A stretch of 64,000 nt of DNA, taken from Cohaesibacter gelatinilyticus. GTDB lineage: Bacteria; Pseudomonadota; Alphaproteobacteria; Rhizobiales; Cohaesibacteraceae. The stretch lies in the NCBI RefSeq assembly GCF_900215605.1, contig NZ_OBEL01000002.1, positions 62,001 through 126,000 of the forward strand, given 5' to 3'. The notes beneath the pieces are model-generated. The model was not told the DNA's origin. It ran no database searches and was given only the letters and a program-made list of their open reading frames with translations. Both the position numbers and the translations under genes were made by a program. Positions 1-64,000 of this stretch are shown one piece after another. Numbering within the stretch: position 1 is the first letter of the stretch; the number at the start of each line of letters is the position of its first letter.

Positions 1-89
1 AGCGCATCGAAAGCCATGGTGGCAACCTTACCATCCGAAATGCGCTGTCTGGAGGGCTTGAATTATTTGCCAATTTGCCGCAAAGCTAG
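1..89 (+). CDS. Sensor histidine kinase, C-terminal fragment
   Basis: Reading frame 3 is open from the left edge to a TAG at 87-89 and encodes 28 residues beginning RIESHGGNLTIRN. This matches the last strand and helix of a histidine-kinase ATPase domain (the region after the G2 box, where an E-x-H-G-G pattern is usual). The rest of the gene lies outside the window. It runs in the same direction as the response regulator that starts 105 bases later, so the two probably form one two-component pair. The family call rests on a short tail and is moderately sure. Confidence 0.6.
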   Translation, partial: RIESHGGNLTIRNALSGGLELFANLPQS

Positions 90-193
90 GGTCGGGATAA
101 ATAACTAGGGCAAAAGCCCTGATACAAAACCGCCCAAGAAGAACGAGATCAAAAAAAATAAAAAGAACCAAACCAAACCAGAATGAGGCGGGC

Positions 194-916
194 ATGACCT
201 TCCATCAAGAGTCTGAACAAGGGGGCGATTCAGACGAGCGTCCCAAGCTACGCATTGTAATTGCCGACGACCATGCCTTGGTGCGAGACGGTATCCGTGC
301 CAGATTGGAACTGGAAGACAATCTGGAGATTGTTGCCGAAGCCGAAAATGGCCAGCAGGCAGTCGACCATACACGCCTCTATCAGCCCGACATTGTCATT
401 CTTGATATCTCCATGCCACTGATGAATGGCCTTGAAGCCGCCAAAGCCATTCGTATGGAGAATAAAAGCTGCGGCATCCTGTTTCTCAGCATGTATGACA
501 ATCCCGAATATGTACAGGCCGCTATGGCCACCGGCGCCAATGGGTTTCTACTCAAGGATGTCTGCACACAAGGCATGGTCTCGGCCATCGCCTCTGTTGC
601 TGCCGGTGGCTTCTATTTCTCCAAGAATGTCTCACTCTCGGCCTTGAAAGAAGAAGGCGAGAAAGCAGATCCCAATCCCTACAATCTGACGGATCGGGAA
701 ATGGATGTATTGCTCGGCATTGCTCAAGGCAAGGCCAACAAGGAAATTGCTGCTGATCTAGGCATTGGCGTACGAACAGTTGAAAGCCACCGCCAACGCA
801 TGCGGGAAAAAATCGGCGGCGGCAATGCAGCACAGCTCACCCATATCGCTATGGAAATGGGCCTCATCTCCCCTCAGAACGAAGAACCAAGCCTCAAGCC
901 ACCTGCCTTGGATTAA
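194..916 (+). CDS. NarL/FixJ-type response regulator (receiver + LuxR HTH)
   Basis: A 240-residue two-domain response regulator. The receiver domain spans about residues 19-140, with the acidic pair D25-D26, the phospho-acceptor D71 in VILDISMP, and the lysine of the NGFLLKD segment. A LuxR-type helix-turn-helix follows at about residues 163-225 (LTDREMDVLLGIAQGKANK, then IGVRTVESHR). The ATG is preceded by GAGGCGGG. It follows the kinase fragment at the window edge, so it is probably phosphorylated by that kinase and acts as a transcriptional activator. The target genes cannot be told from the sequence. The long N-terminal leader before the receiver (18 residues) is slightly unusual. Confidence 0.9.
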   Translation: MTFHQESEQGGDSDERPKLRIVIADDHALVRDGIRARLELEDNLEIVAEAENGQQAVDHTRLYQPDIVILDISMPLMNGLEAAKAIRMENKSCGILFLSMYDNPEYVQAAMATGANGFLLKDVCTQGMVSAIASVAAGGFYFSKNVSLSALKEEGEKADPNPYNLTDREMDVLLGIAQGKANKEIAADLGIGVRTVESHRQRMREKIGGGNAAQLTHIAMEMGLISPQNEEPSLKPPALD

Positions 917-972
917 GTCTTTATTTTAGCAGGTTCTTTCCAACAAATGCATCAACCTTCCAGGAAACCGCT

Positions 973-2049
973 CTAAAGCAAATTAGCTGCCAGCAGGACA
1001 CCACCAAATCCAGCCACAACAACGCCCGCAAGTGCTAGTACACCCACGCCTGCCCAGTCAAAGGCTCGGTGAGTCAGGCCACGTTCTGCCACCTTTTGCG
1101 ACAAATGCCGTGCATAAACGGCAAACAAGGCTAGAAGAGCAATAGAGAGGCCTGTGCCCAACCCCATGGCGTAGGCGGACGCAACACCAGCCCAAAAGAC
1201 ATTCTGAGAAAGCGCGAAGACCAGAACAATCAGCGCACCTGAACAAGGCCGCAATCCCATGGAAAAGACCGCCAAGGCCATGGCTTTGAGCGACCGCGCC
1301 TGATCCGCCATTTCCAAACTTGGCGCATGACTATGCCCACAGGAGCAATTGCCATGCTCATCGTGATCGTGTCGATGATGAGAGTGATAACCATCAGAGT
1401 GATCATGATCGTGATGCCCGTGATCATGGTGCTCATGATGATGCCCATGTTGGTGATTATCGTGGTCATGACTGTGACCTGTCCCCTCGCCTTTCATGGC
1501 AAAGGCGGCACGCCAGGCCCGACTGAGCAACCATAGGCCCAGAACCACAAACAAAGCATAGGATGCCAATTCCATGATCTGCGCTGTCTGGGTGATCACC
1601 ATGGAGGTCAAATTCAAAGCAATAGCTGCAATACCGATCAAGCCAACTGCAACACTGGCCTGAACCATGGCCGCAATCAACGCCAATAGCGCACCACGTC
1701 GTGCCGTCGCACCAGACGCGAAGAGGTAAGTGGTCAGCACAACCTTGCCATGACCAGGCCCAGCTGCATGAAAAGCCCCATAAGCAAAGGACAGCCCCAA
1801 AAGGCTGGTCAACGCCAACGGATCATCGGAAATGGCCTTTACCATGCCTTTCAACGCCAGATAAAATTCTGACTGCCGAGCGAGAATCCAGCCTTGAATG
1901 TCACCCCATAGGCCGGTAGCAACAGCACCGGTGGTTTCAGGCAACGCAACACCAAAGGGTGATGGGGCAGCAATAGCCAGATCAGACAGACCGATGCTCA
2001 AAGCAAGGCCAGCCAGAAACACAAGAGCAAACGCTCGATTTATTTGCAT
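973..2049 (-). CDS. Nickel/cobalt-type transporter with a His-rich loop (RcnA/NiCoT-like)
   Basis: A 358-residue inner-membrane protein of the high-affinity nickel/cobalt transporter superfamily. It has an N-terminal signal-like segment, the HAAGPGHGK motif in the first part, hydrophobic helices, and a GLRPCSGALIVLV segment near the end. Between them lies a long histidine/aspartate-rich loop at about residues 185-245, dominated by HDH, HHEHHDHGHH and similar strings, likely a metal-binding cytosolic or periplasmic loop. The start overlaps the end of the upstream DUF1007 gene by 10 bases, so the two are translationally coupled. DUF1007 plus this family is a recurring pair in proteobacteria. 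Whether it exports Ni/Co or imports them cannot be settled here. Confidence 0.85.
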   Translation of the reverse strand: MQINRAFALVFLAGLALSIGLSDLAIAAPSPFGVALPETTGAVATGLWGDIQGWILARQSEFYLALKGMVKAISDDPLALTSLLGLSFAYGAFHAAGPGHGKVVLTTYLFASGATARRGALLALIAAMVQASVAVGLIGIAAIALNLTSMVITQTAQIMELASYALFVVLGLWLLSRAWRAAFAMKGEGTGHSHDHDNHQHGHHHEHHDHGHHDHDHSDGYHSHHRHDHDEHGNCSCGHSHAPSLEMADQARSLKAMALAVFSMGLRPCSGALIVLVFALSQNVFWAGVASAYAMGLGTGLSIALLALFAVYARHLSQKVAERGLTHRAFDWAGVGVLALAGVVVAGFGGVLLAANLL

Positions 2050-2711
2050 GTAAGCTGAACCTGATTGGCAAGAGTAGAAGTCATTTTCATCAAGTCTTCA
2101 GGGATTTCACGCTGATCAGCAGGAATCTGAGCCAACAACCCTATTGTGTCGTCATCCAAAGCTTCAGGCTTTTTCAAAGCTACCTTGCAGCTCTCATCAG
2201 CTCCCACCAACTTGGCAGTATTTTTTTCTGCAAAGGAAAAGTCGACAAAAAAGCTTGGATCATACACATCCAATACAAGATCGGCCTTACCATCAAGCTC
2301 AGCCACCACAGGCAAGGTGAAATGTAGCTCCAATTGATCCCCTTTCATACTCAACCAATAATCTTTGGGGTCAGTGAATGGCAATTCCTCTTTTGCGGGC
2401 GCACCTTTTACATAGAGGTCACTGAAATAGTCATATTCCGAAAGAGATTCGACATTCACCTGGGCAAGAGGCTGTAATTCCTCTCGAGACAGTTTGCCAT
2501 CACCATTCTCGTCCAGCCCCTGGCTTGCAAAGGCACTGAAGGCATCATCAAACAGCCAGTGATGCTTGATGGCACTCACTTTGGTGCCATCCATAACAAG
2601 CTCTGTACGAACGCTCACCCAGACATGGGGATGTGCCAGTGCCTGTCCAACCGTGCCCATCAAACCGCCAAGGCAGGCCAGTCCCATCCCGATTGCCGCA
2701 ATCTTTTTCAT
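2040..2711 (-). CDS. DUF1007 periplasmic protein, partner of the metal transporter
   Basis: A 223-residue secreted protein. The start is placed at the ATG at 2711, giving MKKIAAIG and a clean signal peptide (cleavage near ALAHPHVW) with AGAGAAG upstream; the longer open frame to 2765 has no better start. HPHVW at the mature N terminus is typical of the DUF1007 family. An EF-hand-like loop, DENGDGKLSREEL, sits at about residues 64-76 and could bind calcium. Family members lie next to nickel/cobalt or zinc transporters and are thought to be periplasmic accessory proteins, but the biochemical role is not established. It is the first gene of a two-gene operon with the permease. Confidence 0.85.
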   Translation of the reverse strand: MKKIAAIGMGLACLGGLMGTVGQALAHPHVWVSVRTELVMDGTKVSAIKHHWLFDDAFSAFASQGLDENGDGKLSREELQPLAQVNVESLSEYDYFSDLYVKGAPAKEELPFTDPKDYWLSMKGDQLELHFTLPVVAELDGKADLVLDVYDPSFFVDFSFAEKNTAKLVGADESCKVALKKPEALDDDTIGLLAQIPADQREIPEDLMKMTSTLANQVQLTCK

Positions 2712-2941
2712 CACACTTCTCTCTTGCACGATGCCTCGCGACATCAATTCTGATGAGCATATCAAGCACCAGAGTCTGGCGACAACATGACATCACATAA
2801 TCCACCAAAGGAATAATTGAACCAAAATAAGGCATACAGAGGGACAAAGTAGCATCAAAATGCGGTGAATTGCGATGAATTTAGACATTATTTTTCAAAT
2901 TTTGGGAGATAATTTCTCAAACAATCAGTTTCGAGGAACAC

Positions 2942-4006
2942 ATGACCCTTATTCCAGAGGCCTTTGACATGGCTGTGACATTTGATCACCCCGAATTTGA
3001 TCATCACGAGCAGGTTCTCTTCTGCACAGACAAGAAAAGCGGCCTGAAAGCCATCATAGCCGTTCATAACACAAATCTCGGTCCAGCCATTGGTGGTTGT
3101 CGCATGTGGCTCTACGAGACATCTGGCGAGGCCCTGACCGATGCCTTGCGCCTCTCCCGTGGCATGACCTATAAAAATGCTTTGGCAGGTCTTCCCCATG
3201 GCGGTGGCAAATCGGTCATCATTGCTGACTCTCACAAGGACAAGACGCCGGAACTGATAGAAGCGTTCGCTCATCATGTGAGGTGTTTGGCTGATCGCTA
3301 TATCACCGCCGAAGATGTGGGTATCACCTCCGATGATGCAGACAGAATGGCCAGGATTGCGCCGAATGTTGGCGGCACGTCCGAGCAAGGTCTGGGCGAT
3401 CCATCCCCATACACCGCGCTTGGCGTTTATCATGGCATCAAGGCGGCAGCTCAGCACAAATTTGGCGATGCCAATCTGAAAGGCCTGCGCATCAGCGTTC
3501 AGGGTCTTGGCAATGTCGGGTTCCGTCTGGCGACCCATCTATATGAAGAAGGCGCGATCCTCACGGTCTCTGATGTCTATCAGCCAAATCTGGATAAAGC
3601 CATTGCAACCTTTGATGCCGACACCTGCGCACCGGATCAGGCACATCTGGTGGATTGCGATATCTTTGCCCCATGCGCATTGGGTGGTGGCCTGAACAGC
3701 AAGACCATTCCTGAGATCAAAGCAACGGTTGTAGCAGGTGCTGCGAACAATCAACTCCTGAAGGCAGAAGACGACGAAGCCCTGCGACACGCAGGCATTC
3801 TCTATGCCCCTGACTATGTCATCAATGCTGGCGGCGTGATTGCTGTTGCCATGACTGGAAATGATGAGAAAGCCGAAGCTGAGGCGACAGAAAAAACCGT
3901 CGCCATCGGCGAGACACTGCTTGAAATCTTTGATGCGGCAAAAGCACAAAACCAGCCAACGGGCAAAATTGCTGACCAGATTGCTGAACAGCGCTTTGAC
4001 AAGTAA
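2942..4006 (+). CDS. Leucine/valine-type amino acid dehydrogenase
   Basis: A 354-residue NAD-dependent member of the Glu/Leu/Phe/Val dehydrogenase family, which oxidatively deaminates branched-chain amino acids to 2-oxo acids and ammonia in the cytosol. The N-terminal half carries the conserved glycine-rich substrate region and catalytic lysine (MTYKNALAGLPHGGGKSVI, about residues 75-94). The Rossmann domain begins near GLRISVQGLGNVG at about residue 183, and the NAGGVIAVA segment near residue 298 is also family-typical. The ATG at 2942 has GAGGAA upstream; an in-frame ATG nine codons later would also give a plausible protein. Length fits leucine dehydrogenase (about 360) better than hexameric glutamate dehydrogenases. 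It is a single-gene transcript ended by a terminator. Confidence 0.9.
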   Translation: MTLIPEAFDMAVTFDHPEFDHHEQVLFCTDKKSGLKAIIAVHNTNLGPAIGGCRMWLYETSGEALTDALRLSRGMTYKNALAGLPHGGGKSVIIADSHKDKTPELIEAFAHHVRCLADRYITAEDVGITSDDADRMARIAPNVGGTSEQGLGDPSPYTALGVYHGIKAAAQHKFGDANLKGLRISVQGLGNVGFRLATHLYEEGAILTVSDVYQPNLDKAIATFDADTCAPDQAHLVDCDIFAPCALGGGLNSKTIPEIKATVVAGAANNQLLKAEDDEALRHAGILYAPDYVINAGGVIAVAMTGNDEKAEAEATEKTVAIGETLLEIFDAAKAQNQPTGKIADQIAEQRFDK

Positions 4007-4048
4007 GAAGTTATAAAGCTCATCTACGAGGCTATGGCCTAATACTGA

Positions 4049-4084
4049 AAACCCGCAGGAGTTTCCTCCCGCGGGTTCTCTTTT
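4049..4084 (+). terminator. Terminator after the amino acid dehydrogenase gene
   Basis: The inverted arms AACCCGC and GCGGGTT enclose an inner stem of GGAG/CTCC, and are followed by TCTCTTTTC. The structure lies 43 bases after the dehydrogenase stop and 26 bases before the end of the convergent copA gene. A rho-independent terminator is likely; the T-tract is interrupted. Confidence 0.7.
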
Positions 4085-4109
4085 CGCCCACCACTTAAAC
4101 TTTAAATCC

Positions 4110-6350
4110 TTACGCTCTCCAGCGTCTCAGCAACAAAGCATTGGAAACGACAGAGACCGATGACAAGGCCATCGCGGCACCAGCCAGTGCAGGGTTGAGG
4201 AAGCCAAAGGCTGCCAACGGAATTCCGATCACGTTATAGATGAAGGCCCAGAACAGGTTCTGCCAGATCTTGGCATAGGTTCTGTTGGCAATATCTAGAC
4301 TGCTGGCCACAAGACGTGGATCGGACCGCATCAAGGTAATCGCCGCCGCACCAATGGCGACATCAGTACCAGAGCCCATAGCCACACCCAGATTGGCCTG
4401 CGCAAGAGCTGGAGCATCATTGAGCCCATCCCCAACCATCGCCACATGATGACCGTCTGCCTGCAATGCTTTCAAATGATCCAGCTTTCCTTGCGGACTC
4501 ATGTCACCTTTGGTCTCGTCCAGACCAAGCACACCGCCAACCCGTGCAGCAACCTCCTCATTGTCACCACTGAGCATGGCAGTCTTCAGGCCACGCTCCT
4601 TCAGATTAACAATGGCCTCACGGCTCTCAGGGCGAGCCGGATCAGCAAAAGCCAGCACGCCAATCAGTTGCCCATCTTTCGAGACAAAGCTGATACTCTG
4701 ACCTTCATCCCGCAAACGATCCGCCAAACTGATGCCTTCGCCAAGATCGACGCCTTTGTCTTCAAGGAAGCTTTGTTTGCCGATCAGCATGGACTGCCCA
4801 TCGACCAAGGCTTCTACGCCCTTGCCAACACGAGCGGTCACATCCTCAGCCTTGAGCGATGGATCAAAGACCTCACCGGCGGCACTAACGCTGGCCCGCG
4901 CTAGCGGATGCTCACTCCCGGATTGAACGCTCGCAACCAATCGCAACAGCTCTTCACTGTTCAAACCCTCATAAGGGGCAACATGCACCAAAGCAGGTTG
5001 GCCAGAGGTGAGTGTTCCCGTTTTATCAAACAGGATCTGATCAATCTTGCGCACCTCTTCCAGCACATCGATGTCGCGGATCAAAATGCCTTGCCGCGCC
5101 GCAGCGCCCGTTCCCGCAACCAGCGCCGTTGGCGTCGCCAAACCCAGCGCGCAAGGACATGCAATCACCAGAACGGAGACTGACGCCACAAGCGCTTGCT
5201 CGAAGGAACCTGTTGCCAGCATCCAACCGGCAAAGGTCAGGATTGCCAGCACGACAACGACAGGCACGAAGATGGCAGACACACGATCGGCCAAGCTTTG
5301 CAGCTTGGCGCGGCCGGTCTGGGCCTGGTCCACCAGGCGGGTGATCCGCGCCAGCACCGTATCTTCACCAAGAGCGGTGACTTTCAGGATGACAGAGCCA
5401 ACGCCATTGATGGCACCGGTCACAACCTTGTCACCTTCCGTCCGTACCACAGGCAGGCTTTCACCGGACAGCAATGCTTCATCAAACTCGCTCTTACCTT
5501 CGGTGATCATCCCATCAACGGGCACAGTCTCCCCGGGCAGAACACGCACCAGATCTCCAGCCTTGATCTGATCAATCCCGACATCTTCGTCAGCCTTGCC
5601 TTCACGCACCAAACGCGCGGTTTGCGGGCGCAAATTCATCAAGGCACGCAATGCATCAGACGCTGAGCGGCGAGCGCGACCTTCCAACCATTTACCGAAC
5701 AGGATCAAGGTCAGAATGGCAGCTGACGCTTCGAAATAGAGATGACCTTTGGCCCCATCGCCAAGGCTCACGACCTGATAGAGCGAGAAGAGAAAGGCAG
5801 CCGTCGTACCAAGTGCCACCAGCACATCCATATTGGCCGCCTTGGAGCGCAGAGCCTTGAAGGCCCCGACATAAAAACGCTTGCCGACAATCACCTGAAC
5901 AGGGCCAGCCAGCGCCAATTGCCACCAAGGGGCCAGATGCAAATCCAGCCCGAACCAGTTGGTAAACATCGGCGCAACAAGGGGAATTGTCAGAACCATT
6001 GAGAAGATGAACAACTTGAAGCTCGCTTGTTCTTCTTCCTGTCTTTGCTGATCCAGCGCATCGGCTTGTTTCTGTCGATCGGCAATCGAACCCTGACGCA
6101 GACTGGCACCAAAGCCTGTCTTCTCGATCATGGCTTTAACATCATCAGCATCAAAAGCATCGCTGACCTGCACATCTGCGCGCTCAAGCGCCAGATTGAC
6201 ATTTGCTGTCACACCGTCCTTGGCATTGAGTACCCGCTCAACCCGAGAGGAACAGGCAGCGCAATGCATGCCTGTAACATCAAAAACGAAAGTCTGTTCT
6301 GCCGCTTTACTGGCAGCAGCATTTGTCTGGATTGCACTTGAAACCGACAT
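4110..6350 (-). CDS. copA: Copper-exporting P1B-type ATPase
   Basis: A 746-residue heavy-metal ATPase that pumps Cu(I) out of the cytosol. One N-terminal heavy-metal-associated domain carries GMHCAACSSRVERVL (about residues 27-41). The membrane metal site CPC is in VIACPCALGLATPTAL, the phosphorylation motif is DKTGTLTSG, the HP dipeptide is in GSEHPLARA, and the hinge is GDGLNDAPALAQANLG. All key residues of an active copper pump are present. The length is normal for a one-HMA-domain CopA. A MerR-type copper-responsive promoter lies directly upstream on the same strand. No CueR, CopZ or multicopper oxidase gene is adjacent. Confidence 0.95.
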   Translation of the reverse strand: MSVSSAIQTNAAASKAAEQTFVFDVTGMHCAACSSRVERVLNAKDGVTANVNLALERADVQVSDAFDADDVKAMIEKTGFGASLRQGSIADRQKQADALDQQRQEEEQASFKLFIFSMVLTIPLVAPMFTNWFGLDLHLAPWWQLALAGPVQVIVGKRFYVGAFKALRSKAANMDVLVALGTTAAFLFSLYQVVSLGDGAKGHLYFEASAAILTLILFGKWLEGRARRSASDALRALMNLRPQTARLVREGKADEDVGIDQIKAGDLVRVLPGETVPVDGMITEGKSEFDEALLSGESLPVVRTEGDKVVTGAINGVGSVILKVTALGEDTVLARITRLVDQAQTGRAKLQSLADRVSAIFVPVVVVLAILTFAGWMLATGSFEQALVASVSVLVIACPCALGLATPTALVAGTGAAARQGILIRDIDVLEEVRKIDQILFDKTGTLTSGQPALVHVAPYEGLNSEELLRLVASVQSGSEHPLARASVSAAGEVFDPSLKAEDVTARVGKGVEALVDGQSMLIGKQSFLEDKGVDLGEGISLADRLRDEGQSISFVSKDGQLIGVLAFADPARPESREAIVNLKERGLKTAMLSGDNEEVAARVGGVLGLDETKGDMSPQGKLDHLKALQADGHHVAMVGDGLNDAPALAQANLGVAMGSGTDVAIGAAAITLMRSDPRLVASSLDIANRTYAKIWQNLFWAFIYNVIGIPLAAFGFLNPALAGAAMALSSVSVVSNALLLRRWRA

Positions 6351-6406
6351 GATCAGAAAATCCTTATCACCAATAACCTATGGTCCTGAGACATTGGTCC
6401 TATGGC

Positions 6407-6437
6407 AACATAGAGATTCCAGTGACTGGAAGGTCAA
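6407..6437 (-). promoter_or_regulatory. CueR/HmrR-type copper-responsive promoter of copA
   Basis: On the minus strand a -35 TTGACC and a -10 TATGTT are separated by 19 bases, the over-long spacer diagnostic of MerR-family activated promoters. The spacer holds the dyad TTCCAGT..CTGGAA. This arrangement is characteristic of copper-responsive CueR/HmrR promoters. The predicted start point is about 50 bases upstream of the copA ATG. Confidence 0.8.
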
Positions 6438-6480
6438 GTCGATATCGACCAGTATTCACATGCTGTGACATTATGCGCGA

Positions 6481-7269
6481 TCACGAGAGTGCTGGTAGAT
6501 CGAAGTCGGCAACTTCACCAGCATAGACAACGAAGCCGCTGACAATATGCTCAATCAACGCCTTGCCTTTTTCGGCATCGGCGATGCTGGCATCGCCAAC
6601 CACACCATGCTCATTCAGATCGCTCGCCATCCAGCCCATGGGCTTGCGACCATAAAAGCGCAAATGCTCTTTTGTCGTGACCAGATCTTCCTGACTGGAT
6701 AAAAAAGCCTGTGCCATTTGCATATCCACCAGATCAGGGCGCAAATGCAGCATCATGGAAGTTTCAACATCGCCGCCATGAATGCCAAAGGCCTGCTCAT
6801 CAGCCGAGAAGAGCCCATCAGGGGAACCGAACCGCAGCCAGTTTGTGGCAGACACCTGCATGGCATGATGCACGCGCATATCCTGCATCAGGATATCCAT
6901 CAACGGACTATTGCCGCCATGGCTATTGATGATGATGGCTTTGCGCACACCAGAACGCTTGCCACTAAGCAGCAGATCCGTCCAGAGCGGAAGGAGATGT
7001 TTCCAGCTCGAAGTCAGCGTTCCAGCCTGATCAATATGCTCCTCAGACCAGCCAATTTGCTGCAAAGGCATCAAGACCAGATCCAGATCAGCCGGGCAAA
7101 TGCGGCGCAGTTCCTCAATATAGCCCTCGGCCAAAAGAGCATCGGTTCCGACAGGCAGATGCGGACCATGCTGTTCAATCGCGGCAATGGGCAGAACCAC
7201 AATCGCCTCGGCCATGCGATCTTGCGTGAACGCATCGCGTCCCAACTCTCGCCAATCCCAAACAGCCAT
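6481..7269 (-). CDS. Creatininase-family amidohydrolase
   Basis: A 262-residue member of the creatininase/MftE family of metal-dependent amide hydrolases. Metal and catalytic motifs are visible: EQHGPHLPVGTD (about residues 32-43), NSHGGNSPL (about 115-123), and HGGDVETSMM (about 165-174), together supplying the usual His/Asp/Glu ligands. Family substrates include creatinine, formamide-type pyrimidine intermediates and peptide tails, so the substrate here is open. It stands alone between copA and the citrate synthase gene, without a recognisable partner. The start codon lies just downstream of a rhizobial palindromic repeat. Confidence 0.85.
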   Translation of the reverse strand: MAVWDWRELGRDAFTQDRMAEAIVVLPIAAIEQHGPHLPVGTDALLAEGYIEELRRICPADLDLVLMPLQQIGWSEEHIDQAGTLTSSWKHLLPLWTDLLLSGKRSGVRKAIIINSHGGNSPLMDILMQDMRVHHAMQVSATNWLRFGSPDGLFSADEQAFGIHGGDVETSMMLHLRPDLVDMQMAQAFLSSQEDLVTTKEHLRFYGRKPMGWMASDLNEHGVVGDASIADAEKGKALIEHIVSGFVVYAGEVADFDLPALS

Positions 7270-7304
7270 TCTGCCCTCGCCTTCTTCTTCATCTCGTCTC
7301 TTTT

Positions 7305-7352
7305 AGAGCGCGTTCCCGAAAAGTTGAAGCACTTTTCGGATAAGAACTCGCT
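7305..7352. repeat. Rhizobial-type palindromic repeat, copy 1
   Basis: Imperfect palindrome with arms GCGCGTTCCCGAAAAGT and ACTTTTCGGATAAGAACTCGC around a short loop. Further copies occur at 20672-20718 and, inverted, at 35335-35378. Elements of this sequence type are dispersed between genes in Hyphomicrobiales genomes. Confidence 0.75.
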
Positions 7353-7410
7353 TCAAGCAAAAATGTAACGGATCAAGTTTATGAACTCTAGGGGCAATCA
7401 CAGATTGTCT

Positions 7411-8601
7411 CTAAATCGCCTTTGGTCCCACATAAACGGCGCGTGGGCGAATATGTTGACCAGATCCATATTGCTCAATGGCGTGGCCGATCCAGCCAAC
7501 CATGCGCCCGGCGCAAAACAGAGCCATACCGCTGGTCTCGGGCAGACCCAGAATATCCTTCAAAACTGCCAGCGAGAAATCGATATTAGGAGCCAGACCA
7601 AAGAGCCGTTTTGCCTCTTCAATCAATTCCTGCGTCAATCGCATGCGCGGATGATCAGGATAGGCCTCTTCAATCGCATTCAGCAGGCACACCGCTCTCG
7701 GGTCGATCTGATCGTAAAGCAAATGCCCGAAGCCGGGTAACTTGTCCGCCCGCATCAAGCGCTCTTCCATCATGGCTGCAACATCCAGATCGGATGGCAA
7801 ACCGTCCAGCCAATGCTCCACCTGCACACTGGCACCTCCATGCTTTGGACCGAGGAATGTGCCCAAACCCGATACCAGAGCCCCATGCAATGGCGCACCG
7901 GTTGAAGCCGCCACCCGCACGGCATAGGCACTGGAATTCAGCTCATGATCAGCGCTCAGCACCAAGGCGGCAGATATCAATTGCCGATCACTCTCCTCCT
8001 TGATCCCCCAGGCATTGGCCATGACATCGGCAATAGGCAAACTGGAAGGCGGCATATTCACCAACTCAGATGCCACCAATCTGCAAAGAGCAGCCCCATG
8101 CCGCCAGAGAAGCGAGGGATGATGAGCATAGGCCGAGCGATCCACCACGGGCCAAGCCGATAGCATCACCATGGCACGCTCCACCGCCCGCAATGCCTGC
8201 GGCGCACTGGCCAAAGGGCGACTGGGTGCTTCATCATCAAACGGATTGATGCCATCGCATCCCCAAAGAAGCGTTGCCACCGATTCCAGAGAACTTTCTC
8301 CTGCCAGTTCAGTCGCTCGCCGTCCGCGATAAAGTGGCCCGAATTCCGGATCAATGTCTGTCAAGGAAGAATGGATGATAGTGGGTTCAGATTTCTCGGT
8401 CCCTCCCCCTTCAGCTTGTTGCCGCAAAGCCGGATCCCGCAAACGAAACGCACGAACGTCGGATGCCGAGTAAAGCCGCGCCCGCCCCGGTCCCGGCTCA
8501 GAGCGGATCAAGCCGCGGCTGACATAGGAATAAAGCGTTTCGACCCGTACCCCCAGTTCCGCTGCGGCCTCTCGTGCAGAGAGCATGATCTCGTCCGGCA
8601 T
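7411..8601 (-). CDS. Citrate synthase-family protein with N-terminal helix-turn-helix
   Basis: A 396-residue fusion. Residues about 5-55 form a MerR/excisionase-type winged HTH (SAREAAAELGVRVETLYSYV, then GLIRSEPGPGRARLYSASDV). The rest is a citrate synthase fold. The three catalytic positions of citrate synthase are kept: His in GPKHGGAS, His in GFGHLLYD, and Asp in NIDFSLAV; the arginine-containing tail HIRPRAVYVG is also present. The HTH suggests either a DNA-binding enzyme or a metabolite-sensing regulator built on a citrate synthase scaffold. It is divergent from a second citrate synthase, with an operator-like repeat array between them. The start could be the ATG at 8586 instead. No assay data are known to me for this architecture. 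Confidence 0.85.
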   Translation of the reverse strand: MPDEIMLSAREAAAELGVRVETLYSYVSRGLIRSEPGPGRARLYSASDVRAFRLRDPALRQQAEGGGTEKSEPTIIHSSLTDIDPEFGPLYRGRRATELAGESSLESVATLLWGCDGINPFDDEAPSRPLASAPQALRAVERAMVMLSAWPVVDRSAYAHHPSLLWRHGAALCRLVASELVNMPPSSLPIADVMANAWGIKEESDRQLISAALVLSADHELNSSAYAVRVAASTGAPLHGALVSGLGTFLGPKHGGASVQVEHWLDGLPSDLDVAAMMEERLMRADKLPGFGHLLYDQIDPRAVCLLNAIEEAYPDHPRMRLTQELIEEAKRLFGLAPNIDFSLAVLKDILGLPETSGMALFCAGRMVGWIGHAIEQYGSGQHIRPRAVYVGPKAI

Positions 8602-8615
8602 CCACTATCTCACTT

Positions 8616-8661
8616 ATATTGATATATTGATATATTGATTGTATCTATCAAGATTGATCAA
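8616..8661. promoter_or_regulatory. Operator-like repeat array between the citrate synthase genes
   Basis: Three perfect tandem copies of ATATTGAT (8616-8639) run into TTGAT-N7-ATCAA (8635-8651) and then the palindrome TTGATCAA (8654-8661). The array lies 15 bases from the start of the HTH-citrate synthase gene and about 60 bases before the divergent citrate synthase gene, where a shared control region should be. The HTH fusion protein itself is the obvious candidate to bind it; this is inference. Confidence 0.55.
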
Positions 8662-8720
8662 TGCTGATAATTGCACGAAAAGCCTGTCCTATCAAATGAC
8701 AAATATGAGAGGACATTGCC

Positions 8721-9806
8721 ATGACGCAGATTGCAGCCATCCACGCCCCGGGCCTTGAAAACATCATCGTAGCCGAGACCACATTGAGCCATGTCGATGG
8801 ACAAAAGGGAGAATTGATCCTGCGCGGCAAAGCCATCGATGACATTGCAGGCAAGCAAAGCTTCGAAGAAGCTGTCTGCCATCTCTGGCAAGGTCTTCTG
8901 CTGCCCTCACAGACCAATCTCACCCCAGCTTTTGGAACTGCCAGACTGAAAGCCTTCCAAGCCGTCGAACAGCTCGCCCCCTTGGCAAAGGAGCTCTCTG
9001 TCATCGACTGGATGCGCTTAGGTCTTGATAGCCTGACAATCGACGAGGATGAGAGAACAAATGCTGTCGAATTGACCGCGGCCTTGGCTGTTTTCTTAAC
9101 CTCTGCTCGCCGATTGAAGCAAGGTCAAACGCCAATCACTCCCGATCCAGAAGCTGGTTTTTCAAAGGATCTACTCTTCATGCTTCATGGCAGCGAGCCC
9201 GACAAGGAAGCTATTGATGCAATGGATCGTTATCTTGTCACCATTCTGGATCATGGCCTCAATGCCTCGACCTTCACCGCCCGCGTGGTAGCCTCTACCC
9301 TCTCCGATATGCGCTCATGCCTCTCCGCTGCGATTGGCGCTCTGAAAGGCCCATTGCATGGCGGAGCACCGGGGCCAGTACTGGACATGATCGAAGATAT
9401 TGGCGAGCCAAAGAAAGCCGATCGCTGGATTGAACAGGAGCTCAATGCAGGCAATCGTCTCATGGGCTTTGGTCATCGGGTCTATCGGGTGCGTGATCCA
9501 AGAGCTGATGTTTTGAAAGAGGGGCTCAAATCCCTCACCCATCTGACCGACCGCATTGAAAAAGCCCAAGCCATCGAGCAAGCAGCGCTAAAAGCCTTGA
9601 AGCGTCATAAGCCGGACCGGGTGCTGGATACCAATGTGGAATTCTATACAGCGGTGCTACTGGATGCCATTGGTTTTGACCGCACGCTCTTCACGCCTCT
9701 TTTTGCGGTAGGTCGTTCTGCTGGTTGGGCCGCTCATGTCATTGAACAGCAAAGCGCTGGCAAGCTGATCCGCCCGCAATCGCGCTATATCGGGCCATCA
9801 ATCTAG
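8721..9806 (+). CDS. Citrate synthase/2-methylcitrate synthase
   Basis: A 361-residue citrate synthase-family enzyme that condenses an acyl-CoA with a 2-oxo acid. It has the catalytic His in GPLHGGAPG, the second His in GFGHRVYRVRDPRA, and the CoA/substrate segment GRSAGWAAHVIEQ. The third catalytic position reads NVEFYTAV, with Glu where most family members have Asp. The length is near the short bacterial (about 370) type rather than the allosteric 430-residue type. GAGAGGA precedes the ATG. It is divergent from the HTH-bearing paralogue. Citrate versus methylcitrate synthesis cannot be separated from sequence alone, and no prp genes are nearby. Confidence 0.85.
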   Translation: MTQIAAIHAPGLENIIVAETTLSHVDGQKGELILRGKAIDDIAGKQSFEEAVCHLWQGLLLPSQTNLTPAFGTARLKAFQAVEQLAPLAKELSVIDWMRLGLDSLTIDEDERTNAVELTAALAVFLTSARRLKQGQTPITPDPEAGFSKDLLFMLHGSEPDKEAIDAMDRYLVTILDHGLNASTFTARVVASTLSDMRSCLSAAIGALKGPLHGGAPGPVLDMIEDIGEPKKADRWIEQELNAGNRLMGFGHRVYRVRDPRADVLKEGLKSLTHLTDRIEKAQAIEQAALKALKRHKPDRVLDTNVEFYTAVLLDAIGFDRTLFTPLFAVGRSAGWAAHVIEQQSAGKLIRPQSRYIGPSI

Positions 9807-9818
9807 CATCCTGAACCG

Positions 9819-9881
9819 ACCCCCCTCCCCCTCCCGACAACTCACAAGGGTACCATATCGGGTGGTTGAGAGGGGGAGACG
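9819..9881. repeat. CT-rich hairpin repeat, copy 1
   Basis: A pyrimidine-rich left arm (CCCCCTCCCCCTCCC) faces a purine-rich right arm (GGTTGAGAGGGGGAGA), with GGGTACCAT between them. The same core and arms recur at 35396-35469 after the cfa gene. It begins 13 bases after the citrate synthase stop and may also act as a terminator. The rest of this 318-base gap, up to the hairpin at 10055, shows nothing else recognisable. Confidence 0.6.
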
Positions 9882-10054
9882 GGATCATGTAATTCAAGTT
9901 TTCAAAAGACCTCTGCAGAATGAGGATTATTGTGATCTGGCGCGGAAATGTGATGCCGAGGATCGCAACATAGCCGGAACTATTTGAGAACCGGAGGCGA
10001 TCATTGACAAAGTCAGAGCGCAAAAGGACCATTATGCAGTGGTCTTTTAAAAGC

Positions 10055-10089
10055 AAAAAGGCCACCTTCCATAAGGAAGATGGCCTTTT
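10055..10089. terminator. Bidirectional terminator between citrate synthase and dctM
   Basis: AAAAAGGCCA and CTTCC pair with GGAAG and TGGCCTTTT around an ATAA loop. A-rich and T-rich flanks on opposite sides allow it to act in both directions. It lies 36 bases from the end of dctM and about 250 bases after the citrate synthase gene. Confidence 0.75.
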
Positions 10090-10124
10090 CCGTCTTGGGA
10101 GGTCGTCACCCGATAACTCGCAGC

Positions 10125-11525
10125 CTATCGGGTGACAATTTCTGGTCCCATGAGGGCCGTTGGAAGCGCCGTAGAAATCCAAGGCACATAGGTTACCAGA
10201 ATGAGGAAGATCATCAGGATGCCGACCCACGGCAGAGCGGCTTTCACCACCTGCACCAGTGACATCCCGGTAATGCCCGAGGTCACGAACAGATTCAGAC
10301 CAATCGGCGGCGTGATCATGCCGATCTCCATGTTCACCACCATGATGATGCCAAGGTGAATTGGATCAACACCCAGCTCGATGGCAATCGGGAAGACCAC
10401 TGGAGCAACAATCAAGAGCAAGCCTGATGGCTCCATGAACTGACCACCCAGCAACAACAGGATGTTGACGGCCAACAGGAAGGTCCACCAGTTGAAGCCA
10501 GCGCCAATCATCAGATCAGTGATCTGTTGCGGAATACGCTCGGTTGTCAGCACATGGGCAAACAGAAGCGCATTGGCGATGATGAACATCAGCATGATGG
10601 TGGTCTTGGCAGAGTCCGTCATCACCTTCTGCGTATCACTATGGAAGATAGCAGGCACCGAGCGCGTAACCATCATATAGGTGTTGCGGAAAGTCGCCTC
10701 ACCCAGACCTTCTTCAGGCTTGCGCCATGGCACACCCTTCAGTGGACCCATATCGCGATAGATGAACAGAGCGATGAAGAAGGCGTAGACAGCCGCCACA
10801 GCAGCCGCCTCGGTCGGGGTGAAGATACCACCATAGATACCGCCAAGAATGATGATGATCAGGAACAGACCAAAGGCACTGTCACCAGCAGCAGAAAGGA
10901 ATTCCCCCATGCCTTTCCATGGCTGACGCGGGTAATTGTTCTTCTTGGCCGAAAAATAGATCCCGCCCATCAACATCAGGCCAGCCAGAAGACCAGGAAT
11001 GACGCCGGCAAGGAACATACGACCCACGGACACATCGGTCGCAGCAGCATACACAACCATCACGATGGATGGAGGAATGAGGATGCCCAACGTCCCGGCA
11101 TTGGCGATCACGCCAGCCGCAAATTCCTTCGGATAGCCAACTTCCTTCATACCGGCAATCACGATGGTACCAATCGCCACCACGGTGGCAGGCGAAGAGC
11201 CGGAGAGCGCTGCAAACAACATACAAGCAAACACACCGGCCATAGCCAAACCACCGGGGAACGGGCCCACCACGGCAATGGCAAAACGAATAATCCTGCG
11301 CGCAACACCACCCGTGGCCATGAAGGAGGAGGAGACGACGAAGAATGGAATGGCAAGAAGCGTATAATGCTCGGTCGCTTCAAACAATTTCTGGGCAATC
11401 GACGCCATGGAATCGTTGGAGAACAAGGCGATATAGAGCACACTGGACAAACCCAGCGAGATTGAGATTGGCGCACCAATAAACAGAAGGCTAAGGACCA
11501 GCCCAAATAGAAAGAGAGTTTCCAC
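10125..11525 (-). CDS. dctM: TRAP transporter large permease
   Basis: A 466-residue hydrophobic inner-membrane protein, the ion-coupled transport subunit of a TRAP system. Typical DctM segments are visible: GLSSVLYIALFSN near the start, ALSGSSPATVVAIG, the repeat region ANAGTLGILIPPSIVMVVYA, the inter-domain GGIYGGIFTPTEAAAVAAVYA, and MITPPIGLNLFVTSG near the end. An insertion after the middle (about residues 255-305, polar) makes it longer than the usual 425-430 residues. It is the third gene of dctPQM, with 11 bases separating it from dctQ. Sodium-coupled uptake is the family norm. Confidence 0.95.
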   Translation of the reverse strand: METLFLFGLVLSLLFIGAPISISLGLSSVLYIALFSNDSMASIAQKLFEATEHYTLLAIPFFVVSSSFMATGGVARRIIRFAIAVVGPFPGGLAMAGVFACMLFAALSGSSPATVVAIGTIVIAGMKEVGYPKEFAAGVIANAGTLGILIPPSIVMVVYAAATDVSVGRMFLAGVIPGLLAGLMLMGGIYFSAKKNNYPRQPWKGMGEFLSAAGDSAFGLFLIIIILGGIYGGIFTPTEAAAVAAVYAFFIALFIYRDMGPLKGVPWRKPEEGLGEATFRNTYMMVTRSVPAIFHSDTQKVMTDSAKTTIMLMFIIANALLFAHVLTTERIPQQITDLMIGAGFNWWTFLLAVNILLLLGGQFMEPSGLLLIVAPVVFPIAIELGVDPIHLGIIMVVNMEIGMITPPIGLNLFVTSGITGMSLVQVVKAALPWVGILMIFLILVTYVPWISTALPTALMGPEIVTR

Positions 11526-11536
11526 GTTGCTGTCTC

Positions 11537-12133
11537 CTAAACCGCGTCTTTATTCTCGGCCACAAGGTCTTCAGCCTCATGACTGGCGATGATCATCTTG
11601 CGATCACCCTTGATGATCTGCCAGGCAGCCTGCAGACAGCGAAAGGCAAACAGCGCCAAACCGATAGGAAGAATGGAATAGGCAAGCCAGCGCGGCACTT
11701 CATTGTCATAGATTTCCCATCCCAGAGCCGGCGCCACACCATTGGCAAACCAGCCAGGGAAATGAAGCTCTTCCAGACCGATATTGAATTTCCACATCGT
11801 GCCAAGATAACGCCAGGAACCATACAGCAGGAAACCAGCATAAACGACACCAGCCAAAGCCCCAATCACGGCAACGATGCGAAAGGCCCGACTTGGCAGC
11901 AGATTGATCATTGCATCTACCCCCAGATGCGCGCCGATCTTGATGCCATAGGACATGCCGAACAAAATCATCCAGGCAAACATCAAAGTGGTCGCTTCCA
12001 AAGCAGCGCCCCAGCCTGAATTGAACACATAACGCGCAATCACCTGCGAGAAGGACAACAAGGTCATCCCTGCCAGCAGCAGAGCGATTACACTCTCTTC
12101 AAATTTCGTGACGAATTGCGAAAGACGTTCCAT
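11537..12133 (-). CDS. dctQ: TRAP transporter small permease
   Basis: A 198-residue four-helix membrane protein of the DctQ family, which pairs with DctM to dock the loaded binding protein. It has the family-typical WGAALEATTLMFAWMILFG (an acidic residue inside the second helix) and an IGAHLGVDAMINLLP segment. About 25 residues between helices three and four, including LEELHFPGWF, are longer than usual. Position between dctP and dctM and the short gap to dctM support the call. Confidence 0.92.
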   Translation of the reverse strand: MERLSQFVTKFEESVIALLLAGMTLLSFSQVIARYVFNSGWGAALEATTLMFAWMILFGMSYGIKIGAHLGVDAMINLLPSRAFRIVAVIGALAGVVYAGFLLYGSWRYLGTMWKFNIGLEELHFPGWFANGVAPALGWEIYDNEVPRWLAYSILPIGLALFAFRCLQAAWQIIKGDRKMIIASHEAEDLVAENKDAV

Positions 12134-12169
12134 CTTTCCTCCCCAACAGCCAATCCTGGCCTCGTTGAA

Positions 12170-12197
12170 GAATGGGCGGTCAAATGACCGCCCATTC
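12170..12197 (-). terminator. Perfect intra-operon hairpin between dctP and dctQ
   Basis: A 13-base perfect inverted repeat (arms GAATGGGCGGTCA and TGACCGCCCATTC) with a 2-base centre. It lies 20 bases after the dctP stop and 36 bases before the dctQ start. There is no strong T-tract, so it is more likely an mRNA-stabilising or attenuating structure that keeps binding protein above permease than a full terminator. Confidence 0.65.
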
Positions 12198-12217
12198 CAA
12201 TCTATTTGATGCCAGAC

Positions 12218-13216
12218 TTATTTCTTGTTGGCGGACAGAGCAGAGTCGATCAGCTCTTGGCCGATATCGTCCTTGAACTTGTCCCAAACAGGCTTCATGA
12301 CATCGACCCAGGCCTGACGCTCATCAGCGGACAGCTCACGGATCTTACCGCCAGCTTCCAGGATCTTCGCACGGTTCTGGGTGTTGATCTCGGTGGACAT
12401 GGAGTTACGGGTAGCAGAAACCTCATCCATGATTGTCTTCAGCTGATCGCGAACTGCTGGATCCAGGCCGTCCCACCATTCGGTAGAGGTCACAACCAGA
12501 TAGTCGAGAACCTGGTGGTTGGTCTCGGTTACACCATCCTGAACTTCGAAGAACTTCTTGGTGTAGATGTTTGACCAGGTGTTTTCCTGACCATCAACAA
12601 CGCCGGTCTGCAGAGCGCCATATACTTCTTTAAAGGCCAGCTTCTGTGGGTTTGCTTCCAGTGCTTCGATCATGGCAACAGCCACTTCAGAAGTCTGAAC
12701 GCGGAACTTCAGGCCAGCCGCGTCGGTTGGAGCAACCAATGGCTTGTTGGCGGAGAAGTTCTTGATGCCGTTATGCCAGTAGCCAAGACCCTGCAGGCCT
12801 TTACGCTGCATGCTGTCCAGCAGCTTCTGACCATCTTCAGAGGTCTGGAAGCGATCAACTGCGTCGATGTCGTTGAACAGGAATGGAAGATCGAACAGAC
12901 GGAACTTCTTGGTATATTTCTCGAACTTGGCAAGGGATGGAGCAGCCATCTGAACGTCACCAAGGAGCAGAGCTTCCAGAACCTTGTTATCGTTGAACAG
13001 CTGGGAGTTCGGGAAGACTTCCATGCAAGCCTTGCCATTCATCTCTTCGTTCACGCGCTTAGCCAGCAGCGTTGCAGCTTCGCCCTTTGGATGGCCGGTT
13101 GCAGCAGTCACGTGAGAGAATTTGATGACCACTTCGCCGTCATCACAATTAGCCATTGCAGGAGCCGCACCAGCCATAAGAGCAGCAGTTGCAGCCGCAA
13201 GAACGAACTTTTTCAT
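12218..13216 (-). CDS. dctP: TRAP transporter solute-binding protein, C4-dicarboxylate type
   Basis: A 332-residue periplasmic binding protein. The start is the ATG at 13216 (MKKFVLAAATAALMAG), which has GGGAGGAAG upstream and gives a clear signal peptide ending at APAMANC. The DctP-family ligand region LKFRVQTSEVA and the segment VYGALQTGVVDGQENTWSN (the QEN-type motif of dicarboxylate binders) are present. It is the first gene of the operon, expressed from a sigma-54 promoter about 75 bases upstream. With DctB/DctD adjacent, malate, succinate or fumarate uptake is the likely role. Confidence 0.93.
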   Translation of the reverse strand: MKKFVLAAATAALMAGAAPAMANCDDGEVVIKFSHVTAATGHPKGEAATLLAKRVNEEMNGKACMEVFPNSQLFNDNKVLEALLLGDVQMAAPSLAKFEKYTKKFRLFDLPFLFNDIDAVDRFQTSEDGQKLLDSMQRKGLQGLGYWHNGIKNFSANKPLVAPTDAAGLKFRVQTSEVAVAMIEALEANPQKLAFKEVYGALQTGVVDGQENTWSNIYTKKFFEVQDGVTETNHQVLDYLVVTSTEWWDGLDPAVRDQLKTIMDEVSATRNSMSTEINTQNRAKILEAGGKIRELSADERQAWVDVMKPVWDKFKDDIGQELIDSALSANKK

Positions 13217-13290
13217 ATCTATCTTCCTCCCGGAAATCATCATCAGCCCGCAGGTTCAGTCCCTTGGGCAGTTAAAGATGCAAAATAGAT

Positions 13291-13306
13291 AGCAAGGCCC
13301 GTGCCA
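13291..13306 (-). promoter_or_regulatory. Sigma-54 (RpoN) promoter of dctPQM
   Basis: On the minus strand TGGCAC-N5-TTGCT matches the -24/-12 consensus perfectly, and lies about 75 bases upstream of the dctP ATG. DctD, the adjacent sigma-54 activator, carries the GAFTGA motif needed to work on such a promoter. A loose inverted repeat further upstream (ATTCCCAC at about 13413 and GTGGAGAAT at about 13430) is a weak candidate for the DctD enhancer site. Confidence 0.88.
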
Positions 13307-13461
13307 GTTTATAAATTTTTCGTAAATTTCAGGATTCGTCTTGAGATTCCAATCACTCATCCTATCTATGCAAAAAGCGCCAAATTCCGCACCGTCCAGA
13401 CACATGTCACCATTCCCACACACACAAAGTGGAGAATGTCACCTTTTCTATACAGTTTTAT

Positions 13462-13850
13462 ATGTCTTCACGCTAATCCTGATCTGACGATCAGGGCTCC
13501 AGACGGGACGAACCATACGGTTCGGTCACCTATCGGTTCCCGATGAAAGCGCCGTGCTTTCACCGAATTCTTTTATCCTTGAAAGCATTTATTCCTCTCA
13601 CGGCTAATCCTTGGCTTCGCCAAGGGCCTGCGAGGGCGCGGGCTATACAGCCCGGTCGCTTATCAGCTCCCGGCAGAAACCTATGTTTCTGCCGAATTCA
13701 TTTATCCTTCAGAGATTAGCTTGGGAAAAGGATCCGCAAAAGGAAATTCTTCCTTTTGCGACGGCCGATAGGCAAGCGCGAAGCGCACCCCCATAGGCCC
13801 TGATCGTCAGATCAGGATTAGCCGTGAGGGAAACAAAGCCGTGAAGACAT
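13462..13850. repeat. Mosaic hairpin element A
   Basis: A 389-base non-coding element bounded by ATGTCTTCACG (13462-13472) and its inverse CGTGAAGACAT (13840-13850). Just inside lie inverted arms of about 25 bases containing CTAATCCTGATC..GATCAGGGC. The interior holds two similar modules (13510-13580 and 13640-13710). Each starts with a small hairpin, then a GGTCRCYTATCRGYTCCCG linker, then a second hairpin, then CGAATTC. A third module at 13735-13760 is an 11-bp hairpin (CGCAAAAGGAA/TTCCTTTTGCG) next to GACGGCCGATAGGCAAGCGC. It shares these blocks, partly inverted, with element B. Open frames across it look fortuitous. Confidence 0.75.
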
Positions 13851-13856
13851 CTAAAT

Positions 13857-15182
13857 TTACTCCAACCCGTACTTCGCCATCTTGTCATAGAGAGTCTTGC
13901 GGCCCACGCCCAAAGCTTCAGCAGCTTTGGTGCGGCATCCCTCCTGCCGGCGAAGTTCTTCGGCGACTAAGCGTTTCTCATATGCGCCCACGCGCTCAGA
14001 GAGACTATTGGCTTGCAGGGCATCAGGCTCGATCACCTCATCACCCAAACCCAAGGACAAACCCAACACAAAGCGGTCGGCAGCGTTGCGCAGCTCGCGG
14101 ACATTGCCTGGCCAGTCATAATCCATCAGCCGATCCAGAAGCGTTGGCTGAAGATCCGGGATCTCCTTGCGATAACGAGACCGTGCACCACGAGCGAGGA
14201 AGTTGAAGAGATCCGGAATATCTTCCTTGCGATCCCGCAAAGGCGGGATATTTAATGTCACGACATTCAAACGATAGAAAAGGTCGGCGCGGAACTGCCC
14301 TTCCTTGCTGGCCTGCTCAAGATCGGTTTTGGTCGCAGCAATGAAACGGATATCGAGAGAAATGGACTTGTTTGTACCAAGCGGCTCGATTGTACGATCT
14401 TCGATGACCCGCAACAGCTTGACCTGTAGTTCCAACGGCATGGATTCGATCTCATCCAAAAAAACCGTACCGCCATTGCCGTGTTCCAATTTACCCACGC
14501 GCTTGGAGGAGGCCCCTGTAAAGGCCCCTTGCACATGACCGAACAATTCGGATTCGATGATCTCGGCAGGCAAACCACCACAATTGAGCGCAACAAAAGG
14601 CTTGTCGGCGCGTTTGCCTTCTTCATGCAGCGCCCGAGCCACCATTTCCTTGCCCGCTCCGGTCTCACCTTCAATCAGAACATCCGCATCCGTATCTGCC
14701 AATGCCAGAATTTCCGCACGAAGCCGGTTCATCAAGGCGGAGCGCCCAACGAGGCGTCCCTCCAGCTCGCTCTCTTCTGCGAGTTCCTGACGGAGCGCAC
14801 GGTTCTCCAGCACCAGCCGACGCTTTTCCAAAGCTCTCGTGACAACAGACACCAGCTTGGCAACCGGGAACGGCTTTTCAATAAAGTCATAGGCACCAGC
14901 CCGCATGGCTTCCACAGCCAGAGGTACATCACCATGACCGGTAATCAGAATGACCGGAAGGGCATCATCAATATCCTGGACCTCTTTCATCAGATCCATC
15001 CCGTCAACATCGCCCATGCGGATATCAGAAATCAGGATGCCATCAAAATGACGGGAGACCCATTCCAGCACCCCATCGGCCCCATCGAAATCCTGAACAT
15101 CGAAGTCAGCCAGCTCCAGCCCCTGCTTCAGGGCAAAGCGAACCTCTTCCTCGTCTTCGGCCAGCAATACTTTGGGACCCAT
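13857..15182 (-). CDS. dctD: Sigma-54-dependent response regulator for dicarboxylate transport
   Basis: A 441-residue NtrC-family activator. The receiver domain (about residues 5-115) has the acidic patch LLAEDEEEVR and phospho-acceptor in ISDIRMGDVDG. The AAA+ domain (about 140-375) has Walker A GETGAGKE, the sigma-54 contact loop GAFTGA, and GGTVFLDEI. A Fis-type HTH (AEALGVGRKTLYDKM) ends the protein. It is co-directional with dctB, 48 bases apart, and with the dctPQM operon beyond the mosaic repeat. When phosphorylated by DctB it should activate the sigma-54 promoter of dctP. Confidence 0.94.
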   Translation of the reverse strand: MGPKVLLAEDEEEVRFALKQGLELADFDVQDFDGADGVLEWVSRHFDGILISDIRMGDVDGMDLMKEVQDIDDALPVILITGHGDVPLAVEAMRAGAYDFIEKPFPVAKLVSVVTRALEKRRLVLENRALRQELAEESELEGRLVGRSALMNRLRAEILALADTDADVLIEGETGAGKEMVARALHEEGKRADKPFVALNCGGLPAEIIESELFGHVQGAFTGASSKRVGKLEHGNGGTVFLDEIESMPLELQVKLLRVIEDRTIEPLGTNKSISLDIRFIAATKTDLEQASKEGQFRADLFYRLNVVTLNIPPLRDRKEDIPDLFNFLARGARSRYRKEIPDLQPTLLDRLMDYDWPGNVRELRNAADRFVLGLSLGLGDEVIEPDALQANSLSERVGAYEKRLVAEELRRQEGCRTKAAEALGVGRKTLYDKMAKYGLE

Positions 15183-15230
15183 GATCCAACTTCCTTAGTT
15201 CAATCTCGCCCAAAGGAGCGAAAATTTAGC

Positions 15231-16985
15231 CTATGATGCCAGAGGCAGGCGAATTTCAAAACAGGTAGTAAAGGCAGGATCCGGCGCATCAATCAATGTA
15301 AGCTGCCCACCAAAGCCTTTGACCAGATTGAAGGCAATCGGCAAGCCGAGCCCCAATCCATGTCCTTTATCCTTGCTGGTGACAAATGGCTCGAAGATTT
15401 CACCCTTCAAAGCATCTTCCACCCCACCGCCATTATCACACACCCTGATGATACCCGTCTCATCCTGCTCGAAACATTCAATACGAATGGTCCCGGTCGT
15501 CAAACCGGCATCGAGAAAAGCATCCAGCGCATTGGAGATCAGATTGATCAGAACCTGCTCCAGACGAGTATGCCCTGCCATCACTTCAAGGGTCTTGTTC
15601 TCGCTCAAGGCAACAATCTCAATCCCCTGCTTTTTGGCCTGTGGCATCATCAACATCATGGCCTCGTCCAGAATGACGGAAACAGACACCGCTTTGGTAT
15701 CGACACCGGGACGACGGGCAAAGGTTTTCAGGTTACGAGAGAGTTTAGCAAGACGATCCACGAGTTTACTGATCCGGACCAGATTATCGCTACCCTGCTC
15801 CGATTTACCGGCTTCAAATAGAAGCTGTGCATTCTCCGCATAAGAGCGAATGGCCGCCAGCGGCTGGTTATATTCATGGCTCAAAACAGCTGACATCTGA
15901 CCGATAGCTGCCAGTTTAGCGGAATGGATAAGCCCGGCCTGGGTCTGGCGCAATTCCTTGGTACGATCTCTGACACGCCGTTCCAGCCACAAAGCGGAAG
16001 CTTTATCCTTGCGCCTCTGCGTCAATTGAAGCTGTTGTCGGTTGAAAGCAACCCACAACCACCCAAGCAAAAAACTGCCAAACATGGCCACTGCCGCCCC
16101 AACACTGGCGGCAACAAGCGCAGGTTTTCTCAAAGGTTCAAGCGCATAGAATGTCCAGCCAAGAAGAGGATCAACGTGAATAGCAGCTACGAACCGTTGC
16201 TTGGCTCGTGATCCACGAACTGAAACAAGACCAGGGCCAAACAGGCTGGCATCAGCCAACAAAGTAATCTCGCTGGTCAAATCCAAATCATCCAAAGGCT
16301 GACCAACAGATCTGAATCCGGCTCCAAACCAACCATCACGATTGGAAAGGATGACCCGTCTGGACGCATCCACGGCAATGATCGGCTCCGCAGAGAGCGC
16401 CCAATTCTCTTCGGTTTCGCTCATATCGACATGAACGGAAAGCGCCCCAACAAGCACTCCGTCTCGTCGCACAGGACTGGAAAAAATATAGATTTGCCCA
16501 TCTTTCTCGGCGGGCAGGCGTCGCCCAAGGCGCCCCTGAAACGCATCAACAATATCAGGACGAAACCCGACTTGGCCATTCTCATCAGAAACACGGATCA
16601 GTTGATGATCAAGCACCAATAATCGATCCCCGTTCAGATAAGTCAATTCAATCTCGACGGCACTGCTCATCACCCCAAGCTGTGAGAGTGTAACGAGTGC
16701 GGCCTCCTTCTCCTGCCAATCAGGAGCATTAGACAAGATTGAAAGAACGTCTGGACGTCGAGCCGCAAGAGGTGCGAGCAACCGGTATTTCTCCAAAGAA
16801 TTTGCCAGAGCCTGAACCTGCAAGGTAAGCCGGGCCTCGGCCTGATCCTGACTTGTGATCAGAGCCAACCGGTACCCCAATACACCGGCTATCATCACTG
16901 CAATTGCAAGAAAAACAGCAGCGACTGTCAGAACAAGTCTATGCGCTCGTGCCAAATCTGCCGGACGTAGAACGCGCTCTGCCAT
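15231..16985 (-). CDS. dctB: C4-dicarboxylate sensor histidine kinase
   Basis: A 584-residue membrane kinase. The start is put at the ATG at 16985 (MAERVLRPADL, with GGGCAGG upstream); an alternative at 17018 adds 11 residues. A transmembrane helix near residues 18-42 and another near 280-305 bracket a periplasmic double-PAS-like sensor domain, as in the DctB family. The phospho-His lies in SHEYNQPLAAIRSYA, the N box in LINLISNALDA, and the glycine boxes in DNGGGV and GHGLGLGLPIA. All residues for autophosphorylation are present. The direct partner is DctD, encoded next to it. Confidence 0.93.
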   Translation of the reverse strand: MAERVLRPADLARAHRLVLTVAAVFLAIAVMIAGVLGYRLALITSQDQAEARLTLQVQALANSLEKYRLLAPLAARRPDVLSILSNAPDWQEKEAALVTLSQLGVMSSAVEIELTYLNGDRLLVLDHQLIRVSDENGQVGFRPDIVDAFQGRLGRRLPAEKDGQIYIFSSPVRRDGVLVGALSVHVDMSETEENWALSAEPIIAVDASRRVILSNRDGWFGAGFRSVGQPLDDLDLTSEITLLADASLFGPGLVSVRGSRAKQRFVAAIHVDPLLGWTFYALEPLRKPALVAASVGAAVAMFGSFLLGWLWVAFNRQQLQLTQRRKDKASALWLERRVRDRTKELRQTQAGLIHSAKLAAIGQMSAVLSHEYNQPLAAIRSYAENAQLLFEAGKSEQGSDNLVRISKLVDRLAKLSRNLKTFARRPGVDTKAVSVSVILDEAMMLMMPQAKKQGIEIVALSENKTLEVMAGHTRLEQVLINLISNALDAFLDAGLTTGTIRIECFEQDETGIIRVCDNGGGVEDALKGEIFEPFVTSKDKGHGLGLGLPIAFNLVKGFGGQLTLIDAPDPAFTTCFEIRLPLAS

Positions 16986-17100
16986 AAAACAACCTGCCCA
17001 GGACCAATTGTCCTTCATATATGAGGGATGACTATCTGATGAACCAAATCTAGGAAAAAGGCAATGCTGCCTCGGTTTCTTGAGCTATTGAAGTCCCGGT

Positions 17101-17176
17101 CTAGTCACCCGAATCTAAAGTTCGTCACATTGAGCAGTGAGCACCAAACGAACTTTAGATTCAAAAGGGTGACTAG
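17101..17176. repeat. CTAG-bounded hairpin element 1
   Basis: A 76-base inverted repeat. The left arm CTAGTCACCC plus GAATCTAAAGTTCG pairs perfectly with CGAACTTTAGATTC plus GGGTGACTAG, apart from an AAAA bulge in the right arm. The 24-base loop contains a small TCAC/GTGA hairpin. It lies in the gap after the start of dctB, 14 bases from a second element with the same CTAG ends. It resembles a small palindromic mobile repeat; no transposase is present. Confidence 0.75.
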
Positions 17177-17189
17177 CAAATATATGCTT

Positions 17190-17266
17190 CTAGTGTGGTT
17201 TTCGGAATTGAAATAGGCAAATGAACTTGCCGATAAATGATACCTATTTCAATTCCACCACACTAG
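17190..17266. repeat. CTAG-bounded hairpin element 2, overlapping the end of the Lrp gene
   Basis: A 77-base inverted repeat. Left arm CTAGTGTGGTTTTCGGAATTG followed by AAATAGG; right arm CCTATTTCAATTCC followed by ACCACACTAG. Both ends are CTAG, as in element 1, although the stems are unrelated. The last four bases overlap the stop codon of the Lrp-family gene, which reads TAG from the terminal CTAG on the minus strand. Confidence 0.75.
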
Positions 17267-17754
17267 CCCAGAGCCTCTTTCAAATGCGCCAGATTATAAG
17301 GCCCTTCTTCTTTCAGACTTTCCAGAACGATGGAGGTGCGCACATGCTGCACACTTTCGTGAGGCAGGAAGATATCATTGACGATCTCGGAGAGCATGGA
17401 GAGATCATTAACCACCAGTTTGACCAGATAATCCATATCCCCCACCAATGCATGGGCTTCTCTCACGGCAGCAACCGACTGTAACAGATTGCGAAAATAT
17501 CTAGCCGTATCCCGGCTATGGGTATTGAGGGTCACATTCATGAAAACGGTGACTTCCAGACCCAGTTTTTCAGGGGCCAAAGATGCCCGATAGCCACGTA
17601 TGATGCCTTCTTTCTCCAGTCGACTACGCCGCCGTGAGCATTGCGAGGCTGACAGATGCACCAGCTCTGACAAATCCTGATTGGTCATGGCTCCGTCTTG
17701 CTGAAGCGCATCCAGCAAGCGCAAATCAAAGCTATCCAGCTCCATTACATGCAT
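17263..17754 (-). CDS. Lrp/AsnC-family transcriptional regulator
   Basis: A 163-residue regulator. The N-terminal HTH (about residues 6-55) reads QDGAMTNQDLSELVHLSASQ and then RRRSRLEKEGIIRGY, followed by a ligand-binding RAM/AsnC domain with EAHALVGDMDYLVKLVV. Such proteins form octameric rings that sense amino acids. The best-supported start may be the ATG at 17745 (MELDSF), given AAGGGA spacing. The final residues EALG and the stop come from the edge of a hairpin repeat. Target genes are unknown; no amino-acid gene is adjacent. Confidence 0.9.
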   Translation of the reverse strand: MHVMELDSFDLRLLDALQQDGAMTNQDLSELVHLSASQCSRRRSRLEKEGIIRGYRASLAPEKLGLEVTVFMNVTLNTHSRDTARYFRNLLQSVAAVREAHALVGDMDYLVKLVVNDLSMLSEIVNDIFLPHESVQHVRTSIVLESLKEEGPYNLAHLKEALG

Positions 17755-17839
17755 ATTCCCTTACGTTAACGCACACAATGTGCGAAACAGACCGCAATAT
17801 TGCGACAGAAAGCACACATTTTGCAAGCCATTTGCCCCA

Positions 17840-17918
17840 CACTAGGCGCATATATAACAACCCCACCCCTTGATTAGTTTCTTGATCCCGGCGAACCTCC
17901 TTGCCGGGATTTTTTTTG
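17840..17918 (+). ncRNA. Candidate short transcript with a strong terminator
   Basis: A rho-independent terminator points to the right with arms ATCCCGGC (17885-17892) and GCCGGGAT (17903-17910) followed by seven T. No plus-strand gene precedes it; the Lrp gene runs the other way. An AT-rich stretch, GCATATATAAC, lies about 30 bases before the stem and could be a -10 region, with TTGCCC upstream at a short spacing. A small RNA of roughly 50-60 bases is possible, as is a leader or the remnant of a lost gene. The evidence is the orphan terminator only. Confidence 0.3.
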
Positions 17919-17925
17919 GCTTGAT

Positions 17926-18224
17926 ATGTCTTCACGGATTTTATCTCTTGCGGCTATTCCTCGCCTTGCTCGGGCCTGCGAGGGCACGCTTTGCGCTTGC
18001 CTATCGGCCGTCGCAAAAGAAAGGATTTTCTTTTGCGGATCCTTTTCCCCCACCAATCGCTCGTGGAAAAAGAATTCGGTGAAAGCCTAACGCTTTCACC
18101 GGGAACCGATAGGTGACCGGGCCGACAAGATACGCCATCGAGCCAAGGCGAGATGAAAAGCGTATTGATAAGGATGGCCCGCCCTCCCGGAGGCCTTCGC
18201 GAAAGCGACGATTAGCCGTGAGGG
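17926..18224. repeat. Mosaic hairpin element B
   Basis: A 299-base relative of element A, largely in inverted order. It begins with the same ATGTCTTCACG and ends with GATTAGCCGTGAGGG, as seen inside element A. It shares GGGCCTGCGAGGGC and an 11-bp hairpin at 18012-18037 (CGCAAAAGAAA/TTTCTTTTGCG) beside the GGCCGATAGGCAAGCGC block. It also shares a GGTGAAAGC/GCTTTCACC hairpin with its GGGAACCGATAGGTGACCG flank at about 18072-18120. Compared with element A, stem bases differ in a paired way. No credible gene lies inside. Confidence 0.75.
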
Positions 18225-18233
18225 ATATAATGA

Positions 18234-18263
18234 AAAACCCGCTGAGATATCTCAGCGGGTTTT
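18234..18263 (-). terminator. Terminator of the nucleobase permease gene
   Basis: A perfect 30-base palindrome with arms AAAACCCGCTGAGAT and ATCTCAGCGGGTTTT. It lies 24 bases after the permease stop on the minus strand and ends in a T-run in that direction. It can act in both directions. Confidence 0.85.
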
Positions 18264-18286
18264 AAACATTTCAGACTGAAGCAAGC

Positions 18287-19540
18287 TTATTCAGCTTCAT
18301 CCGGTTTCGGATAAGGCAAGAATGCGTTCAGCAAGATCGCAACCACAGCAGAGAGACCAATGCCCTTGATGTGGAAGTCGCCATAGCCAACTTCCATGCC
18401 GCCAATGCCGACAACCAGAACCACGGATGCAATGATCAGATTGCGTGGCTCGGTCAGCGCATCACCCACACGCAGAAGCGTGGAAACACCAATCACCGCA
18501 ATGGCACCGAACAGGATGAACAGGATGCCGCCCATCACAGGCACAGGAATGGAGCCTAGGATAGCGCCGAGTGTGCCTGAGAACGCCAGAACGATGGCCC
18601 AGATGGCAGCAAATGTCATGATGGCAGGGTTGAATGCCTTGGTCAGCGCCACAGCACCGGTCACTTCCGAATAGGTGGTGTTTGGAGGACCACCAAAGAA
18701 GGCCGCAAGACTTGTTGCCAGACCATCGCCGAGAAGGGTGTTTTTGAGACCTGGCTTGGTCAGATAATCCTTCTTGGTAACATTCGAGATCGCTGCAACA
18801 TCGCCAATATGCTCAATCGCCGGGGCAATAGCCACAGGCAAGATGAACAGGATCGCTTCCAGATTGAATTCTGGCAGGGTGAAAGCAGGAACTGCAAAGA
18901 CCGGCGCAGCAGAGACCGCATCCAGATTGACCATGCCGAAGGCAAAGGCAGTGGCATAACCAGCCAAAATACCGACCAGAATTGGCAACAACTTGAACAG
19001 CCCCTTACCCAGCAAGGACACCAGAATGGTCGCAACAATGGACACCAGAGCCACAATCACGGCCTGATCAAGCGGCACCAATTGTGCTGCACCATCGCCG
19101 GTTTTGCCTTGTGCCATATTCACGGCAACAGGCGCCAGCGACAGACCGATCACCATGATCACCGGGCCAACAACAACCGGTGGCAGGATGCGATCAATGA
19201 TGCCCTGCCCTTTGACGCGCACCAGAAGCGACAAGGCCACATAGACCAGACCGGCTGCGAACAGACCGGACATGGTGGCAGCAACGCCCCAGGTTTTCAC
19301 ACCGAAAATGATCGGCGCGATGAAGGCAAAGGAAGAAGCGAGGAAAACCGGAACCTGACGCTTGGTGACAAACTGGAACACCAGCGTACCGGCACCTGCG
19401 GTGAACAACGCCACAGATGGATCAAGACCGGTAAGAATTGGAACGAGAACCAAAGCACCGAAGGCCACAAACAACATTTGCGCCCCGAGCAGAATTTGAC
19501 GACCGACCCCCATGTCAGCCGAAGAGTGATCTTCGGACAT
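18287..19540 (-). CDS. NCS2 uracil/xanthine-type permease
   Basis: A 417-residue inner-membrane permease of the nucleobase:cation symporter-2 family. The start is the ATG at 19540 (MSEDHSSADM), with GGGAGA upstream; the open frame extends further 5' without a good start. Family features: LFVAFGALVLVPILTGLDP in helix 1, the PAIEHIGDVAAISNVTKKD segment carrying the conserved Glu of helix 8, and the GGPPNTTYSEVTGAVALTK segment of helix 10. These are the substrate-binding regions, and point to uracil (UraA) rather than xanthine, but specificity is not certain. It is a single gene with its own terminator. Confidence 0.9.
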   Translation of the reverse strand: MSEDHSSADMGVGRQILLGAQMLFVAFGALVLVPILTGLDPSVALFTAGAGTLVFQFVTKRQVPVFLASSFAFIAPIIFGVKTWGVAATMSGLFAAGLVYVALSLLVRVKGQGIIDRILPPVVVGPVIMVIGLSLAPVAVNMAQGKTGDGAAQLVPLDQAVIVALVSIVATILVSLLGKGLFKLLPILVGILAGYATAFAFGMVNLDAVSAAPVFAVPAFTLPEFNLEAILFILPVAIAPAIEHIGDVAAISNVTKKDYLTKPGLKNTLLGDGLATSLAAFFGGPPNTTYSEVTGAVALTKAFNPAIMTFAAIWAIVLAFSGTLGAILGSIPVPVMGGILFILFGAIAVIGVSTLLRVGDALTEPRNLIIASVVLVVGIGGMEVGYGDFHIKGIGLSAVVAILLNAFLPYPKPDEAE

Positions 19541-19727
19541 TTTATGTCTCCCAACTGGATCAGCCACCCAATCCAAGTAAGGGTACAGGGCCGATCCATC
19601 ATGAAATTTTTGTTTGGATCGAGTTTGTTGTCTGCCTGATTCTAGACCAAAGTGGAAAGTCCTTTTTTCATAAAACCGCAATATGCCGCGATTCCAGAAC
19701 GGGTTTTGCGCAATTTTGGACAAAATG

Positions 19728-19751
19728 AAAAAGGGAGCGCCAGGCACTCCC
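19728..19751 (-). terminator. Terminator of fghA
   Basis: On the minus strand GGGAGTGCC pairs with GGCGCTCCC (one mismatch) and is followed by TTTTTC. It lies 29 bases after the fghA stop. Confidence 0.7.
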
Positions 19752-19779
19752 CTCATCCGTTCATCCAGATAATGCGATC

Positions 19780-20613
19780 TTAATCCAGACGCGCTGCATG
19801 CCATGCCACATGATCTGCAAGGAAGGTGGAGATGAAATAATAGGAATGATCATAGCCGCCTTGCAGACGCAAGGTCAGATCAATACCCGCCTTACGGCAA
19901 GCGGCATCAAAAGCCCAAGGCTTCAGCTGCTCTTCAAGGAAGTTATCAGCCATGCCCTGATCGATCAGGATATCCTTCTCCCAACCTTCAGAGGCAACCA
20001 GCGCACAGGCGTCATAAGCAGCATAAGTGGCTTCATCATCTCCGAGATAATTCTTGAACGCCTTCTGACCCCAAGGGCAATCCATCGGATTGACGATTGG
20101 TGCAAAAGCGGAGACCGACTGGAAGAGATCGGGGTTCTTCATCGCCAAAGTCAGCGCGCCATGGCCACCCATGGAATGACCGGTCAAACCAATGGCGTCT
20201 TCATCCAATGGCAGGCTGTCAATCAACAGCTCTGGCAATTCTTCCGCAATATAGCTTTCCATCTGGAAATTGGATTTCCATGGATTTTGGGTGGCATTGA
20301 GATAAAAACCAGCACCTTGTCCCAGATCATAAGCCTCATCATTGGCAACCGCCTCACCGCGCGGGCTGGTATCCGGTGCGACAAAGATCATCCCATGCTC
20401 GGCCGCATGTTGCTGCGGAAAGCCTTTCGTCATGACATTTTCCCATGTACAGGTCAGGCCAGACAGATAGATCAGTGAAGAACAGGCATAGCCATCCAAA
20501 GCTTCACGGGGCAAGAAGACAGCAAAATCCATGTCAGTTCCGGTTGATTTGGACGCATGGCGATAAACCCGTTGCTCACCACCAAATGATTTTACCTTGG
20601 AAATCAGTTCCAT
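19780..20613 (-). CDS. fghA: S-formylglutathione hydrolase
   Basis: A 277-residue alpha/beta-hydrolase (esterase D family) that cleaves S-formylglutathione to formate and glutathione, the second step of glutathione-dependent formaldehyde detoxification. The start is the ATG at 20613 with GAGGAGGGG upstream. The nucleophile serine is in GHSMGGHGALT, an oxyanion-side LSGLTCTWENVMTK segment is near residue 55, and the catalytic His lies in GGYDHSYYFI near the end. Its pathway partner, frmA, lies 1.5 kb upstream on the same strand with one unknown gene between. Confidence 0.94.
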   Translation of the reverse strand: MELISKVKSFGGEQRVYRHASKSTGTDMDFAVFLPREALDGYACSSLIYLSGLTCTWENVMTKGFPQQHAAEHGMIFVAPDTSPRGEAVANDEAYDLGQGAGFYLNATQNPWKSNFQMESYIAEELPELLIDSLPLDEDAIGLTGHSMGGHGALTLAMKNPDLFQSVSAFAPIVNPMDCPWGQKAFKNYLGDDEATYAAYDACALVASEGWEKDILIDQGMADNFLEEQLKPWAFDAACRKAGIDLTLRLQGGYDHSYYFISTFLADHVAWHAARLD

Positions 20614-20671
20614 TGCCCCTCCTCGAATCATCCCGGCTTTCACAGAGCGAGATGGATCCTGTAAATTTTAC

Positions 20672-20718
20672 AACGCGTTTCCGAAAAGCTGCAGACTTTT
20701 CGAACAAGAACCCGCTTC
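20672..20718. repeat. Rhizobial-type palindromic repeat, copy 2
   Basis: AACGCGTTTCCGAAAAGC and GACTTTTCGAACAAGAACC form the imperfect arms. It is related to the copies at 7305 and 35335, and lies just upstream of fghA. Confidence 0.7.
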
Positions 20719-20906
20719 ACAAAAAGAGTGAAAGCAAATCTTGCGTTTCAGAAATCGCAGATCTGCTCTAGTGAAAAACCAGGTCAGAATTATGGACCAT
20801 GGCAAAAGAGCAATGCTCTGGCTGAACATCGCTCCTTTATCTAACAGAAGAATGACTGCCATACCATGACAGTTTTGTTGTTGTGCCGTCAGTTTTCGGA
20901 TTTCGC

Positions 20907-21722
20907 CTACTTGCGTTTCACCGGCTTACCCATGAATTTCAAGCGCTTTGCAATGGCGGCATCACAGCGACCATTGGGACGACGCACCACCACTTCCTTG
21001 GAGAAAGACAGCAGATGCCCAATCGGTCCACCCGTAAAAGCGGGCGTCCCTTGTTGCAAAATCTGCAGAACAGCATAATCACCACCCGCATCCGTCAGCA
21101 TGGCGTAAGGAGCGCCATTGGCCATGATCGCAATCTGGCCTGTACGCAGCAGACGAGTCTGAACCGCTATTTTCTGCTTGTCAAAAGTCAGAGACGTATC
21201 GGACAGGGAAATCATTTCCTTGCGCTTGCCAGAACCCACAACCTGCCAGCGTCCCTGCAGATCCTTCATATTGGTATCAACCGCCAGACAGGAGCCATCT
21301 GCATTGGGAACGGAAAGACGACGCGCTGTGCCTTTTTCAAGGATGGCACCATCAGCGGACAATTGATAAGCCATGTGATATTCATCGATCATGGCCACAT
21401 CGACCCGCGCTTTTGACAATCCGTTCACGCCCACATTGCGCGCATAGAATTGATAGCTGGAGCCGGGAACCGAACCCTGACGCTTATAAAGCCAGATCCG
21501 AGGCATCTTGCCATCAAAAATCAACCAGTCACTCATGACCAGGGGACGAAGATTGTTACCGTCATTCAACTCCCATACACCGGTAAAGAACGGTGTATCG
21601 TCCGCTGCTTTCGCTTCAAAGCTCACACCGCCGACAAGCACCGCAGCACCGACGGCAACGCCGAGAACAGCAGAAGTTGTTTTAGAGAAAAAATGACGCA
21701 CCGCATCGAGAAAAAGCATCAT
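20907..21722 (-). CDS. Exported protein of unknown function between fghA and frmA
   Basis: A 271-residue protein I do not recognise. A transmembrane or signal segment (TTSAVLGVAVGAAVLVGG, about residues 14-31) is followed by FEAKA, a plausible signal-peptidase site, so the product is probably periplasmic. The mature part looks like two similar beta-rich halves. TPFFTGVWELNDGNNLRPL in the first and LQGRWQVVGSGKRKEM in the second have the W-x-L/V pattern seen in lipocalin-like beta barrels, but I cannot assign a family. It lies between the two formaldehyde genes on the same strand, though with gaps of about 290 and 400 bases, so co-function is only a possibility. Starts ATG at 21722 or 21719 are equally likely. 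Confidence 0.7.
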   Translation of the reverse strand: MMLFLDAVRHFFSKTTSAVLGVAVGAAVLVGGVSFEAKAADDTPFFTGVWELNDGNNLRPLVMSDWLIFDGKMPRIWLYKRQGSVPGSSYQFYARNVGVNGLSKARVDVAMIDEYHMAYQLSADGAILEKGTARRLSVPNADGSCLAVDTNMKDLQGRWQVVGSGKRKEMISLSDTSLTFDKQKIAVQTRLLRTGQIAIMANGAPYAMLTDAGGDYAVLQILQQGTPAFTGGPIGHLLSFSKEVVVRRPNGRCDAAIAKRLKFMGKPVKRK

Positions 21723-22063
21723 CACACCCCGTAGTTTCCAGTCTCAAAAGCATAAACTCTTATTTCTTTTGCAGAAGTGTCGGACTCTTGGGAGCAAAGA
21801 TCAATCCCTGAACGGCAAAAAACGAAAAATTATACCTCGCTCATGCCTGTCACATACCAAAGATAAGGCTGACGGCCAATCCACCACCCTTGGTTGTTGA
21901 TACTTTCATCTCCCCGCTAGGCCATAAGGCGATAGCAGGTCCAATGAAAGCCTTGCTCAACTCAAAATGAATACAACGATCATCGCCGTGGCGATCCTCT
22001 CGTAACTCACAAGCATAGTTTCGAGCTACTCATCCTCTTGTAAATTAGCCGAAACCAAAAGAG
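21723..22063. other. Gene-free stretch downstream of frmA
   Basis: About 340 bases between the frmA terminator and the start of the unknown exported gene. It must hold the promoter of that gene, but I see no clear -35/-10 pair, operator or riboswitch in it, and the open frames are short and uncharacteristic. Confidence 0.4.
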
Positions 22064-22096
22064 AAAAGGAGGAAAACAAGCGCTTTCCTCCTTTTT
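22064..22096 (-). terminator. Terminator of frmA
   Basis: AAAAGGAGGAAA and TTTCCTCCTTTTT form a 12-bp stem around ACAAGCGC. It lies about 28 bases after the frmA stop and is T-rich on both strands. Confidence 0.8.
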
Positions 22097-22124
22097 AATT
22101 TCGAAGTGAGATCAGATCCCTTGA

Positions 22125-23234
22125 TCAGAAGGTGATGACCGAGCGGATGGATTTGCCTTCATGCATCAGATCAAAGGCATTGTTGATCTCATCCAACGGC
22201 ATGACATGTGTAATCATCTGATCGATATCGATCTTGCCATCCATATACCAGTCAACGATCTTTGGCACATCGGTCCGGCCACGGGCGCCACCAAAGGCAG
22301 TACCGCGCCAGCTACGCCCAGTCACCAACTGGAATGGACGGGTGGAAATTTCCTGCCCGGCACCGGCAACACCAATGATGATGCTCTCGCCCCAGCCCTT
22401 GTGGCAGCATTCCAGCGCATCGCGCATCACATTCACGTTGCCGGTCGCATCAAAGGAATAGTCAGCACCGCCATCAGTCAGGCTGACCAGATATGGTACC
22501 AGATCACCTTCCACTTCCTTCGGATTGACAAAGTGGGTCATGCCATAGGCCTCTGCCAGAGCACGCTTGTTCGGGTTGATATCAACGCCGACAATCTTGT
22601 TCGCACCAGCAAGGCGTGCGCCTTGGATCACATTCAGACCAATACCACCAAGACCAAAGACGACCACATTGGAGCCAATTTCAACGCCTGCAGTATGGAT
22701 CACGGCACCAATGCCAGTGGTCACGCCACAGCCAATATAGCAAACCTTGTCAAACGGGGCATCTTCACGGATTTTCGCCACAGCAATTTCAGGCAGAACG
22801 GTGAAGTTGGAGAAGGTGGACGTACCCATATAATGATGGATCTTCTCACCATTGATGGAGAAACGGCTGGTGCCATCCGGCATCAGGCCCTGACCTTGCG
22901 TCTCGCGAATAGCCTGACACAGATTGGTTTTTGGATGCAGACAATAATCGCACTCACGGCATTCCGGTGTGTAAAGCGGGATCACATGATCACCTTCCTT
23001 CACAGACGTCACACCCTTGCCGACAGCCCGTACGATACCCGCGCCCTCATGGCCCAAAATAGCCGGGAACAGGCCTTCCGGATCATCTCCTGACAGGGTG
23101 AAGGCATCAGTATGGCAAACGCCAGTTGCCATGATCTCAACCAGAACTTCGCCATCCCGTGGTCCGTCCAGTTGCACAGTCTCGATCACCAATGGATCGC
23201 CCGCTTTGTAAGCCACGGCTGCCCGTACATCCAT
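22125..23234 (-). CDS. frmA: S-(hydroxymethyl)glutathione dehydrogenase (class III ADH)
   Basis: A 369-residue zinc-dependent dehydrogenase that oxidises S-hydroxymethylglutathione to S-formylglutathione with NAD. The start is the ATG at 23234 with GAGGAG upstream. Catalytic zinc ligands lie in [12 protein letters not shown] and GHEGAG; the structural zinc cysteines are in [15 protein letters not shown]. The nucleotide fold is marked by [20 protein letters not shown]. All are typical of class III. With fghA it forms the glutathione route for formaldehyde removal, which also acts as S-nitrosoglutathione reductase in the family. Confidence 0.96.
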
Positions 23235-23341
23235 GGATTTTCTCCTCAATTAGTGTCTTGTATTATTGATCAAGCGAGAGTAGCGCATGACATCACCACC
23301 ACCAAAGAAAAAGCATGCTGCACTTGCGAAAACTACAAAGA

Positions 23342-23369
23342 AAAAGGGCGTCATATTCAACGCCCTTTT
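23342..23369 (-). terminator. Terminator of glcB
   Basis: AAAAGGGCGT pairs with ACGCCCTTTT around an 8-base loop; on the minus strand it is followed by TTTCTTT. It lies 40 bases after the glcB stop and upstream of frmA. Confidence 0.85.
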
Positions 23370-23408
23370 CCCTCAAATCATTCGCATTTGCTAAACAGCA
23401 AGCCATGA

Positions 23409-25577
23409 TCAGGCTTGTGCCTTCACTTCCAGACGACGTTTATGCAAGATCGGCTCGGTATAACCAGATGGCTGCACCAATCCGTCAAAGACGAGATTGC
23501 AAGCAGCCTGGAAGGCAATGGAACCATCAAAATTGCCAGCCATCGGCTGATAGGCAGCGTCGCCAGCATTCTGACCATCCACGACAGAGGCCATCCGTTC
23601 CAGGGTTTCCGTCACACGCTCTTTGGTGACGATGCCATGCGCCAGCCAATTGGCCATATGCTGGGACGAGATACGCAAGGTCGCGCGGTCTTCCATCAGG
23701 CCAATATTGTTGATATCAGGCACCTTGGAGCAACCAACGCCCTGATCCACCCAACGCACCACATAGCCAAGAATGCCCTGGGCATTATTGTCCAGCTCGC
23801 GCTGTAACAAATCATCCGGCCAATTGGTGTCCCGTGCTACTGGAATGGTCAGCAGATCATCCAGTTTGGCAGGCTCGCGCTTGGCAATCTCGGCCTGAAC
23901 CGCAAACACATCCACTTCATGATAATGGGTGGCGTGCAGCGTCGCAGCTGTCGGGCTTGGAACCCAAGCGGTATTGGCACCAGATTTCGGATGGCCGATT
24001 TTCTGATCCAGCATATCCACCATCTTGTCCGGCATGGCCCACATGCCCTTACCGATCTGCGCCTTTCCGGACAGACCACAGGCAAGGCCAATCTCGACAT
24101 TGCGGTTTTCATAGGCATTGATCCAGGAGGTGGCTTTCATCTCACCTTTCGGGATCATCGCGCCCGCCTGCATGGCAGTATGCATTTCATCACCGGTGCG
24201 ATCCAGGAAACCGGTATTGATGAAGACAACCCGATCCTTGGCTGCATGAATGCAATTCTTGAGGTTGGCTGAAGTCCGGCGCTCTTCATCCATGATGCCC
24301 ATTTTCAGGGTGTAAGGATGCATACCCAGCATGGTCTCGACACGAGCAAACAGCTTGGAGGCAAAGGCCACTTCCTTGGAGCCATGCATCTTCGGCTTCA
24401 CGATATAGACCGATCCCGCACGGCTATTGGAATTGACACCTTCACGCGCCAGATCATGCATCGCCGCAAGAGAGGTAAAGACCGCATCCATCATACCTTC
24501 CGGGATCTCGGATCCGTCAGAGAGCAGAATGGTCGGGTTGGTCATCAGATGCCCGACATTGCGCACCAGCATCAATGAGCGGCCCGGCAGGCTTATGCTG
24601 CCACCAGCAGGCCCGGCATAGAGGCGATCCTGGTTCAGCACACGTTCAATGGTTTGGCTGCCTTTGACGACTTGCTCACTCAAATCGCCCTTCATCAGAC
24701 CAAGCCAGTTGGAATAGGCAAGGATCTTGTCCTCGGCATCCACCGCCGCCACCGAATCTTCGCAATCCATGATGGTCGACATGGCAGATTCCAGCACGAT
24801 ATCGGCAACACGCGCTTTATCCGTGCTGCCTACCGGGTGATCTGCATTGATGATCAATTCGATATGCAAACCATTATGCTTGAGAAGAATTTTCTTCGGA
24901 TCCTTCTCATTGCCGCAGAAGCCGACAAAAGCAGAGGGATCAGCCAATGGCACCTGTTTCTCACCAAAATGCATGATCAAGGCACCATCGCGCACACAAT
25001 AGTCAGTCACATCATGATGCGAACCTTCTGCAAGCGGCACAGCCTTGTCGAGGAAATTCCGACCCCAGGCAATCACCTTGGTGCCACGTACTGGATTGTA
25101 ACCACCTGCTCGCTCCGCACCATCATCTTCCGAGATGGCATCAGTGCCATATAGCGCATCATAGAGCGAACCCCAGCGCGCATTGGCTGCATTCAGAGCA
25201 TAGCGAGCATTCATCACCGGCACCACAAGCTGCGCCCCGGCAATGGACGCAATCTCGGCATCCACATTGGACGTCTTGACGCTAAAATCCTCGACCTCTG
25301 GCTCCAGATAACCGATCTCACGCAGGAAATTCTGATAGCCAGCCATATCGGCAATCGGTCCGGGATGAGCCTTGTGCCAGCCATCCAGTTTGGTCTGCAA
25401 GGCATCACGCTCGGCCAACAAGGCCCGATTCTCACCCACCAGATCATGAGCCAGAGCATCCAAGCCAAGCCAGACCTGTTCGGCGCTCACGGGCAAGCCA
25501 TCAATCAAACGCTCTTCAACAAATGCCCTGAAAGTCTCATCAACCTTCAAACGACCGATCTGTATGTAAGCTCCCAT
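23409..25577 (-). CDS. glcB: Malate synthase G
   Basis: A 722-residue cytosolic enzyme that condenses glyoxylate with acetyl-CoA to malate. Length and sequence are those of the long G isoform. Recognisable segments include [15 protein letters not shown] (about residues 272-286), the glyoxylate-binding arginine region [18 protein letters not shown], and [21 protein letters not shown] near residue 525. The ATG follows GAGGCGATAA. There is no isocitrate lyase nearby, so it could serve glycolate or glyoxylate assimilation as well as the glyoxylate bypass. A single gene with a strong terminator. Confidence 0.96.
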
Positions 25578-25785
25578 TTATCGCCTCATTCATTCGAAAA
25601 CATGTTGGCTCGATCCTAACCAATTGAAGGACAAAGATCTCTAGCCTCAAGGGAAAGAGTGTTTTTCCACATTGCACCAGGACTTGATCGCAGCCAAGAC
25701 ACAAGATCGTTAAATGCTCTATAGCCAGATAACAGCAAGCCCCCTATTCTCGGCTCCGAAGTCATGCCATTTGCAAGGAACCAGA

Positions 25786-26574
25786 ATGCCAGTCACACAT
25801 TTCAGACGACCCGACCTTGCGGTCCTGACCCTTCTATTTTGCATGTTGTTCGCCCCACTTGCGCAAGCGGGCAATCTGACCATCTTTGCAGCCGCCAGCT
25901 TGTCCTCGGCATTGACCGAAGCAAGCGAAGCGTTTGAAGAAAAAACAGGCACAAAGATCCACCTCTCCCTTGCCTCGTCTTCATCCCTTGCCCGCCAGAT
26001 AGAAGCCGGAGCCCCTGCAGATCTCTTCTTCTCGGCCAATATCAGATGGATGGATTATCTGCAGGAACAAAATCTAGTCTCCAAGGAATGGCAAAGCCGC
26101 GCCCTTTCCAATCAATTGGTGCTGGTTGCTCCCAAACATCTGAACAGACAGCCTCTAAGTGAACTGCTTCAGGTCGATCTCATGAAGCTACTGGGTGAGC
26201 ATGGCAAACTGGCCATGGGAGATCCCGATCATGTGCCCCTCGGCCTTTATGGCAAAGCCACGCTAGAGAAAACCGGCCTATGGTCGCCCCTCATGCACCA
26301 CATTGCCCGCACGGATAATGCCCGCGCCGCTCTTGCCCTGATCGAACAAGGCGAAACACCCCTTGGTATTCTTTATGGCACTGATGCTTTGTTGTCCGAG
26401 AGGCTCGATATTCTCTATCGCTTTGACAAAGACATCGTACCCATCCGATATGCCATGGCGCTGACCGGATCTGAGCATAGCGAGGAAGCCAAATCCTTCT
26501 TTGAATTCCTGAACTCCCAAGAGGGCCGGGAAATCTTCACCAAGCATGGCTTTCTCTTGTCGGATGCGCCATAA
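25786..26574 (+). CDS. modA: Molybdate ABC transporter, binding protein
   Basis: A 262-residue periplasmic molybdate/tungstate-binding protein. The ATG at 25786 (MPVTHFRRPD) is preceded by AAGGAA and gives a signal peptide ending at APLAQAGN; the open frame reaches 72 bases further 5'. The mature start NLTIFAAASLSSALTEA and the ligand-serine region LASSSSLARQIEAGAPADLFFSA match the ModA family. First gene of modABC; modB starts 42 bases after its stop. Confidence 0.93.
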   Translation: MPVTHFRRPDLAVLTLLFCMLFAPLAQAGNLTIFAAASLSSALTEASEAFEEKTGTKIHLSLASSSSLARQIEAGAPADLFFSANIRWMDYLQEQNLVSKEWQSRALSNQLVLVAPKHLNRQPLSELLQVDLMKLLGEHGKLAMGDPDHVPLGLYGKATLEKTGLWSPLMHHIARTDNARAALALIEQGETPLGILYGTDALLSERLDILYRFDKDIVPIRYAMALTGSEHSEEAKSFFEFLNSQEGREIFTKHGFLLSDAP

Positions 26575-26616
26575 GGAAGAAGTTGGGCTCTCAAAGACAG
26601 GCAGAAAGAACGCGGA

Positions 26617-27312
26617 ATGTTTGACTGGATCACCGCAGCGGAAATGGAAGCGCTTCTCTTGAGCTTCAAGATTTCCACCATTGCCGTCTGCTCTGCCCTG
26701 CCCTTTGCTCTGCTGACCGCAAGCCTCTTGGCACGCCCCGCTTTCCCGGGGAAAGCATTGTTGGACGGCATTGTTCATCTGCCACTGATCCTGCCTCCCG
26801 TCGTCATGGGCTATTTGCTACTGGTCACCTTTGGCACCCGCGCACCCTTGGGCGCATGGTTGAATGAGACATTTGGCCTTCGTTTTGTTTTCAGCTGGAC
26901 TGGCGCGGCCCTTGCCGCTGCCATCATCACCTTTCCTTTTCAGGTGCGCTCCATTCGCCTTGCCATGGAAAGTATGGATCCGGGATTGATTGATGCCGCC
27001 AAAACACTGGGTGCGGGACCAATCGATCGCTTCGTCAATATCACCCTGCCTTTGGCCCTTCCGGGAATTCTGGCCGGAGCCATCACTGCTTTTGCCGCCA
27101 GCCTTGGGGAATTTGGCGCCATCATCACCTTTGTCTCGAACATTCCCGGCGAGACACGCACCCTGCCGCTGGCCATCTATTCCGCCTTGCAAACACCGGG
27201 TGGCGAGGCCGCTGCCGCTCGCCTTGTTACCTTGGCCATCGCTCTTGCATTCATCGGATTGCTCTTGTCCGAACTTGCTGCACGCCATGTCAAAGCGAGG
27301 ATGAGCCAATGA
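26617..27312 (+). CDS. modB: Molybdate ABC transporter, permease
   Basis: A 231-residue inner-membrane permease with about five hydrophobic helices. The cytoplasmic EAA loop, which contacts the ATPase, reads SMDPGLIDAAKTLGAGPIDR (about residues 112-131). The family-typical LPPVVMGYLLL segment lies near residue 58. Its stop overlaps the modC start by four bases (ATGA), so translation is coupled. Confidence 0.94.
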   Translation: MFDWITAAEMEALLLSFKISTIAVCSALPFALLTASLLARPAFPGKALLDGIVHLPLILPPVVMGYLLLVTFGTRAPLGAWLNETFGLRFVFSWTGAALAAAIITFPFQVRSIRLAMESMDPGLIDAAKTLGAGPIDRFVNITLPLALPGILAGAITAFAASLGEFGAIITFVSNIPGETRTLPLAIYSALQTPGGEAAAARLVTLAIALAFIGLLLSELAARHVKARMSQ

Positions 27313-28412
27313 GTTTATCCGTTCAACTCAACCACCAGATGAAGCAATTCAAACTGGATCTGGCTTTTGATCTGCCCACCAAGGGCCTCACGGCGCTCTT
27401 TGGCCCATCAGGTGCTGGCAAGTCCCTCACCATCAATGCCATTGCCGGACTGATCACTCCGCAAGAAGGCCAAGTGCAACTGAACGGCGAGACGCTTTTC
27501 TCATCATCTGCCAAGATCAATCGCCCAACCCATAAGCGCAACATTGCGTATATGTTCCAGGATTCTCGCCTCTTCCCGCATCTGACCATCAAGAAGAATT
27601 TGCTCTTTGGTGCCAAGCGCTGCCAGCAGCCGCCAGGCAAGCAAGAGATCGATCACCTGATTGATCTACTTGATATCGGCCATTTGCTGGATCGTCATCC
27701 TGGACGCTTGTCCGGAGGAGAAAAGCAGCGAGTGGCATTGGGCCGAGCCCTTCTCTCCAACCCGTCGCTACTGCTGCTGGATGAACCGATGGCGGCGCTG
27801 GATCAGGGCCGAAAGCACGAAATCCTGCCGCATCTGGAACGCCTTCGGGATGAGAGTAACATCCCGATCCTCTATATCAGCCATTCCATATCTGAAGTCG
27901 CGCGCCTTGCGGACGAAATGCTGCTGATCAGCGAAGGCAAATTGGCAGCAAAGGGCCCAGTCCATAATGTGATGAACCGTCTGGATCTGTTCCCGCTCAC
28001 CGGGCGCTTTGAAGCAGGCACCGCCTTTGTCGCCACCATCCTCTCGCATGATATCGACAATGGCATGAGCAAAGTGCAATTCGATGGCGGCACCCTCTGG
28101 GCTTCTCAATTACCAGGCAATCCCGGTGACCCGGTCCGCCTGCGCATCCGCGCTCGCGATGTGTTATTGGCAACGGAAGAGCCACAGGCCATCAGCGCCA
28201 ATAATATCTTGCCTGTCATCATCACAGACTATCGAGAGCATCCCAATCATTCGGTCGAAGTCCAATTGCAATGCGCAGGCATCAAACTGCTGGCGCGCAT
28301 CACAAAGAAATCCTGGGAACGTTTGGAGCTCAAGACCGGCAGTGCGCTTTATGCCATCGTCAAATCTATCAGCATGGATCGGCGATTGGGGCAGGACCGC
28401 ACCAGCAGCTAA
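27309..28412 (+). CDS. modC: Molybdate ABC transporter, ATP-binding protein
   Basis: A 367-residue ATPase that energises molybdate import. Walker A is GPSGAGKS (about residues 33-40), the signature LSGGEKQRVALGRALL, and Walker B LLLLDEPMAALD, with the switch His in YISHSISEVARLAD. Residues from about 290 form a C-terminal Mop/TOBE oxyanion-binding domain (NILPVIITDYREHPN), typical of ModC. It ends eight bases before a convergent gene, so transcription from the two sides may collide. Confidence 0.95.
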   Translation: MSLSVQLNHQMKQFKLDLAFDLPTKGLTALFGPSGAGKSLTINAIAGLITPQEGQVQLNGETLFSSSAKINRPTHKRNIAYMFQDSRLFPHLTIKKNLLFGAKRCQQPPGKQEIDHLIDLLDIGHLLDRHPGRLSGGEKQRVALGRALLSNPSLLLLDEPMAALDQGRKHEILPHLERLRDESNIPILYISHSISEVARLADEMLLISEGKLAAKGPVHNVMNRLDLFPLTGRFEAGTAFVATILSHDIDNGMSKVQFDGGTLWASQLPGNPGDPVRLRIRARDVLLATEEPQAISANNILPVIITDYREHPNHSVEVQLQCAGIKLLARITKKSWERLELKTGSALYAIVKSISMDRRLGQDRTSS

Positions 28413-28420
28413 AACCAGAG

Positions 28421-29506
28421 CTAGCGTTCCGGCACAGGCATCCAGTCCGGCTTGGCGATATCCTGATCAGCAAATTCCGGCATCCGCCGAGCCAAGTCCT
28501 TCAATGAAGTGATATTCATGCTGTTAAGCAGACCTCTTGTGATCAGCCGAGGCTGAACAACAATCTTGCGACCCGGATCTTCCCCCGCCATCAACATGGC
28601 TACGGAGCGCACGCTGACTTCCCCCAATAGGTAGGGATTACTTGCCGCGGTTGCGACCCAAGGTGATCCAGGCTCACGCATTTCCTTTATATCTCGATCG
28701 GTAATATCAGCTGAGTAGATCTTGATCTGCTCAGACAGGTCCGCCTCCTGAACAGCACTTTTCGCCCCAAGTGCAAAATCATCATAAGGAGCAAAAATCA
28801 CGTCCACATCAGAATGAACCGTCAAGACGGCTCGTGCCTGATTGGCAGTGAAGCGGGGTATAGGTTGGTCCATGGTGCCAAAAGTTGCAAGTTCTTGCAC
28901 ACCAGGTTGTTTTTTCTTGAAGGCCTGCCAAACCGCATCACGTCGATCAAGCGGTGTCGGCCCGGGGAAATAGATATAGGCAGCGTTAAAACGATCTCCG
29001 TTATCCTTGAGCATTTGCTCGGTCAGAAGTGAGACGATCTCAGCATCCGATTGCTCGATCTGCGGTACATTTTCATTTTTGACATCAACATCGAACGCAA
29101 CAATCGGAATGCCGGTTTCAACGGCTTTTTTCGATACTTCGATCAAGGTGTCCTCGCGCCCATGCTGAACGATAATGCCCTCAACCCCCATGGCAATGGC
29201 TTGTTCCACCATTTCAGCCTGCACCAAGGGATCCTGCCTCGCCCCCATCTCGATCAACTCGACACCCAGCGCCTTGGCCTGTCGTTTGACACCATCCAGA
29301 TAGGCTTCAAAAAAATCCCCGCGCGAGACAAAGCGTACCAAAGCAATACGTGGCACTACTGTCGAGCGAACCAGATCCAAACCCTCATTCGCATAAGCAT
29401 TTTGCGCTAAAGAAGAAGAAAAAATCACGATGGCTGAAAGCCAATAAAATGCGATCCGTATGAATACTTCAATTCGGATCACCCTACCAAATCGTCTCAA
29501 GATCAT
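28421..29506 (-). CDS. Orphan sugar-type periplasmic binding protein
   Basis: A 361-residue type-1 periplasmic binding protein (ribose/LacI-like fold, Peripla_BP_4). The ATG at 29506 precedes a hydrophobic signal segment (FYWLSAIVIFSSSLAQNAYA). The mature part starts VPRIALVRFVSRGDFFEAYLDGV, and contains GVEGIIVQHGREDTLIEV and VDVIFAPYDDFALGAKSAVQEADL. Normally such proteins feed an ABC sugar importer, or, as with TorT-like proteins, a sensor kinase. No permease, ATPase or kinase gene is adjacent. The role is unknown. Confidence 0.75.
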   Translation of the reverse strand: MILRRFGRVIRIEVFIRIAFYWLSAIVIFSSSLAQNAYANEGLDLVRSTVVPRIALVRFVSRGDFFEAYLDGVKRQAKALGVELIEMGARQDPLVQAEMVEQAIAMGVEGIIVQHGREDTLIEVSKKAVETGIPIVAFDVDVKNENVPQIEQSDAEIVSLLTEQMLKDNGDRFNAAYIYFPGPTPLDRRDAVWQAFKKKQPGVQELATFGTMDQPIPRFTANQARAVLTVHSDVDVIFAPYDDFALGAKSAVQEADLSEQIKIYSADITDRDIKEMREPGSPWVATAASNPYLLGEVSVRSVAMLMAGEDPGRKIVVQPRLITRGLLNSMNITSLKDLARRMPEFADQDIAKPDWMPVPER

Positions 29507-29636
29507 GCCCACCTATGCCTTGAAGTTCTCAAACCGGTAAAATTGAATATCAATGGTCACTAATATCCAAAATATACAAACACAAGTAGTAATCATGAAA
29601 AGAAGTGGAGATTTCCTCCAACTGGAGAAATTCGCG

Positions 29637-29663
29637 CAAAAAAAGAGGAGCAACGCTCCTCTT
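29637..29663 (-). terminator. Terminator of the fasciclin gene
   Basis: AAGAGGAGC and GCTCCTCTT form a 9-bp stem with an AAC loop; on the minus strand TTTTTTT follows. It lies 30 bases after the fasciclin gene stop. Confidence 0.88.
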
Positions 29664-29692
29664 GTCCTTGCTTATATGGCAAATGATCAGAC

Positions 29693-30184
29693 TTATTTTG
29701 ATGGTAAAACCACTTCATCAATCACATGAATCACACCATTTGATGCCATGATATCAGCTTTTACGACGCTGGCGTTATCGACAGAAACCCTGCCATGACT
29801 TTTCTTGACCGACAGGGTGCGATCTTTGGTCGGCTTGATGGTACGCACAGCAATCTTTCGACCTGGCAGCATATCGGATGTAAGCTTGCGTGGCACCACA
29901 TGATAGCTGAGGATGGCAACCAGCTGATCTTTGTTTTCAGGCTTGAGAAGGGTTTCAACTGTCCCTGCGGGAAGCTTGGCAAAAGCCTCATCGGTTGGCG
30001 CAAAGACGGTAAGATTTTCACTGGTCGCCAATGCATCAGCAAGGCCCGCAGCCTTGGCAGCAGCAATAAGGGTATTGAAGGAACCCGCTTCGGCAGCCAT
30101 TTCAACGATATTCTTTGCAGATGCGCCAAAGCTAGCCAGTGCAACAGTCATAGCCACTACGGAACCCATTACAAACTTTTTCAT
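29693..30184 (-). CDS. Secreted fasciclin (FAS1) domain protein
   Basis: A 163-residue exported protein with a signal peptide (MKKFVMGSVVAMTVALASFG, then ASAKN) and one complete FAS1 domain. The H1 region reads LTVFAPTDEAFAKLP and the H2 region DIMASNGVIHVIDEVVLP. The ATG at 30184 has GGAGAA upstream. FAS1 domains mediate adhesion or periplasmic binding; bacterial single-domain forms have no firm biochemical role. Its promoter fits the RpoE (ECF11) consensus, which ties it to the rpoE-chrR locus beside it and to singlet-oxygen or lipid-peroxide stress. Confidence 0.9.
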   Translation of the reverse strand: MKKFVMGSVVAMTVALASFGASAKNIVEMAAEAGSFNTLIAAAKAAGLADALATSENLTVFAPTDEAFAKLPAGTVETLLKPENKDQLVAILSYHVVPRKLTSDMLPGRKIAVRTIKPTKDRTLSVKKSHGRVSVDNASVVKADIMASNGVIHVIDEVVLPSK

Positions 30185-30245
30185 GATCTTTCTCCAGTTT
30201 CTGGCGAATGTGAAAGCCACCCGCTCTCAAATGCGTTTACAGAAA

Positions 30246-30274
30246 CTGTTACGTGCCAAAGTACATTTGGATCA
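30246..30274 (-). promoter_or_regulatory. Putative RpoE (ECF) promoter of the fasciclin gene
   Basis: On the minus strand TGATCC is followed after 17 bases by TAACAG, about 60 bases upstream of the ATG. The -35 matches the rpoE autoregulatory site exactly; the -10 keeps the TAA core, and the spacer is one base shorter. Confidence 0.6.
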
Positions 30275-30415
30275 AATTAATTAAGTATTTGATATCACGA
30301 TATTTTGCATGATCCAAAACCCTTTCTCAGTCGTATTAAATGCGAGCAATAGAAGACTATTTTTCAGCACTTCCGCAGAGTTGTGGGCCATAAATCTTGG
30401 AGAAAAGTCAGACGA

Positions 30416-30438
30416 AAGCGGGCCAGATAGGCCCGCTT
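30416..30438 (-). terminator. Hairpin after chrR
   Basis: A 9-bp perfect stem (AAGCGGGCC/GGCCCGCTT) with a 5-base loop, starting 10 bases after the chrR stop. The T-tract beyond it is weak on the minus strand. Confidence 0.65.
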
Positions 30439-30447
30439 GCAAGATGC

Positions 30448-31122
30448 TTAAATTCCGACAATCGGCTGCAAGAGCCGGGTCATGACATTCTTGAATTCCA
30501 ATGGAGCATCGGTCACCGTCAGGCAGATACAATCTTCCTCGGTATCTGCCACCGGCTGATGATCGATATCATCATCGGCTTCCTGAATATCGCCAACCTT
30601 GTAGCGACCGGATTCATCCGAAAATGAACCGCGCAAGACCAAGGTCATCTCACAGCCATGGTGGCTATGCTGAGGCGTCACGAAACCAGGAGAGAGTTTG
30701 AGAAGACGAACTTTCTCACCTTCAGGGCTCTCAATAGGGAGAACGAACTGACGAATGCCTGGTCCGACCAGTTTCCATTTCACCTCATCCAGTCCATGGC
30801 CCATGACCTCGGTGAGAACAGAAGGAACAGAATTATCGATCAGTGATGTTTTGGTAACTGGCGCGCGGTCCTCAAACTGGATTGGTGCATCCTGATCCGG
30901 ATCATCCAACTCCGCCATAAGCTGATCAAAGCCAGAGCTCGCAACAACTGTCTCTTCCATGTCATCCAGCAAAGCCCCACCCACCATTTGGGCCTGGAAC
31001 AATCTCTGCTGGCAATGGGGACACATATCCAGATGACAGCGTGCAAGCATGGCCTGACCAACCGGCAGCGAACCCGCTGCATAGGCCAAAATCATTTCAT
31101 CACTGAGATGGTGATTGATCAT
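30448..31122 (-). CDS. chrR: ChrR-type zinc anti-sigma factor
   Basis: A 224-residue cytosolic anti-sigma factor that holds RpoE inactive and releases it under singlet oxygen. The N-terminal ZAS domain shows the zinc ligands H5, H30, C34 and C37 (HLDMCPHC). The C-terminal cupin domain (about residues 130-215) has the metal ligands in HSHHGCE and a later His in DDIDHQPV. This is the two-domain structure of the Rhodobacter sphaeroides ChrR family. It overlaps the rpoE gene by four bases, so the two are coupled, as expected for a sigma/anti-sigma pair. Confidence 0.94.
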   Translation of the reverse strand: MINHHLSDEMILAYAAGSLPVGQAMLARCHLDMCPHCQQRLFQAQMVGGALLDDMEETVVASSGFDQLMAELDDPDQDAPIQFEDRAPVTKTSLIDNSVPSVLTEVMGHGLDEVKWKLVGPGIRQFVLPIESPEGEKVRLLKLSPGFVTPQHSHHGCEMTLVLRGSFSDESGRYKVGDIQEADDDIDHQPVADTEEDCICLTVTDAPLEFKNVMTRLLQPIVGI

Positions 31123-31721
31123 GGTGCCATCTCCCTCAAAATAGTCCTCAAATGCTTGAACGCCAAACGCAGGCGCGATTTCACGGTACCAAGAGGAAGC
31201 GACAGCTTTGCTGCAATCTCCCGATGGCTGGCTTCCTGGAAGAAGGAAAGACGAATGATCTCTGCCTGATTGGCAGAAAGCAAGCCAATGGCATGCTTCA
31301 CACGCTCTTCCATTTCTCCCTGATAGACATCATCCGCCTGCTGAGCTTCACAAGTCAGCGTATCGGCAAAATACTGATCGTCACGATAGACAAAGCTCTT
31401 TTCAGAGCGGAACCGGTCGATCCGTCTATTTCTTGCAATGGTGAAAATCCATGTCGAGGCAGCAGCCTTTTTCGCATCATAAAGATGAGCCTTGCGCCAA
31501 ACCTGCACAAAAGTTTCCTGTATCAACTCTTCAGCAGTTTCCTCGTTCGTCCCGACCTTCAAGAAAAAGGATTTGAGCCGCGGAGCAAAATGCTCGAAGA
31601 GCGTACGGAAACTGGCACGGCAATGGTCCTGCCCCACAATTTGAAGCAGCCTGTTGAGATCCTTGGTCGCCAAATCACGCCCCTTTTCAGATGTCCCAAC
31701 TATAAGCTGCATGTTTCCCAT
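31119..31721 (-). CDS. rpoE: ECF sigma factor RpoE (singlet-oxygen type)
   Basis: A 200-residue group 4 sigma factor (ECF11-like). Region 2 includes EETAEELIQETFVQVWRKAHLYD and IARNRRIDRFR, and region 4 has LSFFQEASHREIAAKL and LPLGTVKSRLRLAFKHLR. Possible starts are GTG at 31733, ATG at 31721 and ATG at 31712; 31721 is chosen because AGGG lies at a suitable distance. It is transcribed with chrR from an autoregulated promoter, and the divergent lipid-modifying operon carries a matching promoter. Confidence 0.92.
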   Translation of the reverse strand: MGNMQLIVGTSEKGRDLATKDLNRLLQIVGQDHCRASFRTLFEHFAPRLKSFFLKVGTNEETAEELIQETFVQVWRKAHLYDAKKAAASTWIFTIARNRRIDRFRSEKSFVYRDDQYFADTLTCEAQQADDVYQGEMEERVKHAIGLLSANQAEIIRLSFFQEASHREIAAKLSLPLGTVKSRLRLAFKHLRTILREMAP

Positions 31722-31753
31722 TGGATTGTACACCCTGTAAACTCTGTTACATG

Positions 31754-31783
31754 CTCTTACGGTTTACATTTTGAATTGGATCA
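31754..31783 (-). promoter_or_regulatory. RpoE-dependent promoter of rpoE-chrR
   Basis: On the minus strand TGATCC and TAAGAG are separated by 18 bases, matching the known R. sphaeroides RpoE consensus TGATCC-N18-TAA. It implies autoregulation. The predicted start is about 25 bases before the rpoE ATG. Confidence 0.88.
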
Positions 31784-31809
31784 CCAAAAAAAATGAATTG
31801 TAAAAAAGG

Positions 31810-31839
31810 TGATCCATTTAAATTTCTGCACCATAGAAA
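31810..31839 (+). promoter_or_regulatory. RpoE-dependent promoter of the lipid-oxidation operon
   Basis: TGATCC, an 18-base spacer and TAGAAA (-10 region 31834-31839) lie about 27 bases upstream of the FAD oxidoreductase start. The -35 elements of the two divergent promoters are 26 bases apart. Confidence 0.8.
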
Positions 31840-31866
31840 GTAGAAACACTATCTAAGGACGAATTC

Positions 31867-33210
31867 ATGCATATCGCCGTCATCGGATCAGGTATTTCTG
31901 GCTTGAGCGCAGCCTGGCTACTTTCAAAAAAGCACAAAGTTGATCTTTTTGAAAAAGATGACCGGCTGGGCGGGCATGCCAATACACAAGATATGATGAT
32001 CAATGGCCAGTCTATCTCCGTTGATACCGGTTTCATTGTCTATAACGAAGTAACCTATCCAAACCTGATTGCTCTCTTTGATCACCTCAATATCGCATCC
32101 TACGCCACCGACATGTCCTTCTCGGTTTCAATCAATGGTGGTGAACACGAATATGCGGGCTCCAACCTGGCATCTCTATTTGCGCAAAGCTCCAATCTGT
32201 TCCGTCCTTCCTTTCTCCGTATGCTGATGGACATTCGCCGCTTCTATGCTGAGGCCCGCATTGATGCAGCTGACCCAAAGAACAATTCACTGACATTGGG
32301 CGCATATATGCGTGAGAAGAAATACGGCCGAAGCTTCATCAAGGATCACCTGCTGCCCATGGGTGCGGCCATCTGGTCCATGCCAGCAGAAAAGATGCTG
32401 AAATTCCCCTTCACCTCTTTCATTCGCTTTTGCGACAATCACGGCCTTTTGCAAATCAAGAACCGCCCGAAATGGCGCACGGTAAAAGATGGCTCCAGAC
32501 AATATGTCAATCAGTTGGCCAAGCGGATTTCGGGCTCGATCACATTAAACAGCAAGATCGAACTCATGGAACGCACCCCCAGTGGCGTCACCCTGCATTT
32601 TCGCGATGGAGAGAGCCGTAACTATGACCATGTGGTTCTGGCTTGTCATTCCGATCAGGCCCTGCGATTGCTCAAGACCCATCCCAATTCAATGGATCAA
32701 CGAGAGAAAGATATTCTCGCCAATATCCGCTATCAGAATAATGTCGCTATCCTGCATCGAGACAAAAGCCTCATGCCAAAACGGAAAAAAGCCTGGGCAG
32801 CATGGAACTATCTCAAGAAGGAAGACGAGGATGCCAGCAAGCTTTGCGTCAGTTACTGGATGAACCGGTTGCAGGACCTGCCCACAGATGAAGATATCTT
32901 TGTGACGCTCAATCCCATTCAGCAGCCCAATCAAGGTGATATCCTGCGCACTTACCTTTATTCCCATCCGGTTTTTGATGCACAAGCAATGCAGGCCCAG
33001 CGCGATCTATGGAGCCTGCAAGGCCAGAACCGCACCTGGTATTGCGGTGCCTATCTTGGTCATGGTTTCCATGAAGACGGTTTGCAGGCCGGTCTTGCCG
33101 TTGCCGAGCGCCTAGGGGATGTCACCCGGCCATGGAGTTTGGACAACCCATCTTCTCGCATGCATTTCCCGCCAAGCTGGAACAAAATCCAAAGCGAGGC
33201 AGCGCAATGA
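31867..33210 (+). CDS. FAD-dependent amine-oxidase-fold enzyme of the RpoE regulon
   Basis: A 447-residue flavoprotein with an N-terminal dinucleotide fold (IAVIGSGISGLSAAWLL, then VDLFEKDDRLGGHAN) and the conserved VDTGFIVYNEVTYPNL segment of the NAD(P)-binding/amine-oxidase group. In R. sphaeroides a similar flavoprotein, a DUF1365 protein and a Cfa-type methyltransferase are under RpoE control and some act in fatty-acid methylation and furan formation. That is family knowledge; the exact counterpart here is not proven. It overlaps the following gene by four bases (ATGA). Confidence 0.85.
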   Translation: MHIAVIGSGISGLSAAWLLSKKHKVDLFEKDDRLGGHANTQDMMINGQSISVDTGFIVYNEVTYPNLIALFDHLNIASYATDMSFSVSINGGEHEYAGSNLASLFAQSSNLFRPSFLRMLMDIRRFYAEARIDAADPKNNSLTLGAYMREKKYGRSFIKDHLLPMGAAIWSMPAEKMLKFPFTSFIRFCDNHGLLQIKNRPKWRTVKDGSRQYVNQLAKRISGSITLNSKIELMERTPSGVTLHFRDGESRNYDHVVLACHSDQALRLLKTHPNSMDQREKDILANIRYQNNVAILHRDKSLMPKRKKAWAAWNYLKKEDEDASKLCVSYWMNRLQDLPTDEDIFVTLNPIQQPNQGDILRTYLYSHPVFDAQAMQAQRDLWSLQGQNRTWYCGAYLGHGFHEDGLQAGLAVAERLGDVTRPWSLDNPSSRMHFPPSWNKIQSEAAQ

Positions 33211-34043
33211 GCCATCCCCCTCTTCGCTGCTACGCTGGAAAGGTCATGCACCAACGACATGGCGACCTGGACCATCGCCTGACCTATCAGGTCTTTACGT
33301 TGTGCCTGACCTTGAGCCAATCAAAGGAAGCAAGCAAGCGTCTGCCATTCTTCTCGCATAACGGCTTCAATCTCTTCAGCCTGCATGACAAGGATCATAT
33401 GGAAAAAGGCTATGACAGCCTTCCCGTCTTCGTTCATGACATGCTGGTTCAGGGAGAAGCGCTCACACCCTATGATCCGGCACCGGCACGCATCGATATG
33501 CTGGCTTATCCCCGGTTTCTGGGCAAAGCCTTCAATCCTCTGACCATCTTCATTTGTTATGATGAGGACGACCAACCTATCGCCATTCTCTATCAGGTAC
33601 GCAACACCTTCAAAGAGCGCCATCATTATGCTGTGCGTTTGAGTGAGCCTGGATCTGAACGAGAGAACCACTGGCAACATGGCTGCGAAAAGCGCTTCCA
33701 TGTCTCTCCCTTCATGTCGATGGAGGGACGATATGATTTCGATATCACTTTGCCTGATGAGCGCTTCGCGATCACCATTCGCCAGTCCCATCAAAATACT
33801 CCGCGCCTGACTGCCATTTTCACCGGCAAGCAGATCCCCCTCACCGGCTGGAAGCTTCTGTTCCTTGCCGCCCAATATTGCCAAGGTGGTTGGAAAATCC
33901 TTGGTGCAATCCATTGGGAAGCATTGAAGCTTTGGTGGAAGGGCGCACCTTTTCATAAAAAACCAAAACGGCCAGACCGTCCGGTCACACCAGCATTTGA
34001 AAATACTGCCTTTAGCACGCACACAAAAGGAGACGGAAAATGA
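33207..34043 (+). CDS. DUF1365 protein
   Basis: A 278-residue protein of the DUF1365 family, recognisable from the start PPLRCYAGKVMHQRHGDLDHRLTY and the segments MLAYPRFLGKAFNPLTIFICYDE and YDFDITLPDERF. The ATG at 33207 overlaps the previous stop; the longer open frame is an overlap shadow. The family almost always sits between an FAD oxidoreductase and a Cfa-like enzyme in RpoE/ChrR-linked operons. No reaction has been firmly assigned that I know of. It overlaps cfa by four bases. Confidence 0.88.
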   Translation: MSHPPLRCYAGKVMHQRHGDLDHRLTYQVFTLCLTLSQSKEASKRLPFFSHNGFNLFSLHDKDHMEKGYDSLPVFVHDMLVQGEALTPYDPAPARIDMLAYPRFLGKAFNPLTIFICYDEDDQPIAILYQVRNTFKERHHYAVRLSEPGSERENHWQHGCEKRFHVSPFMSMEGRYDFDITLPDERFAITIRQSHQNTPRLTAIFTGKQIPLTGWKLLFLAAQYCQGGWKILGAIHWEALKLWWKGAPFHKKPKRPDRPVTPAFENTAFSTHTKGDGK

Positions 34044-35296
34044 CAATTCAAGAGCAAACCCCGTCTCCTCATACAGACACAAACAGCTCCTCCTTGAGCC
34101 TGCCTTATTGGAAAGACAAGCTGCTCGCCGCCTTGCTGAAACGTTGCTTTGACTCCGTGCAACATGGGCATCTGACCATTGCCCTGCCGGGCGGTGAGCT
34201 TTTGAGCTTTGGCTCAGCTCAAGCCAGCAGCCTTCATATTTCGATTACGTCCCATAAAGTGCTGAGTGCTTTGTTTTCAGCCCATCCCTTGGCCTTGGCC
34301 GAAAGCTATCTGCAAGGTCATTGGCATTGTGCAGACCTGACAGCTCTGTTCAAGCTCTTTCAGCGCAACCGCTCTGAACTACTGGACCTTGTCAGCAAGG
34401 ACAAATGGACTGCTCTTTTGGCGCGGCTCTATCATGCAAGGCGCGCCAACAGCAAAAAGGGTAGTCGTCGCAACATCAGCGATCATTATGATCTAGGCAA
34501 TGATTTCTACGAGTTTTGGCTTGATGAGAGCATGAGCTATTCCAGCGCCTATCAGATGCAAAATTGCAGCAAGACGGAGCTGATTGAAGCACAGGAGCGC
34601 AAATATGAGCACATTCTCGATCTTGCTCAGGTGCCTGACAATGGCAAAATCCTCGAGATTGGCTGTGGCTGGGGTGCGATGGCAGCAACAGCGGCCAAGC
34701 GTGGTCATCAGCTGGATGGCGTCACTCTATCCAAAGAGCAGCTACATTATGCTCAGAGCCAGCTGAGAGAACAAAATCTGGACCATCTGGCCAAGCTGAG
34801 CCTTACCGATTATCGCGATATCAAGGGCAACTATGACGCCATCGTTTCGGTAGAGATGCTGGAAGCCGTGGGCGAAGCCAATTGGCCGACCTATTTCAAG
34901 CAGATCAAGGAAAGCCTGAAGCCCGGCGCACGCGCTGTCATTCAGGTTATCGTCATCAAGGATGAGCATTTCGACTTCTATCGCTACAATGTCGATTTCA
35001 TTCAGCGCTATGTCTTTCCTGGCGGTTTCCTGCCCTGCCCCAAAGCCATGAAGGAACAGATCGCTAGCCAGGGTCTGAGGCTGGAAAAGGAAGAATATTT
35101 CGGCAAGGATTATGAGTTGACCCTGCAGCAATGGCGCAAGGATTTTCTGAAGAATTGGTCAGCCATCAAACAGCTTGGTTTTGATGAACGTTTCAAGCGC
35201 CTATGGACCTACTATCTTTGCTATTGTGAAGCAGGCTTTGCAGAAGAGAGCCTGGATGTGGGTTTCTATGTCATTCAAAAACCCATGGATGGGTAA
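34040..35296 (+). CDS. cfa: Cyclopropane-fatty-acyl-phospholipid synthase family methyltransferase
   Basis: A 418-residue SAM-dependent methyltransferase acting on unsaturated acyl chains of membrane phospholipids. The SAM-binding loop is ILEIGCGWGAMAATAAKRG (about residues 204-222), preceded by ISDHYDLGNDFYEFWLD and followed by VSVEMLEAVGE. The second Tyr-rich C-terminal stretch is intact. It is the last gene of an operon of three with 4-base overlaps, controlled by RpoE. In this family some members make cyclopropane and others methylate fatty acids towards furans; the product here is undetermined. Confidence 0.92.
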   Translation: MTIQEQTPSPHTDTNSSSLSLPYWKDKLLAALLKRCFDSVQHGHLTIALPGGELLSFGSAQASSLHISITSHKVLSALFSAHPLALAESYLQGHWHCADLTALFKLFQRNRSELLDLVSKDKWTALLARLYHARRANSKKGSRRNISDHYDLGNDFYEFWLDESMSYSSAYQMQNCSKTELIEAQERKYEHILDLAQVPDNGKILEIGCGWGAMAATAAKRGHQLDGVTLSKEQLHYAQSQLREQNLDHLAKLSLTDYRDIKGNYDAIVSVEMLEAVGEANWPTYFKQIKESLKPGARAVIQVIVIKDEHFDFYRYNVDFIQRYVFPGGFLPCPKAMKEQIASQGLRLEKEEYFGKDYELTLQQWRKDFLKNWSAIKQLGFDERFKRLWTYYLCYCEAGFAEESLDVGFYVIQKPMDG

Positions 35297-35334
35297 ATGC
35301 CCGGTTTAAAAGTCTCTGAATGAGACTTTGAGGG

Positions 35335-35378
35335 GCGAGTTCTTATCCGAAAAGTCTGCAACTTTTCGGGAACGCGCT
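35335..35378. repeat. Rhizobial-type palindromic repeat, copy 3 (inverted)
   Basis: GCGAGTTCTTATCCGAAAAGT and ACTTTTCGGGAACGCGC, the reverse complement of the copy at 7305. It lies after the cfa gene. Confidence 0.75.
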
Positions 35379-35395
35379 GTCGGCTGCATGCCCAG

Positions 35396-35469
35396 CCCTC
35401 TCCCCTCTCAACCGCCCCTGAAAGTACCAAGAGGGTACCATGACGGGTGGTTTGGGAGGGGGAGAGGGC
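35396..35469. repeat. CT-rich hairpin repeat, copy 2
   Basis: CCCTCTCCCCTCTCAACCGCCC pairs in part with GGGTGGTTTGGGAGGGGGAGA, and the loop contains GGGTACCAT. It is related to the copy at 9819 and lies in the convergent gap between cfa and the NTF2-like gene, where it may serve as a terminator. Confidence 0.6.
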
Positions 35470-35503
35470 TTGGCTCGGGACTTTAAACCAGATCCTAAGA
35501 GTT

Positions 35504-35947
35504 CTAAATACTCGCGCGGGACATGATGAAACGTATCAGACCGCCGATCAGAGGTAGCTTGGCATAGAAGTTTCTGCCTGAATCCCAATAATCATAATGA
35601 GCGCTGACCAGCCCTTCAGCATCGAAATGCAGCTCACTCATGCCTCTCACAGACCAATAGCCGAGTTGCTTTTGTTTGCAGGAGAAATCCCAGCGCAAGA
35701 AGCACAGATCATTCGACCAGATCTGATCGAGAATGGTGAATTCGGGCTGCTCGACATCGGCGAACATCCTCTCAAACACCTGCACCATCTTGTCCCACCC
35801 AACCACGTCATTGAACGGGTCAACAAAATGCACCTGCGGGCTCACCAAATCCCGCACTTCTTCGATAGTGTCTGCGCGCAAGGATTCAAAGAAATGCGCA
35901 TAGGCTTCTGCCGTTCTCTTGCAGCGTTCTTCATAGGACAGGTTCAT
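35504..35947 (-). CDS. NTF2-like (SnoaL) family protein
   Basis: A 147-residue protein of the nuclear-transport-factor-2 fold: an N-terminal helix (YEERCKRTAEAYAHFFESL), then VSPQVHFVDPFNDVVGWDKM, and a beta-sheet with CFLRWDFSCKQKQLGYWSVRG. Proteins of this fold are isomerases, hydrolases or ligand binders; no catalytic residues can be fixed. It overlaps the SDR gene by four bases, and such a pair often accompanies rpoE-chrR-lipid operons, facing them as here. Confidence 0.8.
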   Translation of the reverse strand: MNLSYEERCKRTAEAYAHFFESLRADTIEEVRDLVSPQVHFVDPFNDVVGWDKMVQVFERMFADVEQPEFTILDQIWSNDLCFLRWDFSCKQKQLGYWSVRGMSELHFDAEGLVSAHYDYWDSGRNFYAKLPLIGGLIRFIMSRASI

Positions 35948-36693
35948 GAAATCATCCTCCTGCTCAGCCAGAAATACAGCCGATAAGGCAACAGACGCAA
36001 GATCTTCAAGATCAACACCATGGGCAGAGGAAAAGCAATCTCAAATGCTGACCGGTTCAGGCGCGAAGCAATAATTTCGGCTGCCTGCTCCGATGTTATC
36101 AGAAATGGCATGGAAAAGCTGTTCTTGTCTGTCATGGGCGTTTTCACAAAGCCGGGATTGATGACACTGATTTGCAGACCCATTGCATCGAATTCCGGTT
36201 TAATCGTCTCACAAAGATTGATCAGGGCAGCTTTGGTCGGCCCATAAAGCGCAGCATTGGGAAGTCCGCGATAACCGCTGAGCGAGGCAACAACCGACAG
36301 ATGCCCGCGACCGGCTTGTTTGAAAACTGGTGTGATGGCATCCAGGACACCAACGAAGCCAAGATAATTGACCTGCATATGGCTCGAAGCCTGGTGGTAG
36401 TTGGTCACATCCAGTCCACCCGGCTCATAAACGGCCGCGCAGTAAAGAACCAGATCTGGAACAGACCTCTCTTCTTGCAAGTTCGCAACAGCCGCTTCAA
36501 TTTCTGCTGATTTCTCCACATCCAGCGGCAAAGCCGACAGATTGGAATATTCCTCTGCCATTGCCTGCAACGGGCCTGCCCGACGAGCGGATACAATGAC
36601 CTTGTGCCCGCTCTTGGCATAATGACGCGCCAACGCCGCTCCGATGCCGGAGCTGGCGCCGATAATCCAGATAGTTTGATAATGCTCTGCCAT
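35944..36693 (-). CDS. Short-chain dehydrogenase/reductase
   Basis: A 249-residue NAD(P)-dependent oxidoreductase. The cofactor motif is GASSGIG (residues 12-18) and the catalytic pair is YGPTK (Tyr-x3-Lys, about 155-159), with the usual Ser in SLSGYRG just before. The C terminus (VLILKILRLLPYRLYFWLSR) is basic and hydrophobic, suggesting membrane attachment. The arginine at position 37-38 (SARRAG) favours NADP. Partner of the NTF2-like gene; a role in lipid or aldehyde reduction is a guess. No RpoE promoter was found upstream of it. Confidence 0.87.
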   Translation of the reverse strand: MAEHYQTIWIIGASSGIGAALARHYAKSGHKVIVSARRAGPLQAMAEEYSNLSALPLDVEKSAEIEAAVANLQEERSVPDLVLYCAAVYEPGGLDVTNYHQASSHMQVNYLGFVGVLDAITPVFKQAGRGHLSVVASLSGYRGLPNAALYGPTKAALINLCETIKPEFDAMGLQISVINPGFVKTPMTDKNSFSMPFLITSEQAAEIIASRLNRSAFEIAFPLPMVLILKILRLLPYRLYFWLSRRMIS

Positions 36694-36753
36694 GTCTCTT
36701 CCTTTCCTCTTGTTACGAAGGAGAGGAAGAAGCGGATTAGGCCCTAATGCCCA

Positions 36754-39700
36754 TTAGATGGCTCTCTCGCGAATATGTGATCCATTCGGCGTTTTTTCGA
36801 TATCAAATCCAGCCGTAATCAGGGCTTTCACCTGTTCAGTATGTGAAATCAATCCTACCGCCCGCTTTTCGCCAGACAGGGAGCACAGGCTATCAAGCGC
36901 AGTATCCAATGTCTCTTCATCCAGACTGCCAAAGCCTTCGTCAATAAAGATGGCATCCAGCTTGATACCTCCGCTATTCTGCTCCACCACATCAGAAAGC
37001 CCGAGCGCCAAAGCAAGGGAAGCCTGAAAGCCCTCACCACCAGACAAGCTCTTGGTTGGACGGGAAATCTGGGTATTGCCATCAAAGACCACGATATCAA
37101 GCCCGCGCTTGCCGCGTCCGCCTGTGCGCTCTTCCGGGCGATGGAGCTGATAACGCCCACCGGTCATCGGCCCGAGACGTAAATTCGCTGCCATCAAGAC
37201 TTCATCCAGCATAGCCGCCACAGCAAAGTCCGGCAGTCGGATCTTCACATCATTATTGCCATTGACCAGATCAGCAATCTCGCCCAGCGGTTTGTAGATC
37301 TCTTCCAGATCAGCAATCTTTGCATTCAGATCCTGCAAATCCTTCAGGCGCTTTTGCTTTTGCATCAGTTCGCTTCCCTGACGAGCCTGTTCTTCGCGGG
37401 CAGCATTCAGAGCCGTCATGCTGGCTTGTTTTTGGATCCCAAGCGCCTCAAGATCCGGTGGCAGAGCTTCACCAATCTCGACAATCAGCCGATCCTGTCG
37501 ATCCTTATTGGCAGCCTTTGCCTGCTCATAGCCCTGAATTTTGCTTTCGAGCTTTTGCATATGAGCGATATCCGGTTTGGCCGCCTGATAGCTTTCCAGA
37601 TCCATATCTGCTTCTATCAGCACCCGTTCCAGCTCTTGCTCGGCTTTGTCTTTTTCTTCCTGCAAGCGTTCGATGTCACCTTGCAAACCGGCCTGCGCTT
37701 GCTGCGCGGATGCCAAGGCAACAGCTGTTTGCTTCTCGACCTCAATTGCCTTTTGCCATTCACCTTCCAGACGTTGCGCGTGATCACGATGCCGGGAAAG
37801 TTCTTGCGCCAGTCGCTGTGCATCATGCCAATCTGCTGGCACATCCTGCATCACTGTCTTCAGTTCAGTCACTGCATTGGATTGGGCAATCTCCAATTCG
37901 CCAACGCTCACCTTTGCGCGTTCCAAAGCTTGCTCGGCATCTGATAACTCAGCCTCGGCCTTGCCAAGACGAGCTTCCAGATCAGCAAAGCGTCGATCCG
38001 CTGTCAGTCGCATTTGTTCTGACTTGGCATCATTCAGAGCTTTGACGATCTCACTTTCAACCCGCTCTGGCTTCGCCATGACATCCAATGCTGCCTGCCG
38101 CTCTTCCAGCTTCGCCAACGCTCGGTTCAGATCCGTTGCAGCCGCACGTTCCAGCTTCGCGGCTTCATCCCGTGCCTGTTCGGCTTCAGCAAAATGGTCA
38201 TGCCGTCCCAATCGCTCCGGGTCGCCCTTGGCAGGATTTGGATGCTCAGCCGATCCACAGACCGGGCACGGCTGTCCATCTTCCAGCTTATGCGCGACAT
38301 GCAGGATCTGACTATCCGTCAGCTCTTTCTCCGCATCAGCAAAGACCTGTTGCGTTGCCATCAGCTTTTGTTCAGCGATCGTATGACGCTGCTTGAACTG
38401 TTCGACATCTTTGGAAGCTGCTGCAACGGATCGCGATGCTGTCTCAAAGTCGCGGGCAGCTTTCAGCTCTGTTTCCAAAGCACCAAGCGTCTTTTCACTC
38501 TCGAACAAAGCCTTGGCATGCGCAGGTTGCTCTTTTTGCAGCAAACGCAAATCCGCAAGGGCGGTTTTTTGCGTCTGAACCGAACCTTCCATTCGTTGCT
38601 GATCGAGACGGGCTTTTTCCAGCTGCCTTTGTGTCTGCCGTCCCTTCTCACGCAAGGGCTGAGCCTTTTCAATCAGAGTGGCCCAGCGCTCAAATTCCCG
38701 CACTGTCTCAAGTGCGGCATCGCGTTGCGGTTTATTTGCTTCCTGCTCTTTCAGATGCTGACTGGCGGCAATATGGCGCGCATTCGCCTGCTCCAGAGCT
38801 TGCTTTGCTTGAACTTCACGCCGAATGGCCTGCTGCACCTGATCTTGTGCCTGCTTGAAAAGGCTCTCTGATGTGACAACACTCTGCGCTTGTTTCGCTC
38901 GCACCAGTCGGTCCTGATAAAGGCTGATCTGTTCTGCCGCTTCCGCCAGCTTTTCCTGTTCCTCGCGGGCGCTGGCAAGATCCTTGAATTTCTGAGACAG
39001 CATCTGCGCTTCGATCAGAGCTTGCTGACTGCTTTCCAGATCCTTTTCCATCTCCGGCAACTTTGCTGCCAGCGCGGCCAAAGCTGTTTCCTGGCCTTCA
39101 ATCTGGGACAGGAACTCAGCGAGCGTTTCACATCCTGTATCAATCAGTTTGTTATCGCGAATGAGGCGTTGATCCTGAATTTCACGGCGTTTGACCGCAG
39201 CCTTCTCGCGCGCCTGATGCATGATCCGCTCATAGGAAGAAACATCAAACAAACGCTTCAGGATCACCGCCCGATCATCCGACTTCGCCGTCAGGATCTG
39301 GCGAAACTCGCCTTGCGGCAGCAATACGATCTGGCGGAATTGTGCAGCATCATAACCAAGCAGATCCTTGATATGATTATCCACGACCGAGACCTTTTTC
39401 TCGGCCACAATCTCGCCTGCAAAATCGTCGCTAAAGTCTTCCAACGTCAGACCGGTTGCGTCAAAGAGATAAGCCTCATGATGCTGAACCGCCAGATTGT
39501 TACCGCGACTGGCCGAGCGCTGCTGCTTTGGAATGCGTCGCACCACATAACGCTTTTCCCCCAAGTCAAAGACCAGCTCCACCTTGGTTAGAACGGATGG
39601 ATCCGCATAGTGCGAGAGCATGTCTTCCGGCGCGCGTTCGTCACCAGAGGAGACGCCAAATAACGCAAAGGAAATACCATCGAAAATGGAGGTCTTGCCC

Positions 39701-39819
39701 GCGCCAGTCGGCCCATAAATGCCAAAGACACCGGCATCCAGCACATTGCGAAAATCCACCACTTCACAGCCCGCATAAGGGCCAAAGGCTTGCAATGTCA
39801 AACGAATGGGCCGCATCAC
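36754..39819 (-). CDS. sbcC: DNA repair exonuclease subunit SbcC
   Basis: A 1021-residue SMC-like ATPase that with SbcD cleaves DNA hairpins and protein-blocked ends. Walker A is GPTGAGKTS near residue 35. A very long coiled coil (about residues 180-830) is interrupted by the zinc hook CPVC (GQPCPVCGSAEHPN) near its middle. The signature motif SLSGGEGFQASLALALGLSD and Walker B DAIFIDEGFGSLDEE are near the C terminus. Complete and of normal length. It overlaps sbcD by four bases. The presence of many long inverted repeats in this genome makes a hairpin nuclease relevant. Confidence 0.96.
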   Translation of the reverse strand: MMRPIRLTLQAFGPYAGCEVVDFRNVLDAGVFGIYGPTGAGKTSIFDGISFALFGVSSGDERAPEDMLSHYADPSVLTKVELVFDLGEKRYVVRRIPKQQRSASRGNNLAVQHHEAYLFDATGLTLEDFSDDFAGEIVAEKKVSVVDNHIKDLLGYDAAQFRQIVLLPQGEFRQILTAKSDDRAVILKRLFDVSSYERIMHQAREKAAVKRREIQDQRLIRDNKLIDTGCETLAEFLSQIEGQETALAALAAKLPEMEKDLESSQQALIEAQMLSQKFKDLASAREEQEKLAEAAEQISLYQDRLVRAKQAQSVVTSESLFKQAQDQVQQAIRREVQAKQALEQANARHIAASQHLKEQEANKPQRDAALETVREFERWATLIEKAQPLREKGRQTQRQLEKARLDQQRMEGSVQTQKTALADLRLLQKEQPAHAKALFESEKTLGALETELKAARDFETASRSVAAASKDVEQFKQRHTIAEQKLMATQQVFADAEKELTDSQILHVAHKLEDGQPCPVCGSAEHPNPAKGDPERLGRHDHFAEAEQARDEAAKLERAAATDLNRALAKLEERQAALDVMAKPERVESEIVKALNDAKSEQMRLTADRRFADLEARLGKAEAELSDAEQALERAKVSVGELEIAQSNAVTELKTVMQDVPADWHDAQRLAQELSRHRDHAQRLEGEWQKAIEVEKQTAVALASAQQAQAGLQGDIERLQEEKDKAEQELERVLIEADMDLESYQAAKPDIAHMQKLESKIQGYEQAKAANKDRQDRLIVEIGEALPPDLEALGIQKQASMTALNAAREEQARQGSELMQKQKRLKDLQDLNAKIADLEEIYKPLGEIADLVNGNNDVKIRLPDFAVAAMLDEVLMAANLRLGPMTGGRYQLHRPEERTGGRGKRGLDIVVFDGNTQISRPTKSLSGGEGFQASLALALGLSDVVEQNSGGIKLDAIFIDEGFGSLDEETLDTALDSLCSLSGEKRAVGLISHTEQVKALITAGFDIEKTPNGSHIRERAI

Positions 39820-40955
39820 ACATCCTCCCGAACAGGCTCACCGAGCAAGGAATGGATCACCCCGTCCTCACCATCACTGACGGCCTCGCCGCGCACGAAC
39901 TCGACAAACTCGCTGATCACGGCAGATGGATCGCTGAGCTTGGAGGTTGCACGCCCGGCCTTGCCAAGCACCATGTCTTGTTTTTTCTCACGCTGAACCT
40001 GCATCACATTGGGATAGAAAGGCCGAAGCTGGCTGACCGGATCCACCAGCGCCCCCTCATCCAGCAGAACCGCACGGAGATAATCCTCGCTTGGCTCTTT
40101 TTCTGCCTCGATCAGCAAGTCCGCCAGCAATCCTCGCACCTCTCGCACCTTGCGAACAGGATGAAGATCGATCTGCTCCATATGGCTGACACCGTCGGAA
40201 TCCAGATCAACAATCATGCAGGATTTCTGACTACCCGCCTCATCGAAATCAAACACCAAAGGCGAGCCGCTATATCGAATGGTCTCGCTTCCCACCTGTT
40301 GCGACCGGTGCAAGTGGCCAAGCGCCACATAGGCCGCCCCATCAAACAGATTGTTGGAGACCGTCTCGACCCGGCCCACAGCAAGAGGCCGCTCGCTGTC
40401 ACTTGGCAACCCACCAGTGACAAAGGCGTGGGCGCTCACCACCCAGCGCGCGCCCTGCGGCACGGCCTTTCGAGCTGCTTCCAATTCTGCCCGCAACACA
40501 TCTTCCGGTGTCTGGATGCTCTCATCTTCAAACACCCGTCTTGCAGCATAGATCTCACCATAAGGCACAGCGGAAAATGCCACCGACCCATGCTCATCCT
40601 CTAAGATCAAGGCAGGCTCTTCTGCCTGTAAGGGGCCACGAATGAGAATGCGCTTGGGATCAAGGAGTTTTTCGAACACACCCAGACGATGACCGGAATC
40701 ATGATTGCCAGCAATTGCTACAAAGGCAGCGTCTGTCTCGGCATAAAAGCGCTCCAGAAAATGCCGAAACAATGAGACAGCCCCTTCCGGTGGCGATGGC
40801 TTGTCATAAACATCACCAGCAAGGATCAGGACATCCACCTCATGGCTCTTCGCAGCATCCAAAATCTGATCGAGAATGAAGCGCTGATCCTCCAGCAGGG
40901 ACAGGCCGCGAAAGCTCTTGCCCAAATGCCAGTCCGCCGTATGCAGAAGTTTCAT
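39816..40955 (-). CDS. sbcD: DNA repair exonuclease subunit SbcD
   Basis: A 379-residue Mre11-type metallophosphoesterase, the nuclease partner of SbcC. Metal-binding motifs are ADWHLGK (residues 7-13), GDVYD, GNHDSGHR, SAHAF and GHLHRSQ. The ATG at 40955 gives the standard family start MKLLHTADWHLG; a GTG at 41027 with GAGGGAAA upstream would add 24 residues. It is the first gene of the sbcDC pair. Confidence 0.95.
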   Translation of the reverse strand: MKLLHTADWHLGKSFRGLSLLEDQRFILDQILDAAKSHEVDVLILAGDVYDKPSPPEGAVSLFRHFLERFYAETDAAFVAIAGNHDSGHRLGVFEKLLDPKRILIRGPLQAEEPALILEDEHGSVAFSAVPYGEIYAARRVFEDESIQTPEDVLRAELEAARKAVPQGARWVVSAHAFVTGGLPSDSERPLAVGRVETVSNNLFDGAAYVALGHLHRSQQVGSETIRYSGSPLVFDFDEAGSQKSCMIVDLDSDGVSHMEQIDLHPVRKVREVRGLLADLLIEAEKEPSEDYLRAVLLDEGALVDPVSQLRPFYPNVMQVQREKKQDMVLGKAGRATSKLSDPSAVISEFVEFVRGEAVSDGEDGVIHSLLGEPVREDV

Positions 40956-41123
40956 ATATTTGCCAAGCTCCAGAATGCCTCTGTTGAAAGGGATGGACCA
41001 TCGCACCTTGACAGCAACAACGTTCACTTTCCCTCAATCTGCTTGTAACATTCGCGCGCAATAAGCAACGCCAAAGTCAGGCCTGCCTTTCTCTCCTCAA
41101 ATAGGGATACGAAAATATCTGGA

Positions 41124-41912
41124 CTATTCCGCGGCCACCGAGCTGTCATTGGCCAGCCTTCGAGACAGCTTCGCTGCCGCATCAACCAGAACCTTGCGAT
41201 AGGTCTGATAATTCTCGATGGCATCGTCCTTGGGTGCGATGATGCAAAGGGTATGTTTGCAAATACCGTCTGCGCCGATGACCGGTGCAGCAAAACAGTG
41301 GGTGAAGGTATCTGCCACACTGTCGAAATCAAAGAAGGCAGCCTCGCTCGCCGATCGGATACTGTCGATAAAGTCCTTTGGGTCCAGACGCGACCCATCG
41401 GGCAAATCAAAATCGTCTTCCGGAATGAGATCGAGAATTTGCTCATCGCTCAAATGCGACAGCAGCAACCGACCGGACGCCGTCCAGGGAATAGGCGTTC
41501 GCTCGCCGACATTGGCGCTGATGCGGAAAGGCCGGTTCCCCTCATTCATCATGGCAACATAATATTTGTCGCCATCCAGCGTACAGAGCTGTGACGTCTC
41601 TCGCGTTTCTTCTGTAATGCTTTCCAGAATAGGCTGGGCAATGCCACTCAAATCAAAATGCCGATTATAATTGGTGCTCCAGAAATTGAGCTTCGGCCCA
41701 AGAAAAACCCGTCCTTGTTTGTCGACTTTCTCCAGAACATTGGTCGAGACAAGCAGGGCAACCAGATCGTAGACAGTCGATTTTGGTGCGCCCATGCCTT
41801 CAGCAATATCAATCGGCCGTTGCGGCCTCCCCACCTGGCAGAGGTGATCCAGGATTGCAAACGCGCGATCCAGTCCCTTTGCCTTGGTTTTGCGTGGTTC
41901 AGATTTTGACAT
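41124..41912 (-). CDS. IclR-family transcriptional regulator
   Basis: A 262-residue repressor/activator. A winged HTH (about residues 18-70) includes RPIDIAEGMGAPKSTVYDLVALL, followed by an effector-binding IclR domain with TASGRLLLSHLSDEQ and VGADG-type segments. The start at the ATG at 41912 (MSKSEPRK) has AGAAAGAAG upstream. It is followed upstream by ridA in the same direction, and together they are divergent from the sugar-acid operon. The large inverted repeat at 42416-42453 is its probable operator. Confidence 0.9.
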   Translation of the reverse strand: MSKSEPRKTKAKGLDRAFAILDHLCQVGRPQRPIDIAEGMGAPKSTVYDLVALLVSTNVLEKVDKQGRVFLGPKLNFWSTNYNRHFDLSGIAQPILESITEETRETSQLCTLDGDKYYVAMMNEGNRPFRISANVGERTPIPWTASGRLLLSHLSDEQILDLIPEDDFDLPDGSRLDPKDFIDSIRSASEAAFFDFDSVADTFTHCFAAPVIGADGICKHTLCIIAPKDDAIENYQTYRKVLVDAAAKLSRRLANDSSVAAE

Positions 41913-41951
41913 TGCTTCTTTCTCTGTTCCCACTCGTTGGTATAAACCCGC

Positions 41952-42341
41952 TCAGTCTACTTTACGGAACGCTATACAGTCCACTTCGACTTTGCAATCA
42001 ACCACCATTGCCGATTGCACACAGGCGCGCGCCGGTGGGTGCTCTCCGAAATATTCGGCAAAGACCTTATTGAAACTCCAGAAATCGCGCGGATCATCGA
42101 GCCAAACCCCGATGCGCATGATATCCGCAGTGGAATATCCAGCCTCTTCAACAATCGCAATCATGTTGCGAATAGCCTGATGAGACTGCGGAACAATGCC
42201 CCCATCAATGACTTCCCCATCAACCATCGGTGTCTGGCCAGACACATAGAGCCAGCCATCCGCCTCGGTTGCCTTTGCAAAGGGCAGCGCCTGCTGGCCC
42301 GAACCCTTGGACTGGTTAAGACCGTGCCGTTTGATCGTCAT
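41952..42341 (-). CDS. RidA-family protein (copy 1)
   Basis: A 129-residue RidA/YjgF/UK114 family protein. These hydrolyse reactive enamine/imine intermediates released by PLP enzymes, giving 2-oxo acids and ammonia. The conserved arginine lies in PPARACVQ, and WLYVSGQTP is family-typical. It ends 39 bases before the iclR start, same strand. Its divergent neighbour is a PLP enzyme, so it could deal with the imine that enzyme releases. Confidence 0.88.
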   Translation of the reverse strand: MTIKRHGLNQSKGSGQQALPFAKATEADGWLYVSGQTPMVDGEVIDGGIVPQSHQAIRNMIAIVEEAGYSTADIMRIGVWLDDPRDFWSFNKVFAEYFGEHPPARACVQSAMVVDCKVEVDCIAFRKVD

Positions 42342-42415
42342 CTTTCATTTCCTCAATTTGTATTTTCAAGTCTCTAGAAAGGCTCAAGCTGGAAACACCA
42401 TGCGCCAAATCCATA

Positions 42416-42453
42416 ATTCCGGTATACCGTAATTAATATCGGTATTGCGGAAT
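42416..42453. promoter_or_regulatory. Inverted-repeat operator, probably for IclR
   Basis: Arms ATTCCGGTATACCG (42416-42429) and CGGTATTGCGGAAT (42440-42453) match as inverted repeats at 12 of 14 positions with a 10-base centre. The left arm itself contains the perfect palindrome CGGTATACCG. It lies between the divergent ridA-iclR and sugar-acid operons. Confidence 0.65.
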
Positions 42454-42546
42454 AATATCTGTCATGCTATCCCTTGCCTGTCAACTGCAATACCTTTTTG
42501 ATGGCGCACCCAATCAAAAGCCCGCTTGAACAAATCGAGAAACAAA

Positions 42547-43605
42547 ATGAAAAAAATAGCCCTGGATACACCAGCAATACTCGTGGACCTGGATGTGGTA
42601 GAGGCCAACATCGCCAAGTTTCAAAACTATTGCGACAGCCACGGACTGAAGGTGCGCCCCCATATCAAAACCCACAAATTGCCAAGGCTCGCCCATTATC
42701 AGATCAAACAAGGGGCCATTGGCATCACCTGCCAAAAAATCAGCGAAGCCGAAACGATGATCTCCCAAGGGGGCATCGAAGATGTGCTGATCACCTATAA
42801 TATTCTGGGGGAAGCCAAGACAAAGCGTCTGCGCGCTCTGTCCGAAAAAGTCCGTCTTTCTGTGGTTGCTGACAATGCAACCGTGATCGAAGGCCTAAGC
42901 AAAGCCTTTGCCGACGCCCCAGCTCCATTGCCGGTGCTGGTGGAATGCAATACAGGAGCCGATCGTTGCGGTGTCGCCACACCTGAGATAGCCGCAGAGC
43001 TGGCACAAAGGATCGATACGCTACCGGGTCTGAAATTCCTTGGTTTGATGACCTATCCGCCAACCGGCAAATTGCCTGAGGTGGCAAAATGGCTTGCTGA
43101 AGCCAGAGATCTGATCACTGTGAAAGGATTGAGCGTCGAAGTTATCTCTTCCGGCGGCTCGCCAGATATGTGGCAAGCCCATGAAATGCCGCTGGCCACC
43201 GAATATCGCATCGGCACTTATGCCTATAACGACCGCTCGCTCGTCAATCGAGGCGTCTGCACTTGGGATGATTGCGCCCTAACTGTGCTTGCCACCGTCA
43301 TCTCGGTTCCATCCAAGCATCATGCAGTGATTGATGCTGGCTCCAAGGTCCTGACCTCGGATCTTTTGGGGCTGACCGGTCACGGTCATGTGCTCAGTCG
43401 GGATGATCTGATGATTGATCAGCTTAGCGAAGAACATGGCCGCATCACGTCCCAGCAGGACATCAATCTAAAGGTTGGGGATCAGCTGCGCATTGTACCA
43501 AACCATGCTTGCGTTGTTGCCAATATGCTTGATCATGTGGAGCTTGTGCGGAGTGAAACTCATTTGGAATCAACATCGGTCATTGCAAGAGGTCAGGTTT
43601 GGTGA
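42547..43605 (+). CDS. D-threonine aldolase-fold PLP enzyme
   Basis: A 352-residue fold-type III PLP enzyme of the D-threonine aldolase/D-serine dehydratase group. The PLP lysine is in RPHIKTHKLP (about residues 37-46). The C-terminal metal site His-x-Cys lies in PNHACVVAN. Known activities in this group are D-3-hydroxyamino-acid aldol cleavage, D-serine dehydration and 3-hydroxyaspartate cleavage. Operon partners are two 2-keto-3-deoxy sugar acid kinases and a KDPG-type aldolase, so dehydration of a 2-amino-2-deoxy aldonate is attractive; this is inference. The ATG at 42547 starts MKKIALDTPA. It overlaps dgoK by four bases. Confidence 0.85.
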   Translation: MKKIALDTPAILVDLDVVEANIAKFQNYCDSHGLKVRPHIKTHKLPRLAHYQIKQGAIGITCQKISEAETMISQGGIEDVLITYNILGEAKTKRLRALSEKVRLSVVADNATVIEGLSKAFADAPAPLPVLVECNTGADRCGVATPEIAAELAQRIDTLPGLKFLGLMTYPPTGKLPEVAKWLAEARDLITVKGLSVEVISSGGSPDMWQAHEMPLATEYRIGTYAYNDRSLVNRGVCTWDDCALTVLATVISVPSKHHAVIDAGSKVLTSDLLGLTGHGHVLSRDDLMIDQLSEEHGRITSQQDINLKVGDQLRIVPNHACVVANMLDHVELVRSETHLESTSVIARGQVW

Positions 43606-44480
43606 CACATGCGGTTGGAGTAGGAATTGACTGGGGGTCCAGTAACGTCCGGGCGTGGGCCTTTGGGTCAGATGGGGAAATAATCACCCAGAATGCCATA
43701 TCAATGGAATTTGCCGATGCCCGTGCGCATGGTTTCAAGAATTGCTATCAATCTCTGCTGGAGCCACTGAACGTCTCCAATGATGTTCCCAGAATTGCCT
43801 GCGGCCAGATTGGCTCACGCACCGGATGGTTTGAAGTCCCCTATATCAGCTGCCCTGGTGCGTTGAAAAACTGGCTGCAGGCGCCCATCCAAACCCCCGA
43901 ACCAAATCTTTACTTCCTGTCCGGTGCCTCAAAAAGCAACCCAAGCCCGGATGTCATGCGGGGTGAGGAAACCCAAATTCTGGGTGCAACATCCCAAGGT
44001 CACAAGGGCCTATTCTGCCTCCCCGGCACCCATTCCAAATGGGCCCGGATTGAAAAAGAGCAATTTCTGGATTTTGATACCTATGTCACCGGAGAGCTGT
44101 TTGCCGTCAGCCGCAAACACACCATCTTTGGTGAGTTTACAGTCGAAGGTGAGCCCGACTGGCAGGCTTTTGCCAAAGGAGTTGAGGCAGCCAAATCCAC
44201 CCCGTTGCTCAATCTGTTATTCCTTCCCCGCAGTCAGGTTCTGGCCCAGAAGCAAAGCGGGCAAGAAAGCACCTGGTATCTGTCCGGTTGCCTGATTGGG
44301 AGTGAAATTCTATCGGCGAATCCCAATCGCCTGTCCGTGACATTGATCGCTGATGGCATGATGGCAGAGCTCTATTCAAGGGCCATGACTGTGCTTGGCT
44401 GCAATTTCGCACCTCTGTCAGCAGATGCCTGTACAACAACAGCACTATTTCGCGCGATCCAGTCAAAAATTGAGACATGA
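43602..44480 (+). CDS. dgoK: 2-dehydro-3-deoxygalactonokinase
   Basis: A 292-residue sugar-acid kinase of the DgoK family, which phosphorylates 2-keto-3-deoxygalactonate at C6. The start GTG at 43602 overlaps the previous stop. The N-terminal phosphate loop GIDWGSSNVRAW and the segments RGEETQILGA, FCLPGTHSKWARI and FDTYVTGELFAV are family-typical. It overlaps the aldolase gene by four bases. Confidence 0.9.
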   Translation: MTHAVGVGIDWGSSNVRAWAFGSDGEIITQNAISMEFADARAHGFKNCYQSLLEPLNVSNDVPRIACGQIGSRTGWFEVPYISCPGALKNWLQAPIQTPEPNLYFLSGASKSNPSPDVMRGEETQILGATSQGHKGLFCLPGTHSKWARIEKEQFLDFDTYVTGELFAVSRKHTIFGEFTVEGEPDWQAFAKGVEAAKSTPLLNLLFLPRSQVLAQKQSGQESTWYLSGCLIGSEILSANPNRLSVTLIADGMMAELYSRAMTVLGCNFAPLSADACTTTALFRAIQSKIET

Positions 44481-45109
44481 AAATGACCGAAACCACACCC
44501 TATCCCGGTATTCCAGTACTGGCAATTTTACGTGGCATCACATCAGGCGAAATCCTGCCAATCGCTGATCAGCTGATCGCACATGATATTCGCCGGATCG
44601 AAGTACCCCTGAATTCACCAGATGCCATGCGGTCCATCGAGATGCTCATATCTCGCTATGGAAAAGACGCTCTGATAGGGGCAGGCACGGTACTTGAACG
44701 GGAAGAAGTCAATCAGCTTGCAGATATTGGCTGCAAAATTGTCGTCTCTCCAAATTTCGATCTGGATGTGGTGTCTGAAACCAAGGAAAAGGCCATGCTG
44801 TCCTGTCCTGGTGTCTTTACCCCCAGCGAAGCCTTTGCTGCACTGAAAGCTGGCGCTGACATCCTGAAATATTTCCCGGCAGATCTCTGCGGTCCGGCTG
44901 CAATCAAGGCCTGGCGGGCGGTCCTGCCCAGCAATACCAGCATTGTCGCCACCGGTGGCACCAATGCAGATACATTCTCAACTTGGCTAGCCGCCGGGGT
45001 GAACATGATCGGAGTTGGTAGTGCTCTTTACAAACCGGGAGACGGTGCTAAAGACGTCGCATACAAAGCTGAGGCCCTCGCAAAAGCCTATCAGACAAAG
45101 GACAGCTGA
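44477..45109 (+). CDS. dgoA: KDPG/KDPGal aldolase
   Basis: A 210-residue class I aldolase that splits 2-keto-3-deoxy-6-phosphogluconate or -galactonate to pyruvate and glyceraldehyde 3-phosphate. The Glu of LRGITSGE, the GAGTVLERE segment, and the Schiff-base lysine in ILKYFPADLCGP are present. FPAD rather than FPAE is seen in DgoA-type members. It is directly followed by the PfkB kinase gene. Confidence 0.9.
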   Translation: MKMTETTPYPGIPVLAILRGITSGEILPIADQLIAHDIRRIEVPLNSPDAMRSIEMLISRYGKDALIGAGTVLEREEVNQLADIGCKIVVSPNFDLDVVSETKEKAMLSCPGVFTPSEAFAALKAGADILKYFPADLCGPAAIKAWRAVLPSNTSIVATGGTNADTFSTWLAAGVNMIGVGSALYKPGDGAKDVAYKAEALAKAYQTKDS

Positions 45110-46024
45110 ATGACGGATCTCTTCTGTTTGGGTGAGCCTCTATTCGAGCTGAATCAGCAACCCGACGGCATGTTTTTACCCGGTTTTGGTGGCGATATTT
45201 CCAATGTCGCTATTGCAGCAGCCCGTCAGGGAGCATCATCAGGTATTCTGACACGCTTGGGCTCGGATCTGTTTGCAAGGGATATTAGGGCTTTATGGCA
45301 ACGCGAAGGCGTCGTGCAGGATCATGTCATCGAGACCGACGACAAGGAAACAGGGCTCTATTTCGTAACCCATGATGAAGACGGTCATCATTTTACCTAT
45401 CGTCGAGCAGGATCAGCTGCCAGCACTTACGGTCCCAAAGATCTACCTGTCGATGCCTTGCAGCACTGCAAGATTTTCTATGCTTCCGGCATCAGTCTTG
45501 CCATCAGCCCCTCCATGCATGACGCGGTGATGGAATGCGCCAGACAGGTTAAAAATTCAGGTGGTTTGTTCGCCTTCGATCCAAACCTGCGCACCGCACT
45601 ATGGCCGTTGGACCGTGCACGAAAAATGACCCATGAAGTTATGAAAATCTGTGACGTTGCCTTGCCCGGCTATGATGACGCCAAAACCCTGACCGGATTG
45701 GAACAACCAGAAGCCATTGCCGATTTCTATCATGATCTCGGCGCATCAGTGGTTGCCTTGACATTGGGTCACAAGGGCGTCTTGCTCTCCAGCAAGGAAG
45801 GCCGAACGAGCATTGCACCACATCAGGTTTCTGCAATTGATGCCACTGGCGCAGGCGACTGCTTCAATGGAGCATTTCTCGCAGCTTGTCTTGCTGGCAC
45901 AGATAATATCGAAGCTGCAACCCGCGCCAATGCAGCTGCTGCCTTGTCTGTCTGTGGCTATGGCGCAATTGCTGCCATTCCAGATCTGCCGAAAACATTG
46001 GATTTCATCAAGTCTTGGCCTTGA
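45110..46024 (+). CDS. PfkB-family sugar (acid) kinase, KdgK-like
   Basis: A 304-residue ribokinase-fold kinase. GGDISNVAIAAARQGASSG near residue 25 is the first signature, and DATGAGDCFNGAFLAA (about residues 245-260) contains the catalytic Asp and anion hole. The sequence fits 2-keto-3-deoxygluconate kinases. With DgoK in the same operon, both C4 epimers of 2-keto-3-deoxy-hexonate might be used. It starts at the base after the previous stop. Confidence 0.85.
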   Translation: MTDLFCLGEPLFELNQQPDGMFLPGFGGDISNVAIAAARQGASSGILTRLGSDLFARDIRALWQREGVVQDHVIETDDKETGLYFVTHDEDGHHFTYRRAGSAASTYGPKDLPVDALQHCKIFYASGISLAISPSMHDAVMECARQVKNSGGLFAFDPNLRTALWPLDRARKMTHEVMKICDVALPGYDDAKTLTGLEQPEAIADFYHDLGASVVALTLGHKGVLLSSKEGRTSIAPHQVSAIDATGAGDCFNGAFLAACLAGTDNIEAATRANAAAALSVCGYGAIAAIPDLPKTLDFIKSWP

Positions 46025-46224
46025 GATGCAACAAATGTACAAAAAGCGATGTCTGAGAGCCATGGAAGTTACGCACATACAGCACTTATGACTCGACAAA
46101 AAAGTGTGAACGATTAGTTTACCAGTCACTGTTGGTGATCCTGGATGGACCATAGCGGAGCAAGGAACAGGGCTCGATAATCCCGTCTTTTGCGAGGTTC
46201 ATCCCAAACAATCAAGGCGTCAAA

Positions 46225-46557
46225 ATGATTACGAAATCCAAACTCCCCCTCATCGCCCTGCTTGCAGCATTCTCTCTCTCTGCCTGCTCCACATCGAAGG
46301 TTGTTCAGACCGAACAAATCGGCGATGAGCAACTCTCTTGCGCGCAGATCATGCAAGAAATTCAGGAAGCAAAACGCTTTGAAGATGAAGCACAAAGCAA
46401 AAAAGGCATCACCGGCACGAATGTTGCCGCAGCAGCCCTGTTCTGGCCTGCTCTGATCGTGACCTATTCTTCCGCAGAAGAAGCAGAAAATGCAGCCCGC
46501 ACACGTCAGACCAATCTGGTGCGCCTGGCCAATCAGAAAAACTGCTCTGCACAATAA
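46225..46557 (+). CDS. Small lipoprotein of unknown function
   Basis: A 110-residue exported lipoprotein: a basic start (MITKSKLP), a hydrophobic stretch (LIALLAAFSLSA) and the lipobox SACS with the lipid-modified Cys at residue 21. The mature part has an EIQEAKRFEDEAQSKK helix, then a hydrophobic AAAALFWPALIVTY segment that could insert in a membrane. Similar small lipoproteins are common in Alphaproteobacteria with no known function. It stands alone before a hairpin terminator. Confidence 0.8.
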   Translation: MITKSKLPLIALLAAFSLSACSTSKVVQTEQIGDEQLSCAQIMQEIQEAKRFEDEAQSKKGITGTNVAAAALFWPALIVTYSSAEEAENAARTRQTNLVRLANQKNCSAQ

Positions 46558-46564
46558 AGACATT

Positions 46565-46589
46565 TCCCCCGCTTCATCGAAGCGGGGGA
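46565..46589. terminator. Hairpin terminator after the lipoprotein gene
   Basis: An 11-bp stem (TCCCCCGCTTC/GAAGCGGGGGA) with an ATC loop, eight bases after the lipoprotein stop. T-runs beyond it are weak, but there is no other candidate for termination in this convergent gap. Confidence 0.7.
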
Positions 46590-46666
46590 GCGACCTCTTC
46601 TCGCATCAGAAACGCTGTCCTATATCACTACAAACAGGCAAATCCAGAAGTCGCCTGTCAACAAGA

Positions 46667-47485
46667 TCACCCACGAAGGACATCATCCAACCAAGATTGA
46701 AAGTCTTGTTGCAGATGGATGGCCTGACTTTTGGGCAGATAATGCCCACCAATATCAAACTTCCGAAAACTTGCATGCCTGTTCATCTTTAAAAGATTTT
46801 CGGACAAGGCAATCGGTGTCATCCAGTCATCTGCTGCGCATGCTATCCGCATAGGCACATCAATGGCCGGTTGAAACGCATGCGCATTGAATGCCAAAAC
46901 CGCAGCAGTGCGATCTTCAATCTCCGAAAGAGGAGGAATGGTCGGCACCATTTTCTGCTCCGCCTCTGAGAATGCATCTTCATTGCAATTGACCATTGCA
47001 GGGGGATTCATAAAGAGGGTCGTTGCGCGGATATAGGCCAAAACTCCCGAATCCTTATAAGCCAATAGTCTGGCTTCGAAGACCCGTTGCATCCATGAAT
47101 CAGCCTGATCCCACCCTCCAAGGGCATATATGGCTCTTACATGTTCAATGGCTTTATCGGCAAGGATCCATCCCACACAAGCACCCATGGAGTGACCAAG
47201 CACAACTGCCGGACATACAGTAACTGCCTTCAGAATGGTCAATGCATCATCAGCAAGTTGCTGCATCGACAGAGCATCATCATATTTGCCACTTTGACCA
47301 GTGCCCCGTTGATCATATGAAATCACTCTGAAATCTTGCTTCATCAACTCAATGAGTGGATTCCAGAAATCGGCAACCCCAATAAAGCCGGTTATCAGGA
47401 GAACAGGTGTTGCATCTTCTGGTCCGTCTATCCGAACATGGATGATTTCGCCTGATTGAGTGGGGACTTTTCTAAATTCTGTCAT
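46667..47485 (-). CDS. Alpha/beta hydrolase
   Basis: A 272-residue hydrolase. The oxyanion segment LLITGFIGVADFWNP, the nucleophile elbow GHSMGACVG (Ser about residue 97), and the late His in FDIGGHYLPKSQ are present. Members include esterases, haloperoxidase-like and C-C hydrolases, so the substrate is open. It overlaps the PLP lyase gene by four bases and is last in a ridA-lyase-hydrolase operon. Confidence 0.87.
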   Translation of the reverse strand: MTEFRKVPTQSGEIIHVRIDGPEDATPVLLITGFIGVADFWNPLIELMKQDFRVISYDQRGTGQSGKYDDALSMQQLADDALTILKAVTVCPAVVLGHSMGACVGWILADKAIEHVRAIYALGGWDQADSWMQRVFEARLLAYKDSGVLAYIRATTLFMNPPAMVNCNEDAFSEAEQKMVPTIPPLSEIEDRTAAVLAFNAHAFQPAIDVPMRIACAADDWMTPIALSENLLKMNRHASFRKFDIGGHYLPKSQAIHLQQDFQSWLDDVLRG

Positions 47486-48471
47486 CTGAAAATCTCCTGG
47501 TATGCAAAGAGCAGGGGTAAACCGCCGGTATGCACAAACACCACGGTATCGTTGGAACCCAGACCTGATTCTGGAAGCCAGCCGATAAAACCCGCCATGG
47601 CCTTGCCCGTGTAAACCGGATCCAGAAAAACGCCCTCAAGCTGTGCCACCAACCGGATGGCTTCAACACACTCCTTCGTCGGTTGTCCATAGCCCGCCCC
47701 AAGCGCACGGCTATCAACCTTGATTTTCGTATTGATGTTTGAATGACCGATGGTTTCGGTAATAAGGCGATTGATCTCCTGTTGTGCCATTGCTTCATCA
47801 TGCAGGATGGAAAATCCTTGCACATTTGTCCCCGAAGCCTCGTTTTCAACAGCGATAACAAGTCCTGCCTGAGTGCCACAGGTTCCGGTCGCGACAACGA
47901 TGGTGTCTGGATGCCTGTCAAGATCCTTGCATAACTGCAAAATTTCCCGACCGGATTCTATATAACCGCGAACCCCCAGATTATCCGAAGCTCCGAAAGG
48001 CAAAATGTAGGGCGACTTTCCACCCTTTCTGAGTATCTCGGCAATCTCAATCATTCCCTCCATGAAGTCACGCTCAGGATCAACAAGTTCAAAGCGCGTA
48101 TTCATCAAGTCCATTAGCAGGGCATTGCCACTAAAGAGATAGGAAACATCCTTTCGCTCAACCAGATCCTTGACCGCAATGACCACTTCAAATCCACATT
48201 GAGCAGCACAACCAACCAGCTCGCGCGCGCAATTTGACTGCGAATGTGCCGCAAGAATAAGAGTATCCGCCCCCACTGCCCTGGCATCCGCAAACTGCCG
48301 CTCAAACTTTCGGATTTTATTGCCCCCTCCAGATGGGCCAAGGTCATCGCGTTTGAGAAAAATCTGCGGGCCACCAAGGTGCTTGGACAACCGATCAAGT
48401 GGCTGGAGCTGTGGCGTATCCTGAAGGAGAGAAATTTTGGGTTGCATCATAAAATCTGTTTGCATGCTCAT
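47482..48471 (-). CDS. D-cysteine desulfhydrase/ACC deaminase-like PLP enzyme
   Basis: A 329-residue fold-type II PLP enzyme. The PLP lysine is in GGGNKIRKFE (about residues 45-54), and the phosphate cup in ATGTCGTQAGLV. The family contains D-cysteine desulfhydrase and 1-aminocyclopropane-1-carboxylate deaminase. Both release ammonia from small amino acids via enamine intermediates, which fits with the RidA gene directly upstream (one base apart) in the same operon. Substrate undecided; a D-amino acid is the best guess. Start ATG at 48471 or 48465. Confidence 0.85.
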   Translation of the reverse strand: MSMQTDFMMQPKISLLQDTPQLQPLDRLSKHLGGPQIFLKRDDLGPSGGGNKIRKFERQFADARAVGADTLILAAHSQSNCARELVGCAAQCGFEVVIAVKDLVERKDVSYLFSGNALLMDLMNTRFELVDPERDFMEGMIEIAEILRKGGKSPYILPFGASDNLGVRGYIESGREILQLCKDLDRHPDTIVVATGTCGTQAGLVIAVENEASGTNVQGFSILHDEAMAQQEINRLITETIGHSNINTKIKVDSRALGAGYGQPTKECVEAIRLVAQLEGVFLDPVYTGKAMAGFIGWLPESGLGSNDTVVFVHTGGLPLLFAYQEIFR

Positions 48472-48472
48472 C

Positions 48473-48946
48473 TCACGCCACCGATTGATCTTCCGACAGA
48501 AGGCCAAGCGTCATCTCTACCTCAACCGGTGAGTTCGCCGGAAGCTGGCAAACTCCTACTGCGGATCTCGCTGAGACCTGATCTGGTCCGAGAACATCAC
48601 AAATCTCTGATGAAGCAGCATTGGCTATTTCGGGAAGAGCGACCTTGTCCGACCCGCAAGCAACAAAAACCGTATGCCGCGCAACAACAATCCGCTCCTT
48701 CCAATCGGGTCCAAGCAAGTCATGAATAGCCTGAAAGCCATTCAGCACACACAATTTGGCTGCTTCACATGCATCATCCAGTCCGACTTCCGATCCGACT
48801 TTGCCAGCAACGACAAGTCCATTGTCATCAAACGGAAGCTGTCCTGAAACGTAAAGGATATCGCCGAACTGACGAACATGACAGAAGTGCCCAATAGGCT
48901 TTGCCGGCTTGTGCGATATCACTTTGTCTTTGGAATTTATGGCCAT
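48473..48946 (-). CDS. RidA-family protein (copy 2)
   Basis: A 157-residue RidA-family imine deaminase of the longer subfamily. The ATG at 48946 (MAINSKDK) has GGAGGA upstream; the open frame extends 96 bases without a better start. LYVSGQLPFDDNG, and the arginine in ARSAVGVCQLPANSPVEVEM are conserved. It is the first gene of the ridA-lyase-hydrolase operon and is divergent from a TRAP transporter. It is unrelated in detail to the copy at 41952. Confidence 0.9.
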   Translation of the reverse strand: MAINSKDKVISHKPAKPIGHFCHVRQFGDILYVSGQLPFDDNGLVVAGKVGSEVGLDDACEAAKLCVLNGFQAIHDLLGPDWKERIVVARHTVFVACGSDKVALPEIANAASSEICDVLGPDQVSARSAVGVCQLPANSPVEVEMTLGLLSEDQSVA

Positions 48947-49006
48947 TGATTCCTCCAAATGGCTGGCTGAAACATTGTCAAAATAAAATATTATTGACAT
49001 AGGCAT

Positions 49007-49035
49007 TATATATATTGTCATATGACAATTGTAAA
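49007..49035 (-). promoter_or_regulatory. Promoter of the ridA operon with an embedded palindromic operator
   Basis: On the minus strand -35 TTTACA (49030-49035) and -10 TATATA (49007-49012) are 17 bases apart. The spacer is almost filled by the perfect 16-base palindrome ATTGTCATATGACAAT (49014-49029). A further ATTGTCA half-site lies at 48974-48980. A repressor bound here would block this promoter and could also control the divergent TRAP operon; the MocR protein of the cluster is the candidate. Confidence 0.6.
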
Positions 49036-49065
49036 TCAGCAATTTCTCAGGGAGGAGAAACCATC

Positions 49066-50067
49066 ATGAACAAACTATTGGCATGCGCCGTTACAGCAAT
49101 CGGATTGCAATTTTCACAACCGTTGCACGCCGAGGAATCCTTCATTCTTTCCCACGCTTTGCCTGAAGCGCACATCTTCCATCCAACGGCAAAAACCTTC
49201 ATGAAGTCCCTTGCAAAGACCTGCTCCGGGGAATTCAATGTCGAGTATCATCTGGGCGGCGATCTCGGGGATTGGACAGTTCAATTCGAGCAGGCAATGG
49301 TTGGCGTTATTCCTGCAACCTTTGTCTTTGCCAACTCAGAAGTGGACCCTCGTCTGGATGTATCATTTCTTGGTTATGTTGCCGATAACTGGGAAACAGC
49401 TCGAAAAGTCTACGGTCCGGGGGGCGATGTGGAGAGCCTCTACAAGGAAATTCTAAGCGATCTTGGTATCCGCATGATGGGAACAATCCCGGTTGACTTT
49501 GGCGGCATTGCCATGCGGAAAGGAGACACCCGTATCCCGGTAAACCTCCCCTCAGATGCATCCGGCGTAAAGCTTCGGGTTCCACCCATGCCGATAGGTC
49601 GGATACGTTTCGAAAAACTGGGCTTCAGCGTTGTACCACTGCCATTTTCAGAAGTTTATACCGCTCTGCAACTTGGCACCGTCGACGGGCGAACATTCGC
49701 TCCGCCAGCCGAGATTTGGCAAATGCGCGATGTCATTGAAAGCTACATATTGACCAATGACTATTTCGAGCACGCATTCTTTGCCGTCAACAATGCCTGG
49801 TTTGATAAATTGTCAAAGGCTCAGCAAGCTTGTTTCACCACCGCAGCTGACACAGCCATCGCATTCTCATGGTCTGACGCTCAACGGCAAAGCAAAGATT
49901 GGATGGAAAAAATCAAAGATGCCGGGATCAAAATCGTCAAGCCAACCGAGACCCAGTTAAAAGCAATTCGAGCCTCCGCTATGGAGAATGAATGGAAATA
50001 TCTGCAGGATCAGTTGGGCAATGACGTTATGGCCCGTCTGAAAAAGGCCTCGAGTCCAAAGAACTAA
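49066..50067 (+). CDS. TRAP transporter solute-binding protein (second system)
   Basis: A 333-residue periplasmic DctP-family protein. The ATG at 49066 follows GGGAGGAG and gives a signal peptide ending at QPLHAEES. Family landmarks are ASGVKLRVPPMPIGRI (the ligand arginine) and EVYTALQLGTVDGRTFAPP. The QEN motif of dicarboxylate binders is replaced by RTFAP, so the ligand is probably not a C4-dicarboxylate. The neighbouring PLP lyase and RidA genes suggest an amino-acid-like or amino-acid-derived ligand. Confidence 0.9.
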   Translation: MNKLLACAVTAIGLQFSQPLHAEESFILSHALPEAHIFHPTAKTFMKSLAKTCSGEFNVEYHLGGDLGDWTVQFEQAMVGVIPATFVFANSEVDPRLDVSFLGYVADNWETARKVYGPGGDVESLYKEILSDLGIRMMGTIPVDFGGIAMRKGDTRIPVNLPSDASGVKLRVPPMPIGRIRFEKLGFSVVPLPFSEVYTALQLGTVDGRTFAPPAEIWQMRDVIESYILTNDYFEHAFFAVNNAWFDKLSKAQQACFTTAADTAIAFSWSDAQRQSKDWMEKIKDAGIKIVKPTETQLKAIRASAMENEWKYLQDQLGNDVMARLKKASSPKN

Positions 50068-50068
50068 C

Positions 50069-50578
50069 ATGAATAGTGAAAACTTGACCTCCGTTCGGCT
50101 CCAAAGAGCCGAGCGGTTAACGAGATGGACACTTGAAGCATCGATGGTCTTTTTTGGACTGGGCCTTGCAGGACTTATGTTTGCCCAAGTCATTCTCCGC
50201 GAACTTGATTCTGCATTTCTGGGATTCGAAGAAGCTGCAATTCTTCTGGGCCTTTGGGTCTATTTTCTCGGTTTTGCTTATGGAACATGGCAAAAATGTC
50301 ATATCGCGGGTGGTCTGGAAACTTTGATTATCAGATCCCAACGGACCAGACATTGGCATGAGCTTTTCATAAGCTTTGCTTCCCTTTGCTTTTTGCTATT
50401 CATCCTGTTTCGCGCCTGGGATTATTTTGCTTTCACGTCCGGCAATGGTCGAGTCAGCACCTATCTGCGCTGGCCCCGCGGTCTTTGGGCATCCAGCCTG
50501 CTGATCGGCATAAGCTTGAGCTGCCTTGCCGAGCTTTTCCATTTCTTTACCTCCCTCAAGCGTCTCTACAAAGGATAA
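50069..50578 (+). CDS. TRAP transporter small permease (second system)
   Basis: A 169-residue DctQ-family protein with four hydrophobic helices: WTLEASMVFFGLGLAGLMFA, FLGFEEAAILLGLWVYFLGFA, a helix near residues 98-115 and the last near 138-158. It begins one base after the dctP stop. No unusual features. Confidence 0.88.
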   Translation: MNSENLTSVRLQRAERLTRWTLEASMVFFGLGLAGLMFAQVILRELDSAFLGFEEAAILLGLWVYFLGFAYGTWQKCHIAGGLETLIIRSQRTRHWHELFISFASLCFLLFILFRAWDYFAFTSGNGRVSTYLRWPRGLWASSLLIGISLSCLAELFHFFTSLKRLYKG

Positions 50579-50583
50579 GGATC

Positions 50584-51909
50584 ATGGAATTTGGTATGAT
50601 AGCAGCAGTCTTCGCGCTGCTGTTGATGATCCTTTGCGGCTTTCCGATTGCATATGCTTTTGGTGTCACGGGATTTTTGATAACAGCAATAGCTGGCGGC
50701 AACTCATCATTTCACCTTGGCCAAGCCATGTCCCAGATGGGGGGATTTGCACTTCTGGCATTGCCATTGTTCATCATCTCAGGTGCACTGATGAGTGAGG
50801 CAGGAATTTCAGACCGGCTCCTAAGGGTCGTTGACCGAATTTTCGGACAATTGCGTGGAGGTCTGGGATTGGTGACAATTTTGTCATGTGCTTTATTTGG
50901 AGCCATATCTGGCAGTGCAGCAGCCGCTATCGCCGCCATTGGCCGCATCATGATCCCCCGTATGATCGACGATGGATACAAGCCCGGATATGCAACGGCG
51001 TTGGTGGCCTGTTCCTCGGTATTATCCTTGATGATACCACCGAGCATTCCAATGATCGTTTTCGCGATAACATCGGGAATATCCGTTGGTGCTGCATTCC
51101 TCTCAACCGTTATCCCCGGGCTCATTCTCGCATTCGTCTATGCTCTATTGAACATGGCTTTTTCGGGTGTGGCAGCGAGACAGACAAACCAGAAAAATTA
51201 TCGATCAAAGCAGATTTTGAGGGCAGATCATGATGCAGAACAAGGCCGCAAACAGACAGATCTGATCGAGGCGTCATGGGCCCTTGGTTTGCCTCTTATA
51301 GTTCTTGGCGGAATTTATAGTGGTATCTTCACGCCAACTGAAGCCGCCGCTGTGGCGGTGGTCTATGCATTTTTCGTTGGCTGGATCATTTATCGCCGCC
51401 TGACCCTGCGTTCTATCGCCAGCTCTGTTCGGGATGGTGTCGCCATGACAGGTCAGATCGCCATCATTCTCTTCTTCTTGTTTGTTCTGACACGCTCAAT
51501 GTCCATGGAACAAATTCCCCAGAATATTGCCAATACCATTCTTGGGCTTTCAGACAATTATATCGTAGTACTGCTCCTGTTGAATGTGGCGCTTCTGGTG
51601 ATCGGCATGCTGGTCGATGATATTTCAGGAAGCATTCTGGCAGCAGTTGTCCTGATGCCAATCGCGATAAAAGCCGGGATAAATCCGGTTCACTTTGCAG
51701 CGATAGTGGGGGTCAATCTAGGCCTTGGGAATGTATCACCACCTTGCGCTCCATTGTTGTTCATGGCAGGCGGCATCTCCAATCTTCATCTCCCAGCTTA
51801 TATCGGTCCATCCCTAAAACTGTTACTGACGGGACATTTACCCGTAGTTTTGCTTGTAACCTTCATCCCGCAATTGGCATTATGGCTACCAAACATGCTA
51901 TTGAACTAG
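50584..51909 (+). CDS. TRAP transporter large permease (second system)
   Basis: A 441-residue DctM-family permease. The ATG at 50584 (MEFGMIAAVFALLL) follows AAGGATAAGGATC. Landmarks: SGALMSEAGISDRLL, ISGSAAAAIAAIGRIMIPRM, PPSIPMIVFAITSG, GGIYSGIFTPTEAAAVAVVYA and NLGLGNVSPPCAPLLFMAGG. A polar insertion (about residues 196-230) lies in the middle, as in the first DctM here. The end overlaps the MocR start by 28 bases. Confidence 0.93.
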   Translation: MEFGMIAAVFALLLMILCGFPIAYAFGVTGFLITAIAGGNSSFHLGQAMSQMGGFALLALPLFIISGALMSEAGISDRLLRVVDRIFGQLRGGLGLVTILSCALFGAISGSAAAAIAAIGRIMIPRMIDDGYKPGYATALVACSSVLSLMIPPSIPMIVFAITSGISVGAAFLSTVIPGLILAFVYALLNMAFSGVAARQTNQKNYRSKQILRADHDAEQGRKQTDLIEASWALGLPLIVLGGIYSGIFTPTEAAAVAVVYAFFVGWIIYRRLTLRSIASSVRDGVAMTGQIAIILFFLFVLTRSMSMEQIPQNIANTILGLSDNYIVVLLLLNVALLVIGMLVDDISGSILAAVVLMPIAIKAGINPVHFAAIVGVNLGLGNVSPPCAPLLFMAGGISNLHLPAYIGPSLKLLLTGHLPVVLLVTFIPQLALWLPNMLLN

Positions 51910-53213
51910 CAAAACAACATGGTCAGTCAGAAATGCAAATCGCAACAGCTCAAGAACTTGCGGACGATATACGAAAAAAGATCGAGGAAGGAAGGCTAAA
52001 ACCGGGTGATCGCCTTGAGCCGATCCGTAGCCTTGCAGAAACCGTTGGCCTTAATCGAAATACGGTGGCTGCAGCATACAAGAAACTGCAGCATCTGGGC
52101 CTTGTCGAACCTTCCGGTCGTAACATGCGAGTGTCTTTGCGACCCATCATCAATGATGAAGAATATCTGCGCCGCACCTATCCAGGAGTCGTGGATCTGA
52201 GTTTCAACAACCCCGATCCCGCTCTTCTGCCTGACGCAACCAAAGTCCTGCACGAGATGTCGATAGGGTCACCAAGTTTGTATGGTGACCCTGCAGACAA
52301 CCAGCAGCTCTGCAAACATTTCCTGAACTTGAACAAGACGCTGGAATATCCAGATGGCGAAATGATAATCTCCTCGGGAAATACGGATGTGATGGAGAGG
52401 TTGTTACGCCTCTATCTCTCTTTTGGTGACAAGGTTGCCATAGAAGATCCATGCTATATGAAATTGCTTCACCTGGTACGAGCCAATGGACTTACTCCAC
52501 TTCCATTATCAATGGATAGCGAAGGCATCATTCCCCAATCCTTGAAAGATATGCTCGAAGCCGGAGCCAAGGCAGTCTTTGTCACACCACGTGCACAAAA
52601 TCCAACTGGAGTTTGCATAACAGTTGATCGCGCAAGGGAATTACGAGAAGTTCTCGACCAGTTCCCTGATGTTCTTGTTGTAGAAGATGAGCATGCAGGC
52701 CCTTTGATCCGTTCAAAAGCAAATTCACTTATCGACCCAAAGCGCAACCATTGGGCAATCCTGCATTCTGCAGCAAAATATCTCGGCCCGGACCTCAGGG
52801 TTGGGGGAACCATCGCATCACCCAGAACAATTGGACGCCTACGCTCTCAACGAGCCCTCGGGGGTCAAGCAATCAGCCATATCATGCAAACCCTGACCTG
52901 CAAATTGTTCGAACTTGCTGAGCTCAAATCACTATTCATCTCCACTGCTACGACATACGCGAGGCGACGCATTGCTTTCGAAAAGGCATTAACCGATCAC
53001 AATGTTCCTTACTGGCCGGGAACTGGCCTGAATGTATGGATACCTGCCCCCCGCGCAGAACGCTTGGCCGGTCGGTTGTTTCGAGAAGGCTGGGAAGTAA
53101 GAACTGGTTCGGAATTCTGCCTGCAAAGCGAGAACGGATTGCGTGTAACCATCAGTCAACTTGAAGAAACAACCTGCCACAGTCTCGCCAAAGCAATTTC
53201 TGACCATTATTGA
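51882..53213 (+). CDS. MocR-type regulator (GntR HTH + aminotransferase fold)
   Basis: A 443-residue PLP-binding transcriptional regulator. A GntR winged HTH (about residues 20-85: GDRLEPIRSLAETVGLNRNT and VAAAYKKLQHLGLVEPSGR) is joined to an aminotransferase class I domain with TPRAQNPTGVCITVDR and the PLP lysine in HSAAKYLGPDLRVG. The start is at 51882, inside the end of dctM; an ATG at 51933 is possible. MocR proteins usually control nearby genes for amino compounds such as taurine, ectoine or GABA. It is therefore the likely controller of the TRAP and ridA-lyase operons. Confidence 0.88.
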   Translation: MATKHAIELAKQHGQSEMQIATAQELADDIRKKIEEGRLKPGDRLEPIRSLAETVGLNRNTVAAAYKKLQHLGLVEPSGRNMRVSLRPIINDEEYLRRTYPGVVDLSFNNPDPALLPDATKVLHEMSIGSPSLYGDPADNQQLCKHFLNLNKTLEYPDGEMIISSGNTDVMERLLRLYLSFGDKVAIEDPCYMKLLHLVRANGLTPLPLSMDSEGIIPQSLKDMLEAGAKAVFVTPRAQNPTGVCITVDRARELREVLDQFPDVLVVEDEHAGPLIRSKANSLIDPKRNHWAILHSAAKYLGPDLRVGGTIASPRTIGRLRSQRALGGQAISHIMQTLTCKLFELAELKSLFISTATTYARRRIAFEKALTDHNVPYWPGTGLNVWIPAPRAERLAGRLFREGWEVRTGSEFCLQSENGLRVTISQLEETTCHSLAKAISDHY

Positions 53214-53272
53214 CCCTCGAAATCGTCACGAGCTCCTGCCTTTCTGTTGTGAATACCAACCCTCGAAAATCT

Positions 53273-54913
53273 CTAACAAGCTGCTTGTGAAAAATCACGC
53301 AAATGATCATAGTCCAGCTTCAACAAACCCGAATTCCTCAAGGTGCGGTTTGGGTAGTTTATATTGGTCAAGAATTTTTCTATATTGAAACCTGGTTCAA
53401 GATAGAGCAACCGACTGGCAGCCCTATGAGCCTTCTCTGTTTCGCCAAAATAGGTGTAGAGGCTGATCATCTGCCTCAATGGCGGACGAAAACGGGGGGA
53501 CCGACGCGCAGCGGTTTCTGCCATTTTCAGAGCCTCTTCGTAGCGTTCGTTCGCGATGCAAGAAAGGCAATGATACAAATCCCACCAATGTCGAAAAGCG
53601 GAACCTTGGGCAATTTTGCGACTGCGGAGTGAATAATCATAAGCACTCTTGCTATCACCGCAAATCAACCGCGTTGCCGCCATGGCCTGCAACGCAAAGG
53701 CGTTGGAAGGGTTTTTCTCCAAAGCCGGTGTAGCAAGATCAATGGCATATTCTTCATCACCAAACAGCATGACTTGCACAAGCGCCAGCAGTGATAAAAC
53801 AACACTGTTATTGGTACCCTCATACAAGCATTGTTCAATCAATATCTGAGCCTGTCTTTGCAGCACGTTCACGTTCGGCTCAAACAGCTCAACCGCCTGA
53901 ACCGTGCGAATAAGTGCTTTCCAAGCAAGGAAAACCGGATTGGGTTCATTGCTATATGCCATATCCAAACTATGGTCAGCACTCAGCAGCGAAGCCCGAT
54001 CAAATCGAAATATATCCTGGATGGCATTATATTGATGATGTCGTGCTATCCGTCTCGGATCCTCGCCGGCCAAAGATTGTGCAGTTTTCTCCATCACCGC
54101 CTCAGCCGCATCAAAGCTCAGGCGCTGAAACTCCAAATCGGCATCAAGCGGCATCGTGCTTGCGAGCTTGATTGTGCCAGAATAGAGAAGCTGCTGGTTA
54201 TGGCAGGAAGCAATGTCCATAACCAGAAAATCATCATCTGTACCGCTGATAATGTTACAGGTCAGATCCAGATCTGCACGCCGCTTTGCAACCTTCTCGG
54301 TGCCGACAGATTTCGAGACGAGACATTCGGCCCCGACCGTCTCAATGATTGACTGTCCCAGTTGGAAAGAGGAATGGCGCGCAATCAAAAAGTTCTGTGA
54401 ATTCTCCTCAGCTTTAGCATACGGCAGGGCGTTACAACGAATGGTCAGAGGTTGGCGTGTTCCTGCAACGTCATGTGTCACAGGCCGTTTCACGGATCGA
54501 AAAAAGGACTGCATGTCCTGATGCCAGATTTGAAAGGCAGCATCAGGGATACACATGCCTTCCAGAAACTCCATGGACCCGTCCGAGGAAATATCCTCTA
54601 GGGACTGAATGTCAAAGACATCAGGTGCCAGCGCTACGGTTTGACGATTGGTATTAAGAAGAAGAGGTCCATCTGGTAGAATTTTGCGAATGGCCATAAG
54701 AGCTTGACGCAAACTGCCACTGGCTTGCTCGGGCGCGCGATCACTCCACAAATTTGCTTCCAGCCATCGTCGAGAACGCTCATGTGTGTTTGATGACGCC
54801 AGCATGGCCAGCAGCGCACAGGCGCGAATGCTGGATGGCGTGACATCCTGACCATCCTGCAAGAACACCTTAAAAGGCCCAAATAACTGCAATTTTACAA
54901 TTGATTGAGACAT
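53273..54913 (-). CDS. SARP/BTAD-like transcriptional regulator with TPR-like C terminus
   Basis: A 546-residue cytosolic regulator. Residues about 4-75 are an OmpR/SARP-type winged HTH (LQLFGPFKVFLQDGQDVTP, ACALLAMLASSNTHERSRRW, LRQALMAIRKIL). The rest has no catalytic motif. Its C-terminal 200 residues are helical repeats resembling TPRs (ALQAMAATRLICGDSKSAYD, RYEEALKMAETAARRSPRF, GETEKAHRAASRLLYLEPGF). No sensor or ATPase domain is seen. It is divergent from the haloperoxidase gene, 179 bases apart, so it probably controls that gene and perhaps the protease and DM13 genes beyond. Start chosen at ATG 54913. Confidence 0.78.
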   Translation of the reverse strand: MSQSIVKLQLFGPFKVFLQDGQDVTPSSIRACALLAMLASSNTHERSRRWLEANLWSDRAPEQASGSLRQALMAIRKILPDGPLLLNTNRQTVALAPDVFDIQSLEDISSDGSMEFLEGMCIPDAAFQIWHQDMQSFFRSVKRPVTHDVAGTRQPLTIRCNALPYAKAEENSQNFLIARHSSFQLGQSIIETVGAECLVSKSVGTEKVAKRRADLDLTCNIISGTDDDFLVMDIASCHNQQLLYSGTIKLASTMPLDADLEFQRLSFDAAEAVMEKTAQSLAGEDPRRIARHHQYNAIQDIFRFDRASLLSADHSLDMAYSNEPNPVFLAWKALIRTVQAVELFEPNVNVLQRQAQILIEQCLYEGTNNSVVLSLLALVQVMLFGDEEYAIDLATPALEKNPSNAFALQAMAATRLICGDSKSAYDYSLRSRKIAQGSAFRHWWDLYHCLSCIANERYEEALKMAETAARRSPRFRPPLRQMISLYTYFGETEKAHRAASRLLYLEPGFNIEKFLTNINYPNRTLRNSGLLKLDYDHLRDFSQAAC

Positions 54914-55092
54914 ACCCTCATCGCTCCCTTGTCCATGAAAACATACTTCCTGTCCAAAAAAAATGCTCGACATGGGGTCATTCGTGAATTTTTCGTGATT
55001 TCGCGCCTTTGAGGTCCTTCAAAAATTGACATCCGAAGCAATACCGAAAAATCATAGCTGGCAATTGTTTCCAGATTGAACAGGAGTGAAGC

Positions 55093-56235
55093 ATGACAAC
55101 AGAAGGCGGACATGGTGGGCATGGCGGCCATGGTGGACATGGCGGGCACGGAGGACATGGCGGGCACGGCGGACATGGTGGGCACGGCGGACATGGTGGG
55201 CATGGCGGCCACGGTGGGCATGGTGGGCACGGTGGACATGGCGGCCACGGAGAACACGCTGGAAGTGCAAGCTCCCCACTTCTGAATCTGGCACTTGCCA
55301 GCACTCGCGATGGCTTGCATCTTCACTGGGACAATGAAGTCCAGACGCCTGAGCCCAACCGTCAGGGTCGCAAAGCCTGGAGCGCATTTTCTACGATGGA
55401 TCGTCGTGAACGCAATGCTGTGTTGGACACAAGCTTGCTATCAAATATCGCCATCCATATCCCGAACAATGACAAGAAAGCCCAGAACTCAAGAAAAGTC
55501 CGCATTTTTGGAAAAACAGCTTTGACGCTCACTCGTCCAACCGTCAAGGAGTTCCGCGATCAGCTGGATAGAGTCATGAGTTCGGCCCACCTACGCATGG
55601 ATCGTCTCGAAGAGATCAATGTTCAAATTGGAGACATCACTTCCTTCTTCGGTAGCTTGATCTATTTGCAGGGCCACAGCACCAAATGGACACTGGAATT
55701 GATTGATGCTGTGCTCCGGCTTTGCTCCGCAATCGAATTTCCGCTTAAAATGCAATTTGATTGCCCTCGCCCGATCACGTTCGACAATCGCGTGCAACCT
55801 ATCATTCAAACTCCGACCCATGGCACCTGGCCAAGCGGCCATGCAACCGAAGCATTTGCATTGGCAACAGTTCTGTCCGCACTGACCGGCAATGAAGATT
55901 GGGTATCGGCCAAGGATGGCCTGTTCCGACTGGCCGGTCGCATAGCAGACAACCGAACTGTTGCAGGAGTACATTTCCCTACCGACAGTTATGCTGGTGC
56001 CTTTTTGGGTGTAACCATCGGTCAATATGTCGTGGCCTGTTGTACCGGAAAAGACGAAAGTCTGGAAAAGCGCAGTTATCAAATTGGTGACGAAAATTGG
56101 CAAGATTTCATCCCATCTGAAATCGCAACCTTGCTTGGAGACAATGCAAACAATTGGTCCGGTGAACTAGAAAAGGTTGATCCTGTCCTCGGTCAACTTT
56201 GGAAAAAAGCGAAACAGGAGACCGATCTTTCATAG
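55093..56235 (+). CDS. Vanadium haloperoxidase/PAP2-family enzyme with an N-terminal (GGH)16 array
   Basis: A 380-residue protein. Residues 5-52 are sixteen uninterrupted GGH tripeptides, followed by GEH. The catalytic domain has all vanadate/phosphate-binding motifs of the vanadium haloperoxidase-acid phosphatase superfamily: K219-x6-R226-P227, PSGH at 247-250 and R288-x5-H294-x3-D298. It could be a haloperoxidase or a phosphatase; the spacing and soluble helical build (no membrane helices seen) favour the haloperoxidase group. No signal peptide is visible, unless export uses another route. The His array would chelate Ni, Cu, Zn or vanadyl; this is inference. Codons in the array vary (GGN CAY), so the protein repeat, not only DNA slippage, seems to be maintained. 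Confidence 0.85.
   Translation: MTTEGGHGGHGGHGGHGGHGGHGGHGGHGGHGGHGGHGGHGGHGGHGGHGGHGEHAGSASSPLLNLALASTRDGLHLHWDNEVQTPEPNRQGRKAWSAFSTMDRRERNAVLDTSLLSNIAIHIPNNDKKAQNSRKVRIFGKTALTLTRPTVKEFRDQLDRVMSSAHLRMDRLEEINVQIGDITSFFGSLIYLQGHSTKWTLELIDAVLRLCSAIEFPLKMQFDCPRPITFDNRVQPIIQTPTHGTWPSGHATEAFALATVLSALTGNEDWVSAKDGLFRLAGRIADNRTVAGVHFPTDSYAGAFLGVTIGQYVVACCTGKDESLEKRSYQIGDENWQDFIPSEIATLLGDNANNWSGELEKVDPVLGQLWKKAKQETDLS
55105..55248 (+). repeat. Tandem 9-base repeat encoding GGH, sixteen copies
   Basis: Sixteen in-frame units of GGN-GGN-CAY, 144 bases in all. The third positions differ from unit to unit, chiefly GGC/GGT/GGA/GGG and CAT/CAC. The unit number is likely to vary between strains by slippage. 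Confidence 0.95.
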
Positions 56236-56257
56236 ATCACGAGGAGGTCCCTGCCAG

Positions 56258-56320
56258 AATGGTTTTGGGCGCGCAATTCTTTGATTGCAGCTCCGCTGCA
56301 TGGCGCAGTCCAAAACCATT
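56258..56320. repeat. Inverted repeat downstream of the haloperoxidase gene
   Basis: AATGGTTTTGG (56258-56268) and CCAAAACCATT (56310-56320) are perfect inverted arms, with a small GCAGC/GCTGC hairpin in the loop. It starts 22 bases after the haloperoxidase stop and may be a terminator or a small palindromic repeat. Confidence 0.6.
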
Positions 56321-56351
56321 TTGTGCAGCTTTCAGATTGCCCCAAATAGTA

Positions 56352-56383
56352 GAAGCCCGGTTCGGAGGTCCGAACCGGGCTTC
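56352..56383. terminator. Strong hairpin between the convergent haloperoxidase and protease genes
   Basis: A 14-bp perfect stem (GAAGCCCGGTTCGG/CCGAACCGGGCTTC) with an AGGT loop. T-tracts are short, but it sits between two convergent genes and is the best terminator candidate for both. Confidence 0.7.
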
Positions 56384-56631
56384 ATCTTGCGTGCATGATT
56401 TCTTCGCTCACCAACAGCTCAATCATCTTGTGAAGCAGCTATAATGTTGCCATTACCCACTTCATTTTGCCAGCCAGCAGAAGATCCCGCATCTCGATCA
56501 ACTGCCAGGCACGCAAGGGGAGGACTCGGGTTCAAATATTCAAGATGCACCACATAGTCGCAATTGCCCTCCCCAATTCCCGTACATTTCTATTTCAACT
56601 GAATACATGCCATTCAAAAATCATGGCATTT
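56384..56631. other. Gene-free stretch downstream of the subtilase gene
   Basis: About 250 bases before the subtilase stop (which lies at 56632 on the minus strand). There is a GGGTTCAAAT string at 56527, but no tRNA stem pairs around it. I see no gene, promoter or strong structure. Confidence 0.4.
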
Positions 56632-58770
56632 CTAAAAACGATCTTCGCCCGGCTCCAATGGGTAGCGGGTATCAATCACGACATCTCCCAGTCGCGAAAC
56701 ATCATCTTCGGGAATGTTAGAAACATCGGGTTGTTCACCGTTAATCTCAGTGAGAGCCAGATTGCGAGCCTCCAAAGGAGCGGCCGCACTGGTTCCACTC
56801 AAACGAGACATGGACCCGCTGAGAGTTCCACAGGCCAATTTTCCAGCATGCACATCCTGGCGTTCTATTAAATGTGACCGCTTTGGTTGCTCACCAGACC
56901 AATCAGCCCCTTCCGAGCTATAGCCAGCAGGCAGATATTCATGCTTCTCACCCAACATGGCAGCGCCAACGCTAAAGATGCTATCCCCCAGTCCACCAGG
57001 CAATAAATGTGCAGTACTCAAAGCGCTATTGGTCCCCTTGTGAGTGATTGCTCCATCATCGGACAAACCGGAAAAATCTCTATTCCGCTGATCCCATTGA
57101 TGCGAGTTGAAATTGTCAAAGTAGGATTGGCGACCGCCTTTGATATAGCCAGGGGCCGTATCACCCCGTTGAATTTGCAGAACAAATTCACGAGAGCCTG
57201 ATACATCAATAATATCAAGTTTATAGGCTCCAGATGGTGCCATAACGCCACCCTCAATGCGATCCGCTGTCGGAGCCATGGCACACACCAGCATCGCTGG
57301 CTGCGTAACGCCTTTCTCAAAAGCTCTGGGTGGTACATGATAGAGCCTTCCGATAACGCACTCGTCATACTTGAGATCGGCATGGGTGCCCTGCTCTGGT
57401 GGAGCGCCCTCATAGACAATCTCGCCATTTGGCATTTTCAACACCATCAATGTGGTCGAAAGCAACTCGCTGTCGAAGGTTCTGGATGCGACGCCCCTGT
57501 GAACCGGACGAGAGCGGATTTCCAGATAACTGGTAGTGGGATCGTCGGGTTGCAGGACCCACTCCAGCAGATTGGGCAATGCCCCGAGAGGTTCTCCATG
57601 GCACAGCGTTGCAACCTGCTGAGATTCATATCTGTTTCCATACGGGAAAATGATATGGGTCCTGCGCCCCGTTGCCTTCCGCCACCTTTCGACAGTTTCT
57701 GCCAACGCATATTCCACAAAATGACTGCCATTTTTCGGGCCTGCCAAAAATCCCATGGACACTGTGATGATCAATGGCTCCTTCCCGCCATCAATCAAGT
57801 GAGCACGCGCCAAAATCCATCTTGCAGCCATCACCAGATAGGGGGCAAAACGCACTCCGGAGGTATCCTCCACCGTTTCTGGCGGCAATTGAACACCAAG
57901 CAATTTGAGGGTGTCCACCGGATCTCCCCTCTTTCCGAACGCCAGATCAGCTACCATTGTTCCATGACTGGATGCATAGGACAGGCTCTGATGCGCCTCC
58001 GTCCCAACAATATCTTCCATCAGCAACCGATAGATATCATCTTCCCGCTCACCCGCAGCAACCTGCCTGAGAAACGCGCCCAGGTCCTCATTCTCGAAAA
58101 CACGACCGAGATGCACGCTGGAGATACTTTTCGAGGGCTTTTCAATCGCCTGCATCCAGAAGGACGCAAAGCGTGATTTCTCCTGATGTTCAGTAAAGGA
58201 CTTGTTCAGAAATCCAATTCCATCATCAATGATTGCCATGATGGGGCCTGAATTATCGGCAAAGCCATGTTCAAGATCGATTGCATGCACCTCACCACTC
58301 ATTGGAACGGCAAGACCGATATCCAGAATTTCAAAATGCTTGCTAAAGGACTTGATGCCCGTTTTGAGCAATCGTTCAACTTTGGAACTGGCCATGTAAA
58401 CATACATCGCCGTTGGACGAAATTGCTCTGGAGCCTTGGAGGCTTGAGCACTCCACTCAACGTGAATAGCCACCGCTTCATGCAGATCAAGCACGATAAC
58501 CGGATCAGATGTGCTATCCCCTTCCTCCACCAGTAGCTGAGAGATCCGAGAAGCGAGCTTCTGACGCAAACCGTCATGGGCCCTTGCTTGATCGGAATCA
58601 ACTTTCAACAGATCGGATCGCTCAAAGAATTCATGTTTTTCTCTAATAAAAACGGGGTGATATAGATTTTCACCCGCTGTCGTCATGCGGTCAGATGCAA
58701 CCTGCATAGCCCAATCGATATAGGGAGAAAGCAAAGCTGCTGAATTTTTATTTTTTTCCTGATCTGACAT
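56632..58770 (-). CDS. Subtilisin-like (S8) serine protease with large inserts
   Basis: A 712-residue protease. The ATG at 58770 (MSDQEKNK) follows AAGGAGGG. The catalytic triad is visible: Asp182 in MAIIDDGIGF, His269 in SSHGTMVADL and Ser661 in LSGTSAAAP. About 390 residues lie between the His and Ser, far more than the roughly 150 of minimal subtilases, so extra domains are inserted there. The first 165 residues form an N-terminal domain without a signal peptide. It is convergent with the haloperoxidase gene and divergent from the DM13 gene. The target is unknown; a role in processing its neighbours' products is conceivable. Confidence 0.85.
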   Translation of the reverse strand: MSDQEKNKNSAALLSPYIDWAMQVASDRMTTAGENLYHPVFIREKHEFFERSDLLKVDSDQARAHDGLRQKLASRISQLLVEEGDSTSDPVIVLDLHEAVAIHVEWSAQASKAPEQFRPTAMYVYMASSKVERLLKTGIKSFSKHFEILDIGLAVPMSGEVHAIDLEHGFADNSGPIMAIIDDGIGFLNKSFTEHQEKSRFASFWMQAIEKPSKSISSVHLGRVFENEDLGAFLRQVAAGEREDDIYRLLMEDIVGTEAHQSLSYASSHGTMVADLAFGKRGDPVDTLKLLGVQLPPETVEDTSGVRFAPYLVMAARWILARAHLIDGGKEPLIITVSMGFLAGPKNGSHFVEYALAETVERWRKATGRRTHIIFPYGNRYESQQVATLCHGEPLGALPNLLEWVLQPDDPTTSYLEIRSRPVHRGVASRTFDSELLSTTLMVLKMPNGEIVYEGAPPEQGTHADLKYDECVIGRLYHVPPRAFEKGVTQPAMLVCAMAPTADRIEGGVMAPSGAYKLDIIDVSGSREFVLQIQRGDTAPGYIKGGRQSYFDNFNSHQWDQRNRDFSGLSDDGAITHKGTNSALSTAHLLPGGLGDSIFSVGAAMLGEKHEYLPAGYSSEGADWSGEQPKRSHLIERQDVHAGKLACGTLSGSMSRLSGTSAAAPLEARNLALTEINGEQPDVSNIPEDDVSRLGDVVIDTRYPLEPGEDRF

Positions 58771-58956
58771 GAACACCCTCCTTGCCGACGACAGGTTCCA
58801 AGATTGCCGGGTGCTTCTGGACAGGTCAAACAAATCGGGCATCGAGGGTCAACTATTCGCGGAAGATTCACGCTACTCACATTTTAATTGGTGCAAGATA
58901 GCAGTGTTCGTCTGATTTGAAGCGCACCCCACCAAGACGGGAGAAGACAATAATTG

Positions 58957-59379
58957 ATGTGCAGGTTTAAGCAGCTTGCTGGCGGCACCTTCTACAGCAA
59001 AAACGAGTCTCAATTGACTGGCAATTTCAGATTCGTTCAGGAGGATGGCAAAATCTGGCTGGAAACATCCGATAATTTCAGGTTTTCCGGTTCCCCTTCC
59101 CCCGGCTGGGTTCTGATGGCCTATCAAAAGAATGACAGCCGACCCAATATCTTTGATGCAGCCATGCATAATAGGATTTGTGCGATCTTGCCACCGTCAC
59201 GTAAACCTTATTCTCAGTTGAACGGTCAACACCGTTTCGCAATACCGGAGCATCTTTGCATTTCCGAGTTCAACTGCCTGATTGCATGGTGTTACGGGCG
59301 CCCGGAACTATTGGGTCTCGGCATGTTTGGCGATCCATCTACGGCTGAAGCACAAATAGAAATATGCCAACAATTCTAA
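58957..59379 (+). CDS. DM13-domain protein (putative electron-transfer domain)
   Basis: A 140-residue protein consisting almost wholly of one DM13 domain. The sequence begins AGGTFYSKNESQLTGNFRF, then LETSDNFRFSGSPSPGWVLMAY, and ends with a Cys in NCLIAWCYGRPELLGLGMF, the order of conserved blocks in the family. DM13 domains were proposed to mediate electron transfer or hydroxylation-type redox reactions through a conserved Cys; experimental proof is thin. No signal peptide or membrane helix is seen, which is unusual as DM13 proteins are commonly exported. It is divergent from the subtilase gene, 186 bases apart. Confidence 0.75.
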   Translation: MCRFKQLAGGTFYSKNESQLTGNFRFVQEDGKIWLETSDNFRFSGSPSPGWVLMAYQKNDSRPNIFDAAMHNRICAILPPSRKPYSQLNGQHRFAIPEHLCISEFNCLIAWCYGRPELLGLGMFGDPSTAEAQIEICQQF

Positions 59380-59424
59380 CTCAATATCTCTACTGACAGA
59401 ATTCCTTTTGACAAACATATCAAC

Positions 59425-60237
59425 TCAACCCTCGCGGCCGGCGCGGTCTATGTCGTCCAGGATTTTGCGTTTCTTGGCAAACACTTCCAGCCGCACCCGC
59501 TCCTGCCAGGTGCGATAGGATTCTTCGACGAAACTCAGATGATCCAATGAGGCTTTCTCGGCGCGGCCCGGATCGCCCTCAATGATCGACATGCCCAGTT
59601 CGATATGCTGTTCCAATAACTTCTTGCCAGATCCATCGATGGTGCGCAGGAAATCGCGGTTATAGAAGACCCCCTGCCGGGTCAGGTCATAGATGGATGC
59701 CATCATATGAATGAGAGTGGTATTCTGGCTGGCATCAACAATGGCCGAATGCAAATTCATGTCCGCCTCGCGTGAGGCCTCCATGTCATCCTCTTCCCAA
59801 CTGGTTTTCATATCTTCCAGAATGAGACGGATACGTTCCTTGTCATGCTCAGTCGCGCGCTGAGCAGCAAGCCGCGCGGCAAAAGCTTCCTGCGCCTTTC
59901 GATATTCCAGGTAATCATGAAAAGCCGCCCCATGACGAGAATAAAGCGCCAGCAAGGCCGGTGACATGGCACGCCCGGTGAGGCGGGCGACAAAAGCCCC
60001 TTCCCCGTGGCGCACGGTGATCAGACCATTATTCTCCAACCGCTGCAAAGCTTCGCGCACCTTTGGTCGAGACACCCGTGTCTGTTCGGCAAGGTCGCGC
60101 TCGGACGGCAATTTGCGGCCCTCCTTCAGCACGCCATTGACGATCAGCACTTCGATTTGCTCGACGACAGCATCGGCAACCGTATCGTGATCAACGGGTT
60201 CAAACGGGGTCAAAGGCATGGGAAATTCAGAGGACAT
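59425..60237 (-). CDS. FadR-subfamily GntR regulator
   Basis: A 270-residue regulator. The N-terminal GntR winged HTH (about residues 14-80) reads GRKLPSERDLAEQTRVSRPK and VREALQRLENNGLITVRHGEGAFV. A helical FCD ligand domain follows, with metal-binding Asp/His residues in EADMNLHSAIVDASQNTTLIHMM. It is divergent from a TRAP transporter operon and most likely controls it in response to the transported carboxylate or a metabolite. Confidence 0.9.
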   Translation of the reverse strand: MSSEFPMPLTPFEPVDHDTVADAVVEQIEVLIVNGVLKEGRKLPSERDLAEQTRVSRPKVREALQRLENNGLITVRHGEGAFVARLTGRAMSPALLALYSRHGAAFHDYLEYRKAQEAFAARLAAQRATEHDKERIRLILEDMKTSWEEDDMEASREADMNLHSAIVDASQNTTLIHMMASIYDLTRQGVFYNRDFLRTIDGSGKKLLEQHIELGMSIIEGDPGRAEKASLDHLSFVEESYRTWQERVRLEVFAKKRKILDDIDRAGREG

Positions 60238-60618
60238 TTTATCTCTCTATCGGTCAATTTACTGACAGTGAGTGTAGTCAAAATACTCTAAATTGCAAAT
60301 TCGGAAATGATGATTTCCCGCCTTTGGTAGAAAAAATTGACCGATACCAAACAAAGTTAAGCTCCGAGAGGCAGGCTTTGATTCAAAAAGACAAAGATCA
60401 AATAATAATATAAATTACAGCTATTTAAATAATATTTGAGTTCTCAAAACTCAGCAAAAAATCTTCTTTCAAAAACCCGCATTCGACCTAAGTGGTAAAT
60501 TTTATTGTTGACTTAGATATTTGGTAAAGTTTATTTACCTCACCAGGAACGGGCAATGACTGCCCACCATCCTGAGCCGCAATCGCGGCTTCGATATCGA
60601 GATATCTGGGAGGATAGA
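60238..60618. promoter_or_regulatory. Divergent control region between the FadR regulator and the TRAP operon
   Basis: The 381-base gap holds several paired sequences. TATCGGTCAATTT (60248-60260) is repeated inverted as AAATTGACCGATA (60334-60346). GGTAAA-N5-TTTACC (60523-60539) is a FadR-type dyad, with a half-site at 60493. TTGACT at about 60508 could be the -35 of the TRAP operon. Just before the dctP start two small hairpins stand in the leader: GGGCA/TGCCC (60551-60565) and AGCCGC/GCGGCT (60575-60590). Confidence 0.5.
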
Positions 60619-61680
60619 ATGAAGAAATCATTTGCAGCTCTGGCTCTTGCCGCAACCATGCTGACCGCACCTTTGGCTACTGGCGCACTGGCTGCCGACA
60701 AGCTGCTGCTGAAAACCCCTATTGCCTTCTCCACGTCTCTGCCTGGCCTTGGCTCCCCAATTCCACGGGTCGCAAAACAGCTGAACGTCATGTCCGGCGG
60801 CACGCTGAAGATGAAGGTTTATGAGCCTGGCAAACTGGTTCCAGCTTTTGAAATTCTGGATGCAGTATCTTCCGGCAAGATCAATTCCGGCTACACCACC
60901 GCTGGTTACTGGGCAGGTAAAATTCCAGCCGCTCCGCTCTTCTCCGCCGTTCCATTCGGCCCGGAAGCTGGCGAATACATGGCTTGGCTTTACTACGGCA
61001 ACGGCTTGGCTCTGTATCAGGAAATGTATGATCAGGCTGGCTTCAACGTCAAAGTTGTTCCTTGCGCCATCATCGCACCAGAAACCTCTGGCTGGTTCGC
61101 AAAAGAGATCAACAAGCCAGAAGATCTTGATGGTCTGAAAATGCGCTTCTTCGGTCTTGGCGGCAAAGTCATGCAGAAGCTTGGCGTAGCGACTTCCCTG
61201 CTGCCTGGCGGCGAAATCTTCCCGGCACTGGAAAAAGGTGCAATTGACGCCACCGAATTCTCCATGCCAGCGATTGATGCCCGCCTCGGCTTCCACAAAC
61301 TGGTCAAGTACAACTACTTCCCAGGTTGGCACCAGCAGGCAACCGTCTTTGAGCTTCTGGTGAACAAGGATGTCTGGAACAAGGCTTCCGATCAGCACAA
61401 GGCAATCATCGAAAACGCCTGTAAGGCTTCCATGACCGACAGCTTTGCAGAAGGTGAAGCAATTCAGCATGACGCACTGCTTGATAACGTCAACAACAAT
61501 GGCGTGAAAATCAAGAAGTGGAACGACGAAATGCTGTCAACCTTCCGCAAAACCTGGGACGAAGTGGCTAAAGAAGAAGCAGGCAAAGACCCATTCTTCG
61601 CCAAGGTTCTGGGTGACATGCAGACTTTCCGCGATGGTTACACCATCTGGAAAGAAAACGCTTTCCTCCCACGCAAATAG
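60619..61680 (+). CDS. TRAP transporter solute-binding protein (third system, TakP-like)
   Basis: A 353-residue periplasmic protein. The ATG at 60619 follows GGGAGGA and gives a signal peptide ending at GALAADK. The central segment LKMRFFGLGGKVMQKLG and the motif GGEIFPALEKGAIDATEFSMP resemble the TakP group of binders for 2-oxo or hydroxy acids, where the Glu of ATEF binds the metal-carboxylate; the Trp following it in TakP is Phe here. The exact ligand is unknown. It is first in the operon, ahead of the fused permease. Confidence 0.9.
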   Translation: MKKSFAALALAATMLTAPLATGALAADKLLLKTPIAFSTSLPGLGSPIPRVAKQLNVMSGGTLKMKVYEPGKLVPAFEILDAVSSGKINSGYTTAGYWAGKIPAAPLFSAVPFGPEAGEYMAWLYYGNGLALYQEMYDQAGFNVKVVPCAIIAPETSGWFAKEINKPEDLDGLKMRFFGLGGKVMQKLGVATSLLPGGEIFPALEKGAIDATEFSMPAIDARLGFHKLVKYNYFPGWHQQATVFELLVNKDVWNKASDQHKAIIENACKASMTDSFAEGEAIQHDALLDNVNNNGVKIKKWNDEMLSTFRKTWDEVAKEEAGKDPFFAKVLGDMQTFRDGYTIWKENAFLPRK

Positions 61681-61695
61681 TGGTGGTGGCAAGGG

Positions 61696-61723
61696 GGGCG
61701 GTGCGAACGACACCGCCCTTTTT
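61696..61723 (+). terminator. Partial terminator between the TRAP binding protein and permease genes
   Basis: GGGCGGTG pairs with CACCGCCC around a 7-base loop and is followed by TTTTT. It lies 15 bases after the binding-protein stop and 189 bases before the permease start. It should reduce but not abolish read-through, giving excess binding protein. Confidence 0.8.
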
Positions 61724-61911
61724 GCTTTCAGACTGTCCAGAGCCTGATCCGCTCTGCAGCTGGCACTCAGCGCTCTGGACATTTTTTTCGCGTATATTGA
61801 TCTGACGCACCAGGTCACAAATGACACGCGCTCGAATTCACATTGCATACCCGCCCCTGCTGACAAAGGAGGGTTTGGCGCATTGCATGAGCAATGGGTG
61901 AGGAGACCATA

Positions 61912-63978
61912 ATGGCCGAGAAATTCCCCCAAACCGATGATCCGATTGAGATTTATGAGACGATCCTGGAACATGAGGATCGCGACAAACAAGCCCTTGC
62001 CGTAGGCATCGATCATGCCATCAAGGGTGTTGGTCATGTTGTCATGTGGGCCAACCTCCTGCTCATCGGTGCCATTGTAACCCAGGTCACCTGTCGCTAT
62101 CTGTTCAATCTGAACTTTCCAAAACTTGATGAGCTCCAGTGGCACTTCTATGGTCTGGTGACCATGGTCGGCATCTCCTATGCCCTTGTCACCGACAGCC
62201 ATGTGCGCGTCGACTTGCTGCATATCCAGCTCAGCCAGCGCGCCCAGCGTATCATCGAGGTCATCGGCATTCTCACCCTGCTCGCTCCTTTCATCTATCT
62301 GATGGTGGATCAGGGTTATGACTATTTCGCCGAAAGCCTGCGCGTCAATGAGCGTTCAAACAGCCCCATTGGTCTTCCCGCCCGCTGGGCTTTCAAAGCC
62401 ATCATCCCGATCAGCTTCGTGTTGCTGGGCCTCGCCGCTCTTGCCCGCCTGATCCATGATGCCCACGCCCTGTTCGTCGATGCGCCCGAAGAACGCAAAG
62501 GCTCCGATCTGCGCCTCATCGTCTGGGCTCTGCTCGGCTTTGCCGTCGTGGCCGTCGCACTGACCTTCCTCGTGCATACCACCGAGGAAAAGCTCGTCAT
62601 CGCCATGTTCCTGACCTTCGTGGCCCTGCTCTTCACTGGCTTCCCGGTTGCCTGGACGCTGGCCGGTGTCGGCGTTGCCTTCTGTGGTCTGGCCTATCTG
62701 TTCGACAATGGCATGATGAACTGGACCGGTCTGGAAGAGACCCTGACCGGCCTTGATTATCTCAGCCTTGGCGCTGTGGTGAACCGCGTCTATGCCACCA
62801 TGTCCAATGCGGTGCTGGTCGCGCTTCCCATGTTCATCTTCATGGGCCTGATGCTGGATGAATCCGGTGTGGCAGAGCGCCTGATGAGCTCCATGCAGCG
62901 TCTGTTTGGCACCGTACGCGGTGGTCTTGCCATCACAGTGACCATGATCGGCATCATTCTGGCGGCCTCTACCGGCATCATTGGCGCTTCTGTTGTGCTA
63001 CTCGGCGTGCTGTCTTTGCCATCCATGATGCAGCAGAAATATTCGCCAACGCTGGCTGCTGGTGTGGTCTCGGCCTCCGGTACGCTTGGCATTCTTATTC
63101 CGCCATCCATCATGCTGGTCATCATGGCCGACCAGATGGCCCTGTCCGTGGGCGATCTGTTCATGGCTGCGGTCTTCCCCGGCGTGCTGATTGGTGTGCT
63201 TTACCTCAGCTATATCTTCATCCTGTCGCTGGTAAAGCGTGACGTGGCTCCTGTGCCAGAGGGCGCAACCCGCCCGGATTGGGCCGCCGTCAAGGATGTT
63301 GCCATTGCCGTCTTGCCAACCCTTGGCCTGATCCTGGCCGTGCTTGGCTCCATCTTTGCGGGCATCACCACCCCGACCGAGGCTTCCGGCATCGGCGCGA
63401 TTGGTGCAACCCTGCTGGCTCTTGGCTATCGCCGCCTGACCATTCGCAAGCTGGTGAATGTGCTGAAATCCACCTTCAACACCACCGCCTATATCTTCGC
63501 CATCTTCCTTGGCGCGACCATCTTCTCCTATGTTCTGCGTGAGCTGGGTGGCGATGCGCTGATTGAAGAGATGATTGCAGGGGCAGGCTTCGGTGCCACA
63601 GGTACGGTTCTCATCATCCTCTTCATCGTCTTCCTGCTTGGCTTCGTGCTGGATTGGATCGAGATCACTCTGATCGTGCTGCCGCTGATGCGCCCGATCG
63701 TCAATGGTCTGGGTCTGGATATTCCTGGCTTTGGCGTGGTCGATGAGCCTGCCCTGATCTGGTTCGTCATTCTGGTGGCAGTGACGTTGCAAACGTCCTT
63801 CTTAACGCCGCCGGTGGGCTTTGCGCTCTTTTACTTAAAAGGGGTCTGTCCGCCAGAGATCAAGCTGACCGACATCTATAAAGGCATCATCCCGTTCGTG
63901 ATCCTGCAGTTGCTCGGCCTTGCCTTTGTCTTCCTCTGGCCGGAACTCGCCACCTGGTTACCGTCCGTCGCCTATTAA
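61912..63978 (+). CDS. TRAP transporter fused permease (DctQ-DctM)
   Basis: A 688-residue fusion of small and large permeases. The ATG at 61912 (MAEKFPQTDD) follows GAGGAG. Residues about 40-215 are the DctQ part (FPKLDELQWHFYGLVTMVG has the family Glu). Residues from about 220 are the DctM part, with STGIIGASVVLLGVLSLP, ASGTLGILIPPSIMLVIMA, GSIFAGITTPTEASGIGAIG and FLTPPVGFALFYLKG. Fused permeases of this kind are seen with TakP-type binding proteins. A further gene may follow, as AAAGGAG, a ribosome-binding site, lies near the window end. Confidence 0.93.
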   Translation: MAEKFPQTDDPIEIYETILEHEDRDKQALAVGIDHAIKGVGHVVMWANLLLIGAIVTQVTCRYLFNLNFPKLDELQWHFYGLVTMVGISYALVTDSHVRVDLLHIQLSQRAQRIIEVIGILTLLAPFIYLMVDQGYDYFAESLRVNERSNSPIGLPARWAFKAIIPISFVLLGLAALARLIHDAHALFVDAPEERKGSDLRLIVWALLGFAVVAVALTFLVHTTEEKLVIAMFLTFVALLFTGFPVAWTLAGVGVAFCGLAYLFDNGMMNWTGLEETLTGLDYLSLGAVVNRVYATMSNAVLVALPMFIFMGLMLDESGVAERLMSSMQRLFGTVRGGLAITVTMIGIILAASTGIIGASVVLLGVLSLPSMMQQKYSPTLAAGVVSASGTLGILIPPSIMLVIMADQMALSVGDLFMAAVFPGVLIGVLYLSYIFILSLVKRDVAPVPEGATRPDWAAVKDVAIAVLPTLGLILAVLGSIFAGITTPTEASGIGAIGATLLALGYRRLTIRKLVNVLKSTFNTTAYIFAIFLGATIFSYVLRELGGDALIEEMIAGAGFGATGTVLIILFIVFLLGFVLDWIEITLIVLPLMRPIVNGLGLDIPGFGVVDEPALIWFVILVAVTLQTSFLTPPVGFALFYLKGVCPPEIKLTDIYKGIIPFVILQLLGLAFVFLWPELATWLPSVAY

Positions 63979-63986
63979 CTGCCAAC

Positions 63987-64000
63987 AAAGGAGTGAAACC
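63987..64000 (+). promoter_or_regulatory. Possible ribosome-binding site of the next gene
   Basis: AAAGGAG followed by TGAAACC lies at the right edge, nine bases after the fused permease stop. It suggests that a further gene of the TRAP operon starts just beyond the window. Confidence 0.35.

Follow-up and report, generated by a model that had tools for sequence, protein, structure and literature searches.

Multi-core RiPP precursors can be fused to an enzyme, as in the BURP-domain cyclases and the borosins, in which the repeated cores are processed by proteases. Among subtilases, CspB activates pro-SleC, and the class A acid phosphatases are a family of exported enzymes. In the RRNPP(A) systems of Bacillota, such as Rap-Phr and PlcR-PapR, pheromones are cut by proteases, and the propeptides sometimes hold 1-4 pheromone copies (PMC11343458). 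A second account gives RRNPP as two adjacent genes, for the propeptide and for its receptor, in Firmicutes and their mobile elements, and presents peptide signalling through cytoplasmic TPR receptors as described mainly for Bacillota (PMC10075063).

We analysed a 64,000-nucleotide stretch of the Cohaesibacter gelatinilyticus genome (the window), in which the following features form one block:

53273-54973, minus strand: REG, 566 aa, with a probable SARP-type winged helix at the N-terminus and a TPR-like C-terminal part
55093-56235, plus strand: soluble PAP2-fold, acid-phosphatase-like enzyme, 380 aa, with a tripeptide array in front
55105..55248, plus strand: the array, 16 perfect Gly-Gly-His copies of 9 bp each, within the PAP2 gene
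56632-58842, minus strand: subtilase, 736 aa, with a Csp-like predicted fold
58954-59379, plus strand: DM13-like accessory protein, 141 aa, with a sub-threshold Pfam match

The four open reading frames lie exactly where the original prediction had placed them. Their strands bear out its two divergent pairs, with the PAP2 and subtilase genes convergent to each other, and by eye none of the four proteins has an evident signal peptide. In two Cohaesibacter relatives (L007 and L008) the order and relative strands of the block are kept, and the block is inverted with respect to the flanking genes.

The core of the block recurs. A TPR sensor, a soluble PAP2 enzyme and a protease were found together in 49/49 PAP2 loci counted, that is, each of these loci had both a REG homologue and a protease. 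On this, and on the order kept in L007 and L008, we rejected chance neighbours. The claim that all four genes form one unit thus held for the regulator, the enzyme and the subtilase, whose homologues sit together and not apart in the genomes searched; it failed for DM13, present in 3 of 49 loci. The PAP2 search gave 43 matches in 38/398 genomes: 9 belong to the window and loci already read, 14 are L103-L116, one is L144, 8 were read as short stretches and 11 are weak and were left unread. Searches of plasmid records gave 33 and 104 matches in overlapping sets. All 23 plasmid stretches examined carry the array (L039-L044, L122-L130 and L145-L152); L039-L044 alone enter the 49-locus count and the 54-gene count used below. 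Module copies are found on plasmids of tractable strains, among them Phaeobacter inhibens (NSF unit) and Rhizobium johnstonii 3841 (NK unit). A phage origin was rejected, as the phage collection gave no PAP2 match.

The Gly-Gly-His repeat had served merely as a label for the enzyme in the original prediction; here it proved to be the most unusual feature of the block. In 54/54 PAP2 genes, which are mutually related, the enzyme domain follows a perfect array whose unit has 2-4 residues, and a comparable array was seen in 0/557 control frames, defined as non-overlapping longest open frames of >= 150 aa, some of which are probably not genes. The PAP2 genes had been retrieved by the subtilase or by an array-less PAP2 domain, none by the array. 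When all frames of >= 60 aa were considered, the best run outside the arrays was 5.5 GI copies, in an L070 frame overlapping a longer frame, followed by runs of 4-4.5 copies in L066, L068 and L070. The 54 genes use 32 different units in 5-17 copies per gene. One locus beyond the 54 has a unit of 5 residues, and in L127 odd copies reduce the longest perfect run to 4. About 75-100 residues precede the array in the NK/NR branch, hence it is not at the extreme N-terminus there. Among 15 further PAP2 matches, 8 were without the array and had no REG within ~1.5 kb on each side. Residues 1-57 of the model of the window PAP2 protein have a pLDDT below 50, and the GGH array is probably disordered, judging from this model.

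The DNA of the arrays behaves differently from their protein. Copies are identical as protein, their codons are scrambled with high synonymous variation, and copy-to-copy differences are nearly all synonymous. Adjacent copies differ at 1021/1434 codons vs 898 +/- 15 after permutation (0/1000 permutations as high), and a reduced set that omits the near relatives L008, L044, L065, L068, L119, L120 and L121 had the same outcome (883/1257 vs 781 +/- 15). Adjacent units identical throughout were not clearly rarer than in permutations (32 vs 37.7 +/- 4.8), and copies two apart were more alike in their codons than in permutations. The last result is what duplication of a two-unit block would give, and copy number is 5, 6 or 7 among close Phaeobacter strains; both would suit a neutral minisatellite, a functionless product of slippage at the gene start. 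We consider this extremely improbable, given the almost purely synonymous differences, the excess of codon differences between neighbours and the array in 54/54 genes. On the first two of these, slippage alone was rejected.

The unit itself changes between close relatives. Seven genomes of one genus carry TGV (2), AGV (2) or SGV (3), and every array is uniform save that of L119, where one AGV copy stands among the TGV copies. In the three two-module genomes read, the two modules have different units (L055/L056, L069/L071 and L103/L104). The fewest unit changes came to 35, on a tree with 22/51 inner branches well supported and two very long end branches; since 32 units force at least 31 changes on any tree, shared units are mostly kept by descent. 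Units range from GGE x9 and GAR x8 to AGR x11 and also include GGI, TAM and NK, so no shared chemistry is evident. Glycine is present in 25/32 units and absent from 7/32, which excludes a collagen-like array as a general rule. A self-association tail, in which identical copies pack and gather the enzyme, and possibly its partners, into an assembly while the unit is free to drift, would fit the internal uniformity of the arrays, their difference between species and the frequent glycine. It would, however, have to find a common packing chemistry for like-charged arrays (GGE x9, GAR x8, AGR x11) beside GGI, TAM and NK, and it leaves the protease partner without explanation. We regard it as quite unlikely.

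The window enzyme is a PAP2 protein (PF01569, E 2.3e-12), and its pocket residues K219, R226-P227, H250, R288 and H294 are invariant across 29 aligned rows. The vanadate-pocket pattern that we tested (K, RP, the H of PSGH, and the R and H of RX5H) is present in the PAP2 enzymes, with PSAH or PMGH instead of PSGH in some rows. Acid phosphatases and vanadium haloperoxidases share this pocket. By sequence, acid phosphatases were the closer matches (7f17, E 2.5e-9), and the bromoperoxidase 1qi9 matched weakly (E 2.8e-4). In the fold search with the PAP2 model all 24 PDB matches at E <= 0.001 were acid phosphatases, and the iodoperoxidase 4usz came at rank 30 (E 7.9e-3). Normalised to the query, the TM-scores are close (4usz 0.36, 7f17 0.40), so that fold by itself cannot decide against a haloperoxidase. 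The name haloperoxidase, under which the enzyme was originally predicted, is nonetheless unsupported, because the pocket does not discriminate and the best sequence and fold matches are acid phosphatases. The same applies to the proposed redox unit, in which a vanadium enzyme would halogenate or oxidise with DM13 as its electron-transfer partner. The pocket, the weaker matches to 1qi9 and 4usz and the close TM-scores speak for it; the lead of the acid phosphatases in both searches and the rarity of DM13 among the loci make it very unlikely. By crude hydropathy, no TM-like segment was found in the window PAP2 protein, and 45/54 PAP2 domains are without one. Several distant PAP2 matches look exported by eye.

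The window subtilase matched Pfam below the cut-off (E 0.017). Still, its D206, H293, N403 and S685 are invariant across 34 rows and the best PDB matches of its model were Clostridium CspB, CspA and CspC (4i0w at E 5.8e-15). The window's subtilase family accounts for 44/49 loci; other subtilases are present in L113, L115 and L116, and a peptidase of the A4/G1 type in L112 and L114. Such a swap for an unrelated protease is consistent with a need for cleavage. In L113 the subtilase adjoins REG and not PAP2. Another use of cleavage would be control of the phosphatase: the array and linker would form an inhibitory or locating tail, and its removal by the protease, much as CspB acts on pro-SleC, would activate a phosphatase of the cytoplasm as part of a stress or defence response in which REG is the sensor. 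The Csp-like subtilase model, the intact PAP2 pocket, the protease in every locus counted and the low model confidence of the array all agree with this. A removable tail has no need of 5-17 identical copies, nor of wholesale unit change between related species, and no defence family was matched: 0/4 window proteins hit a PADLOC defence model at E <= 1. We judge such control of the phosphatase unlikely.

REG appears SARP-like from its matches to the AfsR PDB chain (E 0.0019) and to NCBIfam AfsR (E 0.00035, far below the cut-off of that model). The Pfam scan of the window REG gave no BTAD match, and its best TPR match was below the cut-off (E 0.0019). Over the 49 loci the output domain is SARP-like in 29, a cyclase in 14 and OmpR-like in 6, as assigned from seed groups picked by eye. 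Pfam backs the output type in 5/10 REGs scanned (Trans_reg_C in L043 and L069, cyclase in L048, L064 and L114); no Pfam match at E <= 0.01 stands behind the cyclase label of the L105 REG. TPR matches at E <= 0.01, several of them under the Pfam cut-offs, were obtained for 9/10 of these REGs, the L007 REG being the one without. Judged by sequence, the sensor output is exchangeable, with a predicted SARP, OmpR-like or class III cyclase domain on the neighbouring TPR sensor. TPR regulators and cyclases are common in the genomes of such bacteria.

The window DM13 protein scored below the Pfam cut-off (E 0.16), and an L049 homologue ~2.5 kb from REG passed it (27 vs 25 bits). Besides the window, DM13 was found in L007, L008 and L049, with a weaker match in L108, and was rejected as a core part; it is an occasional extra of Cohaesibacter, L049 and, weakly, L108. 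Rhizobium operons (L145-L147) and L115, of the NK branch, carry an HExxH homologue and ThiF. The L145 HExxH protein matches the 'peptide beta-hydroxylase' model TIGR04267 above its cut-off (E 1.7e-21), and the L145 subtilase matches the cyanobactin protease PatA weakly and far below cut-off (E 4.4e-05). For the other plasmid records, the annotation around the module lists neither HExxH nor ThiF. We clustered 1697 flanking frames, with close duplicates merged or omitted, and by eye most groups looked like transporters or spurious frames, and one was DM13-like. No recurrent export or uptake gene was seen among them. The FCD gene used in a search for an empty site is present in 8/20 genomes, and the 5 of these 8 that are module-less gave no junctions; two have the same TRAP genes beside FCD.

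The recurrence of a sensor, a protease and a repeat-tailed PAP2 enzyme, with a unit that is constant within a gene and variable between lineages, suggests a system for peptide production or peptide signalling that is so far undescribed. We tentatively favour a conserved module of three genes whose array would supply one short peptide in many copies, released by the protease encoded nearby. The array would be disordered and exposed, the protease would cut it into identical short peptides, and these would act as a peptide product or signal. They might be modified; in the rhizobial branch the candidates for this are ThiF and the HExxH homologue of peptide hydroxylases, whose genes share the operon. 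The TPR sensor would control or read the system, and the PAP2 domain could be the carrier or the modifier of the peptide, although we know of no PAP2 phosphatase that acts as a peptide-modifying enzyme. We propose that copies are uniform within a gene because every copy must yield the same product, and that the product varies between lineages. Against a peptide source, a di- or tripeptide offers very little length for specific recognition. TPR proteins often partner proteins rather than peptides. The place of the subtilase in L113, the residues ahead of the array in the NK/NR branch, the sighting of HExxH and ThiF in the NK branch only, the commonness of TPR regulators and cyclases and the lack of a recurrent export or uptake gene among the clustered frames also weigh against it. 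A more specific version, a lineage-coded peptide system of Pseudomonadota in which a word repeated 5-17 times before a phosphatase-fold domain is released by the protease and read by the TPR sensor, is doubtful. If true, words that drift between species and stay uniform within a gene would make mutually private signals or products, and bacterial communication or peptide chemistry would gain a new branch with such a protease-sensor-peptide module of Pseudomonadota. The array is also a natural case of a protein-identical repeat with scrambled DNA, which makes repeat stability and concerted change testable. Searches of open PMC text, which leaves out subscription papers, listed no title or abstract on such a set of genes or on PAP2 proteins with lineage-specific tripeptide arrays.

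Compared with RRNPP, the likeness is a TPR receptor adjoining a peptide source, which here would be the array. However, the module occurs in Pseudomonadota, has a dedicated protease gene and no export signal evident by eye, and its units of 2-5 residues, in 5-17 copies in the 54 genes, lie on the chain of an enzyme: the array is fused to a PAP2 domain, whereas an RRNPP propeptide is small, secreted and encoded alone. The fused RiPP precursors share repeated cores and an enzyme domain in one chain. Their enzyme is a cyclase or a methyltransferase and not a PAP2 fold, and the putative core of the module stands before the enzyme, is very short and has no spacers; the rhizobial branch was the only one in which modification genes were seen, unlike the protease. 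The Clostridium Csp subtilases match the fold of the window subtilase best (517-714 alignment columns), and its catalytic residues are intact, but identity is 11-14% and the neighbours are unlike. To our knowledge, the hosts of the module have neither a SleC-like substrate nor spores. The class A acid phosphatases PhoC and PhoN are the best fold matches of the PAP2 enzyme and have the same active-site residues; they are without an array, whereas the enzymes of the module bear one before the domain.

All four genes of the block were confirmed in the window as open reading frames at the originally predicted positions:

53273-54973, minus strand, regulator (REG)
55093-56235, plus strand, PAP2 enzyme
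56632-58842, minus strand, subtilase
58954-59379, plus strand, DM13-like protein

The flanks are ordinary: the left one holds a MocR-type regulator and TRAP transporter genes, the right one an FCD regulator together with TRAP genes. The closest named relatives are Cohaesibacter MAGs. The subtilase was found in 3 of 20 family-sample genomes, and the enzyme in the same three. Two homologous loci (L007 and L008) retain the order and relative strands of all four genes, in agreement with the proposal that they form one unit. Their block genes are 60-66% identical to those of the window, compared with 82-94% for the FCD/TRAP neighbours, relative to which the block is inverted with respect to window 53273-59379. 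Five other family genomes carry the FCD homologue without the module. SbcCD adjoins the block in L007 and lies about 12 kb off in the window.

In wider samples, the subtilase profile matched 23 of 397 order-sample and 7 of 385 class-sample genomes, the window's own genome being included in both. We read all 28 non-Cohaesibacter matches and six plasmid stretches, the latter from 33 matching plasmid records. A PAP2 gene lies near the subtilase in 32 of these 34 stretches, and the two without it (L054, L060) are both at contig ends. A PAP2-domain search matched 38 of 398 phylum-sample genomes, and the regulator was present in all 14 loci fully read from it (L103-L116). With profiles, 49 PAP2 loci were examined (the window, L007, L008, the 32 found through the subtilase and L103-L116). 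REG is present in every one, upstream of PAP2 in 48, so the predicted association of regulator, enzyme and subtilase is borne out. The window's subtilase family occurs in 44 loci and the protease is exchangeable, since a different protease takes its place in the remaining five: L113, L115 and L116 have other subtilases (PF00082, E 7.9e-13, 4.1e-20 and 3.3e-21), and L112 and L114 have A4/G1 peptidases (PF01828, E 1.3e-27 and 3.3e-23). The L113 subtilase adjoins REG, not PAP2. The sensor output is exchangeable too: the REG C-terminus is TPR-like throughout, and the N-terminus comes in three types, SARP-like (29 loci), class III cyclase (14) and OmpR-like (6), with examples from Pfam. DM13, also predicted to belong to the unit, is present only in the window, L007, L008 and L049 among the 49 loci, with a weaker match in L108. 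The established module has a core of three genes, REG, PAP2 and protease. On the Parasedimentitalea plasmid pW43B (L128), REG is open and the PAP2 and subtilase genes are split into several frames.

The window enzyme starts with MTTE, followed by 16 perfect copies of GGH. Minus-strand open frames facing this array (55052-55387), with Pro-Cys and His repeats, arise as by-products of it. At least five perfect copies of a 2-4-residue unit were found in all 54 PAP2 genes (the 49 loci and five more from one genus) vs none of 557 other open frames, non-overlapping and at least 150 aa long, from the same loci. No gene of the 54 was found through its array, the queries having been the subtilase or the array-less PAP2 domain. 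The array rule is established. There are 32 different units, 25 of them containing Gly; besides GGH they include GGI, GSF, NSF, GGE, NGA, GGF, GAR, GSL, MHG, AGM, GGV, LNG, ADN, SGV, AEN, TAM, GNQ, SGGA, GGGH, QTQ and NK. Judged by eye, the array starts about 3-25 residues from a plausible start codon in most genes; in the NK/NR branch it begins only after 75-100 residues. Further plasmid loci have SGH with single odd copies (L127), GGL (L152) and NR x13 (L149, Palleronia plasmid pTHAF1_a); in L149 the PAP2 gene adjoins genes for a subtilase, heme peroxidase and C1 peptidase. GGH recurs in Rhizobium (L130, L150, L151), where PAP2 matches that of the window at only about 44% identity, with about 55% of the latter covered, which means either repeated origin or long retention. 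Among 15 weaker PAP2 matches an array is present in seven, in one of them (L097, the locus of L144) as judged by eye. L144 (genome G280) has three perfect copies of the five-residue unit GGNWF; by eye, the adjacent REG is cyclase-type and a frame downstream is subtilase-like. The other eight showed neither array nor REG within their short stretches, and in several the N-terminus resembles a signal peptide by eye.

Between copies in 35 arrays, codon positions 1 and 2 are near-constant and the third differs in 36-76% of comparisons. Position 1/2 differences are limited to L049, L063 and L067, where the same residue, Arg or Ser (and probably Leu), is encoded by both of its codon families. Within-array codon differences equal or exceed those expected from locus codon usage (0.632 vs 0.587), and 37 of the 54 arrays reach their own expectation. 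The array is constrained at the protein level. Adjacent copies differ at 1021 of 1434 codons vs 898 +/- 15 when permuted (0 of 1000 as high), and copies two apart resemble each other more than in permutations (743 of 1271 codons differing vs 797 +/- 14). Therefore identical neighbours are selected against, two-unit blocks are duplicated, or both. Close Phaeobacter strains have 5, 6 or 7 copies.

A tree of the 54 domains, built without the array and with many weak inner branches, requires at least 35 unit changes vs a floor of 31 for 32 units, so that common units are mostly kept by descent, with other branches differing. All seven genomes of one genus carry the gene, with TGV in two, AGV in two and SGV in three; domain identity is 98% within TGV, 91% within AGV and 78-87% within SGV, and 67-73% between groups. 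The TGV array of L119 contains one AGV copy. Two modules each were read in three genomes (L055/L056, L069/L071, L103/L104), and the units differ within every pair.

The enzyme had been taken for a haloperoxidase. In its predicted structure (mean pLDDT 75, falling below 50 in residues 1-57 and mostly exceeding 85 in the core), all 24 fold matches with E <= 0.001 are class A acid phosphatases. The vanadium iodoperoxidase 4usz comes after them (E 7.9e-3); its query-normalised TM-score is 0.36 vs 0.40 for the best match. The haloperoxidase reading is unlikely, although the fold by itself would still allow it. For the subtilase model (mean pLDDT 74) the matches are CspB, CspA and CspC; the alignments behind both models are shallow (29 rows for the enzyme, 28 for the subtilase).

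On Rhizobium johnstonii 3841 plasmid pRL12 an operon runs REG, NK-array PAP2, subtilase, HExxH protein and ThiF, an order shared by two relatives; the Rhizobium plasmid loci of this branch are L145, L146 and L147. The HExxH protein is annotated as 'putative peptide modification protein', and its NCBIfam domain is alpha-ketoglutarate peptide beta-hydroxylase (TIGR04267; E 1.7e-21, above cut-off, in L145 and 2.2e-09, just below it, in L115). The L145 subtilase has a mycosin match and a weak PatA match, both far below cut-offs. L115 belongs with these loci: its PAP2 gene has an NK array and is accompanied by a subtilase, ThiF and an HExxH peptide-hydroxylase homologue. Seen only in the rhizobial branch, this operon gives the best indication that the array may be a peptide substrate.

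Judged from sequence, a multi-copy peptide precursor fits best, because the unit is uniform within each gene and differs between lineages, and a protease and a TPR sensor accompany it in every counted locus. A proteolytic switch and self-assembly through the array are less likely alternatives. As a peptide precursor, the array would be cleaved by the protease, and the peptides so released may be a signal or product which the TPR of REG could sense. No description of this gene combination was found in open PMC text. The nearest published idea that we found is that of the Rap-Phr systems, whose propeptides likewise hold tandem pheromone copies, one to four in number (PMC11343458).
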